Positions 1 to 64,000 of a stretch of 64,000 nt of DNA are shown one piece after another. The stretch covers positions 620,001-684,000 of the forward strand of contig NZ_JADPKK010000013.1 in the NCBI RefSeq assembly GCF_023073915.1, in the 5' to 3' direction. Both the position numbers and the translations under genes were made by a program. A model generated the notes under the pieces. That model made no database searches and was not told where the DNA came from. It was given only the letters and a program-made list of their open reading frames with translations. Position 1 is the stretch's first letter; every line of letters starts with the position of its first letter. This DNA comes from Bradyrhizobium sp. 149 (GTDB lineage: Bacteria; Pseudomonadota; Alphaproteobacteria; Rhizobiales; Xanthobacteraceae).

Positions 1-68
1 GCAAGCCGATCTTGTCCGCCGCGGAGATCGAGGACATCGTGGCCTTTCTTGCAACGCTTCGGGACTAG
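1..68 (+). CDS. soxX: SoxX C-terminal end (partial, cytochrome c)
   Basis: Only the last 21 codons and the stop lie in the window, ending in the peptide LSAAEIEDIVAFLATLRD. The pattern of an acidic helix followed by (I/V)VAFL..L is typical of the final helix of class I c-type cytochromes. The stop is 8 bases before soxY, and soxZ and soxA follow, so by the common order soxXYZA this should be SoxX, the small cytochrome partner of SoxA in the periplasmic thiosulfate-oxidising complex. The haem-binding motif lies outside the window, so the family call rests on gene order and the C-terminal helix. Confidence 0.7.
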   Translation, partial: KPILSAAEIEDIVAFLATLRD

Positions 69-76
69 AACTGCTC

Positions 77-544
77 ATGCCAACCACGCGACGACAATTC
101 CTGAACCTAGCCGGCAGCCTGACCGTCGCCGGGACGATCCCGATCGTCACGCTGCGGCCGCTCGAGGCGACACCGGCGATGCTCACCGCCGCGATCCGCA
201 ACGTGGTCGGCGAAGCACCTCTGCGCACCGGCAAGGTGAAGCTCGACATTCCGCCGCTGGTCGAGAACGGCAACACGGTGCCGATGACGGTGAGCGTCGC
301 GAGCCCGATGACGGCCGACGACTACGTCAAGAGCATCCACGTCTTCAACGAGAAGAACCCGCAGCCGAACATCGGCAACTTCTATCTCAGCCCCTCCTCC
401 GGCCGCGCCCAGGTCTCCACCCGGATCCGGCTCGCCGACACCCAGAAGGTGGTGGCGATCGCGCGCCTTTCCGACGACACGTTCTGGCAGGTCGCCGCCG
501 ATGTGGTCGTGACGTTGGCCGCCTGCACCGAGGAGATGAACTGA
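77..544 (+). CDS. soxY: Thiosulfate oxidation carrier protein SoxY (variant C-terminus)
   Basis: 155 aa. SoxY is the periplasmic carrier whose C-terminal cysteine holds sulfur intermediates while SoxXA, SoxB and SoxCD act on them. The N-terminus has a twin-arginine signal (TTRRQFLNLAG), as expected for export of a folded SoxYZ pair. The body is SoxY-like, with an Ig-like fold and the TVPMTVSVASPM region. The family normally ends in GGCGG. Here the end is VVTLAACTEEMN: Cys150 sits at the carrier position, but flanking glycines are replaced and five residues follow it. The gene overlaps soxZ by one base (stop/start TGATG) and follows soxX by 8 bases, so translational coupling is likely. It may be a functional variant arm or a divergent paralogue. 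Confidence 0.88.
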   Translation: MPTTRRQFLNLAGSLTVAGTIPIVTLRPLEATPAMLTAAIRNVVGEAPLRTGKVKLDIPPLVENGNTVPMTVSVASPMTADDYVKSIHVFNEKNPQPNIGNFYLSPSSGRAQVSTRIRLADTQKVVAIARLSDDTFWQVAADVVVTLAACTEEMN

Positions 545-861
545 TGGCGGCGCTGATCAACGTTCCGGCGAAAGCCCGGCGCGGCGATGTCATCGAGATC
601 CGCACGTTGACCTCGCACATCATGGAAACCGGCTTCCGCCACACCGCCGACGGCGCGCTGGTGCCGCGCGACATCATCACGAGTTTTATGTGCCGCTACA
701 ACGGCACCGAGATTTTTCGCGCCGATCTCTTCCCGGCGATCGCGGCCAATCCATATCTCTCGTTCTTCACGGTCGCGAAGGAAAGCGGCAAGTTCGAGTT
801 CGAGTGGATCGGCGACAACGGTTATTCGTCCAGCGCATCGGCAATGATCACGGTCGAATGA
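544..861 (+). CDS. soxZ: Thiosulfate oxidation protein SoxZ
   Basis: 105 aa, the usual length for SoxZ. SoxZ is the structural partner that forms the SoxYZ heterodimer and is carried to the periplasm with SoxY. It has no signal peptide of its own, which is normal because it rides on the SoxY Tat signal. Visible family features are the N-terminal IEIRTLTSHIMETGFR stretch, the RDIITSF segment and a C-terminal beta-strand region ending in SSASAMITVE. The start overlaps the soxY stop and the stop overlaps the soxA start (ATGA), so soxY, soxZ and soxA read as one tightly coupled operon. Confidence 0.93.
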   Translation: MAALINVPAKARRGDVIEIRTLTSHIMETGFRHTADGALVPRDIITSFMCRYNGTEIFRADLFPAIAANPYLSFFTVAKESGKFEFEWIGDNGYSSSASAMITVE

Positions 862-1637
862 AGTTTTGGCGCGCGATAGCGGCGGCGGCGCTCCTCGCCA
901 CCATCCCTGCCCTGCTCGCCGGCGAGATTCCGCCGGACGCACGCCGCTCCGGCTATTCGTTCATGGGGCCTGACACGCGCGCGATGCAGGATGACGACAC
1001 CTCAAATCCCGGCATGCTGTTCGTGCTCGACGGCGAGGCGTTGTGGACGAAAAGGACCGGCAGCGCCGACAAGGCCTGTGCGGATTGCCATGGTGATGCA
1101 CGCGGCAGCATGAAAGGCGTCGCGGCGCGCTATCCCGCCTTCGACAAGGCACTGGCGCGCCCCGTCACGCTCGACCAGCGCATCAATCTCTGCCGCAGCA
1201 ATCATCAGCAGGCAACGCCGCTACCCTATGAGAGCCGCGACCTGCTGGCTCTGTCCGCCTTCGTCGCGCACCAATCGCGCGGCATCGCGATCACGGCTGG
1301 CGACGATCCGCAACTGAAGCCATTCGTCGAACAGGGCCGCCACCTTTTCATGCGGCGCGAGGGCCAGCTCAACCTTGCCTGCACCAATTGCCACGACGAC
1401 AACTTCGATAAGCGACTTGCCGGCGCGCCGATCACGCAGGGACAGCCGACCGGATATCCGCTTTATCGCCTGGAATGGCAGACGCTGGGCTCGCTTGAGC
1501 GGCGGCTACGCAGTTGCATGACGGGCGTCCGCGCCCAGGCCTATGATTACGGCGCGCCCGAGCTGGTCGCGCTCGAACTCTATCTGATGTCGAGGGCGCA
1601 TGGCTTGCCGATGGAGACGCCGGCCGTGCGGCCCTGA
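858..1637 (+). CDS. soxA: Dihaem cytochrome c SoxA
   Basis: 259 aa. SoxA, with SoxX, attaches thiosulfate to the SoxY cysteine in the periplasm. A Sec signal peptide covers about residues 1-21 (MKFWRAIAAAALLATIPALLA). Two CxxCH haem sites are visible, C74-C77-H78 (CADCH) and C175-C178-H179 (CTNCH), so this is the two-haem form. The active-site cysteine that carries the persulfide haem ligand is C220 in SCMTGVRAQ. The ATG lies inside the soxZ stop (ATGA). No soxB or soxCD follows; after soxA a different ABC transporter begins, so the rest of the pathway must lie upstream of the window or elsewhere. Confidence 0.95.
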   Translation: MKFWRAIAAAALLATIPALLAGEIPPDARRSGYSFMGPDTRAMQDDDTSNPGMLFVLDGEALWTKRTGSADKACADCHGDARGSMKGVAARYPAFDKALARPVTLDQRINLCRSNHQQATPLPYESRDLLALSAFVAHQSRGIAITAGDDPQLKPFVEQGRHLFMRREGQLNLACTNCHDDNFDKRLAGAPITQGQPTGYPLYRLEWQTLGSLERRLRSCMTGVRAQAYDYGAPELVALELYLMSRAHGLPMETPAVRP

Positions 1638-1714
1638 ATCCACAGATTAGGACTAGGCAGACGCGGAACGGCCGCTAGTATCCGCCCAAATTGAGTCACA
1701 GGGAGGGACCTAAA

Positions 1715-3037
1715 GTGGTCAACCACAAAATCTCGCGTCGTACGCTTTTAACGGGCACTGCCGCGGCTGGCGCGCTCAGCCTGACGGGATTGCCGGCGCG
1801 CGCCGAGGTGAACTGGAAGAAATACGCCGGGACCAAGCTTGAGGTGATCCTCGCCAAGGGGCCCCGCGGCGACAACCTGCAAAAATATGTCAAGGAGTTC
1901 ACCGAGCTCACCGGCATCCAGGTCGAATCCGAGCAGATCCCGGAGCAGCAGCAGCGTCAGAAGGTGGTGATCGAGCTGACCTCGGGACGGCCGAGCTTCG
2001 ACGTCGTCCATCTCAGCTATCACGTACAGAAGCGGCAGTTCGAGAGGGGCGGCTGGCTCGCCGACATGACGCCCTTCATGAAGGACCCGACGCTGACCGC
2101 CCCTGATCTCGTCGAGAGCGACTTCTCGGCAGCCGGCCTGCAATACGCCAGGAACGACAAGGGCCAGATGCTGTCGCTGCCGTGGTCAGTCGATTATTTC
2201 ATCCTCTACTACAACAAGGAGCTGTTCGAGAAGAAGGGCATCGCCGTTCCCAAGACCCTCGACGAGATGGCTGCGGCCGCCGAGAAGCTCACGGATCCCA
2301 AGGAAGGGACCTACGGCTTTGTCGGGCGCGGCTTGCGCAACGCCAACATGGCGATGTGGAGCAACTTCTTCCTCAATTATGGCGGCGAATTCCTCGATGC
2401 CAAGGGCAATATCCTGACCGACGGTCCGGAAGCCATCGCCGCGACCAAGCTGTATCAGACGCTCCTGACCAAATCGGCACCTCCAGGCGTCGCCGGCTTC
2501 AACTGGATGGAGTCGATGGCCTCGTTCACGCAAGGGCGGTCCGCGATGTGGATCGACGGCGTCGGCTGGGCGCCGCCGCTGGAAGATCCGGCCGCCTCGC
2601 GCGTCGTCGGCAAGGTCGGCTACACCGTCGTCCCCGCCGGCCCGAAGGGACAATATTCCTCGACCTATGGCGACGGCATCGGCATTGCTGCCGCGAGCAA
2701 GAACAAGGAAGCCGCCTATCTGCTCTGCCAATGGGTGGTCTCGAAAACCCAGGGCGCGCGGCTGCTGCAGGCCGGCGGCGGCGTGCCGTTCCGCAACTCG
2801 ATCCTCGGCGATCCCGAGATCCAGAAGGGCGTCAAGACCAAGGAGTGGCTGCAATCGGTGATCGATTCCGGCAAGATCAGCAAGCTGGGCCTGCCCGTCG
2901 TGATTCCGGTCGCCGAATTCCGCGATATCGTCGGCGCCGCGGTCACTGCGACCTTGTCCGGCGCCGATCCTGCCGCCGAGCTGAAGAAGGCCAACGATCA
3001 GTACCGGCCGATCCTGGAGCGTAGCGAGAAGGCGTGA
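1715..3037 (+). CDS. ABC sugar-type solute-binding protein (family 1, Tat signal)
   Basis: 440 aa. Periplasmic binding protein of the extracellular solute-binding family 1 that feeds the two permeases directly downstream. The GTG at 1715 is chosen because GGGAGG at 1701-1706 sits 8 bases upstream; an earlier in-frame TTG at 1691 lacks such a site. The N-terminus has a Tat signal (SRRTLLTGTAAAGALSLTG) cut after about PARA. The mature part has the family pattern of an N-terminal lobe (TKLEVILAKGP...), VIELTSGRPSFDVV, PWSVDYFILYYNKELFEKKG and a late AAASKNKEAAYLLCQWV segment. The stop overlaps the GTG start of the first permease. The substrate cannot be read from sequence; oligosaccharides and polyols are common for the family. 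Confidence 0.9.
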   Translation: MVNHKISRRTLLTGTAAAGALSLTGLPARAEVNWKKYAGTKLEVILAKGPRGDNLQKYVKEFTELTGIQVESEQIPEQQQRQKVVIELTSGRPSFDVVHLSYHVQKRQFERGGWLADMTPFMKDPTLTAPDLVESDFSAAGLQYARNDKGQMLSLPWSVDYFILYYNKELFEKKGIAVPKTLDEMAAAAEKLTDPKEGTYGFVGRGLRNANMAMWSNFFLNYGGEFLDAKGNILTDGPEAIAATKLYQTLLTKSAPPGVAGFNWMESMASFTQGRSAMWIDGVGWAPPLEDPAASRVVGKVGYTVVPAGPKGQYSSTYGDGIGIAAASKNKEAAYLLCQWVVSKTQGARLLQAGGGVPFRNSILGDPEIQKGVKTKEWLQSVIDSGKISKLGLPVVIPVAEFRDIVGAAVTATLSGADPAAELKKANDQYRPILERSEKA

Positions 3038-3972
3038 GTGCGTTGACACAATCGGCTCCGGGCGCGGCACAGTCTGATGCCGCGCCGGAGAAAGAGTTAC
3101 GGCCGCCGTCCTACTGGCCGTTCGTGGTGCCGGCCCTGGTCGTCGTGCTCGCGATCATCATCTTCCCGTGGGTCTTCACGATCTGGATGAGCCTGAACGA
3201 GTGGAAGGTCGGCTCGTCGACCACCTTCGTGGGATTCTCCAATTATCTGCGGCTGACGAGCGATCCGCGCTTCATTGAGGCCATCGGACATACACTGATC
3301 TACACCGCACTGTCCGTGCTGCTGCCGCTGGTGCTGGGCACCTTTGCGGCCGTGGTGTTTCACCAGAAATTCCCCGGCCGCGGCTTCCTGCGCGGCGTCT
3401 TCATCATGCCGATGATGGCGACGCCGGTGGCGATCGCGCTGGTCTGGACCATGATGTTCCACCCGCAGCTCGGCGTGCTGAACTATTTGCTGTCACTGGT
3501 CGGGATCCCCGCGCAGCTCTGGGTATTCCATCCCGCGACCGTCATTCCTTCGCTGGTGCTGGTCGAGACCTGGCAATGGACTCCGCTGGTCATGCTGATC
3601 GTGCTCGGCGGCCTCGCCGCCATCCCGAGCGAGCCCTATGAAAGTGCACAGATCGATGGCGCCAGCATCTGGCAGGTGTTCCGCTTCATCACGCTGCCGC
3701 TGATCATGCCGTTCCTGTTCATCGCCGGCATGATCCGCATGATCGACGCCGTGAAAAGCTTCGACATCATCTTCGCGATCACACAGGGCGGCCCGGGCTC
3801 GGCGTCGGAGACGATCAACATCTATCTCTACAGCGTCGCCTTCTCCTATTACGACCTCGGCTACGGCTCGGCGATCGCGGTCGTGTTCTTCCTGCTGATC
3901 GTCCTGCTTGCGGCGGTGATGCTCTATGCGCGCCAGCGCATGCTGTGGACCGAGATCGCGAGCGGAACATGA
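3034..3972 (+). CDS. ABC sugar-type transporter permease, MalF/UgpA class
   Basis: 312 aa inner-membrane permease with six predicted helices, the first at about residues 29-48. The cytoplasmic EAA loop that contacts the ATPase is at about 200-224 (EPYESAQIDGASIWQVFRFI), matching the conserved E..A..DGA......I.LP pattern. The start is a GTG overlapping the binding-protein stop (GTGA), and the stop overlaps the second permease start (ATGA). These overlaps mark one operon of binding protein, MalF-type permease and MalG-type permease. No ATP-binding gene is next to it, so the pump must use an ATPase encoded elsewhere. Confidence 0.92.
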   Translation: MSALTQSAPGAAQSDAAPEKELRPPSYWPFVVPALVVVLAIIIFPWVFTIWMSLNEWKVGSSTTFVGFSNYLRLTSDPRFIEAIGHTLIYTALSVLLPLVLGTFAAVVFHQKFPGRGFLRGVFIMPMMATPVAIALVWTMMFHPQLGVLNYLLSLVGIPAQLWVFHPATVIPSLVLVETWQWTPLVMLIVLGGLAAIPSEPYESAQIDGASIWQVFRFITLPLIMPFLFIAGMIRMIDAVKSFDIIFAITQGGPGSASETINIYLYSVAFSYYDLGYGSAIAVVFFLLIVLLAAVMLYARQRMLWTEIASGT

Positions 3973-4793
3973 CTCCAAGGCAAATCATCGGCAAGATCGG
4001 CCTGTGGTTCTCGGTGTTGGTCATCGTGTCGCCGGCAATCCTGTTCTTCCTCTGGATGGCGTCGCTGTCGCTCAAATTCGAGATCGACAATGCCGCCTAT
4101 CCGCCGGTGTTCATTCCCGAGCATATCGCCTGGAAGAACTATGCCGACGTGCTCGCCTCCAACCGCTTCCTGACCTATTTCATCAACAGCCTGATCGTGA
4201 CAGGCAGCGCGACGTTGCTTGCGCTGCTCGTCGGCGTGCCCGCCGGCTATGGCATCGCGCGCATGTCCGCGCACAAATCCGCGATCGTGATCCTGATCGC
4301 CCGCATCACCCCCGGCCTGTCCTACCTGATCCCGCTGTTTCTCATGTTCCAGTGGCTGGGACTGCTCGGCACGCTGGTGCCGCAGATCATCATCCACCTC
4401 GTGGTGACGGTGCCGATCGTGATCTGGATTATGATTGGCTATTTCGAGACAACACCGCTGGAGCTGGAAGAAGCAGCCCTCATCGACGGCGCCACACGCT
4501 GGCAGGTCTTCCGCCATGTCGCGCTGCCGATCGCCAAGCCCGGCATCGCCGTCGCCTTCATCCTGGCCGTGATCTTCTCCTGGAACAATTTTGTGTTCGG
4601 CATCGTTCTGGCCGGACGGGAGACGCGCACTTTGCCCGTCGCCGTCTACAACATGATCTCGTTCGACCAATTGAGCTGGGGCCCGCTGGCGGCCGCCGCG
4701 CTGATCGTGACGTTCCCGGTGCTGCTGCTGACGGTGTTCGCCCAGCGACAGATCGTCGCCGGGCTCACCGCAGGGGCTGTCAAGGGCGGGTAA
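3969..4793 (+). CDS. ABC sugar-type transporter permease, MalG/UgpE class
   Basis: 274 aa. Second membrane subunit of the importer, with six predicted helices; the large loop after helix 1 (FEIDNAAYPPVFIPEHIAWKNY) is typical of the MalG branch. The EAA loop reads LELEEAALIDGATRWQVFRH. The ATG at 3969 overlaps the previous stop. The stop codon (4791-4793) directly abuts the stop of the convergent permease gene at 4794, so the two transcripts meet with no spacer and no terminator is evident between them. An ATPase gene would be expected here in a complete operon and is absent. Confidence 0.92.
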   Translation: MTPRQIIGKIGLWFSVLVIVSPAILFFLWMASLSLKFEIDNAAYPPVFIPEHIAWKNYADVLASNRFLTYFINSLIVTGSATLLALLVGVPAGYGIARMSAHKSAIVILIARITPGLSYLIPLFLMFQWLGLLGTLVPQIIIHLVVTVPIVIWIMIGYFETTPLELEEAALIDGATRWQVFRHVALPIAKPGIAVAFILAVIFSWNNFVFGIVLAGRETRTLPVAVYNMISFDQLSWGPLAAAALIVTFPVLLLTVFAQRQIVAGLTAGAVKGG

Positions 4794-6446
4794 CTATTCC
4801 GCCGGCGCGGCCGTCATCTCCGCATGCGGCATGTAGTTCTCGCTGGTGCGCCGGCTGAGAACGTACAGTCCGGCTGCCATCACGGCGTAGGCGAAAGCGA
4901 CGGATGGCGTGACGCCGAACCCACCGCCGATGCCCACGGATTCGCCGTGCATGAAGCCGAAGTAGGTCAGGACCGCACCGACCAGGGCGAAGGCCGACGC
5001 CTTCTCGAAATCGCGCTCGATGATGAAGACGCCGATCGCACCCAGGATGAGGCCGCCGAGAATGGAGCCGCCGCCCATCACGTCTAACCCGTGATAGAAT
5101 ACGCCCTGCTGAGGCAACGCGGCGATCGCGGCAGCCTTGACCGCGTCGGCCTTGTCGGCAGCCATTCCGCCGACGGTCGCAGCCGCGTTCATGGTCGAGC
5201 CCAGCATGGTGTCGATCTGGAGCTTGGCCCAGGCTGCCAGATGCGGCGTCAGCGCCAGCACGATCGCAGGCGCATGCTTGATCGGCGTGGTCTGGAACGC
5301 CTGTGCGCCGATGAGCATGCCGATGTAGAGCAGGATCGGCGAGATCGCGACCACCGGCACCAGCGCGAGCAGCACCGGGATGATGCCGAACCACGCCAGC
5401 ACGACCACCATGATGCCGGTCGCGGCCGAGTAGCCGATACGGCCGCCCATCGCCTTCCAGCCGGGATGGCCGATATAGACGGCGTTGATGAAGGGGTTGC
5501 CCATCAGGCAGCCGATCAGACTGACGACGCCGTCGGCGGTCAGAACGCGTGTGGTCGGATATTCGTCGCCGGCCGCTTCCGCGCTCTCGACATTGTCCAT
5601 GGCCTCGACAAGGTCGTAGATGCCGAACGGAATGGCGGTGACCAGGATGACCCCGAGGAATTCGAAGCCGGAGAAGACGTAGCCCACGGCGGGGATCGGC
5701 ACCGAGAAGCCGAAACTGGCAAAGGCATCACCGACGCCCTTGATGCTCAATCCACCCAGATTGAACCCGAACAGGTTCGAGCCCCATGCGATGACCATGC
5801 CGACCGCGATCGCGATCAGGCCCGCCGGAATGCTCTTTGGATACTTCACGCCGCCGAACCAGCTCACCAGGATGATGGCGAAGCAGACCAGGCCGATCTG
5901 CGGCGTCATGTACATTTCGAGCGCCGGCCGCATCGAGATGAAGGTGACGGAAACGCCGGCGAGCGTGCCGAGTAGCGCCGCGCGCGGCGTGATCTTGCGA
6001 ATGAACGGCGCGATGAAGCCGCCGATCATCAGGATGAAGCTCTGGAAAAACACCCAGACGAGACCGGCCGACCAGCCCTTGAGCGGATCGCCGGTCTTGA
6101 TCGTGATCGGCAGCATGATCACGAAGGTCACGATGAACATGTGCGGCACGCTGACGCCGGAGGGCAGCGCGCAGACGTCGTTGCGGCCGGTCTTCTGCGC
6201 CAGACGATAGGCGAGGTATGCATAGTAGAAGGTCGACAGGCACATCATCAGCCCGAGTGCGGGAAGGATGCGGCCGAACACGAGCGAGTCTGGCATCTTC
6301 AACACGAACCGCAACAGGCCCGTGAGCACCAGCATGTTGACGAGGATATTGGTGCCGAAGCCGAAAAACGCGTTCCAGTCGCCCGGTGTCCATAGCGCCG
6401 GCTTGAACTCGGAGGTGCCGGCCGTCCCCGTCGTGCTTGTGCTCAT
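4794..6446 (-). CDS. NCS2-like purine/pyrimidine-type permease
   Basis: 550 aa polytopic membrane protein with roughly 12-14 hydrophobic segments. The general plan (GTNILVNMLVLTGLL near the start, PALGLMMCLSTFYYAYLAYRLA, PSGVSVPHMFIV, a later DLVEAMDNVESAEAAGDEYP segment and GGRIGYSAATGIMVV) fits the xanthine/uracil/AzgA-like permeases, which import nucleobases with protons. The ANxEAxxAGxE-like segment (MDNVESAEAAGDE) is similar to the AzgA signature. It is downstream of a cysteine hydrolase gene with a 10-base gap, so the two are probably cotranscribed and the permease may import the hydrolase substrate or a relative of it. Substrate unknown; this branch is distant from the characterised transporters. 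Confidence 0.75.
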   Translation of the reverse strand: MSTSTTGTAGTSEFKPALWTPGDWNAFFGFGTNILVNMLVLTGLLRFVLKMPDSLVFGRILPALGLMMCLSTFYYAYLAYRLAQKTGRNDVCALPSGVSVPHMFIVTFVIMLPITIKTGDPLKGWSAGLVWVFFQSFILMIGGFIAPFIRKITPRAALLGTLAGVSVTFISMRPALEMYMTPQIGLVCFAIILVSWFGGVKYPKSIPAGLIAIAVGMVIAWGSNLFGFNLGGLSIKGVGDAFASFGFSVPIPAVGYVFSGFEFLGVILVTAIPFGIYDLVEAMDNVESAEAAGDEYPTTRVLTADGVVSLIGCLMGNPFINAVYIGHPGWKAMGGRIGYSAATGIMVVVLAWFGIIPVLLALVPVVAISPILLYIGMLIGAQAFQTTPIKHAPAIVLALTPHLAAWAKLQIDTMLGSTMNAAATVGGMAADKADAVKAAAIAALPQQGVFYHGLDVMGGGSILGGLILGAIGVFIIERDFEKASAFALVGAVLTYFGFMHGESVGIGGGFGVTPSVAFAYAVMAAGLYVLSRRTSENYMPHAEMTAAPAE

Positions 6447-6456
6447 GGTGATGCCC

Positions 6457-7158
6457 CTACGCTGATGTGGAAATCTTCATCGCCTCCAGTACCGCGGCTG
6501 AGCTTGCAACCCAGCCGAAGATGCCGCCCTGGGCCTTGATCATCTTCAGGCCCATCTCGTGAAACTCGGGAAAGTAGGACGCGCAGCCGTCCGAGATGAC
6601 GACGCAGCGATAGCCGCGGTCATTGGCCTCGCGCACGGTGGTGTTGACGCACACTTCCGTGGTGACGCCGCACACCAGCAGGTTCTCGATGCCGTACTTC
6701 TCCAGCACGTCGGTGAGCTCGGTGGCGTAGAACGCGCCCTTGCCGGGCTTGTCGATCACGATCTCGCTGTCGAGCGGATAGAGCTCCGGGATGATGTCGT
6801 GGCCCGCCTCGCCGCGAATGAGAATGCGGCCCATCGGACCGGGGTCGCCAATGCGCAAGGATGGCGCGCCGCGCTCGACCTTCGCCGGCGGCGCGTCGGA
6901 GAGATCGGGCAGATGGCCTTCGCGCGTGTGGATCACCAGCATGCCGGTGTCGCGCGCGGCCTTCAGCACCGCACCGATAGGCTTCACCGCGCGCGCAAGC
7001 TGGCTGACGTCGTTGCCCAGCGTCTCGCCGAACCCGCCGGGCTCCATGAAATCGCGCTGCATGTCGATGATGAGAAGCGCAGTGGCCGACCAGTCGAGCT
7101 CGATCGGCCCGGGTTCGGCGCTGATGACGCCCCATGTCGGCTTGCTTGAGTTCAACAT
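6457..7158 (-). CDS. Isochorismatase-fold cysteine hydrolase, biuret-hydrolase-like
   Basis: 233 aa, cytoplasmic. Isochorismatase-like amidohydrolases use an Asp-Lys-Cys triad, here D32 (IIDMQRDF), K140 (DKPGKGAF) and C170 ([11 protein letters not shown]). The stretch [20 protein letters not shown] resembles the family that includes biuret hydrolase (BiuH) and related ureide or amide hydrolases, so cleavage of a small amide or ureide is likely. The start at 7158 is preferred because an AGGGG site lies about 9 bases upstream; longer in-frame starts lack one. It is 10 bases from the downstream nucleobase-type permease. The pairing suggests uptake and hydrolysis of a nitrogen-rich heterocycle breakdown product, an inference from context. 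Confidence 0.8.
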
Positions 7159-7362
7159 GACGCCCGCCCCTCGCGAGAACTCTCTGTGCCAGGAGTTCTG
7201 CAAGCGCCGTGCCATTATGTACAATGACGAGCGGGCGGACAGCGCGGCAAAATTTGCTGCACTGTCAGAATGTTATCAGGATGGCTCGCGTCTGCTTATT
7301 CGCTGTGCGACGGCTTTGCGACGTGCATTTGCTCAAAGGATGAGCGACAACGAAGCTCGCTT

Positions 7363-8319
7363 TTAGCGGGCAGTATCTCCGTACAGCCGTCGATACTCCT
7401 CCTCGTACGGCGCGTAGGAATCCTTCAGCGTCACCATGTTGAGCAGCATGGTCGCGACCACAATGTTCGCCTTGTCGAACACGCGCGTCTTGACCCAGGC
7501 ACTCTCGGTGCGGCGGCTGCCGGAGAGCGCGACCACCTCGCGCTCGACTTCGTACGCCTCGTCAACAAACAGCGGGCCCTTCACCAGCCTGATCTCCTGA
7601 TCGGCGAACAGGCCGACGGCCGGTCCCTTGGCCGGGAGAGGATCGTCCTTGGAGCGGTACTGTAGCAGCACGCTCAGCATCTCCATGGGGATGATGGGCT
7701 TGCTCCACGGATTGTCGCCGCTTGAATAGTAAGGCGAGGTCTCGGTGACGACCGCGAGCTTTTGCTGCAGCGAAAACGGATAGAGCTCGCCCATGGTCTG
7801 GTCCAACGCCATCCGCACCGTCTGCCGCTGGCTCGTCTGAGCCACCTTCACGTCGTGCAGGATCACGGGATCGGTCAGCGGCTTGAGTTGGCCGAGACGC
7901 GCCTCCAGCGCGGTTGCGGCGTGCGGTTCGCCGACGGAGGCCGTGCCGCGCAGCACCTCGGTGCCATCGCGCTTCACCATCTGGATCTGGCATTGGCTGG
8001 TGCCGGGCAATGGCTTCGACAGGATCGCCTGCACCTCCTCGCCTTCGTAACAGACGCTGCGGTAGTGCGCTGAGAGGCAGCCGCTCGCGAACCAGGCCTG
8101 TCCCCACAAACGCGCACCGAGCGGAGCGAACTGGCTGAAATGCGTCGGGCCTTCGATGGTGCCGCCCTTGAAGCCGAGCTTCTGCGCGGTGGCGTCGTGG
8201 TGGATCGAGGCGTGCGCGTCGTAAGTTTGCGCTTGCAGCATCTGACGCGGCCGGCGCCATGGCCCGATCAGGGCGCCGTCGGTCTCCGTGATCTCGGTAT
8301 TGAACGCTTGTGCCGTCAT
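7363..8319 (-). CDS. Hot-dog-fold (MaoC-like) protein, function unknown
   Basis: 318 aa, no signal or membrane segment. The N-terminal half has a MaoC-like pattern (HDATAQKLGFKGGTIEGPTH, then YEGEEVQAILSKPLPGTSQ), resembling the hydration domain of enoyl-CoA hydratases and fatty-acid-type thioesters. The second half (about 150-318) is a second region without a motif I recognise, perhaps a second hot-dog. The start at 8319 has GGAGGA 4 bases upstream; the other in-frame start at 8337 has none. It is divergent from the indolepyruvate oxidoreductase gene (165 bases between starts), which hints at a shared acyl-CoA degradation context but proves nothing. Confidence 0.6.
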   Translation of the reverse strand: MTAQAFNTEITETDGALIGPWRRPRQMLQAQTYDAHASIHHDATAQKLGFKGGTIEGPTHFSQFAPLGARLWGQAWFASGCLSAHYRSVCYEGEEVQAILSKPLPGTSQCQIQMVKRDGTEVLRGTASVGEPHAATALEARLGQLKPLTDPVILHDVKVAQTSQRQTVRMALDQTMGELYPFSLQQKLAVVTETSPYYSSGDNPWSKPIIPMEMLSVLLQYRSKDDPLPAKGPAVGLFADQEIRLVKGPLFVDEAYEVEREVVALSGSRRTESAWVKTRVFDKANIVVATMLLNMVTLKDSYAPYEEEYRRLYGDTAR

Positions 8320-8483
8320 GGTGTCCTCCGCAAGCAAGCCATGACTAGCAGGAGCGCCACGGATGCGGCCAGCGATATTGACTTCGCTGGTCCATGCCTT
8401 TGACTGTCACAATTCGCGTCGCGCAGCCGCCACTCCCTCCCGCAGCGCAATCCCATGCCGGACAAGAGACGAGGACTTCCGAG

Positions 8484-11400
8484 ATGACGCTGATGCAGGT
8501 CGAGCTGGACGACAAATACCGGCTCGAATCGAAGCGGATCTTCCTGTCCGGCACGCAGGCACTGGTCCGGTTGCCCATGTTGCAGCGCGAACGCGACCGG
8601 CTTCAGGGCCTCAACACCGGCGGCTTCATCTCGGGCTATCGCGGTTCCCCGCTCGGCATGTACGACCACGCCCTGTGGCGCGCGAAGTCACACCTCCAGC
8701 AGCACGACATCGCTTTCGTCCCCGGCCTGAACGAGGACCTCGCGGCGACCGCCGTCTGGGGCAGCCAGCAGGTCGGCCTGTTTCCCGGCGCCAAGGTCGA
8801 TGGCGTGTTCGGCATCTGGTACGGCAAAGGCCCCGGCGTCGATCGCTCGGTCGACGCGCTCAAGCATGCGAATGCCGCCGGCACCTCGGTCAATGGTGGC
8901 GTGCTGGCGCTGGCCGGCGACGACCATGGCTGCCAGTCTTCAACGCTGGCGCATCAGAGCGAGCAGGTGTTCGCGGCGGCGCTGATCCCCGTCATCAATC
9001 CGGCGACGCTGCAGGATTATCTCGACCTCGGCCTGTACGGTTTTGCGCTATCGCGCTTCTCCGGCTGCTGGGTCGGCTTCAAGGCGATCAGCGAGACGGT
9101 CGAGAGTTCGGCCTCGATCTACAGCGATCCGGAGCGAATCCAGATCAAGCTCCCCGACGATTTCGAGATGCCGCCCCGTGGCCTCAACATCCGCTGGCCC
9201 GATCCGCCGCTGGACGCGGAGAGGCGCCTGTTCGGCCCCAAGATGGCGGCGGTACAGGCCTTTGCCCGCGCCAACCAGCTCGACCGCATCGTGCTCGACT
9301 CCAAGCCCGCGCGGCTCGGAATTGTCGCGACGGGCAAGGCCTATCTCGATCTGCGTCAGGCGCTCGCGGATTTGGGCATTACGGACAAGGACGCGCAGGA
9401 TCTGGGTTTGCGCATCTATAAGGTCGCGATGACCTGGCCGCTGGAGGAAAGCGGGGCCAAGCGTTTCGCCGAGGGACTTCAGGACGTGCTGGTGGTCGAG
9501 GAGAAGCGCGGCTTCATCGAAGACCAGCTGATGCGCATCCTCTACAATATCGATGCGTCGAGGCGCCCGACCGTGACGGGAAAACGCGACGAGCGCGGGG
9601 CGCCGCTGCTGCCGATCGAGGGCGAGCTGACGCCGACCCTGGTCGCGGCCGCGCTGGTGGCGCGGCTGCGCAAGCTCGGCCATCACAGCCCGCTGCTGGA
9701 GCAGCGGCTCGCGCGGCTCGAAGCCTTCGACAATCCCGTGACCACCAGCGCGCCGGTCAAGCTCGCGCGCACGCCGTTCTTCTGCTCGGGCTGCCCGCAC
9801 AACACCTCGACGCGTGTGCCAGAGGGAAGCCGCGCCATGGCCGGCATCGGCTGTCACGGCATGGCTTTGAGCATGCCGACGCGTCGCACCGATCTGATCT
9901 CGCATATGGGCGCCGAGGGCGTGAACTGGATCGGACAAGCGCCCTTCACCACCGAGAAGCACATCTTCCAGAACCTCGGCGACGGCACCTACACCCATTC
10001 CGGACTTCTCGCCCTTCGCGCGGCATCGGCCGCCGGCATCAGCATCACTTACAAGATCCTCTACAACGACGCCGTCGCGATGACCGGCGGCCAGCCGGCC
10101 GAGGGCGGCTTCAACGTCGCGCAGATCGCGCATCAGGTCTGGGCCGAGGGCGTCAAGCGCCTCGCGATCGTGTCGGACGATCCCACCAAATACCCTGAGG
10201 CCAACTACTTCCCGCAGGGCGCGACCATCCATCATCGCCGCGAGCTCGATGCTGTTCAGCGCGAGCTGCGTGACATCAAGGGTCTCACCGTCGTGATCTA
10301 CGACCAGACCTGTGCGGCGGAAAAGCGCCGCCGCCGCAAGCGCGGGCTGTATCCGGATCCCGCCAAGCGCGCTTTCATCAACGAACTCGTCTGCGAAGGC
10401 TGCGGCGACTGCTCGCAGGCGTCCAACTGCGTCTCGGTGCAGCCGCTGGAGACCGAGTTCGGCCGCAAGCGCCAGATCGACCAGTCGAACTGCAACAAGG
10501 ACTTTTCCTGCGTCGAGGGTTTTTGCCCGAGTTTTGTCACCGTGCATGGCGGCACGCTCAAGCGGATCAAGACCTCGGCGGTAGACTCAGGCCAGTTATT
10601 TGCCGACCTGCCGCTGCCACCCGCGCGTGAGCTGGACGCCCCCTACAACATCCTCATTACTGGCATCGGCGGCACCGGTGTCATCACCATCGGCGCGCTC
10701 CTCGGCATGGCCGCCCATGTCGATGGCCGCGGCTGCTCGGCCCTCGACTTCACCGGCCTGTCGCAGAAGAACGGCGCCGTGATGAGCCATGTACGCATCG
10801 CCGCGAAGCCGGAAGACATCTCCGCGGTCCGCATCACCACGGGCGGCGCCGACGTCATCCTCGGCTGCGACATGATCGTCTCGGCTGGTCCCTCCGCGCT
10901 CAGCCGCGCCGAACGCGGCGTGACCAGGGCCTATGTCAACGCCGACCTGCAGCCCACCGCCAGCTTCGTGCAAAATCCAGATCTCGATTTCGAAATGGGC
11001 ACGATGCAGACGGTGCTCCGCGACGCCGTCGGCGAGAAGAACCTCGACATCATCGATGCCACCGGCATTGCCTCAGCGCTGATGGGCGATTCGATCGCGA
11101 CAAATCCCTTGATGCTCGGCTTCGCCTTCCAGAAGGGCGCGATCCCGCTGTCGCTCGAGGCCCTGCTCCGCGCCATAGAGATCAATGGCGCGGCGGTCGA
11201 GATGAACAAGCTCGCCTTCAGCTGGGGGCGCCTCGCCGCCCACGACATGTCGCGGGTACGTAGTGTGCTGCAGTTCAGGAGCCGGGCATCCGCGCCGACG
11301 AAGTCGCTCGACGACATCATCGCGACGCGCGCGGAGTTTTTGACAGGCTATCAGGACAAGGCCTACTCCGACCGCTACCTGGCCGCCGTCGCCAAGGTGC

Positions 11401-11960
11401 GCAAGGCGGAAGCGGCTGCCTCGCCCGCGTCCACGGAGCTGACCGAGGCCGTCGCGAAAAACCTGTTCAAGCTGATGTCCTACAAGGACGAGTACGAGGT
11501 CGCACGGCTCTATACCGACGGCAGTTTTGCCAGGAAGGTCTCGGAAAAGTTCGACGGCGACTTCAAGCTGAAGTTCCATCTGGCCCCGCCGATCTTCGCA
11601 CAGCGCGACGAGACCACCGGACATCTCCAGAAGAGGGAATTCGGCAGCTGGATGATCCACGCCTTCCGCGTGCTGGCCAAGCTAAAATTCCTGCGCGGCG
11701 GCGCGTTTGATCCGTTCGGCCGCACCGAGGAGCGCCGGACCGAGCGGAAGCTGGTCGAGGATTATCTCGGCATGATTGATCAGCGGATCTCCGGGCTGAA
11801 GGCGGAGCAGATCCCGTTGCTGACGAGGCTCGCACGGCTGCCGGAGACGATCCGCGGCTTCGGGCATGTCAAGGAAGCCAATATCAAGCTGGCGGCCGCC
11901 GAGAAGGCGCGGCTGGAAGTAGAACTGGAGAACAGCCGCTTTGCGGCGGCGGCGGAGTAG
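8484..11960 (+). CDS. Indolepyruvate ferredoxin oxidoreductase family protein (fused alpha-gamma type)
   Basis: 1158 aa. This family oxidatively decarboxylates aryl or branched 2-oxoacids to acyl-CoA with TPP and iron-sulfur clusters, passing electrons to ferredoxin. The protein shows an N-terminal TPP-pyrimidine domain (GGFISGYRGSPLGMYD near residue 45), a TPP-binding part from about 433 (CSGCPHNTSTRVPEGS, GIGCHG, LGDGTYTHSG), a cysteine-rich cluster region at about 635-682 (CEGCGDCSQASNC, then further Cys) and a C-terminal gamma-like domain from about 720 (ITGIGGTGVITIGALLGMAA). The length is normal for the fused aerobic-proteobacterial form. Start 8484 has GAGGA 8 bases upstream; an earlier in-frame ATG at 8394 gives an unlikely proline-rich leader. 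It ends next to a palindromic repeat. Confidence 0.92.
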   Translation: MTLMQVELDDKYRLESKRIFLSGTQALVRLPMLQRERDRLQGLNTGGFISGYRGSPLGMYDHALWRAKSHLQQHDIAFVPGLNEDLAATAVWGSQQVGLFPGAKVDGVFGIWYGKGPGVDRSVDALKHANAAGTSVNGGVLALAGDDHGCQSSTLAHQSEQVFAAALIPVINPATLQDYLDLGLYGFALSRFSGCWVGFKAISETVESSASIYSDPERIQIKLPDDFEMPPRGLNIRWPDPPLDAERRLFGPKMAAVQAFARANQLDRIVLDSKPARLGIVATGKAYLDLRQALADLGITDKDAQDLGLRIYKVAMTWPLEESGAKRFAEGLQDVLVVEEKRGFIEDQLMRILYNIDASRRPTVTGKRDERGAPLLPIEGELTPTLVAAALVARLRKLGHHSPLLEQRLARLEAFDNPVTTSAPVKLARTPFFCSGCPHNTSTRVPEGSRAMAGIGCHGMALSMPTRRTDLISHMGAEGVNWIGQAPFTTEKHIFQNLGDGTYTHSGLLALRAASAAGISITYKILYNDAVAMTGGQPAEGGFNVAQIAHQVWAEGVKRLAIVSDDPTKYPEANYFPQGATIHHRRELDAVQRELRDIKGLTVVIYDQTCAAEKRRRRKRGLYPDPAKRAFINELVCEGCGDCSQASNCVSVQPLETEFGRKRQIDQSNCNKDFSCVEGFCPSFVTVHGGTLKRIKTSAVDSGQLFADLPLPPARELDAPYNILITGIGGTGVITIGALLGMAAHVDGRGCSALDFTGLSQKNGAVMSHVRIAAKPEDISAVRITTGGADVILGCDMIVSAGPSALSRAERGVTRAYVNADLQPTASFVQNPDLDFEMGTMQTVLRDAVGEKNLDIIDATGIASALMGDSIATNPLMLGFAFQKGAIPLSLEALLRAIEINGAAVEMNKLAFSWGRLAAHDMSRVRSVLQFRSRASAPTKSLDDIIATRAEFLTGYQDKAYSDRYLAAVAKVRKAEAAASPASTELTEAVAKNLFKLMSYKDEYEVARLYTDGSFARKVSEKFDGDFKLKFHLAPPIFAQRDETTGHLQKREFGSWMIHAFRVLAKLKFLRGGAFDPFGRTEERRTERKLVEDYLGMIDQRISGLKAEQIPLLTRLARLPETIRGFGHVKEANIKLAAAEKARLEVELENSRFAAAAE

Positions 11961-11985
11961 CTGTGGGAATGCAAGCTCTCTCCGC

Positions 11986-12072
11986 GTCATTGCCAGGAGC
12001 GCTTGCGACGAAGCAATCCAGAAATCCTTCCGCAGAGACAGTCTGGATTGCTTCGCTGCGCTCGCAATGACG
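11986..12072. repeat. Palindromic intergenic repeat between convergent genes
   Basis: A left arm reading TCATTGCCAGGAGCGCTTG and on into GACGAAGCAATCCAG (from about 11986 to 12021) is largely the reverse complement of the right arm CTGGATTGCTTCGCTGCG plus CTCGCAATGACG (about 12043-12072). The loop is about 20 bases. This is the short mobile palindrome type common between genes in Bradyrhizobium (REP/RIME-like). It lies between two convergent genes (stops at 11960 and 12082), where a long hairpin RNA could end transcription from both sides. No adjacent transposase was seen. Confidence 0.8.
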
Positions 12073-12081
12073 GGGACCCGA

Positions 12082-13809
12082 TCAGACGGATGCCTTCGCG
12101 GCGCCGAGTGTCGTCGCCACACTCCCCTCGGCCAGATGTCGCCCCGCGATGTACCCGAACGTCAGCGCCGGTCCCAGCGTGATCCCTGGCCCCGGACAAT
12201 TGCCGTTCATGATCGAGGCCATGTCGTTGCCGCAGGCGTAGAGGCCCGCGACCGGCGTGCCGTCCTCGCGCAGCACGCGCGCCTGGGCATCGACCTTCAT
12301 GCCAATCGCGGTGCCGAGATCGGCCGGATAGATCCGCATCGCGAAAAAAGGACCACGAAGAATCGGAGCGACGCAGGGGTTGGGCTTGCGAGATGGGTCC
12401 CCAAGATGCCGCTGGTAGATGGTGCTGCCGCGGCCGAACTCGGGGTCGCGGCCCTCCCTGGCGCCTTCGTTGTAGTCCGCAATCGTCGCCGAGAGTGTGG
12501 TCGGCTTGATGCCGATCTTCGCCGCGAGCTCCCCGACGTCGGGAGCCTCAATCAACTCTCCACTCGCCACATAGCGCCGGACACTGCGCGTGAACGGCTT
12601 GATGCGGCCGAGGCCGTAGCTCCACAAGAACGGGCGGTCGCAGACGAGATAGAACGGCAGATCAGGCTCGCCATTGCCGTCGCGCAGCATCGCGAGCACG
12701 AATTCGTGGTAGGACAGCGCCTCGTTGACGAAGCGCCGGCCGGCCGCATTGACCGCGATCACGCCGGGCTTGGCGCGGTCGGTCACAGTGTGCGGGAAAA
12801 CGCCACGGCTGCCGTCGGCGCGACGGAACAGCGAGGCCGGCACCCAATACGCCGGGCTCGTCGCATCCGTATTGAGCGCTGCGCCGGTCGTTGCCGCAAG
12901 TCGAAGCCCATCGCCCGTAACGGACGTGGCGGTCGCCGAGACGAGTCCGGCCGCGGATGGGAAGAAGCGTTTGCGCAAGGTCGCGTCGTGCGAAAAGCCG
13001 CCGGTCGCGAGCACCACGCCGCGTCGCGCGGCAATCAGGCGATTGCGAGCGCCATGACGGATGACCACACCGCCGACGCGCTCGCCCTGCATCGACAAAT
13101 CCTCGACGTCCGCGCTGAAGAGGATCTCAACCTGCCGCGCCAGCAGCGAGGCATACAGCCGCGCGGCGAGCGCATTGCCTAGATGCAACGTCGTGCCGCG
13201 CGGGCTGCGCAGCCGCTGCAACATGTACTCGGAGACCAGCCGCGCTGCGCGCAGGGTCGAGCGCAGCGATTTCCCGACCTGGCGCAGATGCGGGATGTCG
13301 AGGCGGTTGAGCATCATCCCGCCGAACAGCGTCAACTCGGGCAGCGGCGGCCGTAATCGCGCAAAAGCCGCGCCGAGCCGCGTGCCGTCGAACGCCACCG
13401 GCTCCAGCACGCGTCCGCCTGATGTCGCGCCCAATCGCTCCGGATAATAGTCCGGATAGGCCTTCACCGGCTGGAGGCGAACTTGCGTGTTGGCTTCGAG
13501 ATAGGCAACCGCCTCCGGCCCGCGCGCGAGGAAGGCGGCGCGCAAGCCGGCATTGGCGGGCTCCGGCACCGTATTCGACAGGTACTGCACGGCGTCCGTG
13601 ACGCTGTCGGAGAGCCCCGCCTCTTTCATCTTGGCATTGGCGGGGATCCAGACCATGCCGCCGGACCATGCAGTGGTGCCGCCCACGAAGGCGGTCTTCT
13701 CGATCACCAGCACGCGCAGGCCTTCGGCGGCGGCGACGGCCGCCGCCGTCATTCCGCCGGCGCCGGCGCCGGCGACGATGACATCGTAGGTCTCATGCGC
13801 CGGCATCAT
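12082..13809 (-). CDS. FAD-dependent oxidoreductase, 3-ketosteroid-dehydrogenase/fumarate-reductase flavoprotein family
   Basis: 575 aa, no signal peptide. FAD is bound by an N-terminal Rossmann motif (VIVAGAGAGGMTAAAVAA) at about residues 9-26. The FVGGTTAWSGGMVWIP stretch and the C-terminal PVAGLYACGNDMASIMNGN and GPGITLGPALTFGYIAG segments are typical of the KstD-like branch of the succinate dehydrogenase/fumarate reductase flavoproteins. Members remove hydrogens next to a ketone in steroids or related rings, but many have other substrates. A second ATG three bases in (13806) is equally possible as start. Its upstream neighbours, a protease and a GMC dehydrogenase, run in the same direction with gaps of about 60 bases. 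Confidence 0.82.
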   Translation of the reverse strand: MMPAHETYDVIVAGAGAGGMTAAAVAAAEGLRVLVIEKTAFVGGTTAWSGGMVWIPANAKMKEAGLSDSVTDAVQYLSNTVPEPANAGLRAAFLARGPEAVAYLEANTQVRLQPVKAYPDYYPERLGATSGGRVLEPVAFDGTRLGAAFARLRPPLPELTLFGGMMLNRLDIPHLRQVGKSLRSTLRAARLVSEYMLQRLRSPRGTTLHLGNALAARLYASLLARQVEILFSADVEDLSMQGERVGGVVIRHGARNRLIAARRGVVLATGGFSHDATLRKRFFPSAAGLVSATATSVTGDGLRLAATTGAALNTDATSPAYWVPASLFRRADGSRGVFPHTVTDRAKPGVIAVNAAGRRFVNEALSYHEFVLAMLRDGNGEPDLPFYLVCDRPFLWSYGLGRIKPFTRSVRRYVASGELIEAPDVGELAAKIGIKPTTLSATIADYNEGAREGRDPEFGRGSTIYQRHLGDPSRKPNPCVAPILRGPFFAMRIYPADLGTAIGMKVDAQARVLREDGTPVAGLYACGNDMASIMNGNCPGPGITLGPALTFGYIAGRHLAEGSVATTLGAAKASV

Positions 13810-13868
13810 GCGGTGTGGTTCCCGAAGCGAGGCATGACACCGTCATACCTCGCCTGGGCGCCTACACG

Positions 13869-14888
13869 CTAGCGGGCCGGCTTGCGCTCGACCGGGTCGA
13901 TGTCGATCGCCCGGAGGCGGCCGAGTCGCAGCACGTCCATGGCCAGGCGGCGGCCGATCCGATCGCGGTCGAGCACGCGGATCAGATCGTCGACGCCGTT
14001 GATCTCGATGCCGTCGAGGCTGATCACGACGTCGCCGGACAACAGGCCCGCCTTCGCCGCCGGCCCGTCCGGCTCGATCTGCGCAAGCAGCGCGCCCATC
14101 TTGTTCTCGACGCCGGCCAGCACGGCGTGCCGCCGCGGGATCGGCGCGGTCTGGCCGGCCACGCCGATATAGGCGCGGCGGACATAGCCGTGGCGGATGA
14201 TCTCCGACAGCACGAATTGCGCGGTGTTGCTGGCGACCGCGAAGCAGATGCCTTGCGCACCATTGATAATCGCGGTGTTGATACCGATCACCTCGGCATT
14301 CGACGACACCAGCGGCCCGCCGGAATTGCCGGGATTGAGCGCGGCATCGGTCTGGATCACATCCTCGATGGTGCGGCCACTGACCGAGCGGATCGAGCGC
14401 CCGAGCGCCGAGACCACGCCCGCGGTGACGGTCGATTCGAAGCCGAGCGGATTGCCGATCGCGATCACGAGCTGGCCGCGCCGCAGGCTCTTGGAATTGC
14501 CGAGCGCAGCATAAGGCAAGTCCCTCACGCCATTGGCGCGCAGCAGCGCCAGGTCTGTGTCGGGATCGACGCCGAGCACCCGGGCGTCGCCAACATTGCC
14601 GTCGACGTCGCGCAGCCGGATCTCCTTGGACGAGCCGACCACATGGCTGTTGGTGAGGACGAGACCATCCGGCGAGATCACGATGCCGGAGCCGAGCCCG
14701 CCGCGCTCGCGGCCGTTCGGCACTTTCGGCCCGGTCTCGACACGCACGACGGCGGGACCGACGCGGTCGGTCACGTCGATCACCGCATTGGAATAGGCGT
14801 CCAGCAGGGCCCGGTCGTCGACCGGGGCAGATGCTGCCGTTCGCGATGACGGCACGTCATCGACGATGTCTGAAGTAAAATCCAGCAT
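13869..14888 (-). CDS. HtrA-like serine protease without a signal peptide
   Basis: 339 aa. A trypsin-like domain (about 40-225) carries the triad H82 (LTNSHVVG), D112 (DPDTDLALL) and S189 (NPGNSGGP); a PDZ domain follows at about 235-330 (IEPDGPAAKAGLLSGDVVIS). The chosen start at 14888 has AAGGA 7 bases upstream. The N-terminus (MLDFTSDIVDDVPSSRTAA) is acidic and has neither a Sec nor a Tat signal nor a membrane segment, so unlike DegP/DegS this protease should be cytoplasmic. It lies 61 bases downstream of the dehydrogenase small-subunit gene in the same direction, suggesting a shared transcript and a role in maturation or turnover of that enzyme. That role is inference. Confidence 0.85.
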   Translation of the reverse strand: MLDFTSDIVDDVPSSRTAASAPVDDRALLDAYSNAVIDVTDRVGPAVVRVETGPKVPNGRERGGLGSGIVISPDGLVLTNSHVVGSSKEIRLRDVDGNVGDARVLGVDPDTDLALLRANGVRDLPYAALGNSKSLRRGQLVIAIGNPLGFESTVTAGVVSALGRSIRSVSGRTIEDVIQTDAALNPGNSGGPLVSSNAEVIGINTAIINGAQGICFAVASNTAQFVLSEIIRHGYVRRAYIGVAGQTAPIPRRHAVLAGVENKMGALLAQIEPDGPAAKAGLLSGDVVISLDGIEINGVDDLIRVLDRDRIGRRLAMDVLRLGRLRAIDIDPVERKPAR

Positions 14889-14949
14889 GGCAAGAGTCCT
14901 TGAGGCACACACAGATGGTGGCCTGCTCCCTCCAGCGCAAGTGGCCCGC

Positions 14950-15399
14950 TTAGGGCGCCCTTCGCAGCGTCCCCGCCCTTGCCTTGACCGGATCCAGCAG
15001 CGACCAGTCGCCATCCGGCAGCACATGGCCCTTGGGAAAAGGTGCGCGCAGCTCGAGCCCGAGCGAGCGCAGCACACGGTCGTCGCGGTAGTAGCATTGC
15101 AGCACCACGCGGACGAGCGTCGCGGCGGCCGCGCCGCCGGAACTGCGAAACTCCTGCGCCACCGCATCACGCTTTGCCGCATCGAGCTCGGCGAATGGTT
15201 GGCCCGCGAACCGCGCCAGATGGTCGAGCGCCGCCGCCACCAATTTGGTGTCACGCCCCAGCGTCGCCAGCATGTCGGCCTGGATCGCAGGGTCGTCGGC
15301 GCCGGGCACCTTGTATTCGTCGCTCGCGGGAACGATCATCGCGGCGACGGTGCGGAGGTCCTCGCGCTGGGCGCGTGTCAGTTGGTTGTCTGCGGACAT
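14950..15399 (-). CDS. Gluconate 2-dehydrogenase subunit 3-like small subunit
   Basis: 149 aa. It matches the small-subunit family that pairs with GMC-type membrane dehydrogenases: LTRAQREDLRTVAAMIVPAS at the N-terminus, a central helical region and a C-terminal VLQCYYRDDRVLRSLGLE plus PFPKGHVLPDGDWSLLDPV, which is characteristic. In gluconate and sorbitol dehydrogenases this subunit carries a Tat signal that also exports the catalytic partner; here no signal is present, so the complex should stay in the cytoplasm. The gene starts 8 bases after the GMC stop, so the two are translated together. No cytochrome c subunit gene is nearby. Confidence 0.85.
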   Translation of the reverse strand: MSADNQLTRAQREDLRTVAAMIVPASDEYKVPGADDPAIQADMLATLGRDTKLVAAALDHLARFAGQPFAELDAAKRDAVAQEFRSSGGAAAATLVRVVLQCYYRDDRVLRSLGLELRAPFPKGHVLPDGDWSLLDPVKARAGTLRRAP

Positions 15400-15406
15400 G
15401 ATGGCC

Positions 15407-17005
15407 TCAGTCGAAGAGATTGGCGAGACGCTGCTTCATCTGGTCGGCAACGTAGAGCGCGATGGCCTGGATGGTCGAAGTCGGGTTGACGCCGCCCGAG
15501 GTGACGAAGACGCTGCCGTCGACGATGAAGAGGTTCTTCACGTCGTGCGAGCGGCCCCATTCGTTGACAACGGAGCGTTCGGGGTCGGTGCCCATGCGTG
15601 CCGTGCCGAGCAGGTGCCAGCCGCCCCACGGGATCGGCGAGTTGACACAGATGTCGGTCGCCCCCGCGGTTTCGAGAATCTCCCGGCCGCGCGCCAGCGC
15701 ATGCTCCATCATCTTCCGGCTGTTCTCGCTGATCGTGTAGTCGATCTTCGGCGCAGGAATGCCGTGGCTGTCCTTCAAGATCGGATCGAGCGTGACCCGA
15801 TTATGCTCCTCTGGCAGGTCCTCGCAGATCGCGGAAAACCCGAGCCGGTGGGCATTGAGCTTGCGGAAGACGCGATGATGATCGGCGCCCCACGGCAGAA
15901 TGCCCTTCTGCTCGCTGACGACGGCTTCGAACACCGGCCCGGCGCCGCGCACGAACTGGACGCCGTAGCCGCGCACGAAGCCGCGCGAGAGGTCCGTATC
16001 ATACCACTCCTTGCTCCACAGGCAGGTCGGCGGCGCGCGGTTGCTGTCGGTCGGCTCCTTCACATAGCCGTAGATCTGCGCATAAGGATGGAACATCAGG
16101 TTCTTGCCGACGAGGCCGGACGAATTGGCAAGCCCGTTCGGAAAGCGATTCGATGCCGAGTTCAGCAGCAGCCGCGGCGTGCCGACGCCGTTGCAGGCGA
16201 TGATGACGACATGCGCCGGCTGGAACTGCTCGACGCCGTCCTTGTCGTAGTAGACCACGCCGGTGGCCATGCCGTTCTCGTCGGTGGTGATCTCGCGCAC
16301 CCGGCAGTGAGTCCGCAGCTCGACGCCGGCCCGGACCGCGTGCGGCCAATAGGTGATGTCGGTCGAGGCTTTAGCGCCTTGCGCGCAGGCCGGCGTGCAA
16401 TGGCCGAGATTGATGCAGCGCGCGCGGCCCTCGTAGTCCATGGTCGCGACCGTCGTATCCGACGGCCACCAGTGCCAGCCGAGCTTGTTCATGGCCTTGC
16501 CGATGATCGCGCCCGACAATCCGAGCGGCTGTTGCGGCATCGGCGGATGCGTCAGCGGTGAGAGCGGGTCGCCGGACAGGCCGGAGGTGCCCATCATCCG
16601 GTCGTTCTCTTCGAAGAACGGGGTCAGCGCGTCGTAGTCGATCGGCCAGTCGTCGGCGACGCCGTCGAGCGTCCTCACCTTGAAGTCGGAGGGATGCAGC
16701 CGCGGCCAGTGCGCGGTGTACATCACCGTCGAGCCACCGACCGCATTGTAGTTGACGACCTTGATCGGCGAGTTGTCGTCGTTGATCGGATAGTCCTCGG
16801 GCCGGCCGCGGATGTTCGGGCTCGACGACCACTCGCCGTAGAACTTGGCCTCCCAGTCCCGGCCCGTGCTCGGATATTCCGCCGGGTTCATCCAGCCGCC
16901 CTGCTCCAGGCAGAGAATGTGCATTTTGGTTTCGGCCAGCGACCACGCCACCGCCGCGCCTGAAGCGCCGGCGCCGATGATCAGGACGTCCACGGGGTCT
17001 TTCAT
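15407..17005 (-). CDS. GMC-family FAD dehydrogenase/oxidoreductase
   Basis: 532 aa. The FAD-binding motif is VLIIGAGASGAAVAWSLAE at about 7-25. The C-terminal GMC signature includes the catalytic His in GGWHLLGTARMG and Asn in SGGVNPTSTIQA near the end. The sequence LGHCTPACAQGAKASTDIT and the sugar-acid-dehydrogenase style fit the gluconate/sorbitol 2-dehydrogenase branch, oxidising an alcohol group of a sugar or polyol. The start at 17005 has GGGGAGG upstream; upstream in-frame codons are arginine- and serine-rich and unlikely to be coding. No signal peptide. It leads an operon with the small subunit and the HtrA-like protease. Confidence 0.88.
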   Translation of the reverse strand: MKDPVDVLIIGAGASGAAVAWSLAETKMHILCLEQGGWMNPAEYPSTGRDWEAKFYGEWSSSPNIRGRPEDYPINDDNSPIKVVNYNAVGGSTVMYTAHWPRLHPSDFKVRTLDGVADDWPIDYDALTPFFEENDRMMGTSGLSGDPLSPLTHPPMPQQPLGLSGAIIGKAMNKLGWHWWPSDTTVATMDYEGRARCINLGHCTPACAQGAKASTDITYWPHAVRAGVELRTHCRVREITTDENGMATGVVYYDKDGVEQFQPAHVVIIACNGVGTPRLLLNSASNRFPNGLANSSGLVGKNLMFHPYAQIYGYVKEPTDSNRAPPTCLWSKEWYDTDLSRGFVRGYGVQFVRGAGPVFEAVVSEQKGILPWGADHHRVFRKLNAHRLGFSAICEDLPEEHNRVTLDPILKDSHGIPAPKIDYTISENSRKMMEHALARGREILETAGATDICVNSPIPWGGWHLLGTARMGTDPERSVVNEWGRSHDVKNLFIVDGSVFVTSGGVNPTSTIQAIALYVADQMKQRLANLFD

Positions 17006-17204
17006 CGCAGCCTTTTCCTCCCCCTCGCCGCTTCCCGGGCGATTCGGCCTCCGCGGTCCGCGAGGCCGGCGAACGATAGGATCAGAGCTACGGCTGAGTA
17101 AAGCCGCGAGGCCGGAATGTCGCACGTCGCAGGACGCAGACCATTGGTATCGCCACATCCGGATGCTAGGAACAAGGCGAAAGAGCCATCGATAGCGAGA
17201 CCTT

Positions 17205-17993
17205 ATGTCCTTCGAGAATTCATTTGCCGCCGCCCGCGCTTTCGCGCTCGTATTGTTTCTCGCTCTGTCCGGAATTCTGGGCACCTCCGGCCCCGCCTCC
17301 GCGCTGACCGCCGCCGCGACGGTTCGCGACGGCAATGCCATCCAGCTCGGCGATGTCACCTACCGCCTCGACGGCGTTGACGCGCCCGAGCTGGACCAGG
17401 TCTGCATCGACGACCACGCCGATCCCTGGACCTGCGGCATCGAGGCCCGCGACCAGCTCGCCAAGCTGATCGGCAAGCGATCGGTGCGTTGCGACGATGT
17501 CGGCCCCGAAAAGAGCTTTGGCAAGCGGCACCGCGCGATCTGCACGGCCGAGGGCGACAAGACCAGCTTGAACGAGCAGCTGGTCAAGCTCGGCTATGCC
17601 ATCGCGCGCGAGCCGGTCAAGGCGAACGTCGAGTCGGCCGCAGCCGATGCCAAATCGGCCTCGACCGGAATCTGGAAGGGCTGCTTTGTTGCACCGCAAG
17701 AATTCCGCGCCGGCAAGAAGGACGGCGCGCTGCTGGGCGCCGCCTGCCGCGCCGACCGCGACAAGGAGATTCGCACGGTGTTGTTTCCCGAGGATCTGAA
17801 CATGCCGCCGAGCTGTAGCATCAAGGGCAAGCTCGCGGTGCGCGCGCGTGTCACCGGCAATATCGGCATCTACCATTTACGGGGCTGCCCGAGCTACCCC
17901 GCAACCACCAAGCCGGATCGCTGGTTCTGCTCGGAGGACGACGCCCAGGCCGCAGGCTTCCGCAAGGCATATAATTGCCGCCGGTCGAAATAA
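17205..17993 (+). CDS. Secreted thermonuclease-family (SNase-like) protein
   Basis: 262 aa. A Sec signal peptide covers about 1-33 (hydrophobic core [13 protein letters not shown], then PASA). The SNase domain (about 36-165) begins with [28 protein letters not shown], holding the first catalytic arginine in [10 protein letters not shown], and continues with [10 protein letters not shown] and [13 protein letters not shown]. The protein should degrade nucleic acids outside the inner membrane or bind a related ligand. The C-terminal part (about 170-262) holds further cysteines and a [22 protein letters not shown] segment, typical of a group of alphaproteobacterial thermonuclease-like proteins. 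Convergent with the cyo operon; single gene. Confidence 0.85.
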
Positions 17994-18170
17994 CGAAGCT
18001 CATCACGCACCCGTGAGCGGTAGCCGGAGACAGTATTCATCCGGAATTGAACTCTATCGTGAGTTGCTGCATTTGTAAGCGTACGCAAGCGCTTTGCGCG
18101 AGCGTTTCCTTGGCGGCAATCCGGCTCCGGCCCGATTGCTTTGCTCGGGCGTTTCCTCCCTAGACTTGGG

Positions 18171-18202
18171 CCGCTTGTCACAACAAGCGGCTCTTCTTTT
18201 TT
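18171..18202 (+). terminator. Rho-independent terminator
   Basis: Perfect 7-bp stem CCGCTTG / CAAGCGG with a 6-base loop (18171-18190), followed on the plus strand by CTCTTCTTTTTT (18191-18202). It is oriented to stop plus-strand transcription about 180 bases after the thermonuclease gene and just before the stop of convergent cyoD. The AT-poor 180-base stretch before it contains no supported ORF; a small RNA ending at this terminator is possible but not shown. Confidence 0.75.
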
Positions 18203-18212
18203 GCACAATGCG

Positions 18213-18602
18213 CTAACGGCGCATTGGCATGATCTGATCCATGGGCGGCATGTTCGCATTCAGATGCGACATGATCCAGACGGTGCCGCCGACGACCAGG
18301 AAGACCACCAGCAACCCGAACGCCAGCGCCAGCACGTTGTTGGTGTTATCGGGGCCCGTGGTGATGTGCAGGAAGAACACAAGGTGCACGCCCATCTGCG
18401 CGATCGCCAGCACAATCAGCGCGACCGGAATGGAAGGCTGCCAGACCAGATCCGTACCCGCGATGAAGAACGAGGTCGCCGTCAGCAGCAGCGCAAGCGC
18501 AAGGCCGACCACGTAGCCGAGGATGCGCGCGCCGACGCTGTGCTGCTCCTCATCGCCCGGCGCAAGGTCATGGCCGGCCAGCATATGCGTCTGATCGCTC
18601 AT
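18213..18602 (-). CDS. cyoD: Cytochrome bo3 ubiquinol oxidase subunit IV
   Basis: 129 aa with three predicted transmembrane helices, the normal form of CyoD. Family signatures are the VGARILGYVVGLALALLLTATSFF helix, the IAQMGVHLVFFLHI helix and the last helix GLLVVFLVVGGTVWIMSHLN. CyoD helps assemble the CuB site and stabilises the complex. Its start overlaps the cyoC stop (ATGA), and it is the last gene of cyoABCD; no ctaB/cyoE follows in this window. Confidence 0.93.
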   Translation of the reverse strand: MSDQTHMLAGHDLAPGDEEQHSVGARILGYVVGLALALLLTATSFFIAGTDLVWQPSIPVALIVLAIAQMGVHLVFFLHITTGPDNTNNVLALAFGLLVVFLVVGGTVWIMSHLNANMPPMDQIMPMRR

Positions 18603-19240
18603 GTGCCACTCCCAAGCAGGTAGACGACGGAGAAGACCCCGACCCACACGATGTCGAGCGCATGCCAAAACAGCGCGAAGCACATCATCCGGCGCAGGAC
18701 GTCGGCACGAAAGCCCTTCGCAAAGACCTGGGCCATCATGGTGAGGAGCCACAGCACGCCGGCGGAGACGTGCAGGCCGTGGCAGCCGACCAGCGAGAAG
18801 AACGACGTCAGAAAGGCGCTGCGCGATGGGCCGTAACCGCGGGCGACGAGGTCGGCGAATTCGCGAAACTCGATTGCCAGGAATATGAGCCCCAGCACGC
18901 AGGTCACGGCCATGCCGAGGTAGAACCAGAACCGGTTGCGAACATCGGCTGCGATACTGGCCATGCCGCAAGTGAAACTCGACAGCAGCAGGCAGACCGT
19001 CTCGATCGCGACATTCCGCTGGTCGAATATCTCCGAACCCTTCGGGCCGCCGGCGGTCTGGTCGGCCAGCACCGCATAGGCCGCGAAGAAGCAGGAGAAC
19101 ATCACGATGTCGGAGAGCAGGAAAACCCAGAAGCCATAGGCAGTCACGATGCGCTTTGGCGCCGGCCCAGGATGCTCGATGACGACGCCGATGTGATGGG
19201 GATCGGCGTGCGCACGGTCCGCGGTTGCGGTCATCGCCAT
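18599..19240 (-). CDS. cyoC: Cytochrome bo3 ubiquinol oxidase subunit III
   Basis: 213 aa, five predicted helices. CyoC belongs to the haem-copper oxidase subunit III family; visible are the KRIVTAYGFWVFLLSDIVMF segment, the IETVCLLLSSFTCGMA helix and the LVGCHGLHVSAGVLWLLTMM helix. It starts at 19240, with the ATG sharing a base with the cyoB stop, and stops within the cyoD start. The overlaps on both sides indicate coupled translation and fixed subunit stoichiometry. Confidence 0.94.
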   Translation of the reverse strand: MAMTATADRAHADPHHIGVVIEHPGPAPKRIVTAYGFWVFLLSDIVMFSCFFAAYAVLADQTAGGPKGSEIFDQRNVAIETVCLLLSSFTCGMASIAADVRNRFWFYLGMAVTCVLGLIFLAIEFREFADLVARGYGPSRSAFLTSFFSLVGCHGLHVSAGVLWLLTMMAQVFAKGFRADVLRRMMCFALFWHALDIVWVGVFSVVYLLGSGT

Positions 19241-21240
19241 CAGACTGTCCCCGCCATGCTGACGAGATCGCGCCGCTCCGCGAGATTGACGCGGTCGATT
19301 GCCGCGACCTCCTCGGCCGGAATGACGTATTCGTCGTGGTCGCGCCAGGCGAACACGACGAAGGTCGCGAACGCTCCGATTCCGCCCAAGACCACCATCC
19401 ACCAGATGTGCCAGATCAGCGCGAAGCCCATGATGGTGGCGAAGAACGCGCAGACGAAGCCGGTCGGCGAATTCCTGGGCATCTCGATGTCATGATACTC
19501 GGGCGCGTCATGCTCGTGCGATTGCTGCTTGGCGTGGGCCTTCATATCCCAATAAGCATCTTCGCCACGCACATCGGGATTGAAGGCGAAGTTGAACACC
19601 GGCGGCGGCGACGAGGTCGCCCATTCCAGCGAACGCCCGTCCCAGGGATCGCCGGTGCGGTCGCGCAGGGCCTCGCGGTTGCGGATGCTGACCACGATCT
19701 GCATGATCTGGCAGATCACGCCAATCGTCAGCACGGCCATGCCGACGGCTGCAACCAGCATCCATGGCCGCCACGCCGCGACGTCGTAATGCTGCATGCG
19801 GCGCGTCATGCCGAGCATGCCGGCGACGTAGAGCGGGATGAAGGTGACGTAGAAGCCGAAGAAGGTGAACCAGAACGCCAGCTTGCCCCAGCGCTCGTCG
19901 AGGCGAAAGCCGAATGCCTTCGGAAACCAGTACTCGAAGCCGGCGAAGGCGCCGAACAGCACGCCGCCGATGATGACGTTGTGGAAGTGCGCGACCAGAA
20001 ACATGCTGTTGTGAAGCATGAAATCGGCCGGGGGCACCGCGACCAGCACGCCGGTCAATCCGCCGATGATAAAGGTGACCATGAAGCCGATTGACCACAG
20101 CATCGGCGTGGCGAAGCGGATGCGCCCGCCATACATCGTGAACAGCCAGTTGTAGATCTTCACCCCGGTCGGTATCGCGATGATCATGCTGGCGATGCCG
20201 AAGATGGCGTTGACGTCGGGGCCCGCGCCCATCGTGAAGAAGTGATGCAGCCAGACCATGAATGAGATGACGCAGATCGCCATGGTCGCCAGCACCATGG
20301 AGCGATAGCCGAACAGCGCTTTGCCGGAGAAGGTCGAGACCACCTCGGAGAAGATGCCAAACGCCGGCAGGACTAGGATGTAGACCTCGGGATGTCCCCA
20401 GGCCCAGATCAGGTTCATGAACATCATGACGTTGCCGCCGGCCTCATTGGTGAAGAAGTGGAAGCCGAGATAGCGGTCGAGCAGCAACATCGCCAGGGTG
20501 GCCGTCAGAATCGGGAAGGCCGCGACGATCAGGAGGTTCGAGGCCAGCGTGGTCCAGCAGAACATCGGCATGCGCAGATAGTTCATGCCTTTGGTGCGCA
20601 GCTTCAGCACGGTCGTCACGAGATTGATGCCGGCCACCAGCGTGCCGACGCCGGAGATCTGCAACGACCACGCATAATAGTCGACACCGACGCCCGGCGA
20701 ATAGGACAATTCCGACAACGGTGGAAACGCGAGCCAGCCGGTGCGGGCGAATTCGCCGATCACGAGCGAGAGATTGACCAGCAGCGCGCCGGTCGCGGTC
20801 AGCCAGAAGCCGACCGAATTGAGGGTCGGGAAAGCGACATCGCGCACGCCAAGCTGAAGCGGCACGATCAGGTTCATCAACCCGATCACGAACGGCATCG
20901 CCACGAAGAAGATCATGATGGTGCCGTGCGCGGAGAATATCTGGTTGTAGTGCTCCGGCGGCAAATAGCCCTGCGATTGGTAGGCGACCGCCTGCTGGAT
21001 CCGCATCATGATGGCGTCGCTGCCGCCGCGCAGCAGCATCACCGAAGCCAGCAGGATGTACATGACACCGATGCGCTTGTGATCGACGCTGGTGATCCAT
21101 TCGTGCCAGAGATAGGGCAGGTGCCCCTTCACCACGACCCAAGCCAGCACCGCGAGAATCCCGACCAGCACCACCGCGCCCGCGATCAGGGGGATGGGCT
21201 GATCGAACGGGATGGCCGACCAATCGAGCTTACCGAGCAT
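19240..21240 (-). CDS. cyoB: Cytochrome bo3 ubiquinol oxidase subunit I
   Basis: 666 aa, about 15 helices. This is the catalytic subunit that oxidises ubiquinol, reduces O2 to water and pumps protons. Quinol-oxidase marks are [10 protein letters not shown], the quinone-site [10 protein letters not shown] stretch, and haem and copper ligands in [12 protein letters not shown] and [11 protein letters not shown] (the latter with the His-Tyr pair). ATG at 21240 gives the usual MLGKL start and lies 5 bases after GGAGG; a second ATG at 21243 is an alternative. The gene overlaps the end of cyoA by 11 bases. Together with cyoA, cyoC and cyoD this is a complete low-affinity oxidase operon. Confidence 0.96.
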
Positions 21241-22063
21241 CATGGCCTCCACTGTGCGACCGGCCTGCCTCGGATGCCAGCTCCGGCCCCGGTCCCGGCG
21301 GAATATGCTGGGTCGCGATCAGGTCGAACAGCCGGGGATCGTCGAGCCTGTAGGCCGGCCTGCCCTTTTCGATGCCCTGCTGCATCAGCTTCTTGTAGCT
21401 TTCTTCATTGAGGACAGCATTGCTCTTCGCCGTGGTCGCGACCCAGTCGGGAAAGGCGAGCGGCGAGATCACGTTGACGTCGAACATCATGTCCGGAAAG
21501 CCGTCGCCGGAGAAATGCGCCGACAGGCCCTGCAGCTTGCCTTCGTTGTCGGCGCGCAGGTTCAGCTTCGTCACCATGCCGTTCATGGTGTAGATCATGC
21601 TGCCGAGCTGCGGGATGAAGAACGTGTTCATCACGCTCGACGACGTCAGCTGGAAATTCAGCTCGGCGCCTGCCGGCACTGTCAGCGTGTTGACGGTGGC
21701 GATGCGTTGATCCGGATAGATGAAGAGCCATTTCCAGTCGAGTGAGACGGCCTGGATGCGGACCGGGCTGCCGGTGCCGGGTACCGGTGCTGCAGGATCG
21801 AGCTGGTGCGAGCCGATCCAGGCGACCCCGCCGAGCAGGATCACGGTGAGCGCGGGGATCGCCCACACCACCATCTCGACGCGCCCGGAATAGACGAAGT
21901 CCGGCTGAAAGTGCGCCTTCGGATTGGAGGCGCGAAACCAGAACGCAAAGCCGAGGATCGCGATGATGGTCGGCACCACGATCGCGAGCATGATGAAGAC
22001 GGAATCGACCAGGATGGTGCTGTTGGCCGCAGCCACAGGCCCTTGTGGATCGAGCAGATTCAT
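21230..22063 (-). CDS. cyoA: Cytochrome bo3 ubiquinol oxidase subunit II, no lipoprotein signal seen
   Basis: 277 aa with two N-terminal helices (about 16-40 and 60-82) and a periplasmic cupredoxin-like domain (about 100-215) that lacks the CuA ligands, as in quinol oxidases. Family marks include [12 protein letters not shown] and FHVSA-like [13 protein letters not shown]. The protein begins [11 protein letters not shown], matching the residues just after the lipid-modified cysteine in well-known CyoA proteins. An in-frame stop at 22103-22105 leaves no room for a lipoprotein signal upstream, so the usual lipid anchor appears to be missing. First gene of cyoABCD; divergent from the SDR gene at 22298. 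Confidence 0.92.
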
Positions 22064-22297
22064 CGGCAAGCCACTGCGGTTGGGAAGCCCCCGGGACAGA
22101 GCCTAGCGCGGGAAAGGCTCCGGCAGCAAACGCAGTCGCGTGAAAACGGTTCCTGAACCGCACGGACCGGCCCTGCTCAATGCGCCGGCCGCGACATGCA
22201 ATTCCATGCGATGTCAATGACATGAATGCAGGAAGAGCGCCCTTCTCTCCGGCGGGGACGATTGCTAATCTGCACGAAAATAATTGGAAAGAACGAC

Positions 22298-23110
22298 ATG
22301 CGGGGCCCCGAGGACGATGCCGGTTTCGTCGGCAAGGTGGCGATGGTCAGCGGAGGCGGCGCTGCGGGCGATGGTATCGGCAATGGCCGTGCTGCCGCGA
22401 TCTTGCTGGCGCGCGCCGGCGCCAGGGTGCTGGTGGCCGATCGCGATCTCAAGCTCGCCGAACGCACGGTCGAGATGATCCGGGCCGACGGCGGCACCGC
22501 CGCGGCCCACGGCGGCGACGCCACGAGCGAGAGCGATTGCAAGACACTGGTCGAAGCCGCGCTCGATCGCTGGGGCCGGCTCGATTTCCTCGACAACAAC
22601 GTCGGCATTGGCAGCCGCGGCAGCGTGGTCGACGAGACGCCGGAGCAGTATCGCCGCGTCATGCAGGTCAATGTCGAGAGCATGTTCCTGCTCTCGAAGC
22701 ATGCGATTCCCGCCATGATCACGACCGCCAAGGGCGGCGCGATCGTCAATATCTCCTCGATCTCGGCGCTGCGGCCGCGCGGGCTCACGAGCTACACGAC
22801 GTCGAAGGCCGCCATCATCGGACTGACCCGTGCGATGGCGGTCGATCACGGCCGTGATAACATCCGCGTCAACTGCATCTGCCCCGGGCCGATGTACACG
22901 CCGATGGTCTATGCCAGCGGCATGAGCGAGCAGGCGCGCGCGCAACGCGCCAAGGCCTCACTGCTGAAAACCGAAGGCACCGGCTGGGACGTCGGCCATG
23001 CCGTCAAGTTCCTGCTCAGCAATTTCGCCCGCTACATCACCGGCCAGGTTCTGGTGGTCGACGGCGGTGTGACGTTGCAAGCCCCCGAACGCGAATCGCA
23101 AGAACACTGA
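22298..23110 (+). CDS. Short-chain dehydrogenase/reductase (SDR)
   Basis: 270 aa classical SDR, NAD(P)-dependent. The Rossmann start is SGGGAAGDGIGNGRAAA, a longer glycine loop than the standard TGxxxGxG. Catalytic residues are visible as N100/N101 (LDNNVG), S153/S154 (NISSIS), Y166 and K170 (YTTSK). The end VLVVDGGVTLQ is the usual SDR tail. Start 22298 has GGAAAG upstream. It is followed at 15 bases by a CMD/AhpD-fold gene and then, 6 bases later, by a paralogous SDR with the same extended glycine loop. The three form an operon for an unidentified alcohol or ketone substrate. Confidence 0.85.
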   Translation: MRGPEDDAGFVGKVAMVSGGGAAGDGIGNGRAAAILLARAGARVLVADRDLKLAERTVEMIRADGGTAAAHGGDATSESDCKTLVEAALDRWGRLDFLDNNVGIGSRGSVVDETPEQYRRVMQVNVESMFLLSKHAIPAMITTAKGGAIVNISSISALRPRGLTSYTTSKAAIIGLTRAMAVDHGRDNIRVNCICPGPMYTPMVYASGMSEQARAQRAKASLLKTEGTGWDVGHAVKFLLSNFARYITGQVLVVDGGVTLQAPERESQEH

Positions 23111-23125
23111 AGAGGATACACAGGG

Positions 23126-23674
23126 ATGGCCCGCCTGCCCTATCTCGAGGCCGACCAGGTCGCGCCCGAATATCGCGACATGCTCAAGCGCAACACCAAT
23201 TTGCACAAGCTGCTGGTCAACTCGCCGGAGATGGCGCGCGCCTTCAACGGCATCGGCGGCTACATCCGCTTCAGGAGCAAGCTCGACCCGCGCCTGCGGG
23301 AGCTTGCGATCCTCCAGGTCGGCTGGATGGAGAAGTCAGAATACGAGTTCACCCACCATGTGAAGATCGGCAAGGAATTCGGCGTCACCGACGAGGACAT
23401 CGCCGGCCTGATGGCGGAGACCGACGGCAAGCCCTCGATGCTCGAGCCACAGGCGAGGGCGATCCTGAAAGGTGCCCGCGAGATGGTGCGCGAGCTCGCG
23501 ATGTCGGATGCGAGCTTTGCCGAGATCAAGCAGCATCTCTCCGACGAGCACATGGTCGATCTCGTCCTGACCATCGCGTTCTATTGCAGCGTGGTGCGCG
23601 TGCTCGCCACCATGAAGATCGACAACGAGCCATATTACAAAGAGGTACTCCAGCAGTACCCGATCCGGGAGTGA
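23126..23674 (+). CDS. Carboxymuconolactone decarboxylase (AhpD-fold) family protein
   Basis: 182 aa. All-helical CMD-like protein: LDPRLRELAILQVGWMEKSEYEFTHH is the family core around residues 50-75, followed by the helix with GVTDEDIAGLM. The AhpD-type CxxC pair is absent (the site reads EKSEYEFTHH), so it is not a peroxidase partner and more likely acts as a lyase, isomerase or decarboxylase. Sits between two SDR genes with 15- and 6-base gaps. Its exact reaction cannot be inferred. Confidence 0.82.
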   Translation: MARLPYLEADQVAPEYRDMLKRNTNLHKLLVNSPEMARAFNGIGGYIRFRSKLDPRLRELAILQVGWMEKSEYEFTHHVKIGKEFGVTDEDIAGLMAETDGKPSMLEPQARAILKGAREMVRELAMSDASFAEIKQHLSDEHMVDLVLTIAFYCSVVRVLATMKIDNEPYYKEVLQQYPIRE

Positions 23675-23680
23675 ACTGAG

Positions 23681-24481
23681 ATGCGTTTGAAGGACAAGGT
23701 TGCGATCGTCGTGGGCGCCGGCCAGAGTCCCGGCGAAGGCATGGGCAATGGCCGCGCCACCGCACTCACCTTCGCACGTGAGGGCGCCAAGGTGCTGTGC
23801 GTCGATCATCATCTGGAATCGGCGCAGGAAACTGCCGCCATGATCGCCGCGAAGCAAGGCACCGCCGCGGCGTTTAAGGCCGACGTGACCAAATCCGCCG
23901 ACATCAAGGCGATGGTCGCGGACGCGCAGGCGCGCTGGGGTCGGATCGACGTGCTGCACAACAATGTCGGCGTCAGCCTGGCCGGCGGCGACGCCGAGCT
24001 GCTGCAAATCACCGAGGAGGCATTTGACCGCGTCGTTGCCATCAATCTAAAGAGCTGCATTCTGGCGGCAAAGGAAGTGGTCCCGATCATGCGCGCGCAG
24101 AACAGCGGCGTGATCATCAACATCTCCTCGATGGCGGCGATCACGACGTATCCGTACGTCGCCTACAAGGCGACGAAGTCGGCGATGATCGCCTTCACCG
24201 AACAGCTCGCCTACCAGAACGCCGAATACGGCATCCGCGCCAACGTCATCCTGCCGGGCCTGATGAACACACCGATGGCGGTCGACACCCGCGCCCGCGA
24301 ATGGCACAAGACCCGCGCCGAGGTCGAAGCCGAGCGCGACAGCAAGGTGCCGCTGCGCAGGAAGATGGGCACCGGATGGGACGTCGCCAATGCCGCGCTC
24401 TTTTTGGCTTCGGACGAGGCGAATTTCATCACGGGCGTGACGCTGCCGGTGGATGGCGGAGCGAGCGTGAGGCGGGGCTAG
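23681..24481 (+). CDS. Short-chain dehydrogenase/reductase (SDR), paralogue of the gene at 22.3 kb
   Basis: 266 aa classical SDR. The cofactor loop GAGQSPGEGMGNGRATA has the same extended pattern ending in GNGRA as the first SDR of the operon. S149/S150 (NISSMA), Y162 and K166 (YKATK) form the catalytic set, and DVxxGxxPVDGGAS is the end. Sequence similarity to the neighbour suggests an old duplication, possibly with the two enzymes acting on successive intermediates or on two stereoisomers (inference). Last gene of the SDR-CMD-SDR operon. Confidence 0.85.
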   Translation: MRLKDKVAIVVGAGQSPGEGMGNGRATALTFAREGAKVLCVDHHLESAQETAAMIAAKQGTAAAFKADVTKSADIKAMVADAQARWGRIDVLHNNVGVSLAGGDAELLQITEEAFDRVVAINLKSCILAAKEVVPIMRAQNSGVIINISSMAAITTYPYVAYKATKSAMIAFTEQLAYQNAEYGIRANVILPGLMNTPMAVDTRAREWHKTRAEVEAERDSKVPLRRKMGTGWDVANAALFLASDEANFITGVTLPVDGGASVRRG

Positions 24482-24527
24482 GTGCTCTCCCTCGCCCGCT
24501 CTTGCGGGAGAGGAGACGAGCGCTCGC

Positions 24528-25865
24528 TCAGCGCACGCTTGTCACCCGCCAGATCGTGCCGTTGCCATCCTCCGACACCAGCAGCGATCCATCCTTCGCC
24601 ACGGCGACACCGACCGGCCGTCCCCACACCTCGGTATCGCTCACCACGAACCCGGTGACGAAATCCTCGTACTCGCCGGTCGGCTTGCCGTCTTTCATTC
24701 GGATTCGGATCACCTTGTAGCCGGTGCGCTTCGACCGGTTCCAGGAGCCGTGCTCGGCGGCGAAGGAATCGCCCTGATACTCAGACGGAAACTGCGTGCC
24801 GTGATAGAAGGTCATGCCGAGCGAGGCCGAGTGCGGCTGCACCAGGACATCGGGCACCGTCACCTTGTCCTTGAGGTCCGGCCGCGCGCCGGCGTGGCGC
24901 GGGTCTTCGTTGCCGCCGATATAGAACCACGGCCAGCCGTAGAAGGCGCCTTCCTTCACGCTGGTGACGTAGTCAGGCACGAGATCGTCGCCGAGCCCGT
25001 CGCGTTCGTTGGTCGAGCACCACGGCAGCCCGGTCTGCGGCTGGATGGCGAGGCCGACGCAGTTGCGGATACCGGTGGCGTAGATCTTCCGCTCCTTGCC
25101 ATCGGGGTTGAAGGCAAGCACGGTGGCGCGCTCGGTCTCGCTGGCCCAGGCTGCGCCAAGGGGTTGCGCTTTCGCCCACGCCTCCATTCCGCCCGGCGGC
25201 GTGCCCATGCCCTCGGCGACGTTGCTGAGCGAGCCGACGGACACCAGCATGCGCTTGTTATCCGGCGTGAAGACGATGTCGCGGGTGGAATGGCCGCCAT
25301 CATGCGGCAAGTTCGCTACGACCGTCTCCGCCTTGCCGCGCGCCTTGAGATCGCCGGCCTGATAGGGAAAGCGGACGACGCTGTCGGTGTTGGCGACGTA
25401 GACCCATTGCGGATTGTCGCCATTCGGGAAGAAGGCGATGCCGAACGGCTGCCGCAGCCCGGCAGCGAACACCTCGTTGGTCGCGGCCTTGCCGCCTTCG
25501 CCGGCGCGCAACACGCGGATGTTGCCCGCGCGCGTCTCCGCGACGAAGACATCCCCGTTCGGCGCGACGCGGACAATGCGCGGGGCGCGCAGACCCTCGG
25601 CGAACAGCTCGATCTTGAAGCCGGCCGGCACCTGAAGCGCAGCCTCCGGCGGGCGCGGCACCAGGCGCGACGAACTCGCAACCGACCGCGTGGCCCCGGG
25701 CCTGACCAGATCCTGCGGCCGGATCAACCTGACCGCGCCGGGCTTGTCGGCCTGCCAATCGCCATAGGCCTCCTTGCCCTGCAGCACCGCCTCGGCCTGC
25801 GCACAGGTCGCGATCGCGACCAGCCACCCCGCGGACATCGCCACGAACGAAATCCTGTTGTTCAC
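24528..25865 (-). CDS. PQQ-dependent sugar dehydrogenase-type (sorbosone dehydrogenase-like) protein
   Basis: 445 aa. A Sec signal peptide spans about 1-24 (ISFVAMSAGWLVAIATCAQA). The rest is a beta-propeller of the glucose/sorbosone dehydrogenase family: FKIELFAEGLRAPRIVRVAPNG, DVFVAETRAGNIRVL, GLRQPFGIAFFPNGDNPQWVYVANT, STRDIVFTPDNKRMLVSVGS and GAFYGWPWFYIGGNEDPRH. These periplasmic enzymes oxidise aldoses or sorbosone with PQQ. GTG at 25865 is the start, with GGGAGGA 6 bases upstream. Single gene, transcribed towards the SDR operon. Confidence 0.86.
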   Translation of the reverse strand: MNNRISFVAMSAGWLVAIATCAQAEAVLQGKEAYGDWQADKPGAVRLIRPQDLVRPGATRSVASSSRLVPRPPEAALQVPAGFKIELFAEGLRAPRIVRVAPNGDVFVAETRAGNIRVLRAGEGGKAATNEVFAAGLRQPFGIAFFPNGDNPQWVYVANTDSVVRFPYQAGDLKARGKAETVVANLPHDGGHSTRDIVFTPDNKRMLVSVGSLSNVAEGMGTPPGGMEAWAKAQPLGAAWASETERATVLAFNPDGKERKIYATGIRNCVGLAIQPQTGLPWCSTNERDGLGDDLVPDYVTSVKEGAFYGWPWFYIGGNEDPRHAGARPDLKDKVTVPDVLVQPHSASLGMTFYHGTQFPSEYQGDSFAAEHGSWNRSKRTGYKVIRIRMKDGKPTGEYEDFVTGFVVSDTEVWGRPVGVAVAKDGSLLVSEDGNGTIWRVTSVR

Positions 25866-26099
25866 GTCGTTTCCTCCCGGCCTTCACGTGTCGCGCATTA
25901 ACGTCGATCGACGCGCAACGTTCTGCGACAGGTCAAATGCCTGCCGAATCCCACGTCAGCTCATGCCCGCACGATGTGCATCAGCCGCAGCCCATCCTAC
26001 TGGAAAATGCGGCTGATCGGTGCGACACATTGTAAGGGTGAGGCCGCCGGTTGCGGTCATCGAGGCTGCGGCATTGATGTCGCATCTGTTGGGGTGATC

Positions 26100-27302
26100 A
26101 TGTGGGGATCCATCATATCGGAATGGGCGAGCCTGCTGCTCCGCTGGCTCCACGTGGTGGCGGCAATCGCCTGGATCGGCAGTTCCTTCTATTTCATCGC
26201 TCTCGATCTCAGCCTCAAGCCCAAGAGCAATCCAACGAGCGATCTGCCGGACGGCGTGCAGGGCGAAGCCTGGCAGGTCCATGGCGGCGGCTTCTACCGG
26301 ATCATGAAATATCTGGTCGCGCCCGCCCAGATGCCGGACGAGCTGACCTGGTTCAAATGGGAGGCCTACACCACCTGGCTGTCCGGATTCGCGCTGATGG
26401 TGGTGGTGTATTATCTCGAGGCCGATCTGTTCCTGGTGGACAAATCGATCCTCGACCTCACGCCGTTCCAGGCTGGCCTGTTCAGCCTTTGCAGCCTCGC
26501 GCTGGCATGGCTGCTCTATGAAGGCGCCTGCCGCACCGGGCTCGCACAGCGCGAGCTCCCCTTCGCCATCGGCGGCTATCTGTTCCTGGTCGCCCTCACC
26601 TACGCCTTCACGCATGTTCTGAGCGGGCGCGGCGCCTTCAACCAGATCGGCGCTATCATCGGCACCATCATGGTCGCCAACGTCTTCACGCTGATCATCC
26701 CGAACCAGAAGAAGATCGTAGCCAGCCTGATCGCGAGACAGGCGCCCGGTCCGAAGCTCGGCAAGACCAGCAAGGAGCGCTCCGTCCACAACAACTATCT
26801 GACCCTGCCGGTCGTCGTGCTGATGATCAGCAACCACTATCCCCTGCTCTATGCCACGCGCTTCAACTGGATCATCGTCGCAATCATCCTGGCGCTCGGC
26901 CCCGTGATCCGGCACTTCTTCAACGAGCGCCACGCCGGGCGCAAATCGCCGTGGTGGGTATGGGGCATCGCAGCGGCTGGCGTGATCGCGATCCTCTTTC
27001 TCTCCGCCGCGGGCCCGCGCGAAATCAAGACAAGTGCGCTGTCGGCGCAGCCGACCCTCGCCAATGTCGAAGAGATCGTGATGTCCCGCTGCAGCATGTG
27101 TCACGCGGCCGAGCCGGTCTGGGCCGGCATCGTCACCGCGCCGAAGGGCATCCTGCTTGACGCACCCGAGCACATCCATCGCAACATCCGCCTGATCGGC
27201 CGCGTCGCCGCCTGGTCCAATGCGATGCCGCCGGGCAACATCACAGAAATGACCAGCGATGAGCGCGCGATCCTCGCTGCCTATATCGAGCAGGCTCGCT
27301 GA
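26100..27302 (+). CDS. puuD: Urate hydroxylase PuuD (membrane urate oxidase with cytochrome c domain)
   Basis: 400 aa. PuuD oxidises urate in purine breakdown, coupling it to a fused C-terminal cytochrome c rather than to O2 as classical uricase does. N-terminal region: about eight membrane helices, starting EWASLLLRWLHVVAAIAWIGSSFYF, with YWx motifs around KWEAYTTWLSGFALMVVVYY and the NHYPLLY stretch. C-terminal region: soluble haem domain with CSMCH near residue 331 and GRVAAWSNAMPPGNITEMT. Start 26100 has a GGGGTG site close by. No other purine gene is adjacent, although an NCS2-type permease lies 20 kb upstream. Confidence 0.92.
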   Translation: MWGSIISEWASLLLRWLHVVAAIAWIGSSFYFIALDLSLKPKSNPTSDLPDGVQGEAWQVHGGGFYRIMKYLVAPAQMPDELTWFKWEAYTTWLSGFALMVVVYYLEADLFLVDKSILDLTPFQAGLFSLCSLALAWLLYEGACRTGLAQRELPFAIGGYLFLVALTYAFTHVLSGRGAFNQIGAIIGTIMVANVFTLIIPNQKKIVASLIARQAPGPKLGKTSKERSVHNNYLTLPVVVLMISNHYPLLYATRFNWIIVAIILALGPVIRHFFNERHAGRKSPWWVWGIAAAGVIAILFLSAAGPREIKTSALSAQPTLANVEEIVMSRCSMCHAAEPVWAGIVTAPKGILLDAPEHIHRNIRLIGRVAAWSNAMPPGNITEMTSDERAILAAYIEQAR

Positions 27303-27334
27303 CGCCATCGACTGTGACGCGTTGAGAGCATTTC

Positions 27335-27351
27335 GCGGAATGAAATTCCGC
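27335..27351 (+). other. Short hairpin after puuD
   Basis: Perfect 7-bp palindrome GCGGAAT / ATTCCGC around a 3-base loop, 33 bases after the puuD stop, followed by CTTTCCCGC with only three Ts. It may be a weak terminator. The rest of the 150-base gap to the next gene shows no clear promoter. Confidence 0.35.
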
Positions 27352-27452
27352 CTTTCCCGCTGATTTGAAAATGACTTGACCGCCTATCCGGCGTAGACAG
27401 GACCAATGGCCGCCAGCCGGCCTCAAGTCAGTTTGCATTCGGGGAAAGAACA

Positions 27453-28310
27453 GTGGCCCTCAAGAACGTCATCGGTATCGACCACGCCGTGGTCATGGTT
27501 CAGGACCTCGACAAGGCCGCCCAGAATTACCGGCAGCTCGGATTCACCATCTCGCCGCGCGGCACCCACAGCGCGCATATGGGCACCGGCAACTACACCA
27601 TCATGTTCGATCCGGATTATATGGAGCTGCTCGGTGTGCTCGTCGCGACCGAACACAATGCGCCCGCGCGCGCCTTCCTCGATCAGCGCGGTGAGGGCAT
27701 CGAGCGCATCGCCTTCACCGCGGTCGATTCAACCGCCGGCGCGGAGGAAATCCGCGCACGAGGCTTGGAGCCGATCGGCCCGACCGATTTCGAGCGGCCG
27801 GTCACGCTCCCTGATGGCACGGTGTCGGCGGCGAAATTCCGCACTTTCATGTGGCCGACAGCTGAAGCGCCCGGCGGCGTGCGCATTTTCGCCTGCCAGC
27901 ACAAGACCCGCGAGACCGTGTGGATTCCCGAGCTGATGAAGCACGCCAATGCAGCAAGGCGGATCAAGCAGACATTGATCGCGACGCCCGAGCCCGCGAA
28001 GGAAGCCGCGCATTTGGGACGGCTGATCGACCGCGAGCCGAAGGCTGAGGCCGACGGCGCGGTGACGGTGCGCTCTGGCGGCGATCGTGCCGACTTCGTT
28101 TACTTGACGCTGGAGCAGCTCGGCAAACGCTATCCCGGCGTGCCGCTCGCAGGTCTTTCCGAACGTGGTGGTGCGGCCCTGGTGCTCCTGAGCGGCGATC
28201 TCGCAGCCACCGAGAAGGCGCTCGGTTCGGCCGCGGTGCGCAGCGGGCCTGCGATCTGCGTGCCGCCGGCCAAGGCCAACGGTACTTTGCTCGCCTTTGT
28301 TGCCGGCTGA
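27453..28310 (+). CDS. VOC/glyoxalase-superfamily protein, function unknown
   Basis: 285 aa, cytoplasmic. The N-terminal domain (about 1-140) opens with IGIDHAVVMVQDLDKAAQNYRQLGF, the metal-binding VOC start with His10, and contains GTGNYTIMFDPDYMELLGV; it resembles the glyoxalase-like domain found in alphaproteobacterial proteins of unknown role. A second, degenerate VOC-like half follows (about 150-285). Starts at GTG 27453 with GGGGAAAG upstream. It could be a dioxygenase, lyase or resistance protein; nothing in context decides. Confidence 0.78.
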   Translation: MALKNVIGIDHAVVMVQDLDKAAQNYRQLGFTISPRGTHSAHMGTGNYTIMFDPDYMELLGVLVATEHNAPARAFLDQRGEGIERIAFTAVDSTAGAEEIRARGLEPIGPTDFERPVTLPDGTVSAAKFRTFMWPTAEAPGGVRIFACQHKTRETVWIPELMKHANAARRIKQTLIATPEPAKEAAHLGRLIDREPKAEADGAVTVRSGGDRADFVYLTLEQLGKRYPGVPLAGLSERGGAALVLLSGDLAATEKALGSAAVRSGPAICVPPAKANGTLLAFVAG

Positions 28311-28324
28311 TTTGAACTAATTCT

Positions 28325-28339
28325 TTAACAAGCGTTTAC
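28325..28339 (+). promoter_or_regulatory. Candidate CtrA box (TTAA-N7-TTAC)
   Basis: TTAACAAGCGTTTAC matches the CtrA recognition pattern TTAA-N7-TTAA(C) with one mismatch in the second half. It is 50 bases before the small gene at 28389. CtrA is the cell-cycle response regulator of alphaproteobacteria. The match is short and could be chance. Confidence 0.35.
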
Positions 28340-28388
28340 CGGGCGGCCCTAGGCTTCTGGGCTACCCGCGCCTTCAGGCGCCAAGCGC

Positions 28389-28664
28389 ATGTTCAAAGAG
28401 AAACCGCCGATCGCCTATGATGCGCCGGCCGAACTGAAGAAGTGGCCGTCGCTCAAAGGCGAGAGGCAGAAGGACCGAGGTCCGCCCTATCTCGTCTACG
28501 ACGGCACGCTCGCCGACTGCGTCCGCGAGCTCATGGGCAAGCCCATCAAAGGCATCTCGCTCTACGACATCATGACGAGACCGCAAGCAGCGTTCGACCA
28601 GACGGTGCTGTCGCCCGGCGACGCCGCCGAGATCGCAATGCGTAAGGACTTTCCGAAAGAGTGA
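28389..28664 (+). CDS. Conserved small protein of unknown function
   Basis: 91 aa, soluble, no cysteine motif beyond one Cys (TLADCVRELMG). The composition is lysine-rich at the N-terminus (MFKEKPPIAYDAPAELKKW) with a short helix in the middle (DCVRELMGKPIKGISLYDIM) and a C-terminal acidic helix. The sequence has a coherent hydrophobic pattern and codon use like its neighbours, which supports it as a real gene rather than a shadow; an overlapping minus-strand reading frame is less convincing. The candidate CtrA box upstream is the only regulatory hint. I do not recognise a family. Confidence 0.6.
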   Translation: MFKEKPPIAYDAPAELKKWPSLKGERQKDRGPPYLVYDGTLADCVRELMGKPIKGISLYDIMTRPQAAFDQTVLSPGDAAEIAMRKDFPKE

Positions 28665-28929
28665 GGCGGTCTGCCGCGCTTTGGCGTAATCGCCCAGCGC
28701 GTGCACGAGCAGAATCCGAAGCTTCACGATCGCGGCGTTGAGCTTATCGGCAGCAAGCTGCTTTGCGGGACGGTGGCCCGCAAGCCCACCGAGAGTTTCG
28801 CGGCGGGAACACCGTAGTAACACCTGCGGAACCGGCGGGACCGCAGCTTTGCCGCAATCGCACGGTTAAGAACTGCTTATCGCCGGCGCAGCGCTGGCCG
28901 TTCACCCACAGTTCGAGGTTGCTCCAGCA

Positions 28930-29892
28930 ATGCGATTTGTCGTCGCGGCTTGCGCCGCGTTTATGATTCTGATGTGCGACTTCGATCCGTCGGCGTCCCG
29001 CCAACCATCGGCTTTCGACCACGCCGTTCTTCAAAACACTCAAGCCTCGCCACTTATTCCGGTGGTCGAGCTGTTCCTCGCCAGCGTGCAGGCGCTTGAG
29101 CTCGCCAATGCACGCGCGGCCTATGAAGAGACACCCGAGCCGCCGCATGCGGTCGAGCCTGTCGCGCAGGCGCCAATTTCGCCGACGGAACGATTCTGCC
29201 ACGCGCTTCGTGAAGCTGCCGAAGCCAGCGGCATTCCGGTGCCGTTCTTTGCGCGTTTGATCTGGCAGGAGAGCCGCTTCAAGTCGAACGAGGTCAGCCA
29301 GGCCGGCGCACAAGGCGTCGCACAGTTCATGCCGGAAACGGCAGCAGAGGTCGGGTTGGACGATCCGTTTGATGCGATGAAGGCGCTGCCGGCATCAGCC
29401 AAATTCCTGCGCAAGCTGCGCGACGATTTCGGCAATCTCGGTCTTGCGGCAGCCGCCTACAACGCAGGTCCCGGCCGGATCCAGAAATGGCTTGCCAAAG
29501 AAAGCGAGCTGCCGCGCGAGACGCGCGACTATGTCCGCATCATCACCGGCACCAAGGCCGAGGACTGGACCGCGCGCTCGGAAGCCTTGGCGATCCGGAT
29601 TGACCTGCCGCGCGAAGCACCATGCGAAGGCATCGGCAGTCTGTCCAAGGCGAAGGACGTTACCTGGGTTCCGGTGAACCTGACGCCCTCGGCCGCCACC
29701 ATCATTCGGAAGGCCGAGCAGCTGGCCGCTCGGTTGAATACGAATCGTGCACGCAAGCGGTTCGCAATCCTGCTCCGCAACACCGCTTCGGCTCACGGCA
29801 AGGCGCGCGGCATGATCGAAGCGCGGGCGGCCGGAAAGAACGGCAAGGCCCGTGCAATCCGGTTTGCAGCCCGCGAACGATCTTCGGGCTGA
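28930..29892 (+). CDS. Lytic transglycosylase (SLT domain)
   Basis: 320 aa. An N-terminal hydrophobic segment (FVVAACAAFMILMC) is a signal peptide, so it acts on periplasmic peptidoglycan. The SLT catalytic domain is at about 90-195: E114 in IWQESRFKSN is the catalytic acid, followed by the AQGVAQFMPETAAEVGLDDP stretch and AAYNAGPGRIQKWL, all family hallmarks. The C-terminal region (about 200-320) is basic and has no recognised domain. A 265-base gap before it contains no supported gene. The enzyme may work in wall turnover or in assembly of a secretion or flagellar structure; the context gives no clue. Confidence 0.9.
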   Translation: MRFVVAACAAFMILMCDFDPSASRQPSAFDHAVLQNTQASPLIPVVELFLASVQALELANARAAYEETPEPPHAVEPVAQAPISPTERFCHALREAAEASGIPVPFFARLIWQESRFKSNEVSQAGAQGVAQFMPETAAEVGLDDPFDAMKALPASAKFLRKLRDDFGNLGLAAAAYNAGPGRIQKWLAKESELPRETRDYVRIITGTKAEDWTARSEALAIRIDLPREAPCEGIGSLSKAKDVTWVPVNLTPSAATIIRKAEQLAARLNTNRARKRFAILLRNTASAHGKARGMIEARAAGKNGKARAIRFAARERSSG

Positions 29893-29941
29893 TGCGCAAA
29901 TCCGAAAGCCGCTCGATGGAGCGGCTTCCGTTGTCCGCGAG

Positions 29942-31066
29942 CTAGTCGATCTCCTCGATGATGCGGCGTTCGCTGGGCTCGACGACATAGGTCCGCGAAT
30001 CGCGATGGATATAGCGGTACTCCCGCAGGTCGGGGGCGTCCCGGTAGACGGTGCTCGGGAATTCCTCGACTTCGACACTCTCCGGAACGCGGTCGCCGAC
30101 ACGGATTTCGGACCGCGCGGTGCTGCCGGTGGTCTGGCGTTCGCTCCGTCCTTCGGTGCGGGTCTTCGCATGCTTGCGGATCACTTCGCGATCGCGATCC
30201 GAAAACTTGCTGGCGCTGCGCTCGCGCGTGGTCGTCGTTGCCGCGGTGGACTGTCCCGAGTACGGCAGCACGGTCACGATCTTGTAAGTCGCCGGATCGA
30301 CCACGACGATTTCATCCTTCACCAGCGCAAAGCTGTAGCCGCGATATTGCGGCACGATCTCGACGACGTCGGGCGGTAGCGTCGACAGCTGGACATCGCG
30401 CGGCACCACTGTGCCGACGTTCAGCGAGAAGTTGACGTTGGTCAGCGGCCGCACGTTGAGGTGGGAGATGGACGCGCTGATCTTGGTCTCCTGCTGCTTG
30501 TTGAGGTTGACGTCAGCGCGGGCCGCGGTCTGTGAATTGGCGCCGGTCCGCTCGCCCTGCGCCTGATTGCTGCTCGGCGCGTTCGGCGATTGCTGGGCCT
30601 GGTTGGTTCCAGATGCACCGGGCGCCTGCTGGGCCTGATTGGTATTGTTCGACGGAGGGTTGGAGCGATCCTGCGTCTGGTTGGAGTTCGCAGCCGGTGG
30701 ATTGGCGCTCTGCTGGGAGGCAGGCTGGTCGCCAGCCGTGTTTGAGTTTGCCGTACCGCTCGACGGCCGGGCGGAGGTATCCGCGCTGTTGGTGGCGTTG
30801 GTCCCCGAGCCGGAACTGGCCGACCCGGACGACGGAGTGGTCGCCTGGGTATTCTGGGTCGACGCTCCCGGCGTCGATGACTGCTGCGGTTGCGACGTGG
30901 GCTGCTGCGTTTGTGCCGCCCCAGACGGCGAGGTAGTGGACGGAGCTGCGGAATTCGATTGGGATTGCGGCGTCTGCTCGGACTTGCTGTTCGTGCTTGG
31001 CGATTGCGCAAAGGCGGCGTTCGCCAGCACTAACCCTAGTGCGGTCGTTGCCAACAGGCGGATCAT
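29942..31066 (-). CDS. Exported DUF1236 protein with long Ser/Thr/Gln/Asn-rich linker
   Basis: 374 aa. A Sec signal peptide (MIRLLATTALGLVLANAAFA, about 1-20) is followed by about 160 residues of low-complexity sequence rich in S, T, Q, N, P and G. The folded part is a tandem pair of DUF1236 motifs: LNVRPLTNVNFSLNVGTVVP ... YRGYSFALVKDEIVVVDPATYKIVTVLP at about 200-270, and a second, shorter unit at the end (VPESVEVEEFP ... YRYIHRDSRTYVVEPSERRI). DUF1236 proteins are abundant in Bradyrhizobium; the role is unknown. Divergent from the Nudix gene. Confidence 0.85.
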   Translation of the reverse strand: MIRLLATTALGLVLANAAFAQSPSTNSKSEQTPQSQSNSAAPSTTSPSGAAQTQQPTSQPQQSSTPGASTQNTQATTPSSGSASSGSGTNATNSADTSARPSSGTANSNTAGDQPASQQSANPPAANSNQTQDRSNPPSNNTNQAQQAPGASGTNQAQQSPNAPSSNQAQGERTGANSQTAARADVNLNKQQETKISASISHLNVRPLTNVNFSLNVGTVVPRDVQLSTLPPDVVEIVPQYRGYSFALVKDEIVVVDPATYKIVTVLPYSGQSTAATTTTRERSASKFSDRDREVIRKHAKTRTEGRSERQTTGSTARSEIRVGDRVPESVEVEEFPSTVYRDAPDLREYRYIHRDSRTYVVEPSERRIIEEID

Positions 31067-31171
31067 GGTTCACTCCCTTGTTCGGTCAAAGCGTTGGTTA
31101 TTAACCTGCGCTAAAACCGTCTGTTCCACTTTTTCCCGAGCGAAAGACGCCGCGCCTGCACGGAACCTGCG

Positions 31172-31633
31172 ATGCCATCGAACAGTGCCGGGATCCTCGC
31201 CTACCGAAAGCGACGGGAAATGGAGGTTCTCCTCGTTCATCCCGGAGGACCGTTCTGGCGCAACAAGGACCTCGGTGCATGGTCGATCCCGAAGGGCGAG
31301 TATGCGGACGGAGAAGACCCAGACATCGCCGCGCGACGAGAGTTTGCCGAAGAGCTTGGGCTTGAACTGGCCATGCCGCTGGTGGCGCTCGGTCAGGTCA
31401 AGCAGCGCGGGGGCAAGATCGTCACCGCGTTCGCAGCCGAGCTCGACATCGACCTGCGGAGCATTCGCAGCAACACTTTCGAGATGGAATGGCCGCCACG
31501 CAGCGGCAAACGGCAGACCTTTCCGGAGGTCGATCGTGCCGAATGGTTCACGCTCGAAGCAGCGTACGACAAGATCAACGCAGGACAGCGCCCGCTGCTC
31601 GAGCGGCTCGCTCAGGTGGCCGGCATCGCATAA
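31172..31633 (+). CDS. Nudix hydrolase
   Basis: 153 aa. A full Nudix box is at residues 42-64: G42-x5-E48-x7-R56-E57-F-A-E60-E61-L-G63-L, the pattern that binds Mg2+ and cleaves a nucleoside diphosphate linked to another group. The N-terminus SAGILAYRKRREMEVLLVHPGG and the FWRNKDLGAWSIPKGE segment are usual for small Nudix enzymes that may hydrolyse dinucleoside polyphosphates or damaged nucleotides. The substrate cannot be inferred. Divergent from the DUF1236 gene with a 105-base shared upstream region. Confidence 0.93.
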   Translation: MPSNSAGILAYRKRREMEVLLVHPGGPFWRNKDLGAWSIPKGEYADGEDPDIAARREFAEELGLELAMPLVALGQVKQRGGKIVTAFAAELDIDLRSIRSNTFEMEWPPRSGKRQTFPEVDRAEWFTLEAAYDKINAGQRPLLERLAQVAGIA

Positions 31634-31674
31634 CCGCTTCGATGCGCCTTACCGCCGTCGTTGCAAGGTGTCGG

Positions 31675-32058
31675 TCACACCGGCTCGTGCTCGTCGGTCA
31701 CCGGCGACGTCACCACAAGAAACACGAGATCGGTCAGGCCGGAGTTCGAGATCGCGTGCTCGACGCCGGGCGGCAGGAAAATCACGTCGTGCTTGCGCAC
31801 GACGTGGTTCTTGCCGGCGATTTCCATCAAGCCCTCGCCGTCGAGCACGTGATAGACCTGCTCCTGCACTTTGTGATGATGTCGCGCGACATAGGCCATC
31901 GGCTGGTACATCGAGATGCGATAGTCGATGCGGCGCGAGCCCGCCGTTTCCGGCATCACCAGCGGCTTTGACAGCGCGCCGCCGAAGTGATTGGGGAATT
32001 CTCGCCAGGGCACCTCGGCAATGTTGCGAATGAAGGCCCCGTTGCGGTCCTCGGCCAT
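31675..32058 (-). CDS. Cupin-domain protein
   Basis: 127 aa, a single small cupin. Motif 1 contains the metal-binding pair HHHKVQEQVYHVLDGEG; motif 2 is IFLPPGVEHAISNSG. A cupin of this size could be a dioxygenase, isomerase or sugar-binding protein. It is the last gene of a three-gene minus-strand operon (TPP enzyme, SDR, cupin; 11 bases from the SDR), which suggests a role in the same pathway, perhaps isomerisation of an oxo-acid or sugar intermediate. Confidence 0.82.
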   Translation of the reverse strand: MAEDRNGAFIRNIAEVPWREFPNHFGGALSKPLVMPETAGSRRIDYRISMYQPMAYVARHHHKVQEQVYHVLDGEGLMEIAGKNHVVRKHDVIFLPPGVEHAISNSGLTDLVFLVVTSPVTDEHEPV

Positions 32059-32069
32059 GATCGTGCTCC

Positions 32070-32774
32070 CTAGTTCACCAGCGCGCCGCCGTCGACATAC
32101 ACGATCGAGCCGGTGGCGAACCCATTCGCCATGAAGCTCAGGATCTGCTGGGCAATGTCCTCGGCCATGCCGACACGACCGACCGGGAGCGTGGCAGCCG
32201 TCCTGGCCAGCATCTCCTTGCGCGCCGCCTCCGGCATCGCGGCCCGGATCGGCGTGTCGATCACGCCTGGCGAGACCGCATTCACGCGCACCGGTGCAAG
32301 CTCCAGCGCGAGCGCACGCGACAGCGATTCCAGCGCGCCATTGGCCGCACTGATGATCGCCGAATTCGGCCGTGGCCTCACGCTGAGGAAACCGGTGACC
32401 AGCGTCAGCGAGCCGCCGGGCCGGATCTCGGCCTCGCGCGCGACGCGCCAGGCGCCCCAGAACTTGCCTTCCATGGTGGCGCGGACGTCATCCATCGCCA
32501 CCGTCTTGAATGGGCCGGTGCGAAGCTGCGCGGCGGTCAGCACGACGTGATCGATAGGGCCGGTGCGGCGGAACAGTTCGGCGACACTCTGGTCGCTGGT
32601 GACATCCGTGGGAATAGCCGCGACCTTGAGCCGCTCGGCGACGGAATCGAGTTTTGCAGCGCTGCGCGAGGCGATGATGACCTCGCCGCCTTGTATCTTG
32701 GCCAGTTCCGCCGTAGCGAGGCCGATGCCTGACGAGCCGCCGACCACGACGACCTTCTTGCCTGCGAGCGTCAT
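32070..32774 (-). CDS. SDR-family protein lacking the catalytic Tyr and Lys
   Basis: 234 aa. The cofactor loop VVVVGGSSGIGLATAEL and the C-terminal VRVNAVSPGVIDTPI and GSIVYVDGGAL mark it as a classical SDR. In the normal YxxxK position the sequence reads PNSAIISAANGALESL; aligning the following ALESL helix puts Ile141 at the Tyr site and Asn145 at the Lys site, and the active-site Ser is also replaced (VTGFLS). It therefore cannot work by the standard mechanism. It may bind NAD(P) for another purpose or belong to a divergent subfamily. Located between the TPP enzyme and cupin genes in one operon. Confidence 0.85.
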   Translation of the reverse strand: MTLAGKKVVVVGGSSGIGLATAELAKIQGGEVIIASRSAAKLDSVAERLKVAAIPTDVTSDQSVAELFRRTGPIDHVVLTAAQLRTGPFKTVAMDDVRATMEGKFWGAWRVAREAEIRPGGSLTLVTGFLSVRPRPNSAIISAANGALESLSRALALELAPVRVNAVSPGVIDTPIRAAMPEAARKEMLARTAATLPVGRVGMAEDIAQQILSFMANGFATGSIVYVDGGALVN

Positions 32775-32822
32775 TCCTATCTCCCGCTTTCTTTATTCGT
32801 TTGGTGGTCCGCGCGCTGCGCG

Positions 32823-34622
32823 TCAGCCTGGCTGAAATCGTGTGCCAATGCCGGCCTTGCTCTGTCCGAGGCCCGGCAATTCCCAGACACCGGCGCCGAC
32901 CGGATTGACGTCAGCAGCGATGTCGACGTCGATCAGATACGGCCTGTTCGCGGCGATGCCCTTGCGGATCGCCTCGCCAAGATCTCCCGCACGATCGACC
33001 CGCACGCCCTCGACGCCGCAAGAGCGCGCCATCGCCGCAAAGTCGGGATTGTAGCGTTCGCCGGTCTCCGGGTTCTTGAAGTCGGTCGCGAGTTCGCGGC
33101 CGCCGAGATAGCCGCGCTGAAGTCCGCGGATCGAGGCATAGGCGTAATTGTTCCAGACTACCCAGACCACGGGCAGATTGTACTCGACCGCCGTGCCCAG
33201 CACGTTGGCATGCATGAAGAACGCGCCGTCACCGCACACCGAAACGCAGGGCCGATCGGGCGCCGCGAATTTCGCGCCCATCACACCGGCGACGCCGAAG
33301 CCCATCGGGCCAAACCCCATCGAGCCGATCAGCGAGTCCGGCCGCTTCGGCTTGCAGAAGCCGAGCAGCCAATTGTGATGCACGCCGATGTCGGAGACGA
33401 GGATCGCGTCCTCAGGCAGCGCCCTGTCGATCTCGACCGCCGCACGCTGTGGGTTGATTGGCGTGGTGTCGTCGGAGAAGCCGGGCGCAACGAACTTGTC
33501 CCATTCCCTGCGATAGCCATCGATCTGCGCCAGCCATTTTTTGCGGACATCCGACTTCTTGAAGAGATTGTCGCGGCGATCGAGTTCCGCGTGAATCTGC
33601 CGCAGGAAAGTGCGGACGTCGGCCATCAGTCCGAGTGCGACAGGATAGTTGCGGCCGATCTCTTCGGGATCGATGTCGACATGGATCAGTTTTGTCGGCG
33701 GGATCGTGAAGGAATAGCCTGGGATCCAGGAGCTCGAGGTGCGGTCATCAAAACGAACGCCCAGCGCCAGCAGGACGTCGGCCTGGCGCGTCGCGTGATT
33801 GGCTTGATAGTGGCCGGCACGCGCGACGAGTCCGAGCGCGAGCGGATGATTGACGTCGAGCGCGCCGAGCCCGCTCGCGGATGCGGCGACCGGAATCTGA
33901 AGCCGCTCGGCGAGCTTGCGCAATTCGTCCGCAGCACCGCCATAGCGCACGCCCTGCCCGACCAGCATCACTGGCCGCTCGGCCGAGAGCAGCATGTCGA
34001 CCGCCTTCTCGACGCCATCAGGGTCGGCGCCGCAGCGGCTGGAAATATTGGCACTCCATTCGCTCGCCTTCGGCGCCTCCTCGGCCGCTGCTTCCATGAA
34101 GACGTCGAAAGGGACGTCGATCACCACCGGCCCCGGCCGTCCCGTGATCATCGTCTTCCAGGCCTGCCGCACTGCGAGCGGCACCATCTCGCCGCGCGTC
34201 GGCTGAAACACCTTCTTGCACATCGTGCGCACGGTGGACGGGAAGTCGGCCTGATAGTGCCGGTACATCTCCTGGAACGCGCCGCGGTTGAATTGGCTGG
34301 TCGGCACGTTGCCGGTGATCGCCATGAACGGCACCGAGTCCAGGAAGGCGTTGGCAAGCGAGATCGGTAAGTTCGCCGAGCCCGGCCCGCACGAGGTGAA
34401 GGTCGCCGTCGGTCGGCCCGAGACGCGGTAATAGACATCGGCCATGAAGCCGGCGACGCTCTCGTGATGCACGGAGATCGTCTTGATCTCGGAGGACCGC
34501 TCGTACAGCGCGTCGATGAACTGGATATTGCCGTGGCCGCACAGCCCGAACACCTGCGGCACCTTCTCCTGGATCAGATAATCGACAATGACCTGGGCGC
34601 CATTGAGCATGTTTTTCGACAT
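32823..34622 (-). CDS. Thiamine-pyrophosphate-dependent decarboxylase/ligase, acetolactate-synthase-like
   Basis: 599 aa, usual length for the family. The activating Glu is E54 (VHHESVAGFMADVYYR). The C-terminal TPP motif GDG-x~28-NN is visible near residue 463 (VCGDGAFFMHAN ... WVVWNNYAYASI), and a central FAD/ADP-like domain lies between. The protein is related to acetolactate synthase, benzoylformate decarboxylase and similar enzymes; the reaction is not fixed by the sequence. Start 34622 has a GGGAGA site; longer in-frame starts do not. Head of the operon with the SDR and cupin, divergent from an IclR regulator, so likely induced by an uptaken carboxylate. Confidence 0.88.
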   Translation of the reverse strand: MSKNMLNGAQVIVDYLIQEKVPQVFGLCGHGNIQFIDALYERSSEIKTISVHHESVAGFMADVYYRVSGRPTATFTSCGPGSANLPISLANAFLDSVPFMAITGNVPTSQFNRGAFQEMYRHYQADFPSTVRTMCKKVFQPTRGEMVPLAVRQAWKTMITGRPGPVVIDVPFDVFMEAAAEEAPKASEWSANISSRCGADPDGVEKAVDMLLSAERPVMLVGQGVRYGGAADELRKLAERLQIPVAASASGLGALDVNHPLALGLVARAGHYQANHATRQADVLLALGVRFDDRTSSSWIPGYSFTIPPTKLIHVDIDPEEIGRNYPVALGLMADVRTFLRQIHAELDRRDNLFKKSDVRKKWLAQIDGYRREWDKFVAPGFSDDTTPINPQRAAVEIDRALPEDAILVSDIGVHHNWLLGFCKPKRPDSLIGSMGFGPMGFGVAGVMGAKFAAPDRPCVSVCGDGAFFMHANVLGTAVEYNLPVVWVVWNNYAYASIRGLQRGYLGGRELATDFKNPETGERYNPDFAAMARSCGVEGVRVDRAGDLGEAIRKGIAANRPYLIDVDIAADVNPVGAGVWELPGLGQSKAGIGTRFQPG

Positions 34623-34708
34623 CAACCCGTCTCCCTGCGGCCCACGACTTCTTATGGACCGATGCCGAGAACATGGCGGTCGTCGCTGGGCCGCGGCAAG
34701 CCTATTTC

Positions 34709-34742
34709 CCATAATGCTGTACGTCAATTTATATTGTGATAG
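34709..34742. promoter_or_regulatory. AT-rich divergent promoter/operator region
   Basis: Between the divergent TPP-enzyme and IclR genes a short AT-rich patch stands out (ATAATGCTGT at 34711 and CAATTTATATTGTGAT at 34725-34740). CAATTTATATTG is an imperfect palindrome, a reasonable binding site for the neighbouring regulator and place for promoters in both directions. The exact -35/-10 boxes are not clear. Confidence 0.4.
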
Positions 34743-34847
34743 GCTGCCAATCTGAGGAATCGCGGGCTCGATCCCCAAGGTTGCGTGGTTGCGTGCTACT
34801 GTCGCACCAACGGAGTCACGACGGATTCACCAGAGAGGACCTCTTCC

Positions 34848-35759
34848 TTGAGATCGCGTACCAAGCCCACGACCGGCGAGAAACCTGCAAGCGCACGCAA
34901 ATCCGCGATCGCCAAACTGATCCCCGTGCCGCAAGCCGATGGCGACGACGACACCGACGACAAGCAGCGGAGCGGCGGCGTCCAGTCGCTCGGCCGCGCC
35001 TTCTCGATCCTCGAACAGGTCGCGCGCCATCGCGAGGGAATCGGACTTGCGGAGCTGAGCAAGCTGGTCGGCCTGCACAATTCGACGACCTTTCATCTCG
35101 CCAAGACGCTGGTCTCGCTCGGCTACCTCCGCCAGGAGAAAGACAGCAAGCGCTACCGCATCGGCCGCCCTTTGTTTGCGCTCGCAGCAAGCGCGCTGGA
35201 CGAGATCGAGATGGTCAATGTCGCGACGCCGGTGCTGGAGGAGCTGTCGCGCCAGACCGGCGAAAGCGGCCATTTTGCCGTGCGCATGGGCGATGCGGTG
35301 ATCGTCATCGCCCGCACCAGTGGCACCGGTGCGTTCCAGCTGACCGACCGTGTCGGTGTGGTGCGGCCCGCCCATTGCACCGCGCTCGGCAAGATCATCC
35401 TGGCGTCACTCCGCCCCGAGCAGCTGAAGCGGTTCATCGATCGCGTGGAGCTGAAACCCTCGACGCCAAAATCCATCAGCAACGCCGGCGCGCTGATGCG
35501 CGAGATTGCCGAGGTGCAGCGCACCGGCGTTGCCTTCGACGACGGCGAGTTCAATCCGGAAGTGCGCTGCGTCGCCGTGCCCGTGACCGATTTCACCGGG
35601 CAAGTGGTCGGTGCGCTCGGCATTTCCGGGCCGATCTGGCGGCTCTCGAACCAGGCGCTGCACGCCGGCGCACAGATCGTGCAGGCGGCCGCGGACCGCT
35701 TGTCGGCCGAGTTCGGCGCCAAACACCGGGCGCACAAGGCGCTCACGCAAAAAGCCTGA
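34848..35759 (+). CDS. IclR-family transcriptional regulator
   Basis: 303 aa from the TTG at 34848, which has AGAGGA 9 bases upstream; a GTG at 34785 would add 21 residues. The winged helix-turn-helix is at about 44-94 (GVQSLGRAFSILEQV ... LHNSTTFHLAKTLVSLGYL). The IclR effector domain follows (HCTALGKIILASLRPEQL, and EVRCVAVPVTDFTGQVVGALGISGP). It is divergent from the TPP-enzyme operon and followed by the ABC transporter genes, so it probably controls both in response to the transported compound. The N-terminus before the helix-turn-helix is unusually long and charged (DGDDDTDDKQRSGG). Confidence 0.92.
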   Translation: MRSRTKPTTGEKPASARKSAIAKLIPVPQADGDDDTDDKQRSGGVQSLGRAFSILEQVARHREGIGLAELSKLVGLHNSTTFHLAKTLVSLGYLRQEKDSKRYRIGRPLFALAASALDEIEMVNVATPVLEELSRQTGESGHFAVRMGDAVIVIARTSGTGAFQLTDRVGVVRPAHCTALGKIILASLRPEQLKRFIDRVELKPSTPKSISNAGALMREIAEVQRTGVAFDDGEFNPEVRCVAVPVTDFTGQVVGALGISGPIWRLSNQALHAGAQIVQAAADRLSAEFGAKHRAHKALTQKA

Positions 35760-35787
35760 GCTGCACGCAGGACGGCGATTTTGCCGG

Positions 35788-35816
35788 TTGACACCGGCGA
35801 TGGCGTTCGGGATTAT
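35788..35816 (+). promoter_or_regulatory. Sigma-70-type promoter for the branched-chain-type ABC operon
   Basis: TTGACA at 35788-35793, a 17-base spacer and GATTAT at 35811-35816 make a good housekeeping promoter. It lies about 85 bases before the substrate-binding-protein start at 35902, downstream of the iclR stop, so the transporter operon can be transcribed without read-through from iclR. A GGATATCC palindrome just beyond it (near 35851-35858) may be an operator. Confidence 0.65.
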
Positions 35817-35901
35817 CCTCCAGCATTAGAACAAGGTCTCTCACATTATCGGATATCCAGTTTTGAAGGGAGGCAGGCGATGCACCCGGGAGGAGACCGA
35901 C

Positions 35902-37146
35902 ATGATCCGCTACCCGCGACGGACGTTGTTACGGGCGGGCGCAGCCTTCGTTGGCGCGTCGGCGCTTGGGTTTCCGGCGATCGTGAAGGGCCAGGCCGAG
36001 AAGATCCGGATCGGGCATCTGACGCCGCTCACGGGCTTTCTCGGCGTAATCGGCAGCTACGCGCAGCTCGGCGTGAAGCTCGCTGCCGAGGAGATCAACC
36101 AGTCCGGCGGCATTCTGGGCAAGCAGATCGACCTGCTCTCGGAAGACTCGATCAACCCCGCCACCGCGTCGACCAAGGCGCAGCGCATGCTGGAGCAGGA
36201 CGGCGCGATGGTGCTGCTCGGCGAGATCTCGTCGGCCTCCTCGCTCACCATCATGCAGGTCGCCGAGCGCAACAAGAAGGTGTTCTTCTCGACCGGCGCG
36301 CGCTCGGACGCGCTGCGCGGCAAGAACTGCAACAAATATTCCTTCCATTGCGACATCCCGAACACCGTGATGGTCAACGCGGTCGGCACCGCGCTGTCGC
36401 AGAAGGGCATGGTGAAGGGCAAGAAGTTCTTCACACTCACCGCCGACTACATCTTTGGTCACGATCTGCTGAAGGCGGCAAAGACCTTCTTCGGCGCGCA
36501 CGAAGCAAACCTGATCGGCGACGAGCTGATCCCGACCGACGCCACCGACTTCAGCCCGTATCTGCTCAAGGTGCGGCAAGCGAAACCCGACGTGGTCTGC
36601 TGCAACCTTGCCGGCAACCAGGTGACGAACCTCGTCAAGCAATATGCCGAGTTCGGCCTGCCCTACCCGCTGGTCGGCTTCAATCTCAACACCGGCGATG
36701 CCTGGGCCGCGGGCGCCGGCAATCTCACCGGCACATGGCCGACGGTCTGGTATCATACGCTGAACAATCCGACGTCGCACGCCTTCGTCGCGGCGTTCAG
36801 CAAGAAGTACGGCAAGACGCCGGAGAACCACGCCTGGATCGACTACATCACGCTGAAGCTGCTGGCGGAGGCGATCAACACAGCCAAGTCGACCGACAGT
36901 AATGAGCTGATCGCGTATTTCGAGAAGCAGGCCCAGTTCGACATCGGCAAGGCACGTAAGGCCTATTTCCGCTCCTGGGACCATCAGCTCGTGCAGGAGG
37001 CCTATCCGTTCACAGTCAAGCCGAAGGACCAGATGAAGGATCAGTGGGACATGCTGGTGCTGGGCGAGGCCGTGCCGGCGGCAGGCGATCCGCTGGAGAC
37101 GATCTATCCGACCAGGGAACAGAACCCCTGCGAGATGAAGGCCTGA
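35902..37146 (+). CDS. Branched-chain amino acid-type ABC substrate-binding protein (Tat signal)
   Basis: 414 aa. A Tat-like signal (PRRTLLRAGAAFVGASALGFP) leads to a Leu/Ile/Val-binding-protein fold of the type-I class: IRIGHLTPLTGFLGVIGSYAQLG, KLAAEEINQSGGILGKQI and the IFGHDLLKAAKTFFG segment. Such proteins bind hydrophobic amino acids, amides, urea or aromatic and short carboxylates. ATG 35902 has GGGAGGA upstream. First gene of a compact three-gene operon with a permease (20-base gap) and the fused permease-ATPase. The substrate is unknown; linkage to the TPP operon favours a carboxylate. Confidence 0.9.
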   Translation: MIRYPRRTLLRAGAAFVGASALGFPAIVKGQAEKIRIGHLTPLTGFLGVIGSYAQLGVKLAAEEINQSGGILGKQIDLLSEDSINPATASTKAQRMLEQDGAMVLLGEISSASSLTIMQVAERNKKVFFSTGARSDALRGKNCNKYSFHCDIPNTVMVNAVGTALSQKGMVKGKKFFTLTADYIFGHDLLKAAKTFFGAHEANLIGDELIPTDATDFSPYLLKVRQAKPDVVCCNLAGNQVTNLVKQYAEFGLPYPLVGFNLNTGDAWAAGAGNLTGTWPTVWYHTLNNPTSHAFVAAFSKKYGKTPENHAWIDYITLKLLAEAINTAKSTDSNELIAYFEKQAQFDIGKARKAYFRSWDHQLVQEAYPFTVKPKDQMKDQWDMLVLGEAVPAAGDPLETIYPTREQNPCEMKA

Positions 37147-37165
37147 CGCGCGGCCTGGACGCAAC

Positions 37166-38041
37166 ATGCAGTTCGAGTTCTTGCTGGAACAGGTGGTGAA
37201 TGGCCTCGTGCTCGGAGGCTATTACCTGCTGATCGCGCTCGGGCTGTCGCTGATCTTCTCGGTCGGCGGCATCGTCAATCTCGCGCATGGCGCCTTCTAT
37301 GCGCTCGGCGCCTATGTCTGCGTCGAGCTGACGAAACGCCTCGGCTTCGGCGCCGCCGTTGTGATCGCGCCTTTCGCGGTCGCCCTGCTCGGCATCCTGT
37401 TCGAGCGCTTCATCCTGCGGCGCTTCTACACGGCCGATCCGATCCTGAGCCTGCTCGTGACCTTCGGCCTGGCAATGGTCGCCGAGCAGGCGATCCGCAT
37501 GATCTGGGGCGCCGCACCCGTCTCGACCGAGATTCCGCAAGGCTTTCGAGGCTCGGTCATCGTCGGCGACTTCCTGTTCTCGCGCTATCGCCTGCTCATC
37601 CTTGCAGTCGTTGCGGCGATACTGCTCGGCATCTGGCTTCTGCTGCACAAGACCTCGTTCGGCCGCGTCGTGCGGGCCGGCATCCAGCGGCCGGACATGG
37701 TCGCGGCCCTCGGCATCCGGCTGCAGCCCTACATGACCGCGATCGTGATGCTCGGCGTCGGCATGGCCGCGCTCGGCGGCGCCTTCTTCGCGCCGATCAC
37801 GACCGTACATCCGGCGATGGGCGCGGAGATCATGACCATCGCCTTCGTCGTGGTCGTGATCGGCGGGCTCGGCAGCTTCTGGGGCGTCGTCATCGCAGCG
37901 CTGCTCGTCGGCGTGGTGCGCGGCATCGCCATCCACTTCGAACCTGCGGCCGGTGAAGCCTCGATCTACATCCTGATGTTCCTGGTGCTGCTGGTGCGCC
38001 CGCGCGGCCTGCTCGGCGAACGCATCGAGAAGTTCGAATGA
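37166..38041 (+). CDS. Branched-chain amino acid-type ABC permease, LivH class
   Basis: 291 aa membrane permease with about eight helices. Typical LivH signatures are NGLVLGGYYLLIALGLSLIFS at the N-terminus, the GGIVNLAHGAFYALGAY segment, LGVGMAALGGAFFAPI and GGLGSFWGVVIAALLVGVVRG near the C-terminus. Its stop overlaps the start of the next gene (ATGA). It partners the LivM-like part of the following fusion protein. Confidence 0.93.
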   Translation: MQFEFLLEQVVNGLVLGGYYLLIALGLSLIFSVGGIVNLAHGAFYALGAYVCVELTKRLGFGAAVVIAPFAVALLGILFERFILRRFYTADPILSLLVTFGLAMVAEQAIRMIWGAAPVSTEIPQGFRGSVIVGDFLFSRYRLLILAVVAAILLGIWLLLHKTSFGRVVRAGIQRPDMVAALGIRLQPYMTAIVMLGVGMAALGGAFFAPITTVHPAMGAEIMTIAFVVVVIGGLGSFWGVVIAALLVGVVRGIAIHFEPAAGEASIYILMFLVLLVRPRGLLGERIEKFE

Positions 38042-40578
38042 GAAGCGCCTCGCCCATCGGCAGGCTGAAACCGCTGCTGATCGCGGCTGCGGCAGTCGTC
38101 GCGCTGCCCTTCGTGCTGAAGGCGTTCGGCCTGTCCTTGAACACCGGCACCTGGATCGTCGGGCTTGCGATCGCGACGATGGGGCTGAACCTCTGCATCG
38201 GCTATACCGGCCTCGTCTCGTTCGGCCACAGCGCCTGGTTCGGCATCGGCGCCTACGCTGCCGGACTGATCCAGCTGCGCTTCTTCCCCGGCGAGATCTG
38301 GCTGCCGTTGATCGGATCGATGATCGTCGTCGCGATCGTCTCGAGCGTGGTCGGCATGCTGATCCTGCGCCGGCACGGCGTCTACTTTTCGCTACTGACA
38401 CTGGCGCTGGCTGCCCTGGTCTATACCACCGCCTTCCGCTGGACGAGCCTCACCGGCGGCGAGGACGGGCTCGGCGGCTTGAAGCGCGGCGACATCGGCG
38501 CGATCAGCCTCGACCACGCGCTCAACTACTACATGGTGGTCGCGGCGATCGGGCTCGTCGTGCTCTACGTGCTGATGCGCCTGGTACGCTCGCCATTCGG
38601 CCACGTGCTGGTCGCGATCCGCGAGAACCAGTTGCGCGCGAGCTTTCAGGGTTATCCGGTCGAGCGCTACAAGCTCGCAGTGTTCGTGATCTCGGCCGTG
38701 GTGACGGGCCTCGCCGGCGCGCTCATCGCGTTCCTGAACTATCTCGTCTCGGCCGAGGCCGTCTCGGTGCCGTTCGCCGGCGAGCTGCTGGCGATGGTCG
38801 TCATCGGCGGCATGCGCAGCCTGCTCGGCCCCGCGCTCGGAGCGCTGTTCTTCATCTTGTTTCGCGAGCTCTTCTCGATCTGGACCTCGGACTGGCTGTT
38901 CTGGTTCGGTCTCACCTTCGTAGCCTTCGTGATGTATTCGCCCGGCGGCCTCGTCGGCATCGGCGCGCTGATCATGCGGCGCTTCCGCCCCGCCGTGGAA
39001 GAGACGGCCGCGATGAGCCGGCGCAAGATCTATGACGGCCTGCCACTGCCCGACGTCCTGCGGCCGGACGCGTTAGAAGGTACCGTGCTCGAGGTCAGCA
39101 GCGTCTCCCGAAAATTCGGCGGCATCCGCGCGGTCGAGAATGCCAGCATCAAAGTCGCCGCCGGCGAGATCCACGCGCTGATCGGCCCGAACGGCGCCGG
39201 CAAGACGACGCTGTTCAATTTGGTCTCCGGCCTCTACGCGCCGGACCGCGGCACGATCCGCCTGAACGGGCGCGACATTGCCGGCGTGCCGGCCGATCAG
39301 ATCTGCCATCAGGGGCTGGCGCGCTCGTTCCAGATCACCAATCTGTTTCGCGGGCTGACGATCTACGAGAATTTGCGGCTGTCGCTGCAGGCGCGGCGCG
39401 CCATGCGCTTCAACATCTGGAACGACATCGACGCCTACCAGGACATTCACACCGAGGCGGCCGCATTGACAAAATTCCTCGGCCTCGAGGGCATCGAGGC
39501 GATCGCGGGCGGCGAGCTCTCCTATGGCGGGCAGCGGCTGGTCGATCTCGGCATCGCGCTCGGCTCCAAGCCGCAGGTGCTGCTGCTCGACGAGCCGCTC
39601 GCGGGACTGGCCGCCGCCGAGCGCGAACGGGTCTCCAACCTGGTCAAGAACATCGCGACCAACATTCCCGTGCTGATCGTCGAGCACGACATCGACCGCG
39701 TGCTCGGCTTCTCGCAAGTGGTCACCGTGATGAACCAGGGCGAGGTGTTGATGTCCGACCGCCCGCAAGCGGTGCGGGCCGATCTGCGAGTGCAGGAGAT
39801 CTATACCGGCAAGGGCATTCCCGCCGTCGAGCACCGGCGCACCGAGGAGACGGCTGGAGAGCGCGAGATCGTGCTGCGCCTCGATGGCGTCAACACGTTC
39901 TACGGCAAGAGCCACATCCTCAACGACGCCGCGCTCGAGGTGCGCGAGGGCGAGATCGTCGCGCTGCTCGGGCGCAACGGCGCGGGCAAGTCGACGCTGC
40001 TGAAAACCATCGCGGGGCTCGTGCCGGCGGCCTCCGGCACGATCAGCTATGGCGGCGCCGACATCGCGCGCCTTCCTGCACCCGAGATCGCGCGCCGCGG
40101 CCTCGGCTACGTACCGCAGGGCCGCGGGCTGTTCGCCGGCATGACAGTGCGCGAAAATCTCGCGCTCGGACGTCTGGCGCGCAAGACCGACGGCAGCGAC
40201 GGCGTGGTCTGGGACGAGGAGCAGATCCTCCACACTTTCCCGCGCCTGAAGGAGCGCATGAACATCGCGGCCGACTATCTCTCCGGTGGTGAGCAGCAGA
40301 TGGTGGCGGTCGCCCGCGCGATGTCCGGCAATGTGCGCCTGTTGCTGCTCGACGAGCCGTTCGAGGGCCTCGCGCCGGCGGTGACGCTCGAGCTGTTCAA
40401 GGTGTTCGATGCACTCCGCCGCCACGTATCGATCGTGATCGTCGAGCACAATCTCGACCTCGTGCTCGCGCTCGCCGACCGCGTCTTCGCGCTGGAGCGT
40501 GGCGCCGTGTTCCACCAGGGACCGGCGGCGCCACTGCTGAACGATCTCGGCTATCGCAAGCAGATCCTGTGGCTCTAG
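38038..40578 (+). CDS. Fused LivM-type permease + LivG-type ATPase + LivF-type ATPase
   Basis: 846 aa single reading frame. Residues 1 to about 325 are a LivM-class permease (ATMGLNLCIGYTGLVSFGHSAWFGIGAYAAGL, GMRSLLGPALGALFF). After a short linker comes a LivG-like ATPase, about 345-590: Walker A GPNGAGKTT near 382, signature SYGGQ near 493 and Walker B VLLLDEP near 513. A LivF-like ATPase occupies about 615-846: Walker A GRNGAGKST near 644, LSGGEQQ near 747 and LLLLDEP near 765. Normally these are three separate genes, two of them cytoplasmic. No stop or frameshift is seen at the joints, so one chain supplies a membrane domain and both ATPases. With LivH and the binding protein the importer is complete. 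Confidence 0.92.
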   Translation: MRSASPIGRLKPLLIAAAAVVALPFVLKAFGLSLNTGTWIVGLAIATMGLNLCIGYTGLVSFGHSAWFGIGAYAAGLIQLRFFPGEIWLPLIGSMIVVAIVSSVVGMLILRRHGVYFSLLTLALAALVYTTAFRWTSLTGGEDGLGGLKRGDIGAISLDHALNYYMVVAAIGLVVLYVLMRLVRSPFGHVLVAIRENQLRASFQGYPVERYKLAVFVISAVVTGLAGALIAFLNYLVSAEAVSVPFAGELLAMVVIGGMRSLLGPALGALFFILFRELFSIWTSDWLFWFGLTFVAFVMYSPGGLVGIGALIMRRFRPAVEETAAMSRRKIYDGLPLPDVLRPDALEGTVLEVSSVSRKFGGIRAVENASIKVAAGEIHALIGPNGAGKTTLFNLVSGLYAPDRGTIRLNGRDIAGVPADQICHQGLARSFQITNLFRGLTIYENLRLSLQARRAMRFNIWNDIDAYQDIHTEAAALTKFLGLEGIEAIAGGELSYGGQRLVDLGIALGSKPQVLLLDEPLAGLAAAERERVSNLVKNIATNIPVLIVEHDIDRVLGFSQVVTVMNQGEVLMSDRPQAVRADLRVQEIYTGKGIPAVEHRRTEETAGEREIVLRLDGVNTFYGKSHILNDAALEVREGEIVALLGRNGAGKSTLLKTIAGLVPAASGTISYGGADIARLPAPEIARRGLGYVPQGRGLFAGMTVRENLALGRLARKTDGSDGVVWDEEQILHTFPRLKERMNIAADYLSGGEQQMVAVARAMSGNVRLLLLDEPFEGLAPAVTLELFKVFDALRRHVSIVIVEHNLDLVLALADRVFALERGAVFHQGPAAPLLNDLGYRKQILWL

Positions 40579-40584
40579 CGCTCC

Positions 40585-41559
40585 CTACTCCGCCTTGATG
40601 TTCGCCGCCGCCACCACTTCGGCGAGCTCCGTGGTCTCCTTCGCGATCTTGGCGGCATACTCAACCGGGCTGAGCACGCTCACGACGCCCTGCGTCTCCA
40701 GCCGCTCTTTCAACATCGGATCCGTCGCCGCCGCGATGATCTCGCGATGCAGCGCCTCGAGGATCGGCGCTGGCGTTGCCTTCGGCATGAAGAATCCGAC
40801 CCAGAACGAGAGGTCGAAGCCGGGATAGCCGGCCTCCGCGACGGTCGGCACGTCAGGCAGCGACGGCAGCCGCTCGGCAGAGGACACCGCGAGCGCGCGC
40901 AGCTTGCCGGCCTTCACCAGCGGCACCGCGGATAAGGGATCGAACACCGCCAGGACCTCCTGCGCGAGGATGCCGACCTCGGACGCAGCACCACCGCGAT
41001 AGGGCACGTGGATCATCTTGACGCCGGCCTTCTGGCTGAGCAGCTCCATGGCGAGATGAGCGAGGTTGCCGTTGCCGCCGGAGCCGTAGGCTAGCTCGCC
41101 CGGCTTGGCCTTGGCGGCGGCTACGAGATCGGCCACGGTCTTGATGTCGGCCGTCTTGGGATTCTCCGGATTGACCACGAGCACGAGCGGCGCCGACACG
41201 ATGGTGGTGAGCGGTGCGAGGTCCTTTTCCGGATCGTAGCGGATGTCCTTGAAGAGCGTCTTGTTGAGCGTGATGGTGGACGAGTTGCAGGCCAGCATCG
41301 TGTAGCCGTCGGCTTCCGCATGCGCCACGCCTTCGGCGGCGATCATGCCGTTGGCGCCGGCGCGGTTCTCGACCACGAAGGCTTGGCCGAGCTTGTTGCC
41401 CAGCCGATCGGCGATGATCCGCGCGACGACATCGACCGGACCGCCCGCGCTGAAGCCGACCATGATCTTGACCGGCCGCACCGGATATTTTTGTGCGAGG
41501 GCCTCGGTCGTCACGCACAATCCGGCGACGATCGCCAGCAGGCGAAGCGTTCGTTGCAT
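40585..41559 (-). CDS. Tripartite tricarboxylate transporter (Bug-type) substrate-binding protein
   Basis: 324 aa. A Sec signal (LRLLAIVAGLCVTTEALA, about 5-22) precedes the Bug fold: YPVRPVKIMVGFSAGGPVDVVARIIADRL, VVENRAGANGMIAAEGVA and the HVPYRGGAASEVGILAQEV segment are all characteristic. Such periplasmic proteins bind carboxylates such as citrate or aromatic acids, and many are orphans without a cognate transporter, as here: no TctA/TctB gene is nearby. Start 41559 has GGGGAGA upstream. Convergent with the fusion gene (6-base gap). It may serve a sensor or a transporter elsewhere. Confidence 0.9.
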   Translation of the reverse strand: MQRTLRLLAIVAGLCVTTEALAQKYPVRPVKIMVGFSAGGPVDVVARIIADRLGNKLGQAFVVENRAGANGMIAAEGVAHAEADGYTMLACNSSTITLNKTLFKDIRYDPEKDLAPLTTIVSAPLVLVVNPENPKTADIKTVADLVAAAKAKPGELAYGSGGNGNLAHLAMELLSQKAGVKMIHVPYRGGAASEVGILAQEVLAVFDPLSAVPLVKAGKLRALAVSSAERLPSLPDVPTVAEAGYPGFDLSFWVGFFMPKATPAPILEALHREIIAAATDPMLKERLETQGVVSVLSPVEYAAKIAKETTELAEVVAAANIKAE

Positions 41560-42000
41560 TCGTTCTCTCCCCGGACGCTCGCGGCCGCTTTGGCATGACG
41601 CGGCGCATTCGCCGATCATGATGAGCGGGCGCGCCGGATTTCGCAATCGCGTTTGCAGGCCGGCATTCCGTCACGCGGCAGGTCAGAGCAAGTTCGAAAC
41701 AAAACGCGCGAAAACAACCCCATGCACAGTAGCCGGTCTCTGTCAGAACAAGGGCTTACACGGACAAGGACTTGCACGACCGGGAATCGCGCGCTTCGCA
41801 ATGTCGTTTGACTCGTCGGGCAAAACACCGGCAGAATGCCATCATCGCAACAATCGCCAGCCTCGACGCCGCCCGACCATTGGGCGCCGCGCGGCGATTG
41901 CGCGTAAGCCCTTCATCGACATCTCGAAAATCGCACAGGCGCGCAAGCCAAGCGATCGATTTCGCGCGCGATGAGCCCGTGCCAGCAAAGGACCCAGCAC
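41560..42000. other. 441-base intergenic stretch with no supported gene
   Basis: It separates the Bug gene and the next plus-strand operon. Overlapping short reading frames on both strands are arginine-rich and unlike proteins. At 41800-41830 the stretch GTCGTTTGACTCGTCGGG followed by CAAAACACC resembles decayed intergenic repeats I associate with Bradyrhizobium genomes, but I cannot confirm it. No tRNA, terminator or strong promoter is clear. Confidence 0.5.
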
Positions 42001-42657
42001 ATGACGACACCTGCCAAACGCCACGGCACGCCGCCGGTTGCGGCAAACGATCGCAGCGGCCCCGCCGCAAGCCCGCGGATCAAACTCTACAAGCGGCGGA
42101 TCGTGATCCAGCATACCGATCCGCAGGCCGGCGAACGGCTGCTCGCCGAGGCGCTCGGCGTCGCCGACCGCGACGCGCTGCATGGGCTGCTCAGGCAGCT
42201 GGTGAAGGCCAGCCTGGCCGGACGGAAGCCCGATGAAGCCAATCTCGCCTTCATGATCTCGATGATGAAGAGCATCGCGCCGAAGGATTCAATCGAGGCC
42301 ATGCTGGCGGCGCAGATGGTGTCGGTTCACGCGGCGGCGATGCGCGCGGCCTGCCGCCTCATCCTCACCGACGACATTCCGCAGCAGGAGAGCATCACAC
42401 GCGCATTGACCCGGCTGACCCGCACCTTCGCAAGCCAGGTCGAGGCACTCAGCCGCCACCGCAGCAACGGCGAGCGCGCCATCACGGTCCGGAATCTGTC
42501 GGTGCAAGACGGCGGCAGGGCGATCGTGGGCAACGTGACCCAGCACGCGAGCATGATCGTCGCCGAGCCGAACGCCGCGACAGCTGCAGGAATGGTCCCG
42601 CCGCGCGAGGCCTGCGAATGCGAACGGGCCGAATTTAGCCAAGGCGCCGGCGCATGA
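42001..42657 (+). CDS. Uncharacterised protein, first gene of a two-gene operon
   Basis: 218 aa, soluble, with charged helices. The middle shows a regular helical pattern: RLLAEALGVADRDALHGLLRQLVKAS, DEANLAFMISMMKSIAPKD, EAMLAAQMVSVHAAAMRAACRLIL, then LTRTFASQVEALSRHRSNGER. A conserved-looking beta segment, ITVRNLSVQDGGRAIVGNV, follows at about 165-185. I recall the last segment as shared by many alphaproteobacterial proteins of unknown function, sometimes near phage genes. Start 42001 has AAAGGA 8 bases upstream. Its stop overlaps the start of the next gene (ATGA). It could be a small phage-terminase-like or nucleic-acid-related protein; no catalytic motif is visible. Confidence 0.65.
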   Translation: MTTPAKRHGTPPVAANDRSGPAASPRIKLYKRRIVIQHTDPQAGERLLAEALGVADRDALHGLLRQLVKASLAGRKPDEANLAFMISMMKSIAPKDSIEAMLAAQMVSVHAAAMRAACRLILTDDIPQQESITRALTRLTRTFASQVEALSRHRSNGERAITVRNLSVQDGGRAIVGNVTQHASMIVAEPNAATAAGMVPPREACECERAEFSQGAGA

Positions 42658-42923
42658 CCCGCGATCACATCCGCAACACGGGCGCGATGATGACGAGCCC
42701 GCGTTGCGGCGCCGCGACGCGCAGCGGCACCGCCTGTCGCGCACCTGCGGTGCAAGGCAAGACCCGCTGCCGCATGCACGGCGGCGCACGGAGGTCAGGC
42801 GCGCCAAGGGGGAATCAGAATGCGCGGACCCACGGGGAATTCACGCGTGATGCGGCCGCGGAACGAAGACAGGTCCGGGACGTGCTGGAAGACGCGCGGA
42901 AGCTGCTTAGGGAGCTGTCGTGA
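42654..42923 (+). CDS. Small zinc-ribbon-like protein with an HGG-GAP-GN-NA-HG motif
   Basis: 89 aa. Four likely metal ligands, C18, C28, C39 and H42, sit in CGAATRSGTACRAPAV and TRCRMHGG; the spacing suggests a small Cys3His zinc knuckle. It is followed by GARRSGAPRGNQNARTHGEF, a motif found in many short alphaproteobacterial and phage-associated proteins, sometimes labelled glucan-biosynthesis protein with no evidence I know of. The C-terminal third is a charged helix. The start overlaps the stop of the preceding gene, so the two proteins are made together. A nucleic-acid-binding accessory role is plausible but unproven. Confidence 0.7.
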   Translation: MTRDHIRNTGAMMTSPRCGAATRSGTACRAPAVQGKTRCRMHGGARRSGAPRGNQNARTHGEFTRDAAAERRQVRDVLEDARKLLRELS

Positions 42924-43100
42924 GTTGCCGGATAGATCTTGAAGGCCAGCCAGCGAAGATCGCAATTGTTGTTGCCGAACACGGTGGCGGGGACACGCGG
43001 CAGGCGCCCCCACAGACTTGCACCTTGATCATTTCCTTAAGTCTGCGATGGATTTGGTCGGCTACGCCGTCAAGAGCGGACATGCCCGGCGCCAGGCTAG

Positions 43101-43131
43101 AGGTCGGCTAAGGGCCAATTCCGGACATCAG
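43101..43131. repeat. Decayed interspersed repeat, copy 1
   Basis: AGGTCGGCTAAGGGCCAATT plus CCGGACATC is closely similar to 44211-44241 (AGGTCGGCAACGGGCCAACA plus TGCGACATT). On the minus strand the block reads as the end of small false proteins (VRNWPLADL here, VACWPVADL in copy 2), a pattern I associate with a multicopy degenerate repeat in Bradyrhizobium intergenic DNA. Of 42924-43213 (290 bases without a gene) this is the only structure seen. Confidence 0.55.
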
Positions 43132-43213
43132 CGCTGCCTGTAAGTCTCGGGCGACGATCTGTTAATCGTGAGCGAGGGCTTGGCGTGCGACTTGAAAGAT
43201 TACCGCTTAAGTT

Positions 43214-43510
43214 GTGATCGACATAATCGAAAGCGTTAGTGCAGGATCGCATGCAATCGATGTTCCGGCTGTGAAGCATCCCAATCCAAGGAAACATCGA
43301 TCCATTCGGCGACTCCACTGGAGCCCGGATCGTGCAGGCATTGTATGGATGTTGCTGTCAGCATTTATTGCAGTCGCCACCTTTGCGGCGGTTGTCATTT
43401 ATTACCCATTTCTGCCACAGCGGAACTCCAATGCGGGCTTTGGACCGGACTGGGATTGCACACCTCACCCCAGCGGCGAGCCCACTTGCATCAAGAAGAT
43501 CGGGCGGTAA
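43214..43510 (+). CDS. Small single-pass membrane protein, unknown function
   Basis: 98 aa. A basic N-terminal half is followed by one transmembrane helix at about 44-66 (IVWMLLSAFIAVATFAAVVI) and a C-terminal tail with two cysteines, FGPDWDCTPHPSGEPTCIKK. I recall this tail as recurring in small Bradyrhizobium proteins, and the pair of cysteines outside the membrane could form a disulfide. The GTG start has no strong ribosome site; a later start is possible. Base composition is AT-richer than the flanking core genes, as for the next several kilobases. Confidence 0.55.
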   Translation: MIDIIESVSAGSHAIDVPAVKHPNPRKHRSIRRLHWSPDRAGIVWMLLSAFIAVATFAAVVIYYPFLPQRNSNAGFGPDWDCTPHPSGEPTCIKKIGR

Positions 43511-43789
43511 GTCAGCCCCATACGTGCGGCAATTGAACGAGCCAACATGTCCTTTGAGAGGTGGTGAAGGATGCCGTCAATCAGGTGAAGATCGGGTCTG
43601 TGGTGATACCCCTAAGCAGACCTCAAGGAGGCGCCGCGTTACTTCGCTGATGGGCCACAAGCAGTCGTCGTGTGACCGCATCAAGCTGACAGCAACCATA
43701 ACAAACTGCGCGAGCGGTTCCGGTTAGACAAGCATAGATTGCCTCTTCGCCTCGCGATATGCTTGGCCGGCTCTTGGAAGGCGCAAAGC

Positions 43790-44107
43790 ATGCTACCCGC
43801 AGATTACGTCTTTGGCTTCGCTGTTGCGTTAATCGTCGCATTCAACCTTTATCTTGGTCCTCGGATCGAACGCGACCGCGTTGCAATGCAGTGGGGACCA
43901 AATGGCGAGCCAACATGGTACGCTCCAAAATGGTTAGCCGTATGGGGAATGATTATCTTCATGGCGGCCGTGCGGCTCCTTATTTTGTTGGCTTCGACAT
44001 ACGCGCCGCAGCATGTGCACGGCGCTGAATTGGGAATAGTTATTTTCTCGATGGTCGCCGCTGGCTCTCACCTATTTGTCTTGATGAAGGCAAGAGCGAA
44101 CGTCTGA
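43790..44107 (+). CDS. Small DUF1648-like membrane protein
   Basis: 105 aa with three predicted helices (about 6-23, 48-66 and 78-98). Between helix 1 and 2 is DRVAMQWGPNGEPTWYAPK, which resembles the DUF1648 loop found at the start of SdpI-like proteins (P.HW...G.P..w..K). The start ATG at 43790 has GGAAGG upstream; a longer frame from 43739 lacks one. No partner genes are recognisable. It sits in an AT-richer, gene-poor stretch. Confidence 0.65.
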   Translation: MLPADYVFGFAVALIVAFNLYLGPRIERDRVAMQWGPNGEPTWYAPKWLAVWGMIIFMAAVRLLILLASTYAPQHVHGAELGIVIFSMVAAGSHLFVLMKARANV

Positions 44108-44126
44108 CTGATCGGCGCAGGTCAGC

Positions 44127-44143
44127 TTTGGGTCACAGGCAGA
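44127..44143. repeat. Decayed repeat unit TTTGGGTCACAGGCAGA
   Basis: The 17-base block TTTGGGTCACAGGCAGA is matched at 44672-44688 by TCTGGGTCAAAGGCAGA (two differences). It lies 68 bases before the second repeat type at 44211. Together these units look like remains of one family of mobile or selfish repeats in this gene-poor stretch. Confidence 0.5.
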
Positions 44144-44210
44144 CTTCCGCGCCGACTTGGCCTGACGTCGGCTTATCTCCTGAAGGCAGACATAGCGGCT
44201 GTGTAAGCGG

Positions 44211-44241
44211 AGGTCGGCAACGGGCCAACATGCGACATTCC
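44211..44241. repeat. Decayed interspersed repeat, copy 2
   Basis: AGGTCGGCAACGGGCCAACA plus TGCGACATTCC, similar to the block at 43101-43131. It lies in the 228-base gap between the DUF1648-like gene and the small exported protein gene and includes the false minus-strand peptide VACWPVADLRLHS. Confidence 0.5.
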
Positions 44242-44335
44242 GGGTCACTGGGTACGGCTCGTCCGCAATTCCGACAAACTGCCTGCGCTTGATTGAGTTC
44301 TCACGTGGTCCCGCCCGCAAGAGGAGAATCCCGTC

Positions 44336-44581
44336 ATGTCGAAACCAGCAATCGCGCTTGTGGTGGCACTGGTCGCGACGGGGGCCAACGCGCAAGATAC
44401 TACGTCTGGACAATCGGACGCGCCGGCCCTTACCAGCACGAATGGAACACGGCCGTTTCTATTTGATGGACGAATGCGAGGTGACGGCGTCCGGCGGGGC
44501 GCGATCACCGACGATCATCACTCCAACGGTGGCACCATCGTCATGCCACCGAAATCAAGCCAGCCAGCGCGCGAACGATGA
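44336..44581 (+). CDS. Small exported protein of unknown function
   Basis: 81 aa. The N-terminus MSKPAIALVVALVATGANAQ is a clean Sec signal with an AxA-type cut, leaving about 61 residues with no cysteine, rich in S, T, G and charged residues. An AGGAG site lies 9 bases before the ATG, which supports a real gene. No family is recognised. Lies in the AT-richer region of small genes. Confidence 0.5.
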   Translation: MSKPAIALVVALVATGANAQDTTSGQSDAPALTSTNGTRPFLFDGRMRGDGVRRGAITDDHHSNGGTIVMPPKSSQPARER

Positions 44582-44956
44582 GTCCGCGTACCCGTTCACT
44601 GAAGTATTCGTCGGCTACGTGTACGCGCGTGGCCGCTGCGGGTTCCTAGCGACGACCGCTAGGACTTCCGTTCTGGGTCAAAGGCAGATGATACCTAGTG
44701 CGGTGCATGGCCTGGTTCACGTCAAAAAGCAGACTTCGCTCAACAAGAACCTGCGGATTTGTTTGGAACAGAGTTTAGGACCTCATGATCGCGACGAGCT
44801 CGCGGGTTAGCCCGGCCAGGGCGCAGCGGGCCATGAGGAACGCCCGGCGCGGTATCCCTTGAGCCCTACAGCCCGGCATGCTACATAAATTGCTCGGGAC
44901 ATTGACAACCGCCCGATGAGCTCCCGCAGCCAAGTGTTGTTTCGCTCCATACGGAG
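44582..44956. other. 375-base gap with a decayed repeat, no supported gene
   Basis: It contains the repeat unit at 44672-44688 (TCTGGGTCAAAGGCAGA, related to 44127-44143). A minus-strand reading frame over 44807-45223 overlaps the DUF1127 gene and looks like its shadow. No promoter or terminator is clear. Confidence 0.45.
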
Positions 44957-44963
44957 GTGAAAC

Positions 44964-45205
44964 ATGTCTTGCGGCAGCACGACTTCCAACTCGACTTGCA
45001 CCATCAGCCCCCTTCGCTGTCTCTTCCGGACGTTATACGGTGGAAGATTCCGTTTGCGTGGCTGGCTGGAATTGTGTGCGCCTTGGAACGACGACGCCAG
45101 TACCAGGAACTTCTCGCACTTGATGATCGGCTGCTCGCCGACATGGGCCTCTCGAGGACCACCATTGAAGAGGTGCGCAAGTCCCCGTTGTATCTCTTGC
45201 CGTAG
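44964..45205 (+). pseudogene. DUF1127 protein gene, frameshifted in a C tract
   Basis: The ATG at 44964 has a very good GGAGGTGA site and begins MSCGSTTSNSTCTISP, but that frame soon turns into non-protein-like sequence. The frame one base off carries the true C-terminal domain: ERRRQYQELLALDDRLLADMGLSRTTIEEVRKSPL is a clear DUF1127 (YjiS-like) motif ending at 45205. One extra C in the run at 45008-45012 (five Cs) would join them into an 80-aa protein of normal form. A GTG at 44957 in the second frame could start an unbroken 82-aa version. DUF1127 proteins are small RNA- or phosphate-related proteins in alphaproteobacteria. Sequencing error is a real alternative to a true frameshift. Confidence 0.7.
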
Positions 45206-45302
45206 CGCGACAGCCGATGACATCTGCCAACTTTGCTGGCCGGCCTTCCAGCTAGGTCGCTGCTGTCGAGGTTCGCACGGGAGGCAGGTTCGCCCCGTGT
45301 GA

Positions 45303-45429
45303 GACGGCCGGCGCCTTCTGCGGCGCCGGCCGCCTCCCGCCCGCTACTGCAACCGGTCCGAGGTCCAGCGTCATGGGTTTCGACGGCAGCAGCTCGACTG
45401 TGGACGCCGGCTTCTGGCCGTTGAGGATG
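45303..45429. repeat. Partial duplicate of the sugar-binding-protein gene 3' end (copy A)
   Basis: This stretch matches 46437-46590, the terminator and last part of the ribose-type binding-protein gene, over nearly its whole length. Shared blocks include GACGGCCGGCGCCTT, GCCCGCTACTGC, ACCGGTCCGA, TTTCGACGGCAGCAGCTCGA and GGCTTCTGGCCGTTGAGGAT. Copy A lacks about 28 bases present in copy B after GTCCAGC and has other base changes, so it cannot encode protein. The hairpin GCCGGCGCC-TTCTGC-GGCGCCGGC at 45308-45331 is preserved. The copies flank the acetyltransferase gene and lie in the same orientation. The 312-base gap 45206-45517 otherwise holds nothing recognised. Confidence 0.85.
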
Positions 45430-45517
45430 CCGGGTCTTCCGGGTGCACCTTGCCCACGCCATATCCGCGTTTAACCGCAGATACGGCCAAGCGCATTAAA
45501 TCCACGGAAGAAAATAG

Positions 45518-46339
45518 ATGACTGATCACTTCGACCTCGACGCATATCTCGCTCGTATCGGCCACCGCGAACCGCTGAACGCTGGCCGTGAGACTCTGAA
45601 CGCGATCGTTCTTCGCCACGCGCAGTCGATCCCGTTCGAAAATCTCGATCCCCTTCTCGGTCGCGAGGTACGGCTCGATCTGGCTTCGCTGCAGGCCAAG
45701 CTGGTCCTCGGCCGCCGCGGCGGCTATTGCTTCGAGCAAAATCGGCTACTCGAAGCTGCGCTCCAGAGTATCGGCTTCAGGACACGGCGGCTGGCTGCGC
45801 AGGTTCTGTGGCAACAGTCCAGGTTCCTCGCGCGGACCCATATGTTGCTGCTGGTTGAAGGCCAAGGCCCCGACCTGCTCGTTGACGTCGGCTTTGGCGG
45901 AATGACGTTGACCGGCGTGCTTCAGCTGATGGTTGGGGTCGAACAGGAGACGCCGCACGAGTCTTTCCGGCTCATGCGGGACGGCGAGGATTTCAGGTTG
46001 GAGGTGAAGCTGCGCGACGGCTGGAGTCCGATCTATCGCTTTGACACGCGCGAGCGACATCTCGCCGACTATGAAGTCTACAACTACTTCCTCTCCACAA
46101 ATCCTGCATCCCCGTTCGTCAGGTCGCTTGTGGCAGCTCGCCCCGGCGACCACGGACGTTATGCGCTGCTTAACAACAAGCTCGCCATTCACCACCGCGG
46201 CGGGAGCACGGAACGTCGTACGTTGACGACGCCTGCCGAGATACGCGATGTGCTTGTGGATTTGTTCCAGATCAGGGTGCCGGCGGCGGTTGAACTCGAT
46301 GCGATACTGCACGACCGGATTGCGAACACCGCTACCTGA
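45518..46339 (+). CDS. Arylamine N-acetyltransferase (NAT)
   Basis: 273 aa, the usual length. NAT transfers acetyl or another acyl group from acyl-CoA to arylamines or hydrazines. The Cys-His-Asp triad is C71 (RRGGYCFEQN), H108 (LARTHML) and D123 (LLVDVGFGG), all in canonical context. It is bounded on both sides by copies of the binding-protein 3' end, which suggests the gene came with a duplication or insertion event. Likely roles are detoxification of aromatic amines or a step in polyketide chemistry; nothing nearby decides. Confidence 0.94.
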   Translation: MTDHFDLDAYLARIGHREPLNAGRETLNAIVLRHAQSIPFENLDPLLGREVRLDLASLQAKLVLGRRGGYCFEQNRLLEAALQSIGFRTRRLAAQVLWQQSRFLARTHMLLLVEGQGPDLLVDVGFGGMTLTGVLQLMVGVEQETPHESFRLMRDGEDFRLEVKLRDGWSPIYRFDTRERHLADYEVYNYFLSTNPASPFVRSLVAARPGDHGRYALLNNKLAIHHRGGSTERRTLTTPAEIRDVLVDLFQIRVPAAVELDAILHDRIANTAT

Positions 46340-46436
46340 TGCGCACCATTCCGCAGTCAGCCTCGGTCTGATGGGCGCGGATTTTCACGTCGAGCCGCAG
46401 GTGCTCGCGACCTCGGTCGCCCTTGGCGCGACACAA

Positions 46437-46590
46437 GACGGCCGGCGCCTTGTACGGCACCGGCCGCCTTTCTGCCCGCTACTGCGACCGGTCCGACGTC
46501 CAGCCCTTGTACTCGCCGACATTGTCGCGCGTGACGAGTTTCGACGGCAGCAGCTCGACCGTGGACGTTGGCTTCTGGCCGTTGAGGATG
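46437..46590. repeat. Copy B of the duplicated segment, with the operon terminator hairpin
   Basis: The intact copy of the direct repeat whose partner is 45303-45429. It spans the 3' end of the ribose-type binding-protein gene (stop at 46479-46481) and the hairpin GGCCGGCGCC / GGCACCGGCC near 46440-46465, which on the minus strand follows the gene and probably ends the operon transcript. No long T run follows the stem. Confidence 0.8.
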
Positions 46591-47426
46591 TTGACGCCGA
46601 CCTGCACAGCGCGGCGGGCCATGAAGAACGGGTCCTGCGAGGCGGAGGCCTGGATCTGCGTCGCCTGCGGGTCCTTAAGCGCTGCTTCGATGTCGGGCGC
46701 GCCGTCGACCGCGGTGATGACGATGCCGGTGCGCTGCTGCTGGCGCGCCGCAAGGTCGGTGCCGATCGCCTGCGGATCGTTGATGGCGAAGATGGCGTCG
46801 ATCTTGGCAAAGCGCGTCAGATAGCCCTGCGCCACCGTGAGGCCGCCTTCGCGCGAGCCCTTGCCGTCCTGGTCGTTGGACAAAACCTTGATGCCGGGGT
46901 TCTTGCCGAGCACGTTCTTGCAGCCGACGACACGATCGATCACCGCGGAGACCTGCGGGCCGTTCTCGATGATCACGTCGCCTTTACCGCCCAGCTTGTC
47001 GACGATGTACTGGCAGGAAATCTCACCGGCCTGGACGTTGTTGGTGGTCACCGTGGCGTCGGCGCCTTCGGCCGCGGTGTCGACGGCAACGACGACGATG
47101 CCGGCGGCCTGCGCCTTCTTGATCGCAGGGCCAACCGCCTTGGGATCGCCGGGATTGAGCAGGATCAGGTCGACGCCGGCGGCGATGAAATTGTCGATCT
47201 GGGTGACCTGCTTGCCGAGATCATATTCGAAGCCGACGGTGGTGATCTTGACGTTTGGGTTGGTCTTTTTGGCCTCGAACTCGGCGCCCTTCGACAACGC
47301 GACGAAGAACGGATTGCCGAGCGAGCCCAGCGAAATGCCGATCGACTTGAGCTCCTTGGCGAAGGACGGCGCGGAGCTCAGGACGAGCGCCATCGCGGCG
47401 CCGGCAAACGAGATCGTCTTCAACAT
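46479..47426 (-). CDS. Ribose/pentose-type ABC substrate-binding protein
   Basis: 315 aa. Sec signal about 1-23 (ISFAGAAMALVLSSAPSFA). The mature protein is a type-I sugar-binding protein: IGISLGSLGNPFFVALSKGAE, the IDNFIAAGVDLILLNPGDP hinge strand, GIVVVAVDTAAEGADATVTTNN and the AIFAINDPQAIGTDLA region. The family covers ribose, xylose, erythritol, myo-inositol and related compounds. Start 47426 has GGGAGGA upstream. It is the third gene of the operon, 98 bases after the permease. Its 3' end is duplicated upstream of the acetyltransferase gene. Confidence 0.92.
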   Translation of the reverse strand: MLKTISFAGAAMALVLSSAPSFAKELKSIGISLGSLGNPFFVALSKGAEFEAKKTNPNVKITTVGFEYDLGKQVTQIDNFIAAGVDLILLNPGDPKAVGPAIKKAQAAGIVVVAVDTAAEGADATVTTNNVQAGEISCQYIVDKLGGKGDVIIENGPQVSAVIDRVVGCKNVLGKNPGIKVLSNDQDGKGSREGGLTVAQGYLTRFAKIDAIFAINDPQAIGTDLAARQQQRTGIVITAVDGAPDIEAALKDPQATQIQASASQDPFFMARRAVQVGVNILNGQKPTSTVELLPSKLVTRDNVGEYKGWTSDRSQ

Positions 47427-47524
47427 TGGTTTCCTCCCTGGTCTGTTTGAAGCTCCGGCACGGCGACCAGTTGCCGTGACGGAATGGACATGCGCGGCGC
47501 AGTGCCGGCTGCATTTTCTTGCTC

Positions 47525-48580
47525 TCAGGTCCGCGCCGAGCCCTGCAGCCGATAGCGGTCCAGCGCGACCGCGCCGATGATCACCAGGCCCTTGATCACG
47601 TATTGCCAGACGTCGGAGACGCCGATCAGGATCAGGCCGTTCGACAACACGGCAATGATCAGCGCGCCGACCAGCGTTCCCCAGATCGAGCCGATGCCGC
47701 CGACAAAGGAGGTGCCGCCCAGGATCACGGCGGTGATGGCGTCGAGCTCGTAGGACTGGCCGAGCTGCAGGCCGTTGGCGGCGTAGAGGCGCGCCGCCTG
47801 CATCGCGCCGCCGAGGCCCGCGAGCAGGCCGGACACGCCATAGACGAAGATCAGCACGGCCCAGACCTTGATGCCGGCGAGCCGCGCCGCGCTCTCGTTG
47901 CCGCCGACCGCGTAGATGTGGACCCCGAGCACGGTGCGCTTGAGCAGCAGCCACGACACCAGGATGACCAGCAATGCGATCACCCAGAGCCAGGGAATCG
48001 ACAGTACGCCGGGAATGAAGGTCAAAGCGCCGTTGCCGATGAAGGCATAGGGTATCGACGGATTGAACACCGTGGTGTCGGCGCCGAGCAGGCGCGCCGC
48101 GCCGCGCACGGCGGTCAACGATCCCAGCGTGACGATGAAGGGCGGCAGGCGCAACAGCGCGATCAAGCCGCCATTGAGAATGCCGAAGACGGCGCCGGTG
48201 AGCACCGCGGCCGGCAACCACAGCACCCCGAGATCGGGAAATTTGGAGATGATCAGCCCGGCCATCGCCGACGCCGCCAAAATCGAGCCGACCGAAAGGT
48301 CGATGCCGCCGGTAAGGATGACGAAGGTCATGCCCGCGGCCAGCACGGTATTGACCGCGGACTGCTGCACCACGATGCCGATGTTCTGGCCGGTGAAGAA
48401 GCGGCCGTCCGACAGGACGTGAAAGCCGATGCACAGCAACAGCAGCACCGGCAGCATGCCGACGGCGCGGATGATCATCCGCGTACGCTGCCGCTTCGTC
48501 TCCTGCGCGGCGGAAAGGCCGGGCGCGGCGGGCGCGGCCTTGACAGGGGCGGCGTTGGCGGAAGCGCCGTTCTCAGGCAT
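47525..48580 (-). CDS. Ribose/pentose-type ABC permease (RbsC-like)
   Basis: 351 aa with about eight to ten helices after a 35-residue cytoplasmic N-terminus rich in alanine. RbsC signatures: [66 protein letters not shown] and [25 protein letters not shown]. Its start overlaps the end of the ATPase gene by 8 bases. Together with the double ATPase and binding protein it forms a complete importer. Confidence 0.94.
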
Positions 48581-50105
48581 CGAGCTGCTCCGTTCCGGTG
48601 GCGAGTGCCATGATCTCCTCCTGACTGAGCTGCGTTGTCGCATCGCGCCGGATCTGCCCGGCAATCCGCCCAGCGCGCATCACGACGACGCGGTCGCAGA
48701 TGCCGATGATCTCGGGCAGGTCGGACGAGATGACGAGAACCGCGGTGCCCGACTTCGCGAGATTGTCGATGATCGAATAGATCTCGGACTTGGCGCCGAC
48801 GTCGACGCCGCGCGTCGGCTCGTCGAGGATCAGGATTTTCGGGCCGATCGCCAGCAGCCGCGACAGCAGCACCTTCTGCTGGTTGCCGCCGGAGAGCCCG
48901 CCGGCGGGAACACCGACATTCGCGGCGCGGATTCCGAGCGCGGTGAACGCGCGCCTGGCGCGGTCGCGGGCCTTGTCGCGGTCGAGGATGCCGCCGAATT
49001 TCGCATCCCGGCCCAGCACCGCGAGATTGATGTTGTCGAGGCAGGACATGTCGAGAAACAGGCCGAGCGCCTTCCTGTCCTCGGTGAGGTAGGCAATGCC
49101 GGCGTCCAGCGCCTCGCCGGGCGTGCGGATGGAGACCGCGCGGCCCTCGATCTCGACATGGCCGGAGACCATCGGAGCGGCGCCGATGATGAGATGCGCA
49201 AGCTCGGTACGGCCGGCGCCGACGAGGCCGGCGAGGCCGACGACCTCGCCCGCATGCACCGTCAGCGAACATCCCTTGACGCGCCTGTTGTCGGCGATGT
49301 CGACGGCCGCGAGCACGGGCGCTGCCGGCGCCTTAAGATCATTTCTGGGATCATGCTCCTTCTTGTAGAAGGACGAGACGTCGCGTCCCACCATCATCCG
49401 GACGATGGTGTCGGCGCGGATGTCGCCCTTGTCGAGCGAACCGACCAGCGTGCCGTCGCGCAGCACCGTGACGCGGTCGCCGAGCGCATAGACCTCGTCC
49501 ATGCGATGCGAGATATAGATGATGGCGAGACCTTCGGCGCGCAGCTGGCGAATCAGGGCGAACAGCCTTTCGCTCTCGCCGGCCGACAGCGCGGTGGTCG
49601 GTTCGTCCATGATCAGGATCCTGGAGCGGGCGTGCAGCGCGCGCGCGATCTCGACCAGCTGGCGCTGGCCCATCGAGAGATTGGCCACCAGGGTCTGCGG
49701 CGTGAAATCCGCACCGAGCCGCGCCAGGATCGGACCGACGCCGGCCTGCATCGTCTCCCGCGCCAGCAAGCCGCCGCGGGAGACTTCGCGGCCGAGATAG
49801 ATATTCTCCGCGACGCTCAAATTGGGGGCGAGCGAGAGTTCCTGATAGATGATCGCGATGCCGGCCGCGCGGCCGCCGAGCGGGCCGCTGATCTGCACAG
49901 GCTGGCCGTCGATGCGGATTTCGCTGCCCGGGTCCGGCCGGTAGGCGCCCGACAAGATCTTCATCAGGGTGGATTTGCCGGCGCCGTTCTCGCCCATCAA
50001 GGCGTGGATTTCGCCCGCGTAGACGGTGAGGTCGACGTCGCGCAGCGCCTTGATGCTGAAGAACGATTTGGAGACCCGGCGCATCTCGAGGATGGGCTCG
50101 CTCAT
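48573..50105 (-). CDS. Ribose/pentose-type ABC double ATPase (RbsA-like)
   Basis: 510 aa with two ATPase domains. The first has Walker [10 protein letters not shown] at 38-46, NLSMGQRQ and the Walker [14 protein letters not shown]. The second has the usual weakened Walker A ([10 protein letters not shown]), LSGGNQQKV and [13 protein letters not shown]. Start 50105 has GGGGAGG upstream; an ATG 30 bases earlier is less good. It leads the operon; a promoter is proposed at 50180-50208. Confidence 0.94.
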
Positions 50106-50179
50106 CACACCTCCCCGACGCGCCGACGGCGGCATCGCAACCTCACCCGCGTCTCGTTGGTCCCTGGCGCGGGTGGCGC

Positions 50180-50208
50180 ATTAAACAAAAGGCCGCGGCG
50201 CAGGGCAA
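50180..50208 (-). promoter_or_regulatory. Candidate promoter for the ribose-type ABC operon
   Basis: On the minus strand, TTGCCC (50203-50208) is followed after 17 bases by TTTAAT (50180-50185), a reasonable sigma-70 promoter about 75 bases before the ATPase start. It lies in the 209-base gap after the xylulokinase-like gene, so the kinase and the importer could be separately transcribed. An AGATTTTTCTTTTTCAGA-type T/A-rich patch occurs nearby at 50240-50258. Confidence 0.5.
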
Positions 50209-50314
50209 TAGCTCCGGCGTGCTGACCAGTCGGTCGAACGCAGATTTTTCTTTTTCAGACCGAACCGATCTCGGACGCGATGCCTTTTCTTCGCCACATC
50301 ATCGCGTATCGCCA

Positions 50315-51760
50315 TCAGCGCCGCGGCCGGTACAGGCGGCGCCATTCCGGAAGCCGCTCGGCATAGGCCTGTGCGAGCGCGGGCTCCGGCTCGAACGTCT
50401 CGACCCGCTGCGGCGCGGTGCAGACGGCGTCGATCGCCTCCCCGGTGACGGCGAGGCGGCCGAGCCGCGCGGCGCCAAACGCAGCGCCGGTTTCGCCATC
50501 GGCAAAGCGATGCACGGGAATGTTGAGGACATTGGCCAGCACGGAAAGCCAGAACCGCGACCGCGAGCCGCCGCCAATGACATCCGCCTCTGCGATCACA
50601 AGTCCCGTGTCGGCAAGCGCGTCCCGGCAATCCGCAAGCGCGAAGGCGACGCCTTCCAGCACGCTTTGCACGATGGCGTCACGATCCGTGGCGTGACTGA
50701 GCCCGTCGAGCATGCCGCGCACCTCCGGGTCATCGTGCGGGGTGCGTTCGCCGGACAAATACGGCAGGAAGCTGACCGGCGACGGCGCCTTCGGGCGCAA
50801 CCCGAGCGGCGCCAGCAGCTCGGCCTCGGAGGTCCCCAACAGCCGCCCGATCCACGCCAGGCACGAGGCCGCCGAGAGGATCGCGCCGGCTTGAATCCAT
50901 CGATCTGGGACGGCGTGACAGAAAATGTGCACGACCCGCTCCGGATTGGCCGCGATCGTCTCGGTCGGCACCAGCAATGCGCCGGAGGTTCCGAGCGAGA
51001 TGAAGGCCGCGCCGCGGTTGACGGCGCCGATGCCGACGGCTCCCGCCGGATTGTCGCCGGCCCCGCCGGCGATCATCGGCCGCCGGGTCATGCCCCAGCG
51101 CTGCGCCATTTCGCTGCGCAGCCGTGCCGAAGGCGCGCAGCCCTCGACCAGACGCGGCATCTGCCGGCGCGACAGAAACGTCGCCGCTAACCCCTCATCC
51201 GACCAATCGCGGCTGACAACATCGAGCCACAGCGAACCCGAGGCGTCCGAGACATCCTCGATCGCCTCACCCGTCAGCACCAGGCGCAGATAGGCCTTGG
51301 GTTGCAGCACCAGTTTTGTCGCAGCGAAGATCTCCGGTTCGTGCCTGGCGACCCACAGCAGCTTTGGCGCCGTGAATCCCGGCATCGCCTTGTTGCCCGT
51401 CGTCGTCCGCAAGGTGGGCCAGCGCTGCTCCAGCTCGGCGCATTCCGCGAAGGACCGTCCGTCATTCCAGAGAATGCAGGGCCGCAATGGCACGAGATTG
51501 GAATCGAGCAGCGTTGCTCCGTGCATCTGGCCGGACAGGCCGATGCCTTCGACCTCGGCCAATTCGCGCGCGTGATCTGCCTTCAGCCCGTCCAGCGTCG
51601 CGAACGTCGCCTCGATCCACTGCGCCGGGTCCTGCTCGCAATGGCCGGGACGCGGCGAAGAGACCGTCAGCGACCGGCTGCGGCTCGCCACCACGCGCTG
51701 CGCGTCGTCGACCAGAACGATTTTGATGGCAGAGGTACCGAGATCGATGCCGAGATACAT
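50315..51760 (-). CDS. xylB: Xylulokinase-like FGGY carbohydrate kinase
   Basis: 481 aa. FGGY kinase: MYLGIDLGTSAIKIVLVDD at the N-terminus, GIGLSGQMHGATLLD with the xylulokinase-style QMHG sequence, the LWNDGR segment, AGGAGDNPAGAVGIG holding the catalytic Asp, and the C-terminal ADVIGGGSRSRFWLSVLANVL. The enzyme phosphorylates D-xylulose or a similar ketose or polyol. No strong ribosome site is seen before 51760, but the start fits the family. It lies directly before the pentose-type importer in the same direction, so the pair probably imports and phosphorylates a pentose or pentitol. No isomerase or dehydrogenase is adjacent. Confidence 0.9.
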   Translation of the reverse strand: MYLGIDLGTSAIKIVLVDDAQRVVASRSRSLTVSSPRPGHCEQDPAQWIEATFATLDGLKADHARELAEVEGIGLSGQMHGATLLDSNLVPLRPCILWNDGRSFAECAELEQRWPTLRTTTGNKAMPGFTAPKLLWVARHEPEIFAATKLVLQPKAYLRLVLTGEAIEDVSDASGSLWLDVVSRDWSDEGLAATFLSRRQMPRLVEGCAPSARLRSEMAQRWGMTRRPMIAGGAGDNPAGAVGIGAVNRGAAFISLGTSGALLVPTETIAANPERVVHIFCHAVPDRWIQAGAILSAASCLAWIGRLLGTSEAELLAPLGLRPKAPSPVSFLPYLSGERTPHDDPEVRGMLDGLSHATDRDAIVQSVLEGVAFALADCRDALADTGLVIAEADVIGGGSRSRFWLSVLANVLNIPVHRFADGETGAAFGAARLGRLAVTGEAIDAVCTAPQRVETFEPEPALAQAYAERLPEWRRLYRPRR

Positions 51761-51886
51761 GAGACCACTTGCTTGCGCGTCCAGGATCTTACGCTTCCAT
51801 GACATTGCGGCCATGGCGTTCCCGATGTTGGCATGCACTCGCCAATCATGTAACCCCACCCGAAAGCTTCTCGGGACGCAACGCCC

Positions 51887-53130
51887 ATGACGACGACCGC
51901 CACCAACGACGCGGGAGCCACCCGCGCGCTGATCCTTGCGTTGCTCGCGCTCGCCTGCGGGCACATGCTCTCGACCTTGCTGCGCACCATTCCGGCGGTC
52001 AGCCTCGACCTGATGGCGGCGGATTTCGGCATCGAACCACAGGCGCTGGCCAGCCTCACCTCGGTCTATCCGTTCGCGTTTGCAGCCGCGCAGATCCCGG
52101 TCGGCGCGGCGATGGACCGGTTCGGCGTGCGGCCGGTGTCGCTGAGCCTGCTCGCGGGAACCGTGGTCGGTGCCATCGCGTCGGCGTTCGCGACAGGACC
52201 CGAAAGCTTCGCGGTCGGACAGGTGCTGCTGGGCTTGCCACCTCCGGCATGCTGATGTGCCCGATGACGCTGGCCGCCAAGCAATTGTCGGCCGCGCGGT
52301 TCGGGCTGTGGTCGGGCACGATCCTCTCGATCGGCAATATCGGCATGCTGTTGTCGTCGAGCCCGCTCGCCTTCGTGGTCGACACTTATGGCTGGCGCGC
52401 CGGGTTCTGGATCTCCGCACTCGGCGGCGTCGTGGTCGCGTTTGCCGTGTTCATGCTGGTGCCGAGCCAGCCGGCCGAGCACAAGGACGAGTCCTCGCCG
52501 CTGTCGCAGATGGTCGAGGTGCTCAGGCTCGGATTGTCGCGGCCCTTGCGCGGCCTGATCGCGCTGGCGCTGGTATCGCTTGCGACCTCGCTGGTGCTGC
52601 GCGGCCTGTGGGGCGGGCCGTGGCTGATGCAGGTCAAGGGATTGTCCCGGGTCGAGGCCGGCAACCAGCTCGGCGCGTTCACGCTGGCGATGATCGCAGG
52701 TCCGCTTGTCATCGGCATGATCGACCGCAGGCTCGGCCGCCGCCGCGAGTTGGTGGCCGGAACGCACTTGGCGGGCGCATTGCTGCTGGCGCTGATGGCG
52801 TTAGGGGCGCCGAACTATGCCATCTCCATGTTGTGTGGTGTGCCCGTAATGCCGCCGCAATACGACCTGGTGCTGTTCGTGCTCATTGGCTTGGCGACCT
52901 CGGCCCAGCCGCTGCTGTTCGGCATGTCGCGTCAGCTGGTCGACGCGCAAGTAGCAGGCAAGGCGCTCGCGGCGATCAACCTCGCCTTCTTCCTCGGCGC
53001 GGCCCTGATGCAGTCGATGACCGGCGCAGTGGCGGCTTTTGCAGGGCTGCCGGCGGTGCTGCTGTTCATGGCTGCCATGCTTGGCATCGGCGCGCTGATC
53101 TTTTTGACTTACACCTCGCCGCGTTCGTAG
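51887..53130 (+). pseudogene. MFS transporter gene split by a single-base frameshift
   Basis: The ATG at 51887 opens a typical MFS N-terminus with two to three helices (RALILALLALACGHMLSTLL ... AVGQVLLG) and stops at 52255. From the other frame the same protein continues LATSGMLMCPMTLAAKQL, GLWSGTILSIGNIGMLLSSS and on to the end at 53130. Reading one extra G in the GGG at 52231-52233 gives CTG-GGG-CTT and restores a continuous protein of about 410 residues with 12 helices. The gene is therefore either a recent pseudogene or affected by a sequencing error. The MDRFGVRPVS loop supports the family. Substrate unknown; divergent from the kinase gene. Confidence 0.82.
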
Positions 53131-53183
53131 GATGGGCTGCGCAAAGAGTTCTCCCCATCGAATGCGCGCCAAAGGAATAACTC

Positions 53184-54377
53184 ATGCCTGTCGACACCAA
53201 AGCCGCCACCGACCGCCTCATGCGCTTTCTCGCCGTCGAGGGCGTCACCGGACAGGAGGCGGCGATCGGGCGTGAGCTCACGGCCGCGCTGAAGGAAAGC
53301 GGCGTGCCGGCGAAGGCGATCCGGCTCGACGACGCCAATACGCGCATTCCCGTGCCGACCGAGACCGGCAACCTCATCGTCGACCTGCCCGGCCGCGGCG
53401 CGCTGCACAACCAGCCGCGCATCATGTTCATGACCCATATGGACACCGTGCCGCTGTGCGCCGGCGCCAAGCCGAAGAAATCCGGTCGCAAGATCGTCAA
53501 CGGGGCCAAGACCGCGCTCGGCGGCGACAACCGCTGCGGCTGCGGCGTGCTGGTGACGCTGGCGGCCGAACTCGAAAAGCAGAATCTCGATCATCCGCCG
53601 ATCACGCTGCTGTTCTGCGTGCGCGAGGAGAGCGGGCTCTACGGCGCGCGCCACGTCAAGCTCGACGAGCTCGGCTCGCCGCTGATGGCCTTCAACTATG
53701 ACGGCGGCTCGGCCTCCAACGTCGTCATCGGCGCCGTCGGCGCCGATCGCTGGACTGTCGAGATCTTCGGCCGCGCCTCGCATGCCGGCGTCGCGCCCGA
53801 GCGGGGCATCTCCTCGACCATGATCATGGCGCTTGCGCTGGCCGATGTGAAGGCCGGCGGCTGGTTCGGCAAGGTGGTCAAGCGCAAGCAGCAAGGCACC
53901 AGCAATGTCGGCCCCGTCACCGGCGGCGAAGGGCGGCCTGCGGGCGACGCCACCAACGTCGTCACCGACTACGTGCATGTGCGCGGCGAAAGCCGCAGCC
54001 ACGACGGAAAATTCTTCAAGGAGATCACCAAGGCCTACAAGGCGGCGTTCGAGAAGGCGGCCAAGAAGGTCAACAATGCACAAGGAAAATCCGGCAGGGT
54101 CAAATTCAAGGCCAAGACCGACTATTATCCGTTCCGCATGAAGGAGAATTTGCCGGTCGTGAAACGCGCGATCGAGGCGGTGTCTGCCGTGGGCGGAACC
54201 CCGAACGTGCGCGCCGCCAATGGCGGCCTGGATGCGAACTGGATGGTCCGCCACGGCATTCCGACCGTCACCTTCGGCGCCGGCCAAAACGAGGCGCACA
54301 CGATCGACGAATGGATCAATCTCGACGAATACGACCGCGCCTGTGCGCTGGCCGTGCAGCTTGCGACGATGCGGTGA
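53184..54377 (+). CDS. M20/M42-type metallopeptidase
   Basis: 397 aa. Di-zinc peptidase of the M20 clan: MFMTHMDTVP contains the first metal ligands, ALGGDNRCGCGV the bridging Asp, REESGLYGA the catalytic Glu pair, and later IFGRASHAGVAPERG the dimerisation-domain His; NEAHTIDEW ends the active site. The closest style is tripeptide or beta-alanyl-type peptidase (PepT-like). It has AAAGGA 8 bases before the ATG and follows the MFS gene by 53 bases. A cytoplasmic peptide- or amide-cleaving role is expected. Confidence 0.86.
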   Translation: MPVDTKAATDRLMRFLAVEGVTGQEAAIGRELTAALKESGVPAKAIRLDDANTRIPVPTETGNLIVDLPGRGALHNQPRIMFMTHMDTVPLCAGAKPKKSGRKIVNGAKTALGGDNRCGCGVLVTLAAELEKQNLDHPPITLLFCVREESGLYGARHVKLDELGSPLMAFNYDGGSASNVVIGAVGADRWTVEIFGRASHAGVAPERGISSTMIMALALADVKAGGWFGKVVKRKQQGTSNVGPVTGGEGRPAGDATNVVTDYVHVRGESRSHDGKFFKEITKAYKAAFEKAAKKVNNAQGKSGRVKFKAKTDYYPFRMKENLPVVKRAIEAVSAVGGTPNVRAANGGLDANWMVRHGIPTVTFGAGQNEAHTIDEWINLDEYDRACALAVQLATMR

Positions 54378-54451
54378 GCTGCCTTGCACGGCGCGCGCTT
54401 GCCGGGCGGCGCGCGTCGGCCTAGCCTGCAAAGAAAACGCAGGGAGGCCGC

Positions 54452-55540
54452 ATGCCGCGCATTTCGACCGTCGAGACCGGATTCTACCGGATCCCCCTTC
54501 CTGTCACGCTGTCGGACTCGATGCATGGCGACATGGCGGCGTTCGAGCTGATCACCTGCCGGGTGCGCGATGCCGATGGCGCCGAGGGCGTCGGCTACAC
54601 CTACACGGTCGGGCGCAATGGCGGCGCCGTCGCCGACATCCTCAAGCGCGAGATCCCGCCGCTCGTCGAGGGACGCGAGGCCGACGATACCGAGGCGATC
54701 TGGCATCAGGTCTGGTGGGGCCTGCATTATGGCGGGCGCGGCGGACCGGCAGTGCTGGCGCTCTCGGCGCTCGACATCGCGCTGTGGGATTTGAAGGCGC
54801 GGCGCGCGAAACTGCCGCTGTACCAGTTGCTCGGCGGCTTCGACGCGCGGGTACCCTGCTATGCCGGCGGCATCGACCTTGATCTCTCCGTCGAGGCGCT
54901 GCTGAAGCAAACCGACGGCAATCTCGCCAAGGGTTTTCGCGCCATCAAGATGAAGGCGGGCCGGCCTGATCTCAAATCGGATGTCGCGCGGGTCGCGGCG
55001 ATGCGACAGCATCTCGGCGACGGCTTTCCGCTGATGGCGGATGCAAACATGAAATGGACCGTCGAGGAAGCGATCCGCGCCGCCCGCGCCTTCCGACCCT
55101 ATGACCTCACCTGGCTCGAGGAGCCGATCATTCCCGACGATGTCGCGGGCCACACTCGCATCATGCAGGCCGGCGGGGTGCCGATCGCGGCGGGCGAAAA
55201 TTTGCGCTCGCTGTGGGAGTTCAAAAACTACATCGTCGCGGGCGCGGTGTCCTATCCCGAACCCGACGTCACCAATTGCGGCGGCGTCTCCGCCTTCATG
55301 AAGATCGCGCGGCTGGCGGAGGCGTTCAACCTGCCCGTCACCAGCCACGGCGCGCACGACATCACCGTGCACCTGCTCGCGGCTTGCCCGAACCGCTCTT
55401 ATCTCGAGGCGCACGGTTTTGGGCTCGACAAATACATCGAGCATCCGCTGGTGCTGGAGGACGGGCTTGCGCTCGCGCCGGACCGTCTGGGCCACGGCAT
55501 CAGCTTCGACTGGGACGGACTGGCAAAGCTTTCGCCATAG
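54452..55540 (+). CDS. Enolase-superfamily dehydratase/racemase (mandelate racemase/muconate cycloisomerase type)
   Basis: 362 aa. Enolase-superfamily enzymes abstract the proton alpha to a carboxylate. Visible are the KxK acid/base motif near residue 164 (AIKMKAGR), metal ligands near D195 (MADANMKW), E222 (WLEEPI) and E247 (AGENLRS), and the His-containing TSHGAHDI near 298. The lid-loop start DSMHGDMAAFELI is typical of the mandelate racemase subgroup. Substrate probably a sugar acid or hydroxy acid. GGGAGG lies 5 bases before the ATG. Next to two M20-family hydrolases but with no shared pathway evident. Confidence 0.9.
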   Translation: MPRISTVETGFYRIPLPVTLSDSMHGDMAAFELITCRVRDADGAEGVGYTYTVGRNGGAVADILKREIPPLVEGREADDTEAIWHQVWWGLHYGGRGGPAVLALSALDIALWDLKARRAKLPLYQLLGGFDARVPCYAGGIDLDLSVEALLKQTDGNLAKGFRAIKMKAGRPDLKSDVARVAAMRQHLGDGFPLMADANMKWTVEEAIRAARAFRPYDLTWLEEPIIPDDVAGHTRIMQAGGVPIAAGENLRSLWEFKNYIVAGAVSYPEPDVTNCGGVSAFMKIARLAEAFNLPVTSHGAHDITVHLLAACPNRSYLEAHGFGLDKYIEHPLVLEDGLALAPDRLGHGISFDWDGLAKLSP

Positions 55541-55548
55541 AAAATTGG

Positions 55549-55633
55549 TCGTCATGCCCGGGCTTGTCCCGGGCTTCCACGTTCTCTGTGCAACAAGCAA
55601 GACGTGGATGGCCGGGACAAGCCCGGCCATGAC
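55549..55633. repeat. Palindromic intergenic repeat, second type
   Basis: The left arm CGTCATGCCCGGGCTTGTCC (from 55549) is a near reverse complement of the right arm GGCCGGGACAAGCCCGGCCA with TGACG (up to about 55633), around a loop containing CCACGT and ACGTGG, which themselves pair. It follows the enolase-superfamily stop by 9 bases and resembles the mobile palindromic repeats of Bradyrhizobium and Rhodopseudomonas. It may end transcription. Different from the palindrome at 11986. Confidence 0.8.
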
Positions 55634-55743
55634 GATGGGACCGAACGCGTTGCTGCACGCGAGGCATTCGCTGACGCTTGATGCAAGCTGCGGTTATTCG
55701 GCTATGGTGCCGACGCCGACACACAATCCAAGAGATTCCCGCC

Positions 55744-56892
55744 TTGCTCCCCGAGTTGCACCAGAAACTGACCGCGTGGCGCCAGCATTTGCATGCGCAT
55801 CCCGAACTATCTCTCCAGGAGAAAGCCACCGCCGCCTTCGTGCAGGACAAGCTCACCGAACTCGGCATTCCCTTCGAGTCAGGTATCGGCGGCCACGGCA
55901 TCGTCGCGACCTTGACCCGCGGACACGCACAAGGCCGCGTCGGCCTGCGCGCCGACATGGATGCGCTGCCGATCACCGAGGACACCGGTCTGCCCTACGC
56001 CTCGAAAAATCCCGGCGTGATGCATGCCTGCGGCCATGACGGGCATACCGCTTCGCTGCTCGGCGCCGCCGCGCTGCTCGCCGCCGACACCAGCTGGAGC
56101 GGCACCGTCGATTTCATCTTCCAGCCGGCGGAGGAAGGTTTTGGCGGCTCGCGCGCGATGGTCGCGGCCGGGCTGTTCGAGCGCTTTCCGATGGAGCGGG
56201 TGTTCGGCTTTCACAACTGGCCGGGACTCGCTGCCGGCACCATCGCAGTCCATGACGGCGTCGTGATGGCCTCCGGCGGGCGCGTCATCATCACCATCGA
56301 TGGCCATGCCGGGCACGCCGGCATGCCGCATCTGACGCGCGATCCGGTGATGGCGGCCGGCCATCTGATCGTGGCGATGCAATCGATCCTGTCGCGCAGC
56401 GTCGATCCGCTCGACACCGCCGTGCTCTCGCTCTGCACGATCGAGGGCGGCACGGCGCGCAACCAGGTCGCCGGGCGCGTCGTGATTGGCGGCACACTGC
56501 GGTATCATCGCGACGCGGTGAAGGACATCGTCATAGCGCGCATCGAAGCGATCTGCGCCGGGATCGCGACGAGCTTTGGCGTCAAGGTGACGCCCGAGAT
56601 CGTTATTGGCGTTGGCGTCGTCATTAACACGCCGGTCGAAGCCGCCCTTGCCCGCCTCGCCGCGGAAAAGGTGCGCGCCGAGGTGCGGCGCGACCTCGCG
56701 CCCAGCATGGCCGGCGAGGATTTTGCCCACTTTCTCTCGCGGGGCCCCGGCGCCTTCGTCTGGATCGGCAACGGGACTTTACGCGACGGGGCCGAGTTGC
56801 ACGGCCCGCGCTATGATTTCAACGACGCGATCCTGCCGGTGGCATCGAGCTGGATGGCCGAAGTCGCCAAGACGGCATTGGCGTCGAACTAG
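55744..56892 (+). CDS. M20D amidohydrolase (hippurate hydrolase-like)
   Basis: 382 aa from the TTG at 55744, chosen because the family starts just before LLPELHQKLTAWRQHLHAHPELS and an AAGAGA site lies 8 bases upstream; a longer frame from 55678 adds an unlikely leader. The metal and catalytic motifs are RADMDALPI, HACGHDGHTA, FQPAEEGFGGS, the GHAGHAGMPH dimerisation His and AGEDFAHFL. These enzymes hydrolyse N-acyl amino acids, such as hippurate or indole-acetyl amides. The gene follows the palindromic repeat by 110 bases and is transcribed in the same direction as the enolase-superfamily gene. Confidence 0.9.
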   Translation: MLPELHQKLTAWRQHLHAHPELSLQEKATAAFVQDKLTELGIPFESGIGGHGIVATLTRGHAQGRVGLRADMDALPITEDTGLPYASKNPGVMHACGHDGHTASLLGAAALLAADTSWSGTVDFIFQPAEEGFGGSRAMVAAGLFERFPMERVFGFHNWPGLAAGTIAVHDGVVMASGGRVIITIDGHAGHAGMPHLTRDPVMAAGHLIVAMQSILSRSVDPLDTAVLSLCTIEGGTARNQVAGRVVIGGTLRYHRDAVKDIVIARIEAICAGIATSFGVKVTPEIVIGVGVVINTPVEAALARLAAEKVRAEVRRDLAPSMAGEDFAHFLSRGPGAFVWIGNGTLRDGAELHGPRYDFNDAILPVASSWMAEVAKTALASN

Positions 56893-56898
56893 GCACGC

Positions 56899-57114
56899 TC
56901 AAGAGATCTCGCGCGGCAGCTTCCAGCCCGGCTTCGGCTCGAACGTCTCCTCGACCTGCGCGACGTGATAGCCGGCAGGCAGGAGCCTGCCGCCCTCCTC
57001 GTCCGCGACGGGAACGTCGGTCACCAGCCCCTCGATCAATGCGGCTTCCCACACCTCCTTCTCGGAGGGAAATGGGTCGCCGATCTGCTTGTTGCCTTCG
57101 AACAGCGCGTACAT
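56899..57114 (-). CDS. Small conserved protein of unknown function
   Basis: 71 aa from the ATG at 57114, which has AGGA 9 bases upstream; a longer frame from 57150 is possible. The sequence MYALFEGNKQIGDPFPSEKEVWEAALIEGL is followed by TDVPVADEEGGRLLPAGYHV. It is acidic, soluble and without motif residues. The overall style recurs in short Bradyrhizobium proteins that I cannot name. It is convergent with the M20D gene (6-base gap). Confidence 0.65.
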   Translation of the reverse strand: MYALFEGNKQIGDPFPSEKEVWEAALIEGLVTDVPVADEEGGRLLPAGYHVAQVEETFEPKPGWKLPREIS

Positions 57115-57253
57115 CGGTTCCGGTCCTGCGTTGATCAAGCTCACGAGCAACGTATCGGCCGCACGGGCGTTCCCTTTTGGCTAACGCGGCTCCCCGCATC
57201 CAGCGGGCCGCGTCCGACGATTGCAAACGGAGGCGGGGAACGATGACACGGAC

Positions 57254-57976
57254 ATGGCGCGCCTTCTGATCGGAACTTCCGGCTGGCATTACGCCTCCTG
57301 GCGAGGCCCGTTCTTTCCGGAGGGCGTGACGCTGAAGGAGCAGCTTCGCTATTATGCCGGACAATTCGACACCACCGAGCTGAACGGGGTGTTTTACCGT
57401 ACCCCGACTCCGGAGGCCGTCGAGGCCTGGCGCGAGCAGACCGGGCGCGATTTCGTCTTCGCCTGGAAGGCATCGAAATTCATCACGCACTGGAAGCGGC
57501 TGTCCGAGCGCTCCGTCAACAGCCTCGAACTGCTGGAAGATCGCATCTCGCGGCTCCGTGGCAAGGCCGGCCCGATCCTGTTCCAGCTCCCGCCGCAATT
57601 CGAAGTCGACGCGGACCGGCTCGCCGCCTTCTTCAAGCTGTTGTCGCGAAAGCGGCGTTACAGTTTCGAATTCCGCCATCCGAGCTGGTATCAGCCGCGC
57701 ATCCTGCGGATGCTGGCCGACGAGAACATCTCGCTGTGTTTGTCCGACCACCACGACGCGCCGGCGCCATGGAAGCGCACGGCGGATTTCGTCTATGTGC
57801 GCGGACACGGGCCAAGCGGGCGCTATCACGGCCACTATACCAAAGCCACGCTGGCGCAATGGGCGCGGCGCATCAAGTCCTGGAAGCGGCAGGGCTGCGA
57901 CGTCTTTGTCTATTTCGACAACGACCAGAAGAGCGCGGCGCCGGCCGATGCACAGGCGTTGAAGCAATTGCTGTAA
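57254..57976 (+). CDS. DUF72-family protein
   Basis: 240 aa. Full DUF72 signature: LLIGTSGWHYASWRGPFFPEG, then QFDTTELNGVFYRTPTPEAVEAW, FVFAWKASKFITHWKRL, GPILFQLPPQF, SFEFRHPSWY and the end VYFDNDQKSAAPADA. The fold is a TIM-like barrel with unknown function; DNA or nucleotide links have been proposed for relatives. Start 57254 is favoured over the frame opening at 57221, which lacks a site. Single gene, convergent with the two tiny stress-region genes. Confidence 0.9.
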   Translation: MARLLIGTSGWHYASWRGPFFPEGVTLKEQLRYYAGQFDTTELNGVFYRTPTPEAVEAWREQTGRDFVFAWKASKFITHWKRLSERSVNSLELLEDRISRLRGKAGPILFQLPPQFEVDADRLAAFFKLLSRKRRYSFEFRHPSWYQPRILRMLADENISLCLSDHHDAPAPWKRTADFVYVRGHGPSGRYHGHYTKATLAQWARRIKSWKRQGCDVFVYFDNDQKSAAPADAQALKQLL

Positions 57977-58004
57977 CGCACGGATAAGGCCGGGCGAAGC
58001 GCCG

Positions 58005-58184
58005 TCATGCCGCCGATCGGTCCGGCTGGCCGCCTTGCAGCTCGTCGAGCAGGCGCTGCTCCCGCTGGATTCTGCTGCGGTAGAGCTCGCGTTCGCTCTC
58101 GGTTCTGGCGCCGGCCAGCAGCAGCCGATAGTGCCCGATCACCTTCTCGCTGCCGCGAATGAGGAGGTCGCGGACCTCCCTCAT
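58005..58184 (-). CDS. Tiny conserved protein (59 aa), second gene of a heat-type operon
   Basis: 59 aa, wholly helical by pattern: MREVRDLLIRGSEKVIGHYR, then LLLAGARTESERELYRSRIQ and REQRLLDELQ, with charged heptads. Start 58184 has GGGGAGCGG upstream. It overlaps the stop of the preceding tiny gene (ATGA). Function unknown. Its place beside Hsp20 and a strong promoter suggests a stress-response role, inferred from context only. Confidence 0.65.
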   Translation of the reverse strand: MREVRDLLIRGSEKVIGHYRLLLAGARTESERELYRSRIQREQRLLDELQGGQPDRSAA

Positions 58185-58405
58185 CGTTCCGCTCCCCTCG
58201 CGGTGGAGGCCGATGGCTGGTTCGGAAGGGTGAATGCAACGGGGAAGACATCGGCGGCGAGAGCCTCGAGCGCGGTCTGCTCCTCGGCGAGGCGTCGTTC
58301 GACAAACTGGCGTTCGATGTCCGACAGCTTGGTCTTCAGCAAGCGCCGGTAGCGGGAGACATTGTTTCGGTGCACACGGAGGCGGGCCAGATCCTGATTG
58401 AGCAT
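58181..58405 (-). CDS. Tiny conserved protein (74 aa), first gene of a heat-type operon
   Basis: 74 aa: MLNQDLARLRVHRNNVSRYR, RLLKTKLSDIERQFVERRLA and EEQTALEALAADVFP form two amphipathic helices and a short tail. ATG at 58405 has AGGGGTG 8 bases upstream; a GTG at 58414 is an alternative. The stop overlaps the next gene. The small protein at 63276 has a loosely similar helical plan. A promoter is at 58480-58507. Confidence 0.65.
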   Translation of the reverse strand: MLNQDLARLRVHRNNVSRYRRLLKTKLSDIERQFVERRLAEEQTALEALAADVFPVAFTLPNQPSASTARGAER

Positions 58406-58479
58406 CGTCGTCACCCCTGACGGTCTTCCACGGTCCTTTATCGATTTGGCGGTATGGGAAGCGGAATCTTCCGGCCCAA

Positions 58480-58507
58480 AAAATAATCAGGCTGCTTTCG
58501 CTGTCAA
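58480..58507 (-). promoter_or_regulatory. Promoter for the two tiny genes
   Basis: On the minus strand TTGACA (58502-58507) is followed after 16 bases by TATTTT (58480-58485). TTGACA is a full consensus -35. The spacing and the A/T-rich -10 make a strong sigma-70 or heat-type promoter. It lies 75 bases before the 58405 start. Confidence 0.65.
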
Positions 58508-58591
58508 GGCGCTTCCTCGCGGCTTGCCGGCGCTTTGGAAGGACCAGCCCGGCCGCCGGCGGATCAGCCAAAAAAATTTTCGAGGCCCCTC

Positions 58592-58619
58592 TTGCAACTC
58601 CCTTGCGCGGTTCTAATTC
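58592..58619 (+). promoter_or_regulatory. Weak candidate promoter for the Hsp20 gene
   Basis: TTGCAA at 58592-58597 and TAATTC at 58614-58619 (spacer 16) could be the -35 and -10 of the heat-shock transcript that carries the RNA thermometer. The match is modest. It fits a transcript starting near 58625, where the structured leader begins. Confidence 0.35.
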
Positions 58620-58621
58620 GT

Positions 58622-58751
58622 TTTTCGCCGCGAGAGCGGCGTGCCGGATGCCCGTCGGGTCCGGCGCGGGCGCCGGCCGGGTCTTCGGACCTTCCGATTC
58701 CCTGTCCTGCGCTCCTTCGTATCCATCTTGCTCTTTGGAGGACTTGGTATG
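58622..58751 (+). promoter_or_regulatory. ROSE-type RNA thermometer in the Hsp20 leader
   Basis: The 5' leader of the Hsp20 gene is GC-rich and folds into several hairpins (for example CCGCGAGAGCGG near 58628, GGCGCGGGCGCC near 58662). It ends in TTGCTCTTTGGAGGA at 58728-58742, where the ribosome site GGAGGA (58737-58742) can pair with the TTGCTC stretch in the imperfect way that defines ROSE elements. ROSE leaders of Bradyrhizobium small heat-shock genes have nearly the same block before the start codon, which lies 6 bases downstream. At low temperature the site is hidden; on heating it opens and Hsp20 is made. The hairpin boundaries are my reading without folding software. Confidence 0.85.
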
Positions 58752-59204
58752 AGGACCACTTTTGACTTCGCGCCCCTGTGGCGCTCCACCATCGGCTTCG
58801 ACCACCTGGCCGACCTCGTCGACAGCACGCTGCGCCAGGCGAGCGAGGACAATTATCCCCCCTACAACATCGAGCGCTCCGGCGAAGACCACTACCGCAT
58901 CACGCTGGCGGTGGCGGGCTTCGGCGTCAACGACATCACGGTGACCGCCGAACAGAGCGCCCTCACCATCGAGGGCAGGAAGCCCGACGGCGCCGCGCGC
59001 GAGTACCTCTACCAGGGTATCGCGGCACGCCCGTTCCGCCGCGTGTTCAATCTCGCCGACTACGTCCAGGTCAAGCAGGCTGCCTTTGAGGACGGCCTGT
59101 TGATCATCGATCTCGTGCGCGAGATTCCGGACGCGATGAAGCCGCGCCGGATCCAGATCTCGGGCGCTTCGTCGCCGCAGATCGAGCAGAAGAAGGCGGC
59201 TTAG
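58749..59204 (+). CDS. Small heat-shock protein, Hsp20 class A
   Basis: 151 aa. N-terminal MRTTFDFAPLWRSTIGFDHL is characteristic of class A bacterial small heat-shock proteins. The alpha-crystallin domain is at about 35-130 (NIERSGEDHYRITLAVAGFG, ALTIEGRKP, FRRVFNLADYVQVKQAAFEDGLLIIDL), followed by a short C-terminal tail. It acts as an ATP-independent holdase that keeps denatured proteins soluble. Translation is likely controlled by the ROSE element directly upstream. An earlier in-frame ATG at 58641 lies inside the leader and should be ignored. Confidence 0.93.
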   Translation: MRTTFDFAPLWRSTIGFDHLADLVDSTLRQASEDNYPPYNIERSGEDHYRITLAVAGFGVNDITVTAEQSALTIEGRKPDGAAREYLYQGIAARPFRRVFNLADYVQVKQAAFEDGLLIIDLVREIPDAMKPRRIQISGASSPQIEQKKAA

Positions 59205-59314
59205 CCTCCTCGCACGCGTTCGGCACTGCCGCAATCAGCTGGGCGGATGGCGACCGGGTCGCCGTCCGCCCATCAAGAAGCATCCCTTCGGAAGGAGTGT
59301 AGAGGGAGACGACC

Positions 59315-59683
59315 ATGACCAACGCCAATGCGTCCACCGGCGGCCTCAACCCGCTGTTTCATCCCGCCGCACATTATGCATCTCCGAGCGCCGTCCTCGA
59401 CGACCGCGGCCTCTCGACACCGGAGAAGCGGATCATCCTGTCGTCGTGGGCGTCCGACATGTACGCGGTCGAATCTCATCCCGCGTTGCGCGAGATTCCC
59501 GGCATGGACCACACCATCCGGCTCGCGGACATCCTCGCCGCGCTGCGCAGGCTGGATGACGACGACGACCCGCCGCCCCGCGGCGGCGCCTCGATGCGGC
59601 TGCGGCGTCCCGCATTCGATGCGGGCGCCGACGATGACGGCCGACCGCCTGATGGTCGCGCTGCCATCGATCTCTGTGCGTAA
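59315..59683 (+). CDS. Small conserved protein next to Hsp20, unknown function
   Basis: 122 aa. The core SAVLDDRGLSTPEKRIILSS plus WASDMYAVESHPALREIPG, followed by IRLADILAALRRLDDDDD, recurs in short alphaproteobacterial proteins I recall as hypothetical. The C-terminus is proline- and glycine-rich (PPPRGGASMRLRRP). A GAGGGAGA ribosome site lies just upstream. Likely heat- or stress-co-regulated because it follows Hsp20 by 110 bases, but the function is unknown. Confidence 0.7.
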   Translation: MTNANASTGGLNPLFHPAAHYASPSAVLDDRGLSTPEKRIILSSWASDMYAVESHPALREIPGMDHTIRLADILAALRRLDDDDDPPPRGGASMRLRRPAFDAGADDDGRPPDGRAAIDLCA

Positions 59684-59801
59684 CGTCCCGGGCATCCGCC
59701 GGCGCTTTCCCTTCCTCCAGAAAAACCCGTTGGCCACCGCGGCCAAGCTCCCGGCAATAGCATGGGCAAGTTGGCGACATGCTCGCCCTGCCCTCGTCTC
59801 G

Positions 59802-60989
59802 CTAGACGATGCCGCCCTGTCGTAACGCCGCGATGGCGGCGTTGTCGTAGCCGAGCTCGGTCAGAATCAGATCGGTATGCTCGCCGAGCGTGGGTGGACG
59901 CGTCGCGATTTCGCCGGGCGTTTCCGACAGGCGGACGGCGGCGCGCGCCACCGGTGCGGGCTTCGGCAGACCGGGATAGTCGACGTCCTGCATGAAGCTG
60001 GCGGCGCGGATGTGCGGATGATCCAGCGCCTGTTGCGGGCTCAGCACGGGGCCGGTCGGAATCATGGCCTTGCCCAGGGTGTCGACGGCCTCCTGCGTGC
60101 TGCGCTCGGCGCACCAGCGCGCCATCCGCTCGCTGACGATGGCGCCGTTGTTGCCGCGGCTGATGTCGTCGGCAAAGCGCGGGTCGTTCAGCCAGACCTC
60201 CTCCTCGCCCATCAGCTTCGCCCAGCGCTTGAACAGCGGATGCCCCGTGACCTGGCACAGCACCCAGCCGTCCCTGGTGCGGTAGATGTCGGCGGGCGCC
60301 GCGGTCTGGCCGAGATTGCCCGATGGCACGCGATTGACGTTGATCACGGCCTGCTCGATCAGCGTGGCATTGGTGAAGGACAAGGCGGTTGCGAGCAATG
60401 CGCCCTCGACGATCTGCCCACGTCCGGATTTGCCGCGCTCGATCAGCGCGGCGAGCGTCCCGAACGCGCAATGCAGCGCGGTGCCGAAATCGACCCAGTT
60501 GACCGCCGCCCGATACGGCGGATCGCCGGCGCCCGTCATGTACACCGATCCCGACATGACCTGCCCGACGCCGTCGAAGCCGACGCGGTCCGACCATGGC
60601 CCCGGTCCGCCGAACGCGGTCGCGGTCGTCAGGATGATGTCGGGCTTGATCGCCTTGAGCGAGTCGTAGTCGAGCTTCATCGCGAGCAAGGTCTGCGGCG
60701 GCAAATTGGCAACGACGACGTCGGCGGTCGCAACCAGGCGGCGCATCACCTCCTGCCCCTCCGGCTTCATCGGATCGAGCGTGAGGCACTTCTTGTTGCG
60801 ATTGACCTGAAGGAACAGCGCGCCTTCGCCGTTTTCGCCCACCGGCGCCACGAAGCGATCCTCGCTGCCGTCGCGCTTCTCCACGCGAATGACCTCGGCG
60901 CCGAATTCGGCCAGCAAGGTCGCGCAATAGGGCCCCGCGATATAGCGCCCGAAATCGAGAATGCGTACGCCCGCCAAAACTCCCCGCAT
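59802..60989 (-). CDS. Class III CoA-transferase (CaiB/BaiF family)
   Basis: 395 aa. Family III marks: LAGVRILDFGRYIAGPYCATLLAEFGAEVIRVEK at the N-terminus, FLQVNRNKKCLTLD, ADVVVANLPP, and the C-terminal CAERSTQEAVDTL, IPTGPVLSPQQALDHPH and TPGEIATRPPTLGEHTD. These enzymes move CoA between carboxylic acids, for example formyl- or succinyl-CoA partners. Start 60989 has GGGGGA upstream. Divergent from the VOC gene (182 bases between starts), so the two may share control and substrate. Confidence 0.92.
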   Translation of the reverse strand: MRGVLAGVRILDFGRYIAGPYCATLLAEFGAEVIRVEKRDGSEDRFVAPVGENGEGALFLQVNRNKKCLTLDPMKPEGQEVMRRLVATADVVVANLPPQTLLAMKLDYDSLKAIKPDIILTTATAFGGPGPWSDRVGFDGVGQVMSGSVYMTGAGDPPYRAAVNWVDFGTALHCAFGTLAALIERGKSGRGQIVEGALLATALSFTNATLIEQAVINVNRVPSGNLGQTAAPADIYRTRDGWVLCQVTGHPLFKRWAKLMGEEEVWLNDPRFADDISRGNNGAIVSERMARWCAERSTQEAVDTLGKAMIPTGPVLSPQQALDHPHIRAASFMQDVDYPGLPKPAPVARAAVRLSETPGEIATRPPTLGEHTDLILTELGYDNAAIAALRQGGIV

Positions 60990-61170
60990 CGGTTCCGTCC
61001 CCCAGGTTTTTGCCAGATTACAGGGACTGCCTGCCACGGCAAGGTCGCGGCGGACACCATGCGCTGCCTTCAAGATGTCATGGGTTAGAAGATGTGATGG
61101 GTTAGCCGTTTCGGCCGGCGGAAATTGTGCTCTAGTATGATCCGTCTGTCCCCCAGCCAGAGCCCCATCC

Positions 61171-62058
61171 ATGCCGCAACAATTCGATCGATCCGCAGAA
61201 GATCTCGGCAACGCGATCCATTTCGAGCACGTCAACATCCAGGTCCCGGACCAGCGCCTCGCCACGTTGTTCTACGTCACCGGCCTCGGGCTCACGCGCG
61301 ATCCCTACCTCATGGTGTCCGACACCAACATGTGGATCAACGCCGGACGCAGCCAGTTTCACTTGCCGAGCGGCCGGCCGCAGGTGCTGCGCGGTCATGT
61401 CGGGCTGGTGATCGCGGGCCGCGAGGCGCTGCTCGCCCGGCTGGCGTCGGTCGCCAAAAAACTCGAGGGCACCGCGTTCGCCTTCGCCGAGCACAACGAC
61501 CATGTCGAAGCGGTTTGTCCGTGGGGCAACCGCCTGCGCTGTTACGAGCCCGACGCCGCGCGCTTCGGCCGCGTCGCGCTCGGCATTCCCTATGTCGAAT
61601 TCGACGTGCCGGTGGGATCCGCAGCGCGCATCTGCGCCTTCTATCCCGAGATCATGGGCATGCCATCCGCCTTGTGGAACGGCGACGGCACCGTCGCCGC
61701 CGTGAAGACCGGCCGCGACCAGCATCTGTTGTTCCGCGAGACCGACCGGCCGCAAGGCGACTATGACGGCCACCATGTGCAGATGTACATCACCGACTTC
61801 TCCGGCCCTTACCGCAGGCTGTCGGCGCGCAATCTGATCTCGCGCGAGGACAATCGATACCAGTACCGGTTTTGCGACATCGTCGATCTCGACAGCGGCA
61901 AGCCGCTGTTCACGGTCGAGCACGAGGTGCGCAGCGCCACTCACCCGATGTTCATGCGACCGATGGTGAATCGCAATCCGGCGATCAACAACAGGAATTA
62001 TGCGACTGGCCACGATCAGGCGGCGTGGGCGATGGAGCCGGATCAGTATGAGGGATAG
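61171..62058 (+). CDS. VOC/dioxygenase-superfamily protein
   Basis: 295 aa. Two VOC modules: NAIHFEHVNIQVPDQRLATLFY with the first metal-type His, HVGLVIAGREALLARL, and a second module with EFDVPVGSAARICAFYPEI and HHVQMYITDFSGPYRRLSA. The pattern resembles extradiol-type or glyoxalase-like enzymes of unknown substrate. A CoA-transferase lies divergent, which suggests degradation of an aromatic or hydroxy acid. ATG at 61171. Its stop is 14 bases from the convergent DegP-like gene. Confidence 0.72.
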   Translation: MPQQFDRSAEDLGNAIHFEHVNIQVPDQRLATLFYVTGLGLTRDPYLMVSDTNMWINAGRSQFHLPSGRPQVLRGHVGLVIAGREALLARLASVAKKLEGTAFAFAEHNDHVEAVCPWGNRLRCYEPDAARFGRVALGIPYVEFDVPVGSAARICAFYPEIMGMPSALWNGDGTVAAVKTGRDQHLLFRETDRPQGDYDGHHVQMYITDFSGPYRRLSARNLISREDNRYQYRFCDIVDLDSGKPLFTVEHEVRSATHPMFMRPMVNRNPAINNRNYATGHDQAAWAMEPDQYEG

Positions 62059-62072
62059 GGAATGCCGCGAGA

Positions 62073-63179
62073 CTAGCGAATAGCGCGGGCCTTGCCGGCG
62101 GAGGCATCGCTTTGCTCCTGGGGTGAGGCGACCTGGACGGAGATTGTGAGCGGGACGCCGTTGCGCTGCACGCCGAGCTTCACCGCCTGACCGACGGGCG
62201 TGAGGCCGACCTTGTTGCGGAGTTGCGCGGCGGTGCGGATCGGCCGGTCGTCGGCCATGAGAACGACGTCGCCCTTGCGCAAGCCAGCACGGTCCGCCGG
62301 CGAATCCGCGGCAACGTCGGCAATCATCGCGCCTTCAGTCCGCGCTTTGCCCGCGGAAGGGTGCAGATCGCCCAGCGAAACGCCGATGCGGCCCCGCTCG
62401 ACACGTCCGGTCGCAACGATCTGTTCCATCACGCGCCGCGCCATGTTGACCGGAATCGCAAAGCCGATGCCGACGTTGCCACCCGCAGGAGAGATAATCG
62501 CGGAGTTGATGCCGATCAGTTCGCCGCGCAGGCTGACCAGCGCGCCGCCGGAATTGCCGGGATTGATTGCGGCGTCGGTCTGGATGAAGTCCTCATAGCC
62601 CTGTTTGCCGAGTCCGGTGCGGCCGAGGGCACTGACCAGCCCCGAGGTGACCGTCTGGCCGAGTCCGAACGGGTTGCCAATCGCCAGCACGAAATCGCCT
62701 ACCTCGAGGGCGTCGCTGTCGCCCAGCGAAAGAGCCGTGAGGCCGGCCGGGTTCTGAATTTGGAGCACGGCAACGTCTGTTGGCGGATCGCGGCCGATCA
62801 CCTTCGCGGACAGCTGCCGGCCATCCTTTGTGGTGACCTGCACCGAGGACGTGCCCTCCACAACATGGTTGTTGGTCAGGACATAGCCCCTCCGGGCATC
62901 GACAATAACGCCCGAGCCGGTCGCGTTGACCTCCTTCTCGATCTGCCGGGGGACCTCAAAAAACTCGCGAAACACGGGATCTCTGTACAATGGGTTGTCC
63001 TCGCGGACGCGGCCGTGGACGGAGATGTTGACGACTGCCGGCGTGACCTGGCGAACCAGAGGCGCCAGTGTCGGGATCGAACCGCCGATCTTCGGATCGG
63101 GAATTTGCGCGCCAGCAGGATGCAATGCGAGGAGCATCAGCATTAAAGACGTCAGTGAGAGCAAACGCAGAGGGTGCAT
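62073..63179 (-). CDS. Periplasmic DegP/DegQ-like serine protease (one PDZ domain)
   Basis: 368 aa. A Sec signal (LRLLSLTSLMLMLLALHPAGA, about 4-24) exports it to the periplasm. The triad is H105 (LTNNHVVEG), D135 (DPPTDVAVLQ) and S210 (NPGNSGGAL); one PDZ domain follows at about 255-350 (DVAADSPADRAGLRKGDVVL). DegP proteins refold or degrade misfolded periplasmic proteins. ATG 63179 is preferred to a GTG at 63188, but both are possible. It is in the same block as GroEL and small stress proteins, which fits envelope-stress function. Confidence 0.92.
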   Translation of the reverse strand: MHPLRLLSLTSLMLMLLALHPAGAQIPDPKIGGSIPTLAPLVRQVTPAVVNISVHGRVREDNPLYRDPVFREFFEVPRQIEKEVNATGSGVIVDARRGYVLTNNHVVEGTSSVQVTTKDGRQLSAKVIGRDPPTDVAVLQIQNPAGLTALSLGDSDALEVGDFVLAIGNPFGLGQTVTSGLVSALGRTGLGKQGYEDFIQTDAAINPGNSGGALVSLRGELIGINSAIISPAGGNVGIGFAIPVNMARRVMEQIVATGRVERGRIGVSLGDLHPSAGKARTEGAMIADVAADSPADRAGLRKGDVVLMADDRPIRTAAQLRNKVGLTPVGQAVKLGVQRNGVPLTISVQVASPQEQSDASAGKARAIR

Positions 63180-63261
63180 CTTTATCACGTGCGGCTTCGC
63201 CTGGGGGGAGATTGGAAATGCGTCGATGGCGGCCCGATCGGCCGCTCATGGATGAGGTGTC

Positions 63262-63291
63262 GACTGAGGCCGCGGTCAAGCGGCCTCAGTC
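63262..63291 (-). terminator. Strong hairpin spanning the stop of a small gene
   Basis: Perfect 12-bp stem GACTGAGGCCGC / GCGGCCTCAGTC around GGTCAA. The stop codon of the 68-aa gene (63276-63278) lies in the loop. It would reduce read-through into the DegP-like gene. No T run follows. Confidence 0.6.
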
Positions 63292-63482
63292 AATGTCAGG
63301 CCTGCGAGCGCGGCTTCGGCGGCATTGCGCAGGCGCAGAAGACGCTTCCGATCGTCGGCCGGGAGGCCGTCGGCGGCCAGCAATTTTTCGCAATGCGCAA
63401 TGACCCGCCGCTGGCTCTTGATCAGGAAGGTCAGCGTCTCGTTTTGACGAGCATCGGGTACATTGTCGTTTCCAGGCCACAT
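63276..63482 (-). CDS. Small conserved protein of the stress block, unknown function
   Basis: 68 aa: after a short N-terminus the sequence LTFLIKSQRRVIAHCEKLLA, then DDRKRLLRLRNAAEAALAG forms two helices with one cysteine. Start 63482 has GAGGA 7 bases upstream. It ends inside a strong hairpin. Its plan recalls the tiny proteins at 58.0-58.4 kb, suggesting a small family of stress-linked helical proteins in this block. Confidence 0.6.
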   Translation of the reverse strand: MWPGNDNVPDARQNETLTFLIKSQRRVIAHCEKLLAADGLPADDRKRLLRLRNAAEAALAGLTLTEAA

Positions 63483-63525
63483 GACCCAGTCCTCGGCGCG
63501 GCAGACCGGAGCGGATGATCCCGGC

Positions 63526-63858
63526 TCAGCTCATCGCGGGCTGTTGCCGGTCGCGATCCGGTTGCGTGGCATCGATCCGGATTCCAGACGGTCCCAGCAC
63601 GGGCGAAAGCAGGGTATCCACCTTCATGGTCGGGGATGCCGGCTCCCAGTCCAGCCAAGGCATCGACTGGTGATCGGGAACTGGCGGCAGCGGCATGTGC
63701 TCGAAAGTGCTCGCGGCGCTCGGAGCTGGGCGGGCCCCCTCGTTGCCATAGGCTGCAAAGGGCAACAGCGCGAAACTGCTCCCGAGTGCAAAGGCGGCGA
63801 GCCGCCGCCACATCTTTCTGGTCTCCGCGCGAGCGGAGAAGACCTGATCCTTGATCAT
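63526..63858 (-). CDS. Small exported protein downstream of groEL
   Basis: 110 aa. AGGAGGATGAG is an excellent ribosome site for ATG 63858. A hydrophobic stretch at about 18-37 (WRRLAAFALGSSFALLPFAA) with preceding positive residues is a signal peptide or membrane anchor, followed by a proline-rich tail (MPLPPVPDHQSMPWLDWEP). The tail recurs in Bradyrhizobium proteins I cannot name. Lies downstream of groEL in the same direction, separated by a terminator. Confidence 0.6.
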   Translation of the reverse strand: MIKDQVFSARAETRKMWRRLAAFALGSSFALLPFAAYGNEGARPAPSAASTFEHMPLPPVPDHQSMPWLDWEPASPTMKVDTLLSPVLGPSGIRIDATQPDRDRQQPAMS

Positions 63859-63910
63859 CTCATCCTCCTGTCATTCGAACGGCTTGCAAACATCCTCTCT
63901 CTTTGAGAAC

Positions 63911-63936
63911 GAGCCCGGCCGCTCGCGGCCGGGCTC
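63911..63936 (-). terminator. Terminator after groEL
   Basis: Perfect stem GAGCCCGGCC / GGCCGGGCTC with a short GC loop, 10 bases after the groEL stop on the minus strand, followed by GTTCTC. It separates groEL from the small exported gene. Confidence 0.7.
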
Positions 63937-63945
63937 GCGGTCGCG

Positions 63946-64000
63946 TCAGAAGTCCATCGCGGGAGCGCTTGCTGCTTCCGCCTTCTTCGGTTTGTCGGCC
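63946..64000 (-). CDS. groL: GroEL chaperonin C-terminus (partial)
   Basis: The last 17 codons, ADKPKKAEAASAPAMDF and the stop, are at the window edge; the rest lies beyond 64000. The PKK(...)A.PAMDF end fits a rhizobial GroEL, though the usual GGM repeats before MDF are replaced by AASAPA, which marks one of the divergent GroEL copies. GroEL folds proteins in the cytoplasm. With Hsp20, DegP and the small proteins it points to a heat-response block. Confidence 0.75.
   Translation of the reverse strand, partial: ADKPKKAEAASAPAMDF

Follow-up and report, generated by a model that had tools for sequence, protein, structure and literature searches.

Bradyrhizobium sp. 149 carries, in the window analysed here (the whole stretch of 64,000 nucleotides at positions 620,001 to 684,000 of contig NZ_JADPKK010000013.1), an importer gene in which a permease domain (M) and two ATPase domains (G and F) are encoded in one frame. 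In the LivHMGF (Bra) systems of the HAAT family, which consist of the same parts and whose model gene order, K-H-M-G-F, is also that of the present locus, M, G and F are three distinct polypeptides. Part of an inventory of the ABC systems of Brucella (PMC2821768) lists LivH, LivM and the ATPases under genes of their own. The locus raises the questions of whether the fusion is genuine, to which kind of importer it belongs, and whether it deserves the label 'unusual' that a first-pass annotation had given it. As the best overall explanation, the gene very probably encodes the fused subunit of a HAAT-type (Liv/Urt-like) importer that is ordinary in other respects and whose binding protein and LivH are made as individual proteins. 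The features of the locus are summarized in Table 1.

Table 1. Features of the fused importer locus, with positions in the window and the evidence for each assignment.
Feature	Position	Strand	Evidence and remarks
TPP-dependent enzyme, acetolactate synthase/2-oxo-acid decarboxylase superfamily, divergent	32823-34778	-	true start probably inside the ORF
IclR-family regulator, neighbour	34785-35759	+	profile scan
Substrate-binding protein, 414 aa	35902-37146	+	PF13458 (Peripla_BP_6), 3.9e-73
LivH-type separate permease subunit, 291 aa	37166-38041	+	PF02653, 3e-32; 4-nt overlap (ATGA) with the fused gene
Fused importer gene, permease (M) - ATPase (G) - ATPase (F), 846 aa	38038-40578	+	open frame, Pfam domains, orthologs
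M, permease domain (PF02653, residues 36-284)	38038-39009	+	Pfam; helical portion of the AlphaFold2 model; nearest NCBIfam model UrtC, below its cut-off
M-G linker, approximately residues 313-348	38974-39081	+	alignment, Met326 invariant in 32 aligned orthologs; low pLDDT at 317-324
G, first ATPase domain (LivG/UrtD-like)	39070-39819	+	profiles, motifs; Walker A, Q-loop, LSYGGQ signature, Walker B and switch His intact
G-F linker, approximately residues 592-610	39811-39867	+	alignment, mostly variable; model, pLDDT <50 at 597-607
F, second ATPase domain (LivF/UrtE-like)	39853-40575	+	profiles, motifs; every motif intact

The fused gene starts with an ATG at 38038 and has no internal stop codon before the one ending at 40578; the calculated mass of its product is 91,241 Da (ca. 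91.2 kDa). The claim of a single frame of 846 aa that joins a permease to two ATPase domains without a stop or frameshift was borne out, as the frame is open throughout and Pfam places PF02653 first, followed by two PF00005 stretches. M, G and F are also Pfam-positive when scanned singly (M with PF02653 at 1.8e-39). The two Walker A motifs, the two Walker B motifs and the signatures SYGGQ and LSGGEQQ had been reported as well, and all of them were located: Walker A as GPNGAGKT at 383-390 in G and GRNGAGKS at 645-652 in F, Walker B as VLLLDEP at 514-520 and LLLLDEP at 768-774, and the signatures as LSYGGQ at 494-499 and LSGGEQ at 748-753. A Q-loop was found in both domains, and the switch histidine lies in IVEHD (547-551) in G and in IVEHN (801-805) in F. 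The catalytic residues of these motifs are invariant or nearly so among the 32 aligned orthologs.

An apparent fusion of three genes could be produced by an assembly or sequencing error that removes a stop codon or shifts the frame. Such an error is likely in another genome of the same genus (locus L110), in which the fused frame resembles a frameshift inside G and an ATGA gene boundary persists downstream. Full-length matches to the protein of strain 149 were obtained in a genome scan at E = 0, far beyond chance. The scan covered one genome per species and yielded 157 stretches encoding a relative at E ≤1e-3, the best 80 of which were kept and examined; the counts given below for kept loci refer to these 80. 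In all 80 kept loci the matches to M, G and F lie within a single frame, and neither the M-G nor the G-F joint is broken in any of them. The kept loci are 67-92% identical to the query by best segment and come from Bradyrhizobium, Hyphomicrobium, Devosia, Roseibium, Propylenella, betaproteobacterial assemblies and others; three of them (L050, L055, L066) end at a contig edge, and in one (L045) the ORF with a start codon opens only from residue 103 of M. The linkers, too, stay in frame in the ortholog alignment and vary as protein does. Because orthologs from many separately sequenced genomes keep the same frame, an artefact at the present locus is already refuted at the level of sequence, and we give this explanation practically no weight.

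Full-length fusion might be accompanied by a free G-F ATPase made from an internal start at Met326 (position 39013), in which case the stoichiometry would no longer be fixed. This methionine is invariant in the aligned orthologs (32/32), and in many of them a GGAAGAA-like purine stretch is found 9 nt before the ATG. However, the alanines that precede it are kept as amino acids (residue 324 in at least 90% of the orthologs, residue 325 in all) while their third codon positions vary, some members, such as L048, L074 and L093, keep the methionine without the purine stretch, and the AAM motif is absent from the other fused groups. The conservation of Met326 would be better explained by a motif acting at the protein level; an internal start is disfavoured and appears unlikely.

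Regarding the genes around the fusion, LivH lies directly upstream in 73 of the 73 kept loci with enough flanking sequence, and the 4-nt overlap between the two genes recurs in 42 of these (with starts estimated from alignments). A separate LivH-type ORF was also detected in 33 of 34 further loci (L110 among them), the single miss being at a contig edge. The statement that LivH stays separate is thereby confirmed. These counts also bear on the idea that the fused chain homodimerises without LivH, in the manner of half-transporters, to give a complex of two M and four ATPase domains. Single-chain permease-ATPase fusions of exporters are described as commonly homodimerising in a part of PMC2821768, but the constant presence of an adjacent LivH gene argues against a homodimer here, which we consider very improbable.

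All 70 kept loci with flanking sequence encode a binding-protein relative upstream (the binding-protein scans used 35905-37146, one residue shorter than the ORF from the ATG at 35902). The remaining surroundings are less constant. Counting presence anywhere in the locus, strict adjacency not being required, the TPP-dependent enzyme has a relative of at least 40% identity in 60 of 68 loci and the IclR regulator in 54 of 68 (missing in 14). TctC at ≥60% identity is present in only 14 of 61. Clusters of neighbouring genes from 90 loci, each identified by scanning one member, included SDR (42), aldehyde dehydrogenase (15), LysR regulator (10), a second SDR (6) and FAD-dependent dehydrogenase (5); the sole member of the FAD cluster that was scanned, from L058, scores above a TcuA cut-off. 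From these catabolic neighbours, which change between relatives, we would suggest with less confidence an organic acid (2-oxo, hydroxy or aromatic), and not a branched-chain amino acid, as the transported compound.

The components present are those of a HAAT-type system: two kinds of PF02653 permease (H and M), ATPases of the LivG/UrtD and LivF/UrtE types, and a Peripla_BP_6 binding protein. Within this family, the single frame together with a separate LivH upstream places the protein among the M-G-F fused subunits. Assignment to a named subfamily was examined by scanning the domains one at a time. The G domain scores 207 with UrtD (cut-off 304) and 188 with LivG (cut-off 362), the F domain 210 with UrtE (cut-off 286) and 174 with LivF (cut-off 441), and the M domain 147 with UrtC (cut-off 296), while LivM is absent from the NCBIfam matches of the M domain at 1e-30; the LivH-type subunit scores 70 with LivH (cut-off 379). 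The curated cut-offs for LivG, LivF, LivH and LivM that define LivHMGF proper are not reached, and domain by domain neither are the Urt equivalog cut-offs of UrtABCDE. Because all single-domain scores lie below the curated cut-offs, we name the protein a HAAT-type fused subunit; as far as profile scores can tell, it is a generic HAAT-type paralog, for which a role in leucine/isoleucine/valine uptake is putative. The names LivM, LivG and LivF used in the first-pass annotation are useful as labels of position, but they do not hold as identities.

The Urt models are those that score best for M, G and F, and the whole protein even passes the cut-offs for UrtD (327 vs 304) and UrtE (318 vs 286), which could suggest a UrtCDE-type subunit of a urea transporter. 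The components of the UrtABCDE urea importer are separate proteins. The two passes arise because the scores of two ATPase domains add up in the whole protein, and the domains fall below every Urt cut-off when they are scanned apart. The partner proteins point the same way (UrtB 177 vs 250, UrtA 122 vs 493), and no urease parts were detected among the six proteins scanned. A urea transporter was rejected on these scores and is a highly unlikely identity for this protein.

The fused chain was modelled with AlphaFold2 from the 32-sequence alignment as a monomer, with LivH absent; in a predicted monomer of this kind, tethering alone can make domains look dimeric. The model has a mean pLDDT of 81 and a pTM of 0.72, and pLDDT drops below 50 at residues 1-5, 317-324, 597-607 and 623-625, the middle two of which fall in the linkers. 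The top Foldseek match was 8s7v_K (TM-score by target 0.71, rmsd 5.4 over 548 columns); OppD and DppD of M. tuberculosis came next, and multidrug exporters such as ABCB1 further down. ATP-bound DppD (8wdb_D, 0.68 by target) scored slightly higher than apo DppD (8wd9_D, 0.60), a small gap, and free EttA (4fin_B) far lower (0.34, rmsd 26.5). The G domain superimposes on the solved LivG-type ATPase 1g6h with a Z-score of 27.7 and an rmsd of 3.0 over 240 residues. All matches listed by a second structural search were of the ATPase type and spanned residues 343-813; the M domain and LivH yielded no sequence matches in the PDB. The matched chains of the OppD/DppD type, which we take, consistently with their lengths, to hold two ATPase domains each, are likened by this structural match to the fused protein in having both ATPase domains on one chain. 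The permeases of OppD and DppD of M. tuberculosis are separate chains, and the systems belong to the peptide-importer family. These matches agree with a modelled chain whose two ATPase domains, G and F, are apposed as a closed pair.

In the importer as we picture it, the binding protein would hand the solute to a membrane pair formed by LivH and M, beneath which G and F of the same chain would probably associate in cis as an ATP sandwich dimer, so that one importer would comprise one fused chain and one LivH. Since M, G and F sit on a single chain and LivH is separate, their ratio would be 1:1:1 by construction, and the earlier proposal that the fusion fixes the stoichiometry of permease and ATPases stands on this reasoning. 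The chain would also fix which ATPase is attached to which permease half, making asymmetric single-site mutants feasible. As a tool, a natural M-G-F chain leaves LivH and the fusion as the only membrane proteins of a heteromeric importer, which would be easier to purify.

Regarding distribution, a match at E ≤1e-150 was found in 24 of 60 close relatives, at 1e-120 in 14 of 385 genomes of the class sample and at 1e-120 in 23 of 398 genomes of the phylum sample (the source genome being counted each time, and some genomes belonging to both the class and the phylum sample), where an E-value by itself is no proof of fusion: in locus L102 a TGA separates G from F, and L110 looks frame-shifted. Within the genus, 18 of the 35 other genomes listed carry an ortholog at least 78% identical, in one case a partial one; one or two additional paralogs of fused length, at 38-57% identity, occur in some. 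M-G-F fusion is widespread in Pseudomonadota, yet only a minority of genomes carry one.

The arrangement is also known to annotation. The NCBI product name 'branched-chain amino acid ABC transporter ATP-binding protein/permease' is in use for such proteins and occurs on plasmids of Skermanella, Rhizobium, Microvirga, Salipiger and others, although some records are named more vaguely and the same label is given to M-G fusions that leave F separate. At 1e-100, matches were obtained in 64 records of a plasmid collection; among the 40 listed, 21 match in a single piece and 19 in three pieces, the latter being the separate-gene state. Among the plasmid matches listed (40 of 64 and 45 of 105), those from archaea, Thermomicrobium and Fusobacterium are in two or three pieces. 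Two proteins, WP_202684609.1 of Skermanella mucosa (59.1% identical) and WP_027513123.1 of Rhizobium sullae (39.5% identical), are the same M-G-F single protein with LivH and a binding protein upstream, and show no architectural difference from the protein of strain 149. A search of the open-access literature, with subscription papers outside its scope, found no paper on an M-G-F fusion. The fused protein is a further example of an already annotated arrangement, and the description of its architecture as unusual has to be replaced by 'recurrent'.

Partly fused HAAT systems have the same parts with only two domains joined. Among 20 regions taken from the genome of strain 149 itself, 18 are fully separate sets, one combines an M-G protein with a separate F (L125) and one a separate M with a G-F protein (L141). 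M-G proteins with a separate F also occur in L153 and L154, and in L152 (Haladaptatus) the joined domains are probably H and M. An ORF of 1431 aa (L147) was considered as a four-domain H-M-G-F fusion and discarded; LivH is encoded there by an ORF of its own in a different frame, and the surplus length is mere open frame.

The number of origins was addressed with trees of concatenated M, G and F domains. An earlier tree took 73 of 146 complete systems. A quick tree was built from 59 hand-picked systems and 750 columns, with the aberrant L141 and L152 and most near-copies omitted, and a careful tree retained 53 rows after L110, L130, L132, L138, L139 and L140 had been dropped for long branches or a doubtful frame. 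In the tree of 59 systems the fused proteins occupy two separate places, and forcing the 25 fused rows together (with L110 left free) costs 155.7 log units (AU p = 1.7e-6, quick tree); in the careful tree a single fused group appears in none of 200 bootstrap trees. Clade A (support 100/98) contains the protein of the window, the paralogs at 57% identity and the Rhizobium/Paraburkholderia type at 38-40%. Clade B (100/100) groups with three systems of the M-G plus F type (100/97), and its linkers differ from those of clade A. The tree method infers neither root nor direction, and the sisters with less fusion could in principle stem from the fission of an old fusion.

We lean towards at least two independent origins of the fusion in Pseudomonadota, with the order M-G-F and with LivH free wherever it is visible, one of them among M-G plus F systems and maybe stepwise. 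The fusion was probably born by the loss of the short gene overlaps of an M-G-F operon. The repeated origin is a modest new point beyond the known kind of fusion. If true, it would suggest that selection favours linking the two ATPase domains to the M side, with an ATP dimer in cis, a fixed orientation and an exchangeable LivH as possible gains, and it makes the question of what fusion buys an ABC importer testable by comparing fused with less fused sisters, for example clade B with L154 (M-G plus F). A third origin within clade A may be indicated by the different linkers of its subgroups (an 'AAM' motif vs 'WTLxRxxIPxRP'). L110, also a candidate for a third origin, was set aside, as its DNA keeps a normal ATGA gene boundary and the frame seems to have slipped inside G.

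The genome that harbors the fused gene encoding permease (M), ATPase (G) and ATPase (F) domains (positional labels after LivM, LivG and LivF; H after LivH) is strongly expanded in HAAT-type importers. The fused protein, used as query, yielded 171 matches in its own genome (E ≤ 0.001), many of them belonging to other ABC ATPases. All 20 regions taken from this genome contained M, G and F domains, fused to several degrees. The two-ATPase frame of L141 (listed in the table) would represent the other half-way joint, G-F, within the same genome as the M-G-F fusion, or it could instead be a double ATPase of the sugar type. A separate M-type permease adjoins the L141 frame.

L110, from another genome of the genus, was set aside as an M-G-F fusion: there is by appearance a frame shift inside G, and a separate F still has its ATGA boundary. 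L110 would be scored as a fusion by automated searches. In L152, on a plasmid of the archaeon Haladaptatus salinisoli, a permease gene of 657 aa occupies the expected site of LivH and LivM, with a size and position that point to an H-M joint.

Met326 (codon at window 39013-39015) and the two preceding alanines are kept across the nearer fused groups, the surrounding M-G linker being otherwise rather variable.

Coordinates of the compared loci and flanking genes
Feature	Location	Strand	Description
L141	contig C11 of the genome that holds the window, 509200-512100		frame of 497 aa with two fused ATPases, G-F
L110	another genome of same genus, 4215-1462	-	apparent M-G-F fusion
TctC-type gene	window 40585-41646	-	solute-binding protein (PF03401)
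SDR-like ORF	window 32070-32774	-	SDR oxidoreductase-like by appearance

The TctC-type gene and the fused gene are convergent, their ends 6 nt apart; a copy of its protein (at least 60% identity) occurs in 14 of the 61 ortholog loci with flank. The SDR-like ORF sits on the far side of the divergent TPP enzyme gene. Neighbour-gene clustering placed an SDR cluster, one member of which scored above an NCBIfam SDR cut-off, at a similar position in 42 of 90 loci.
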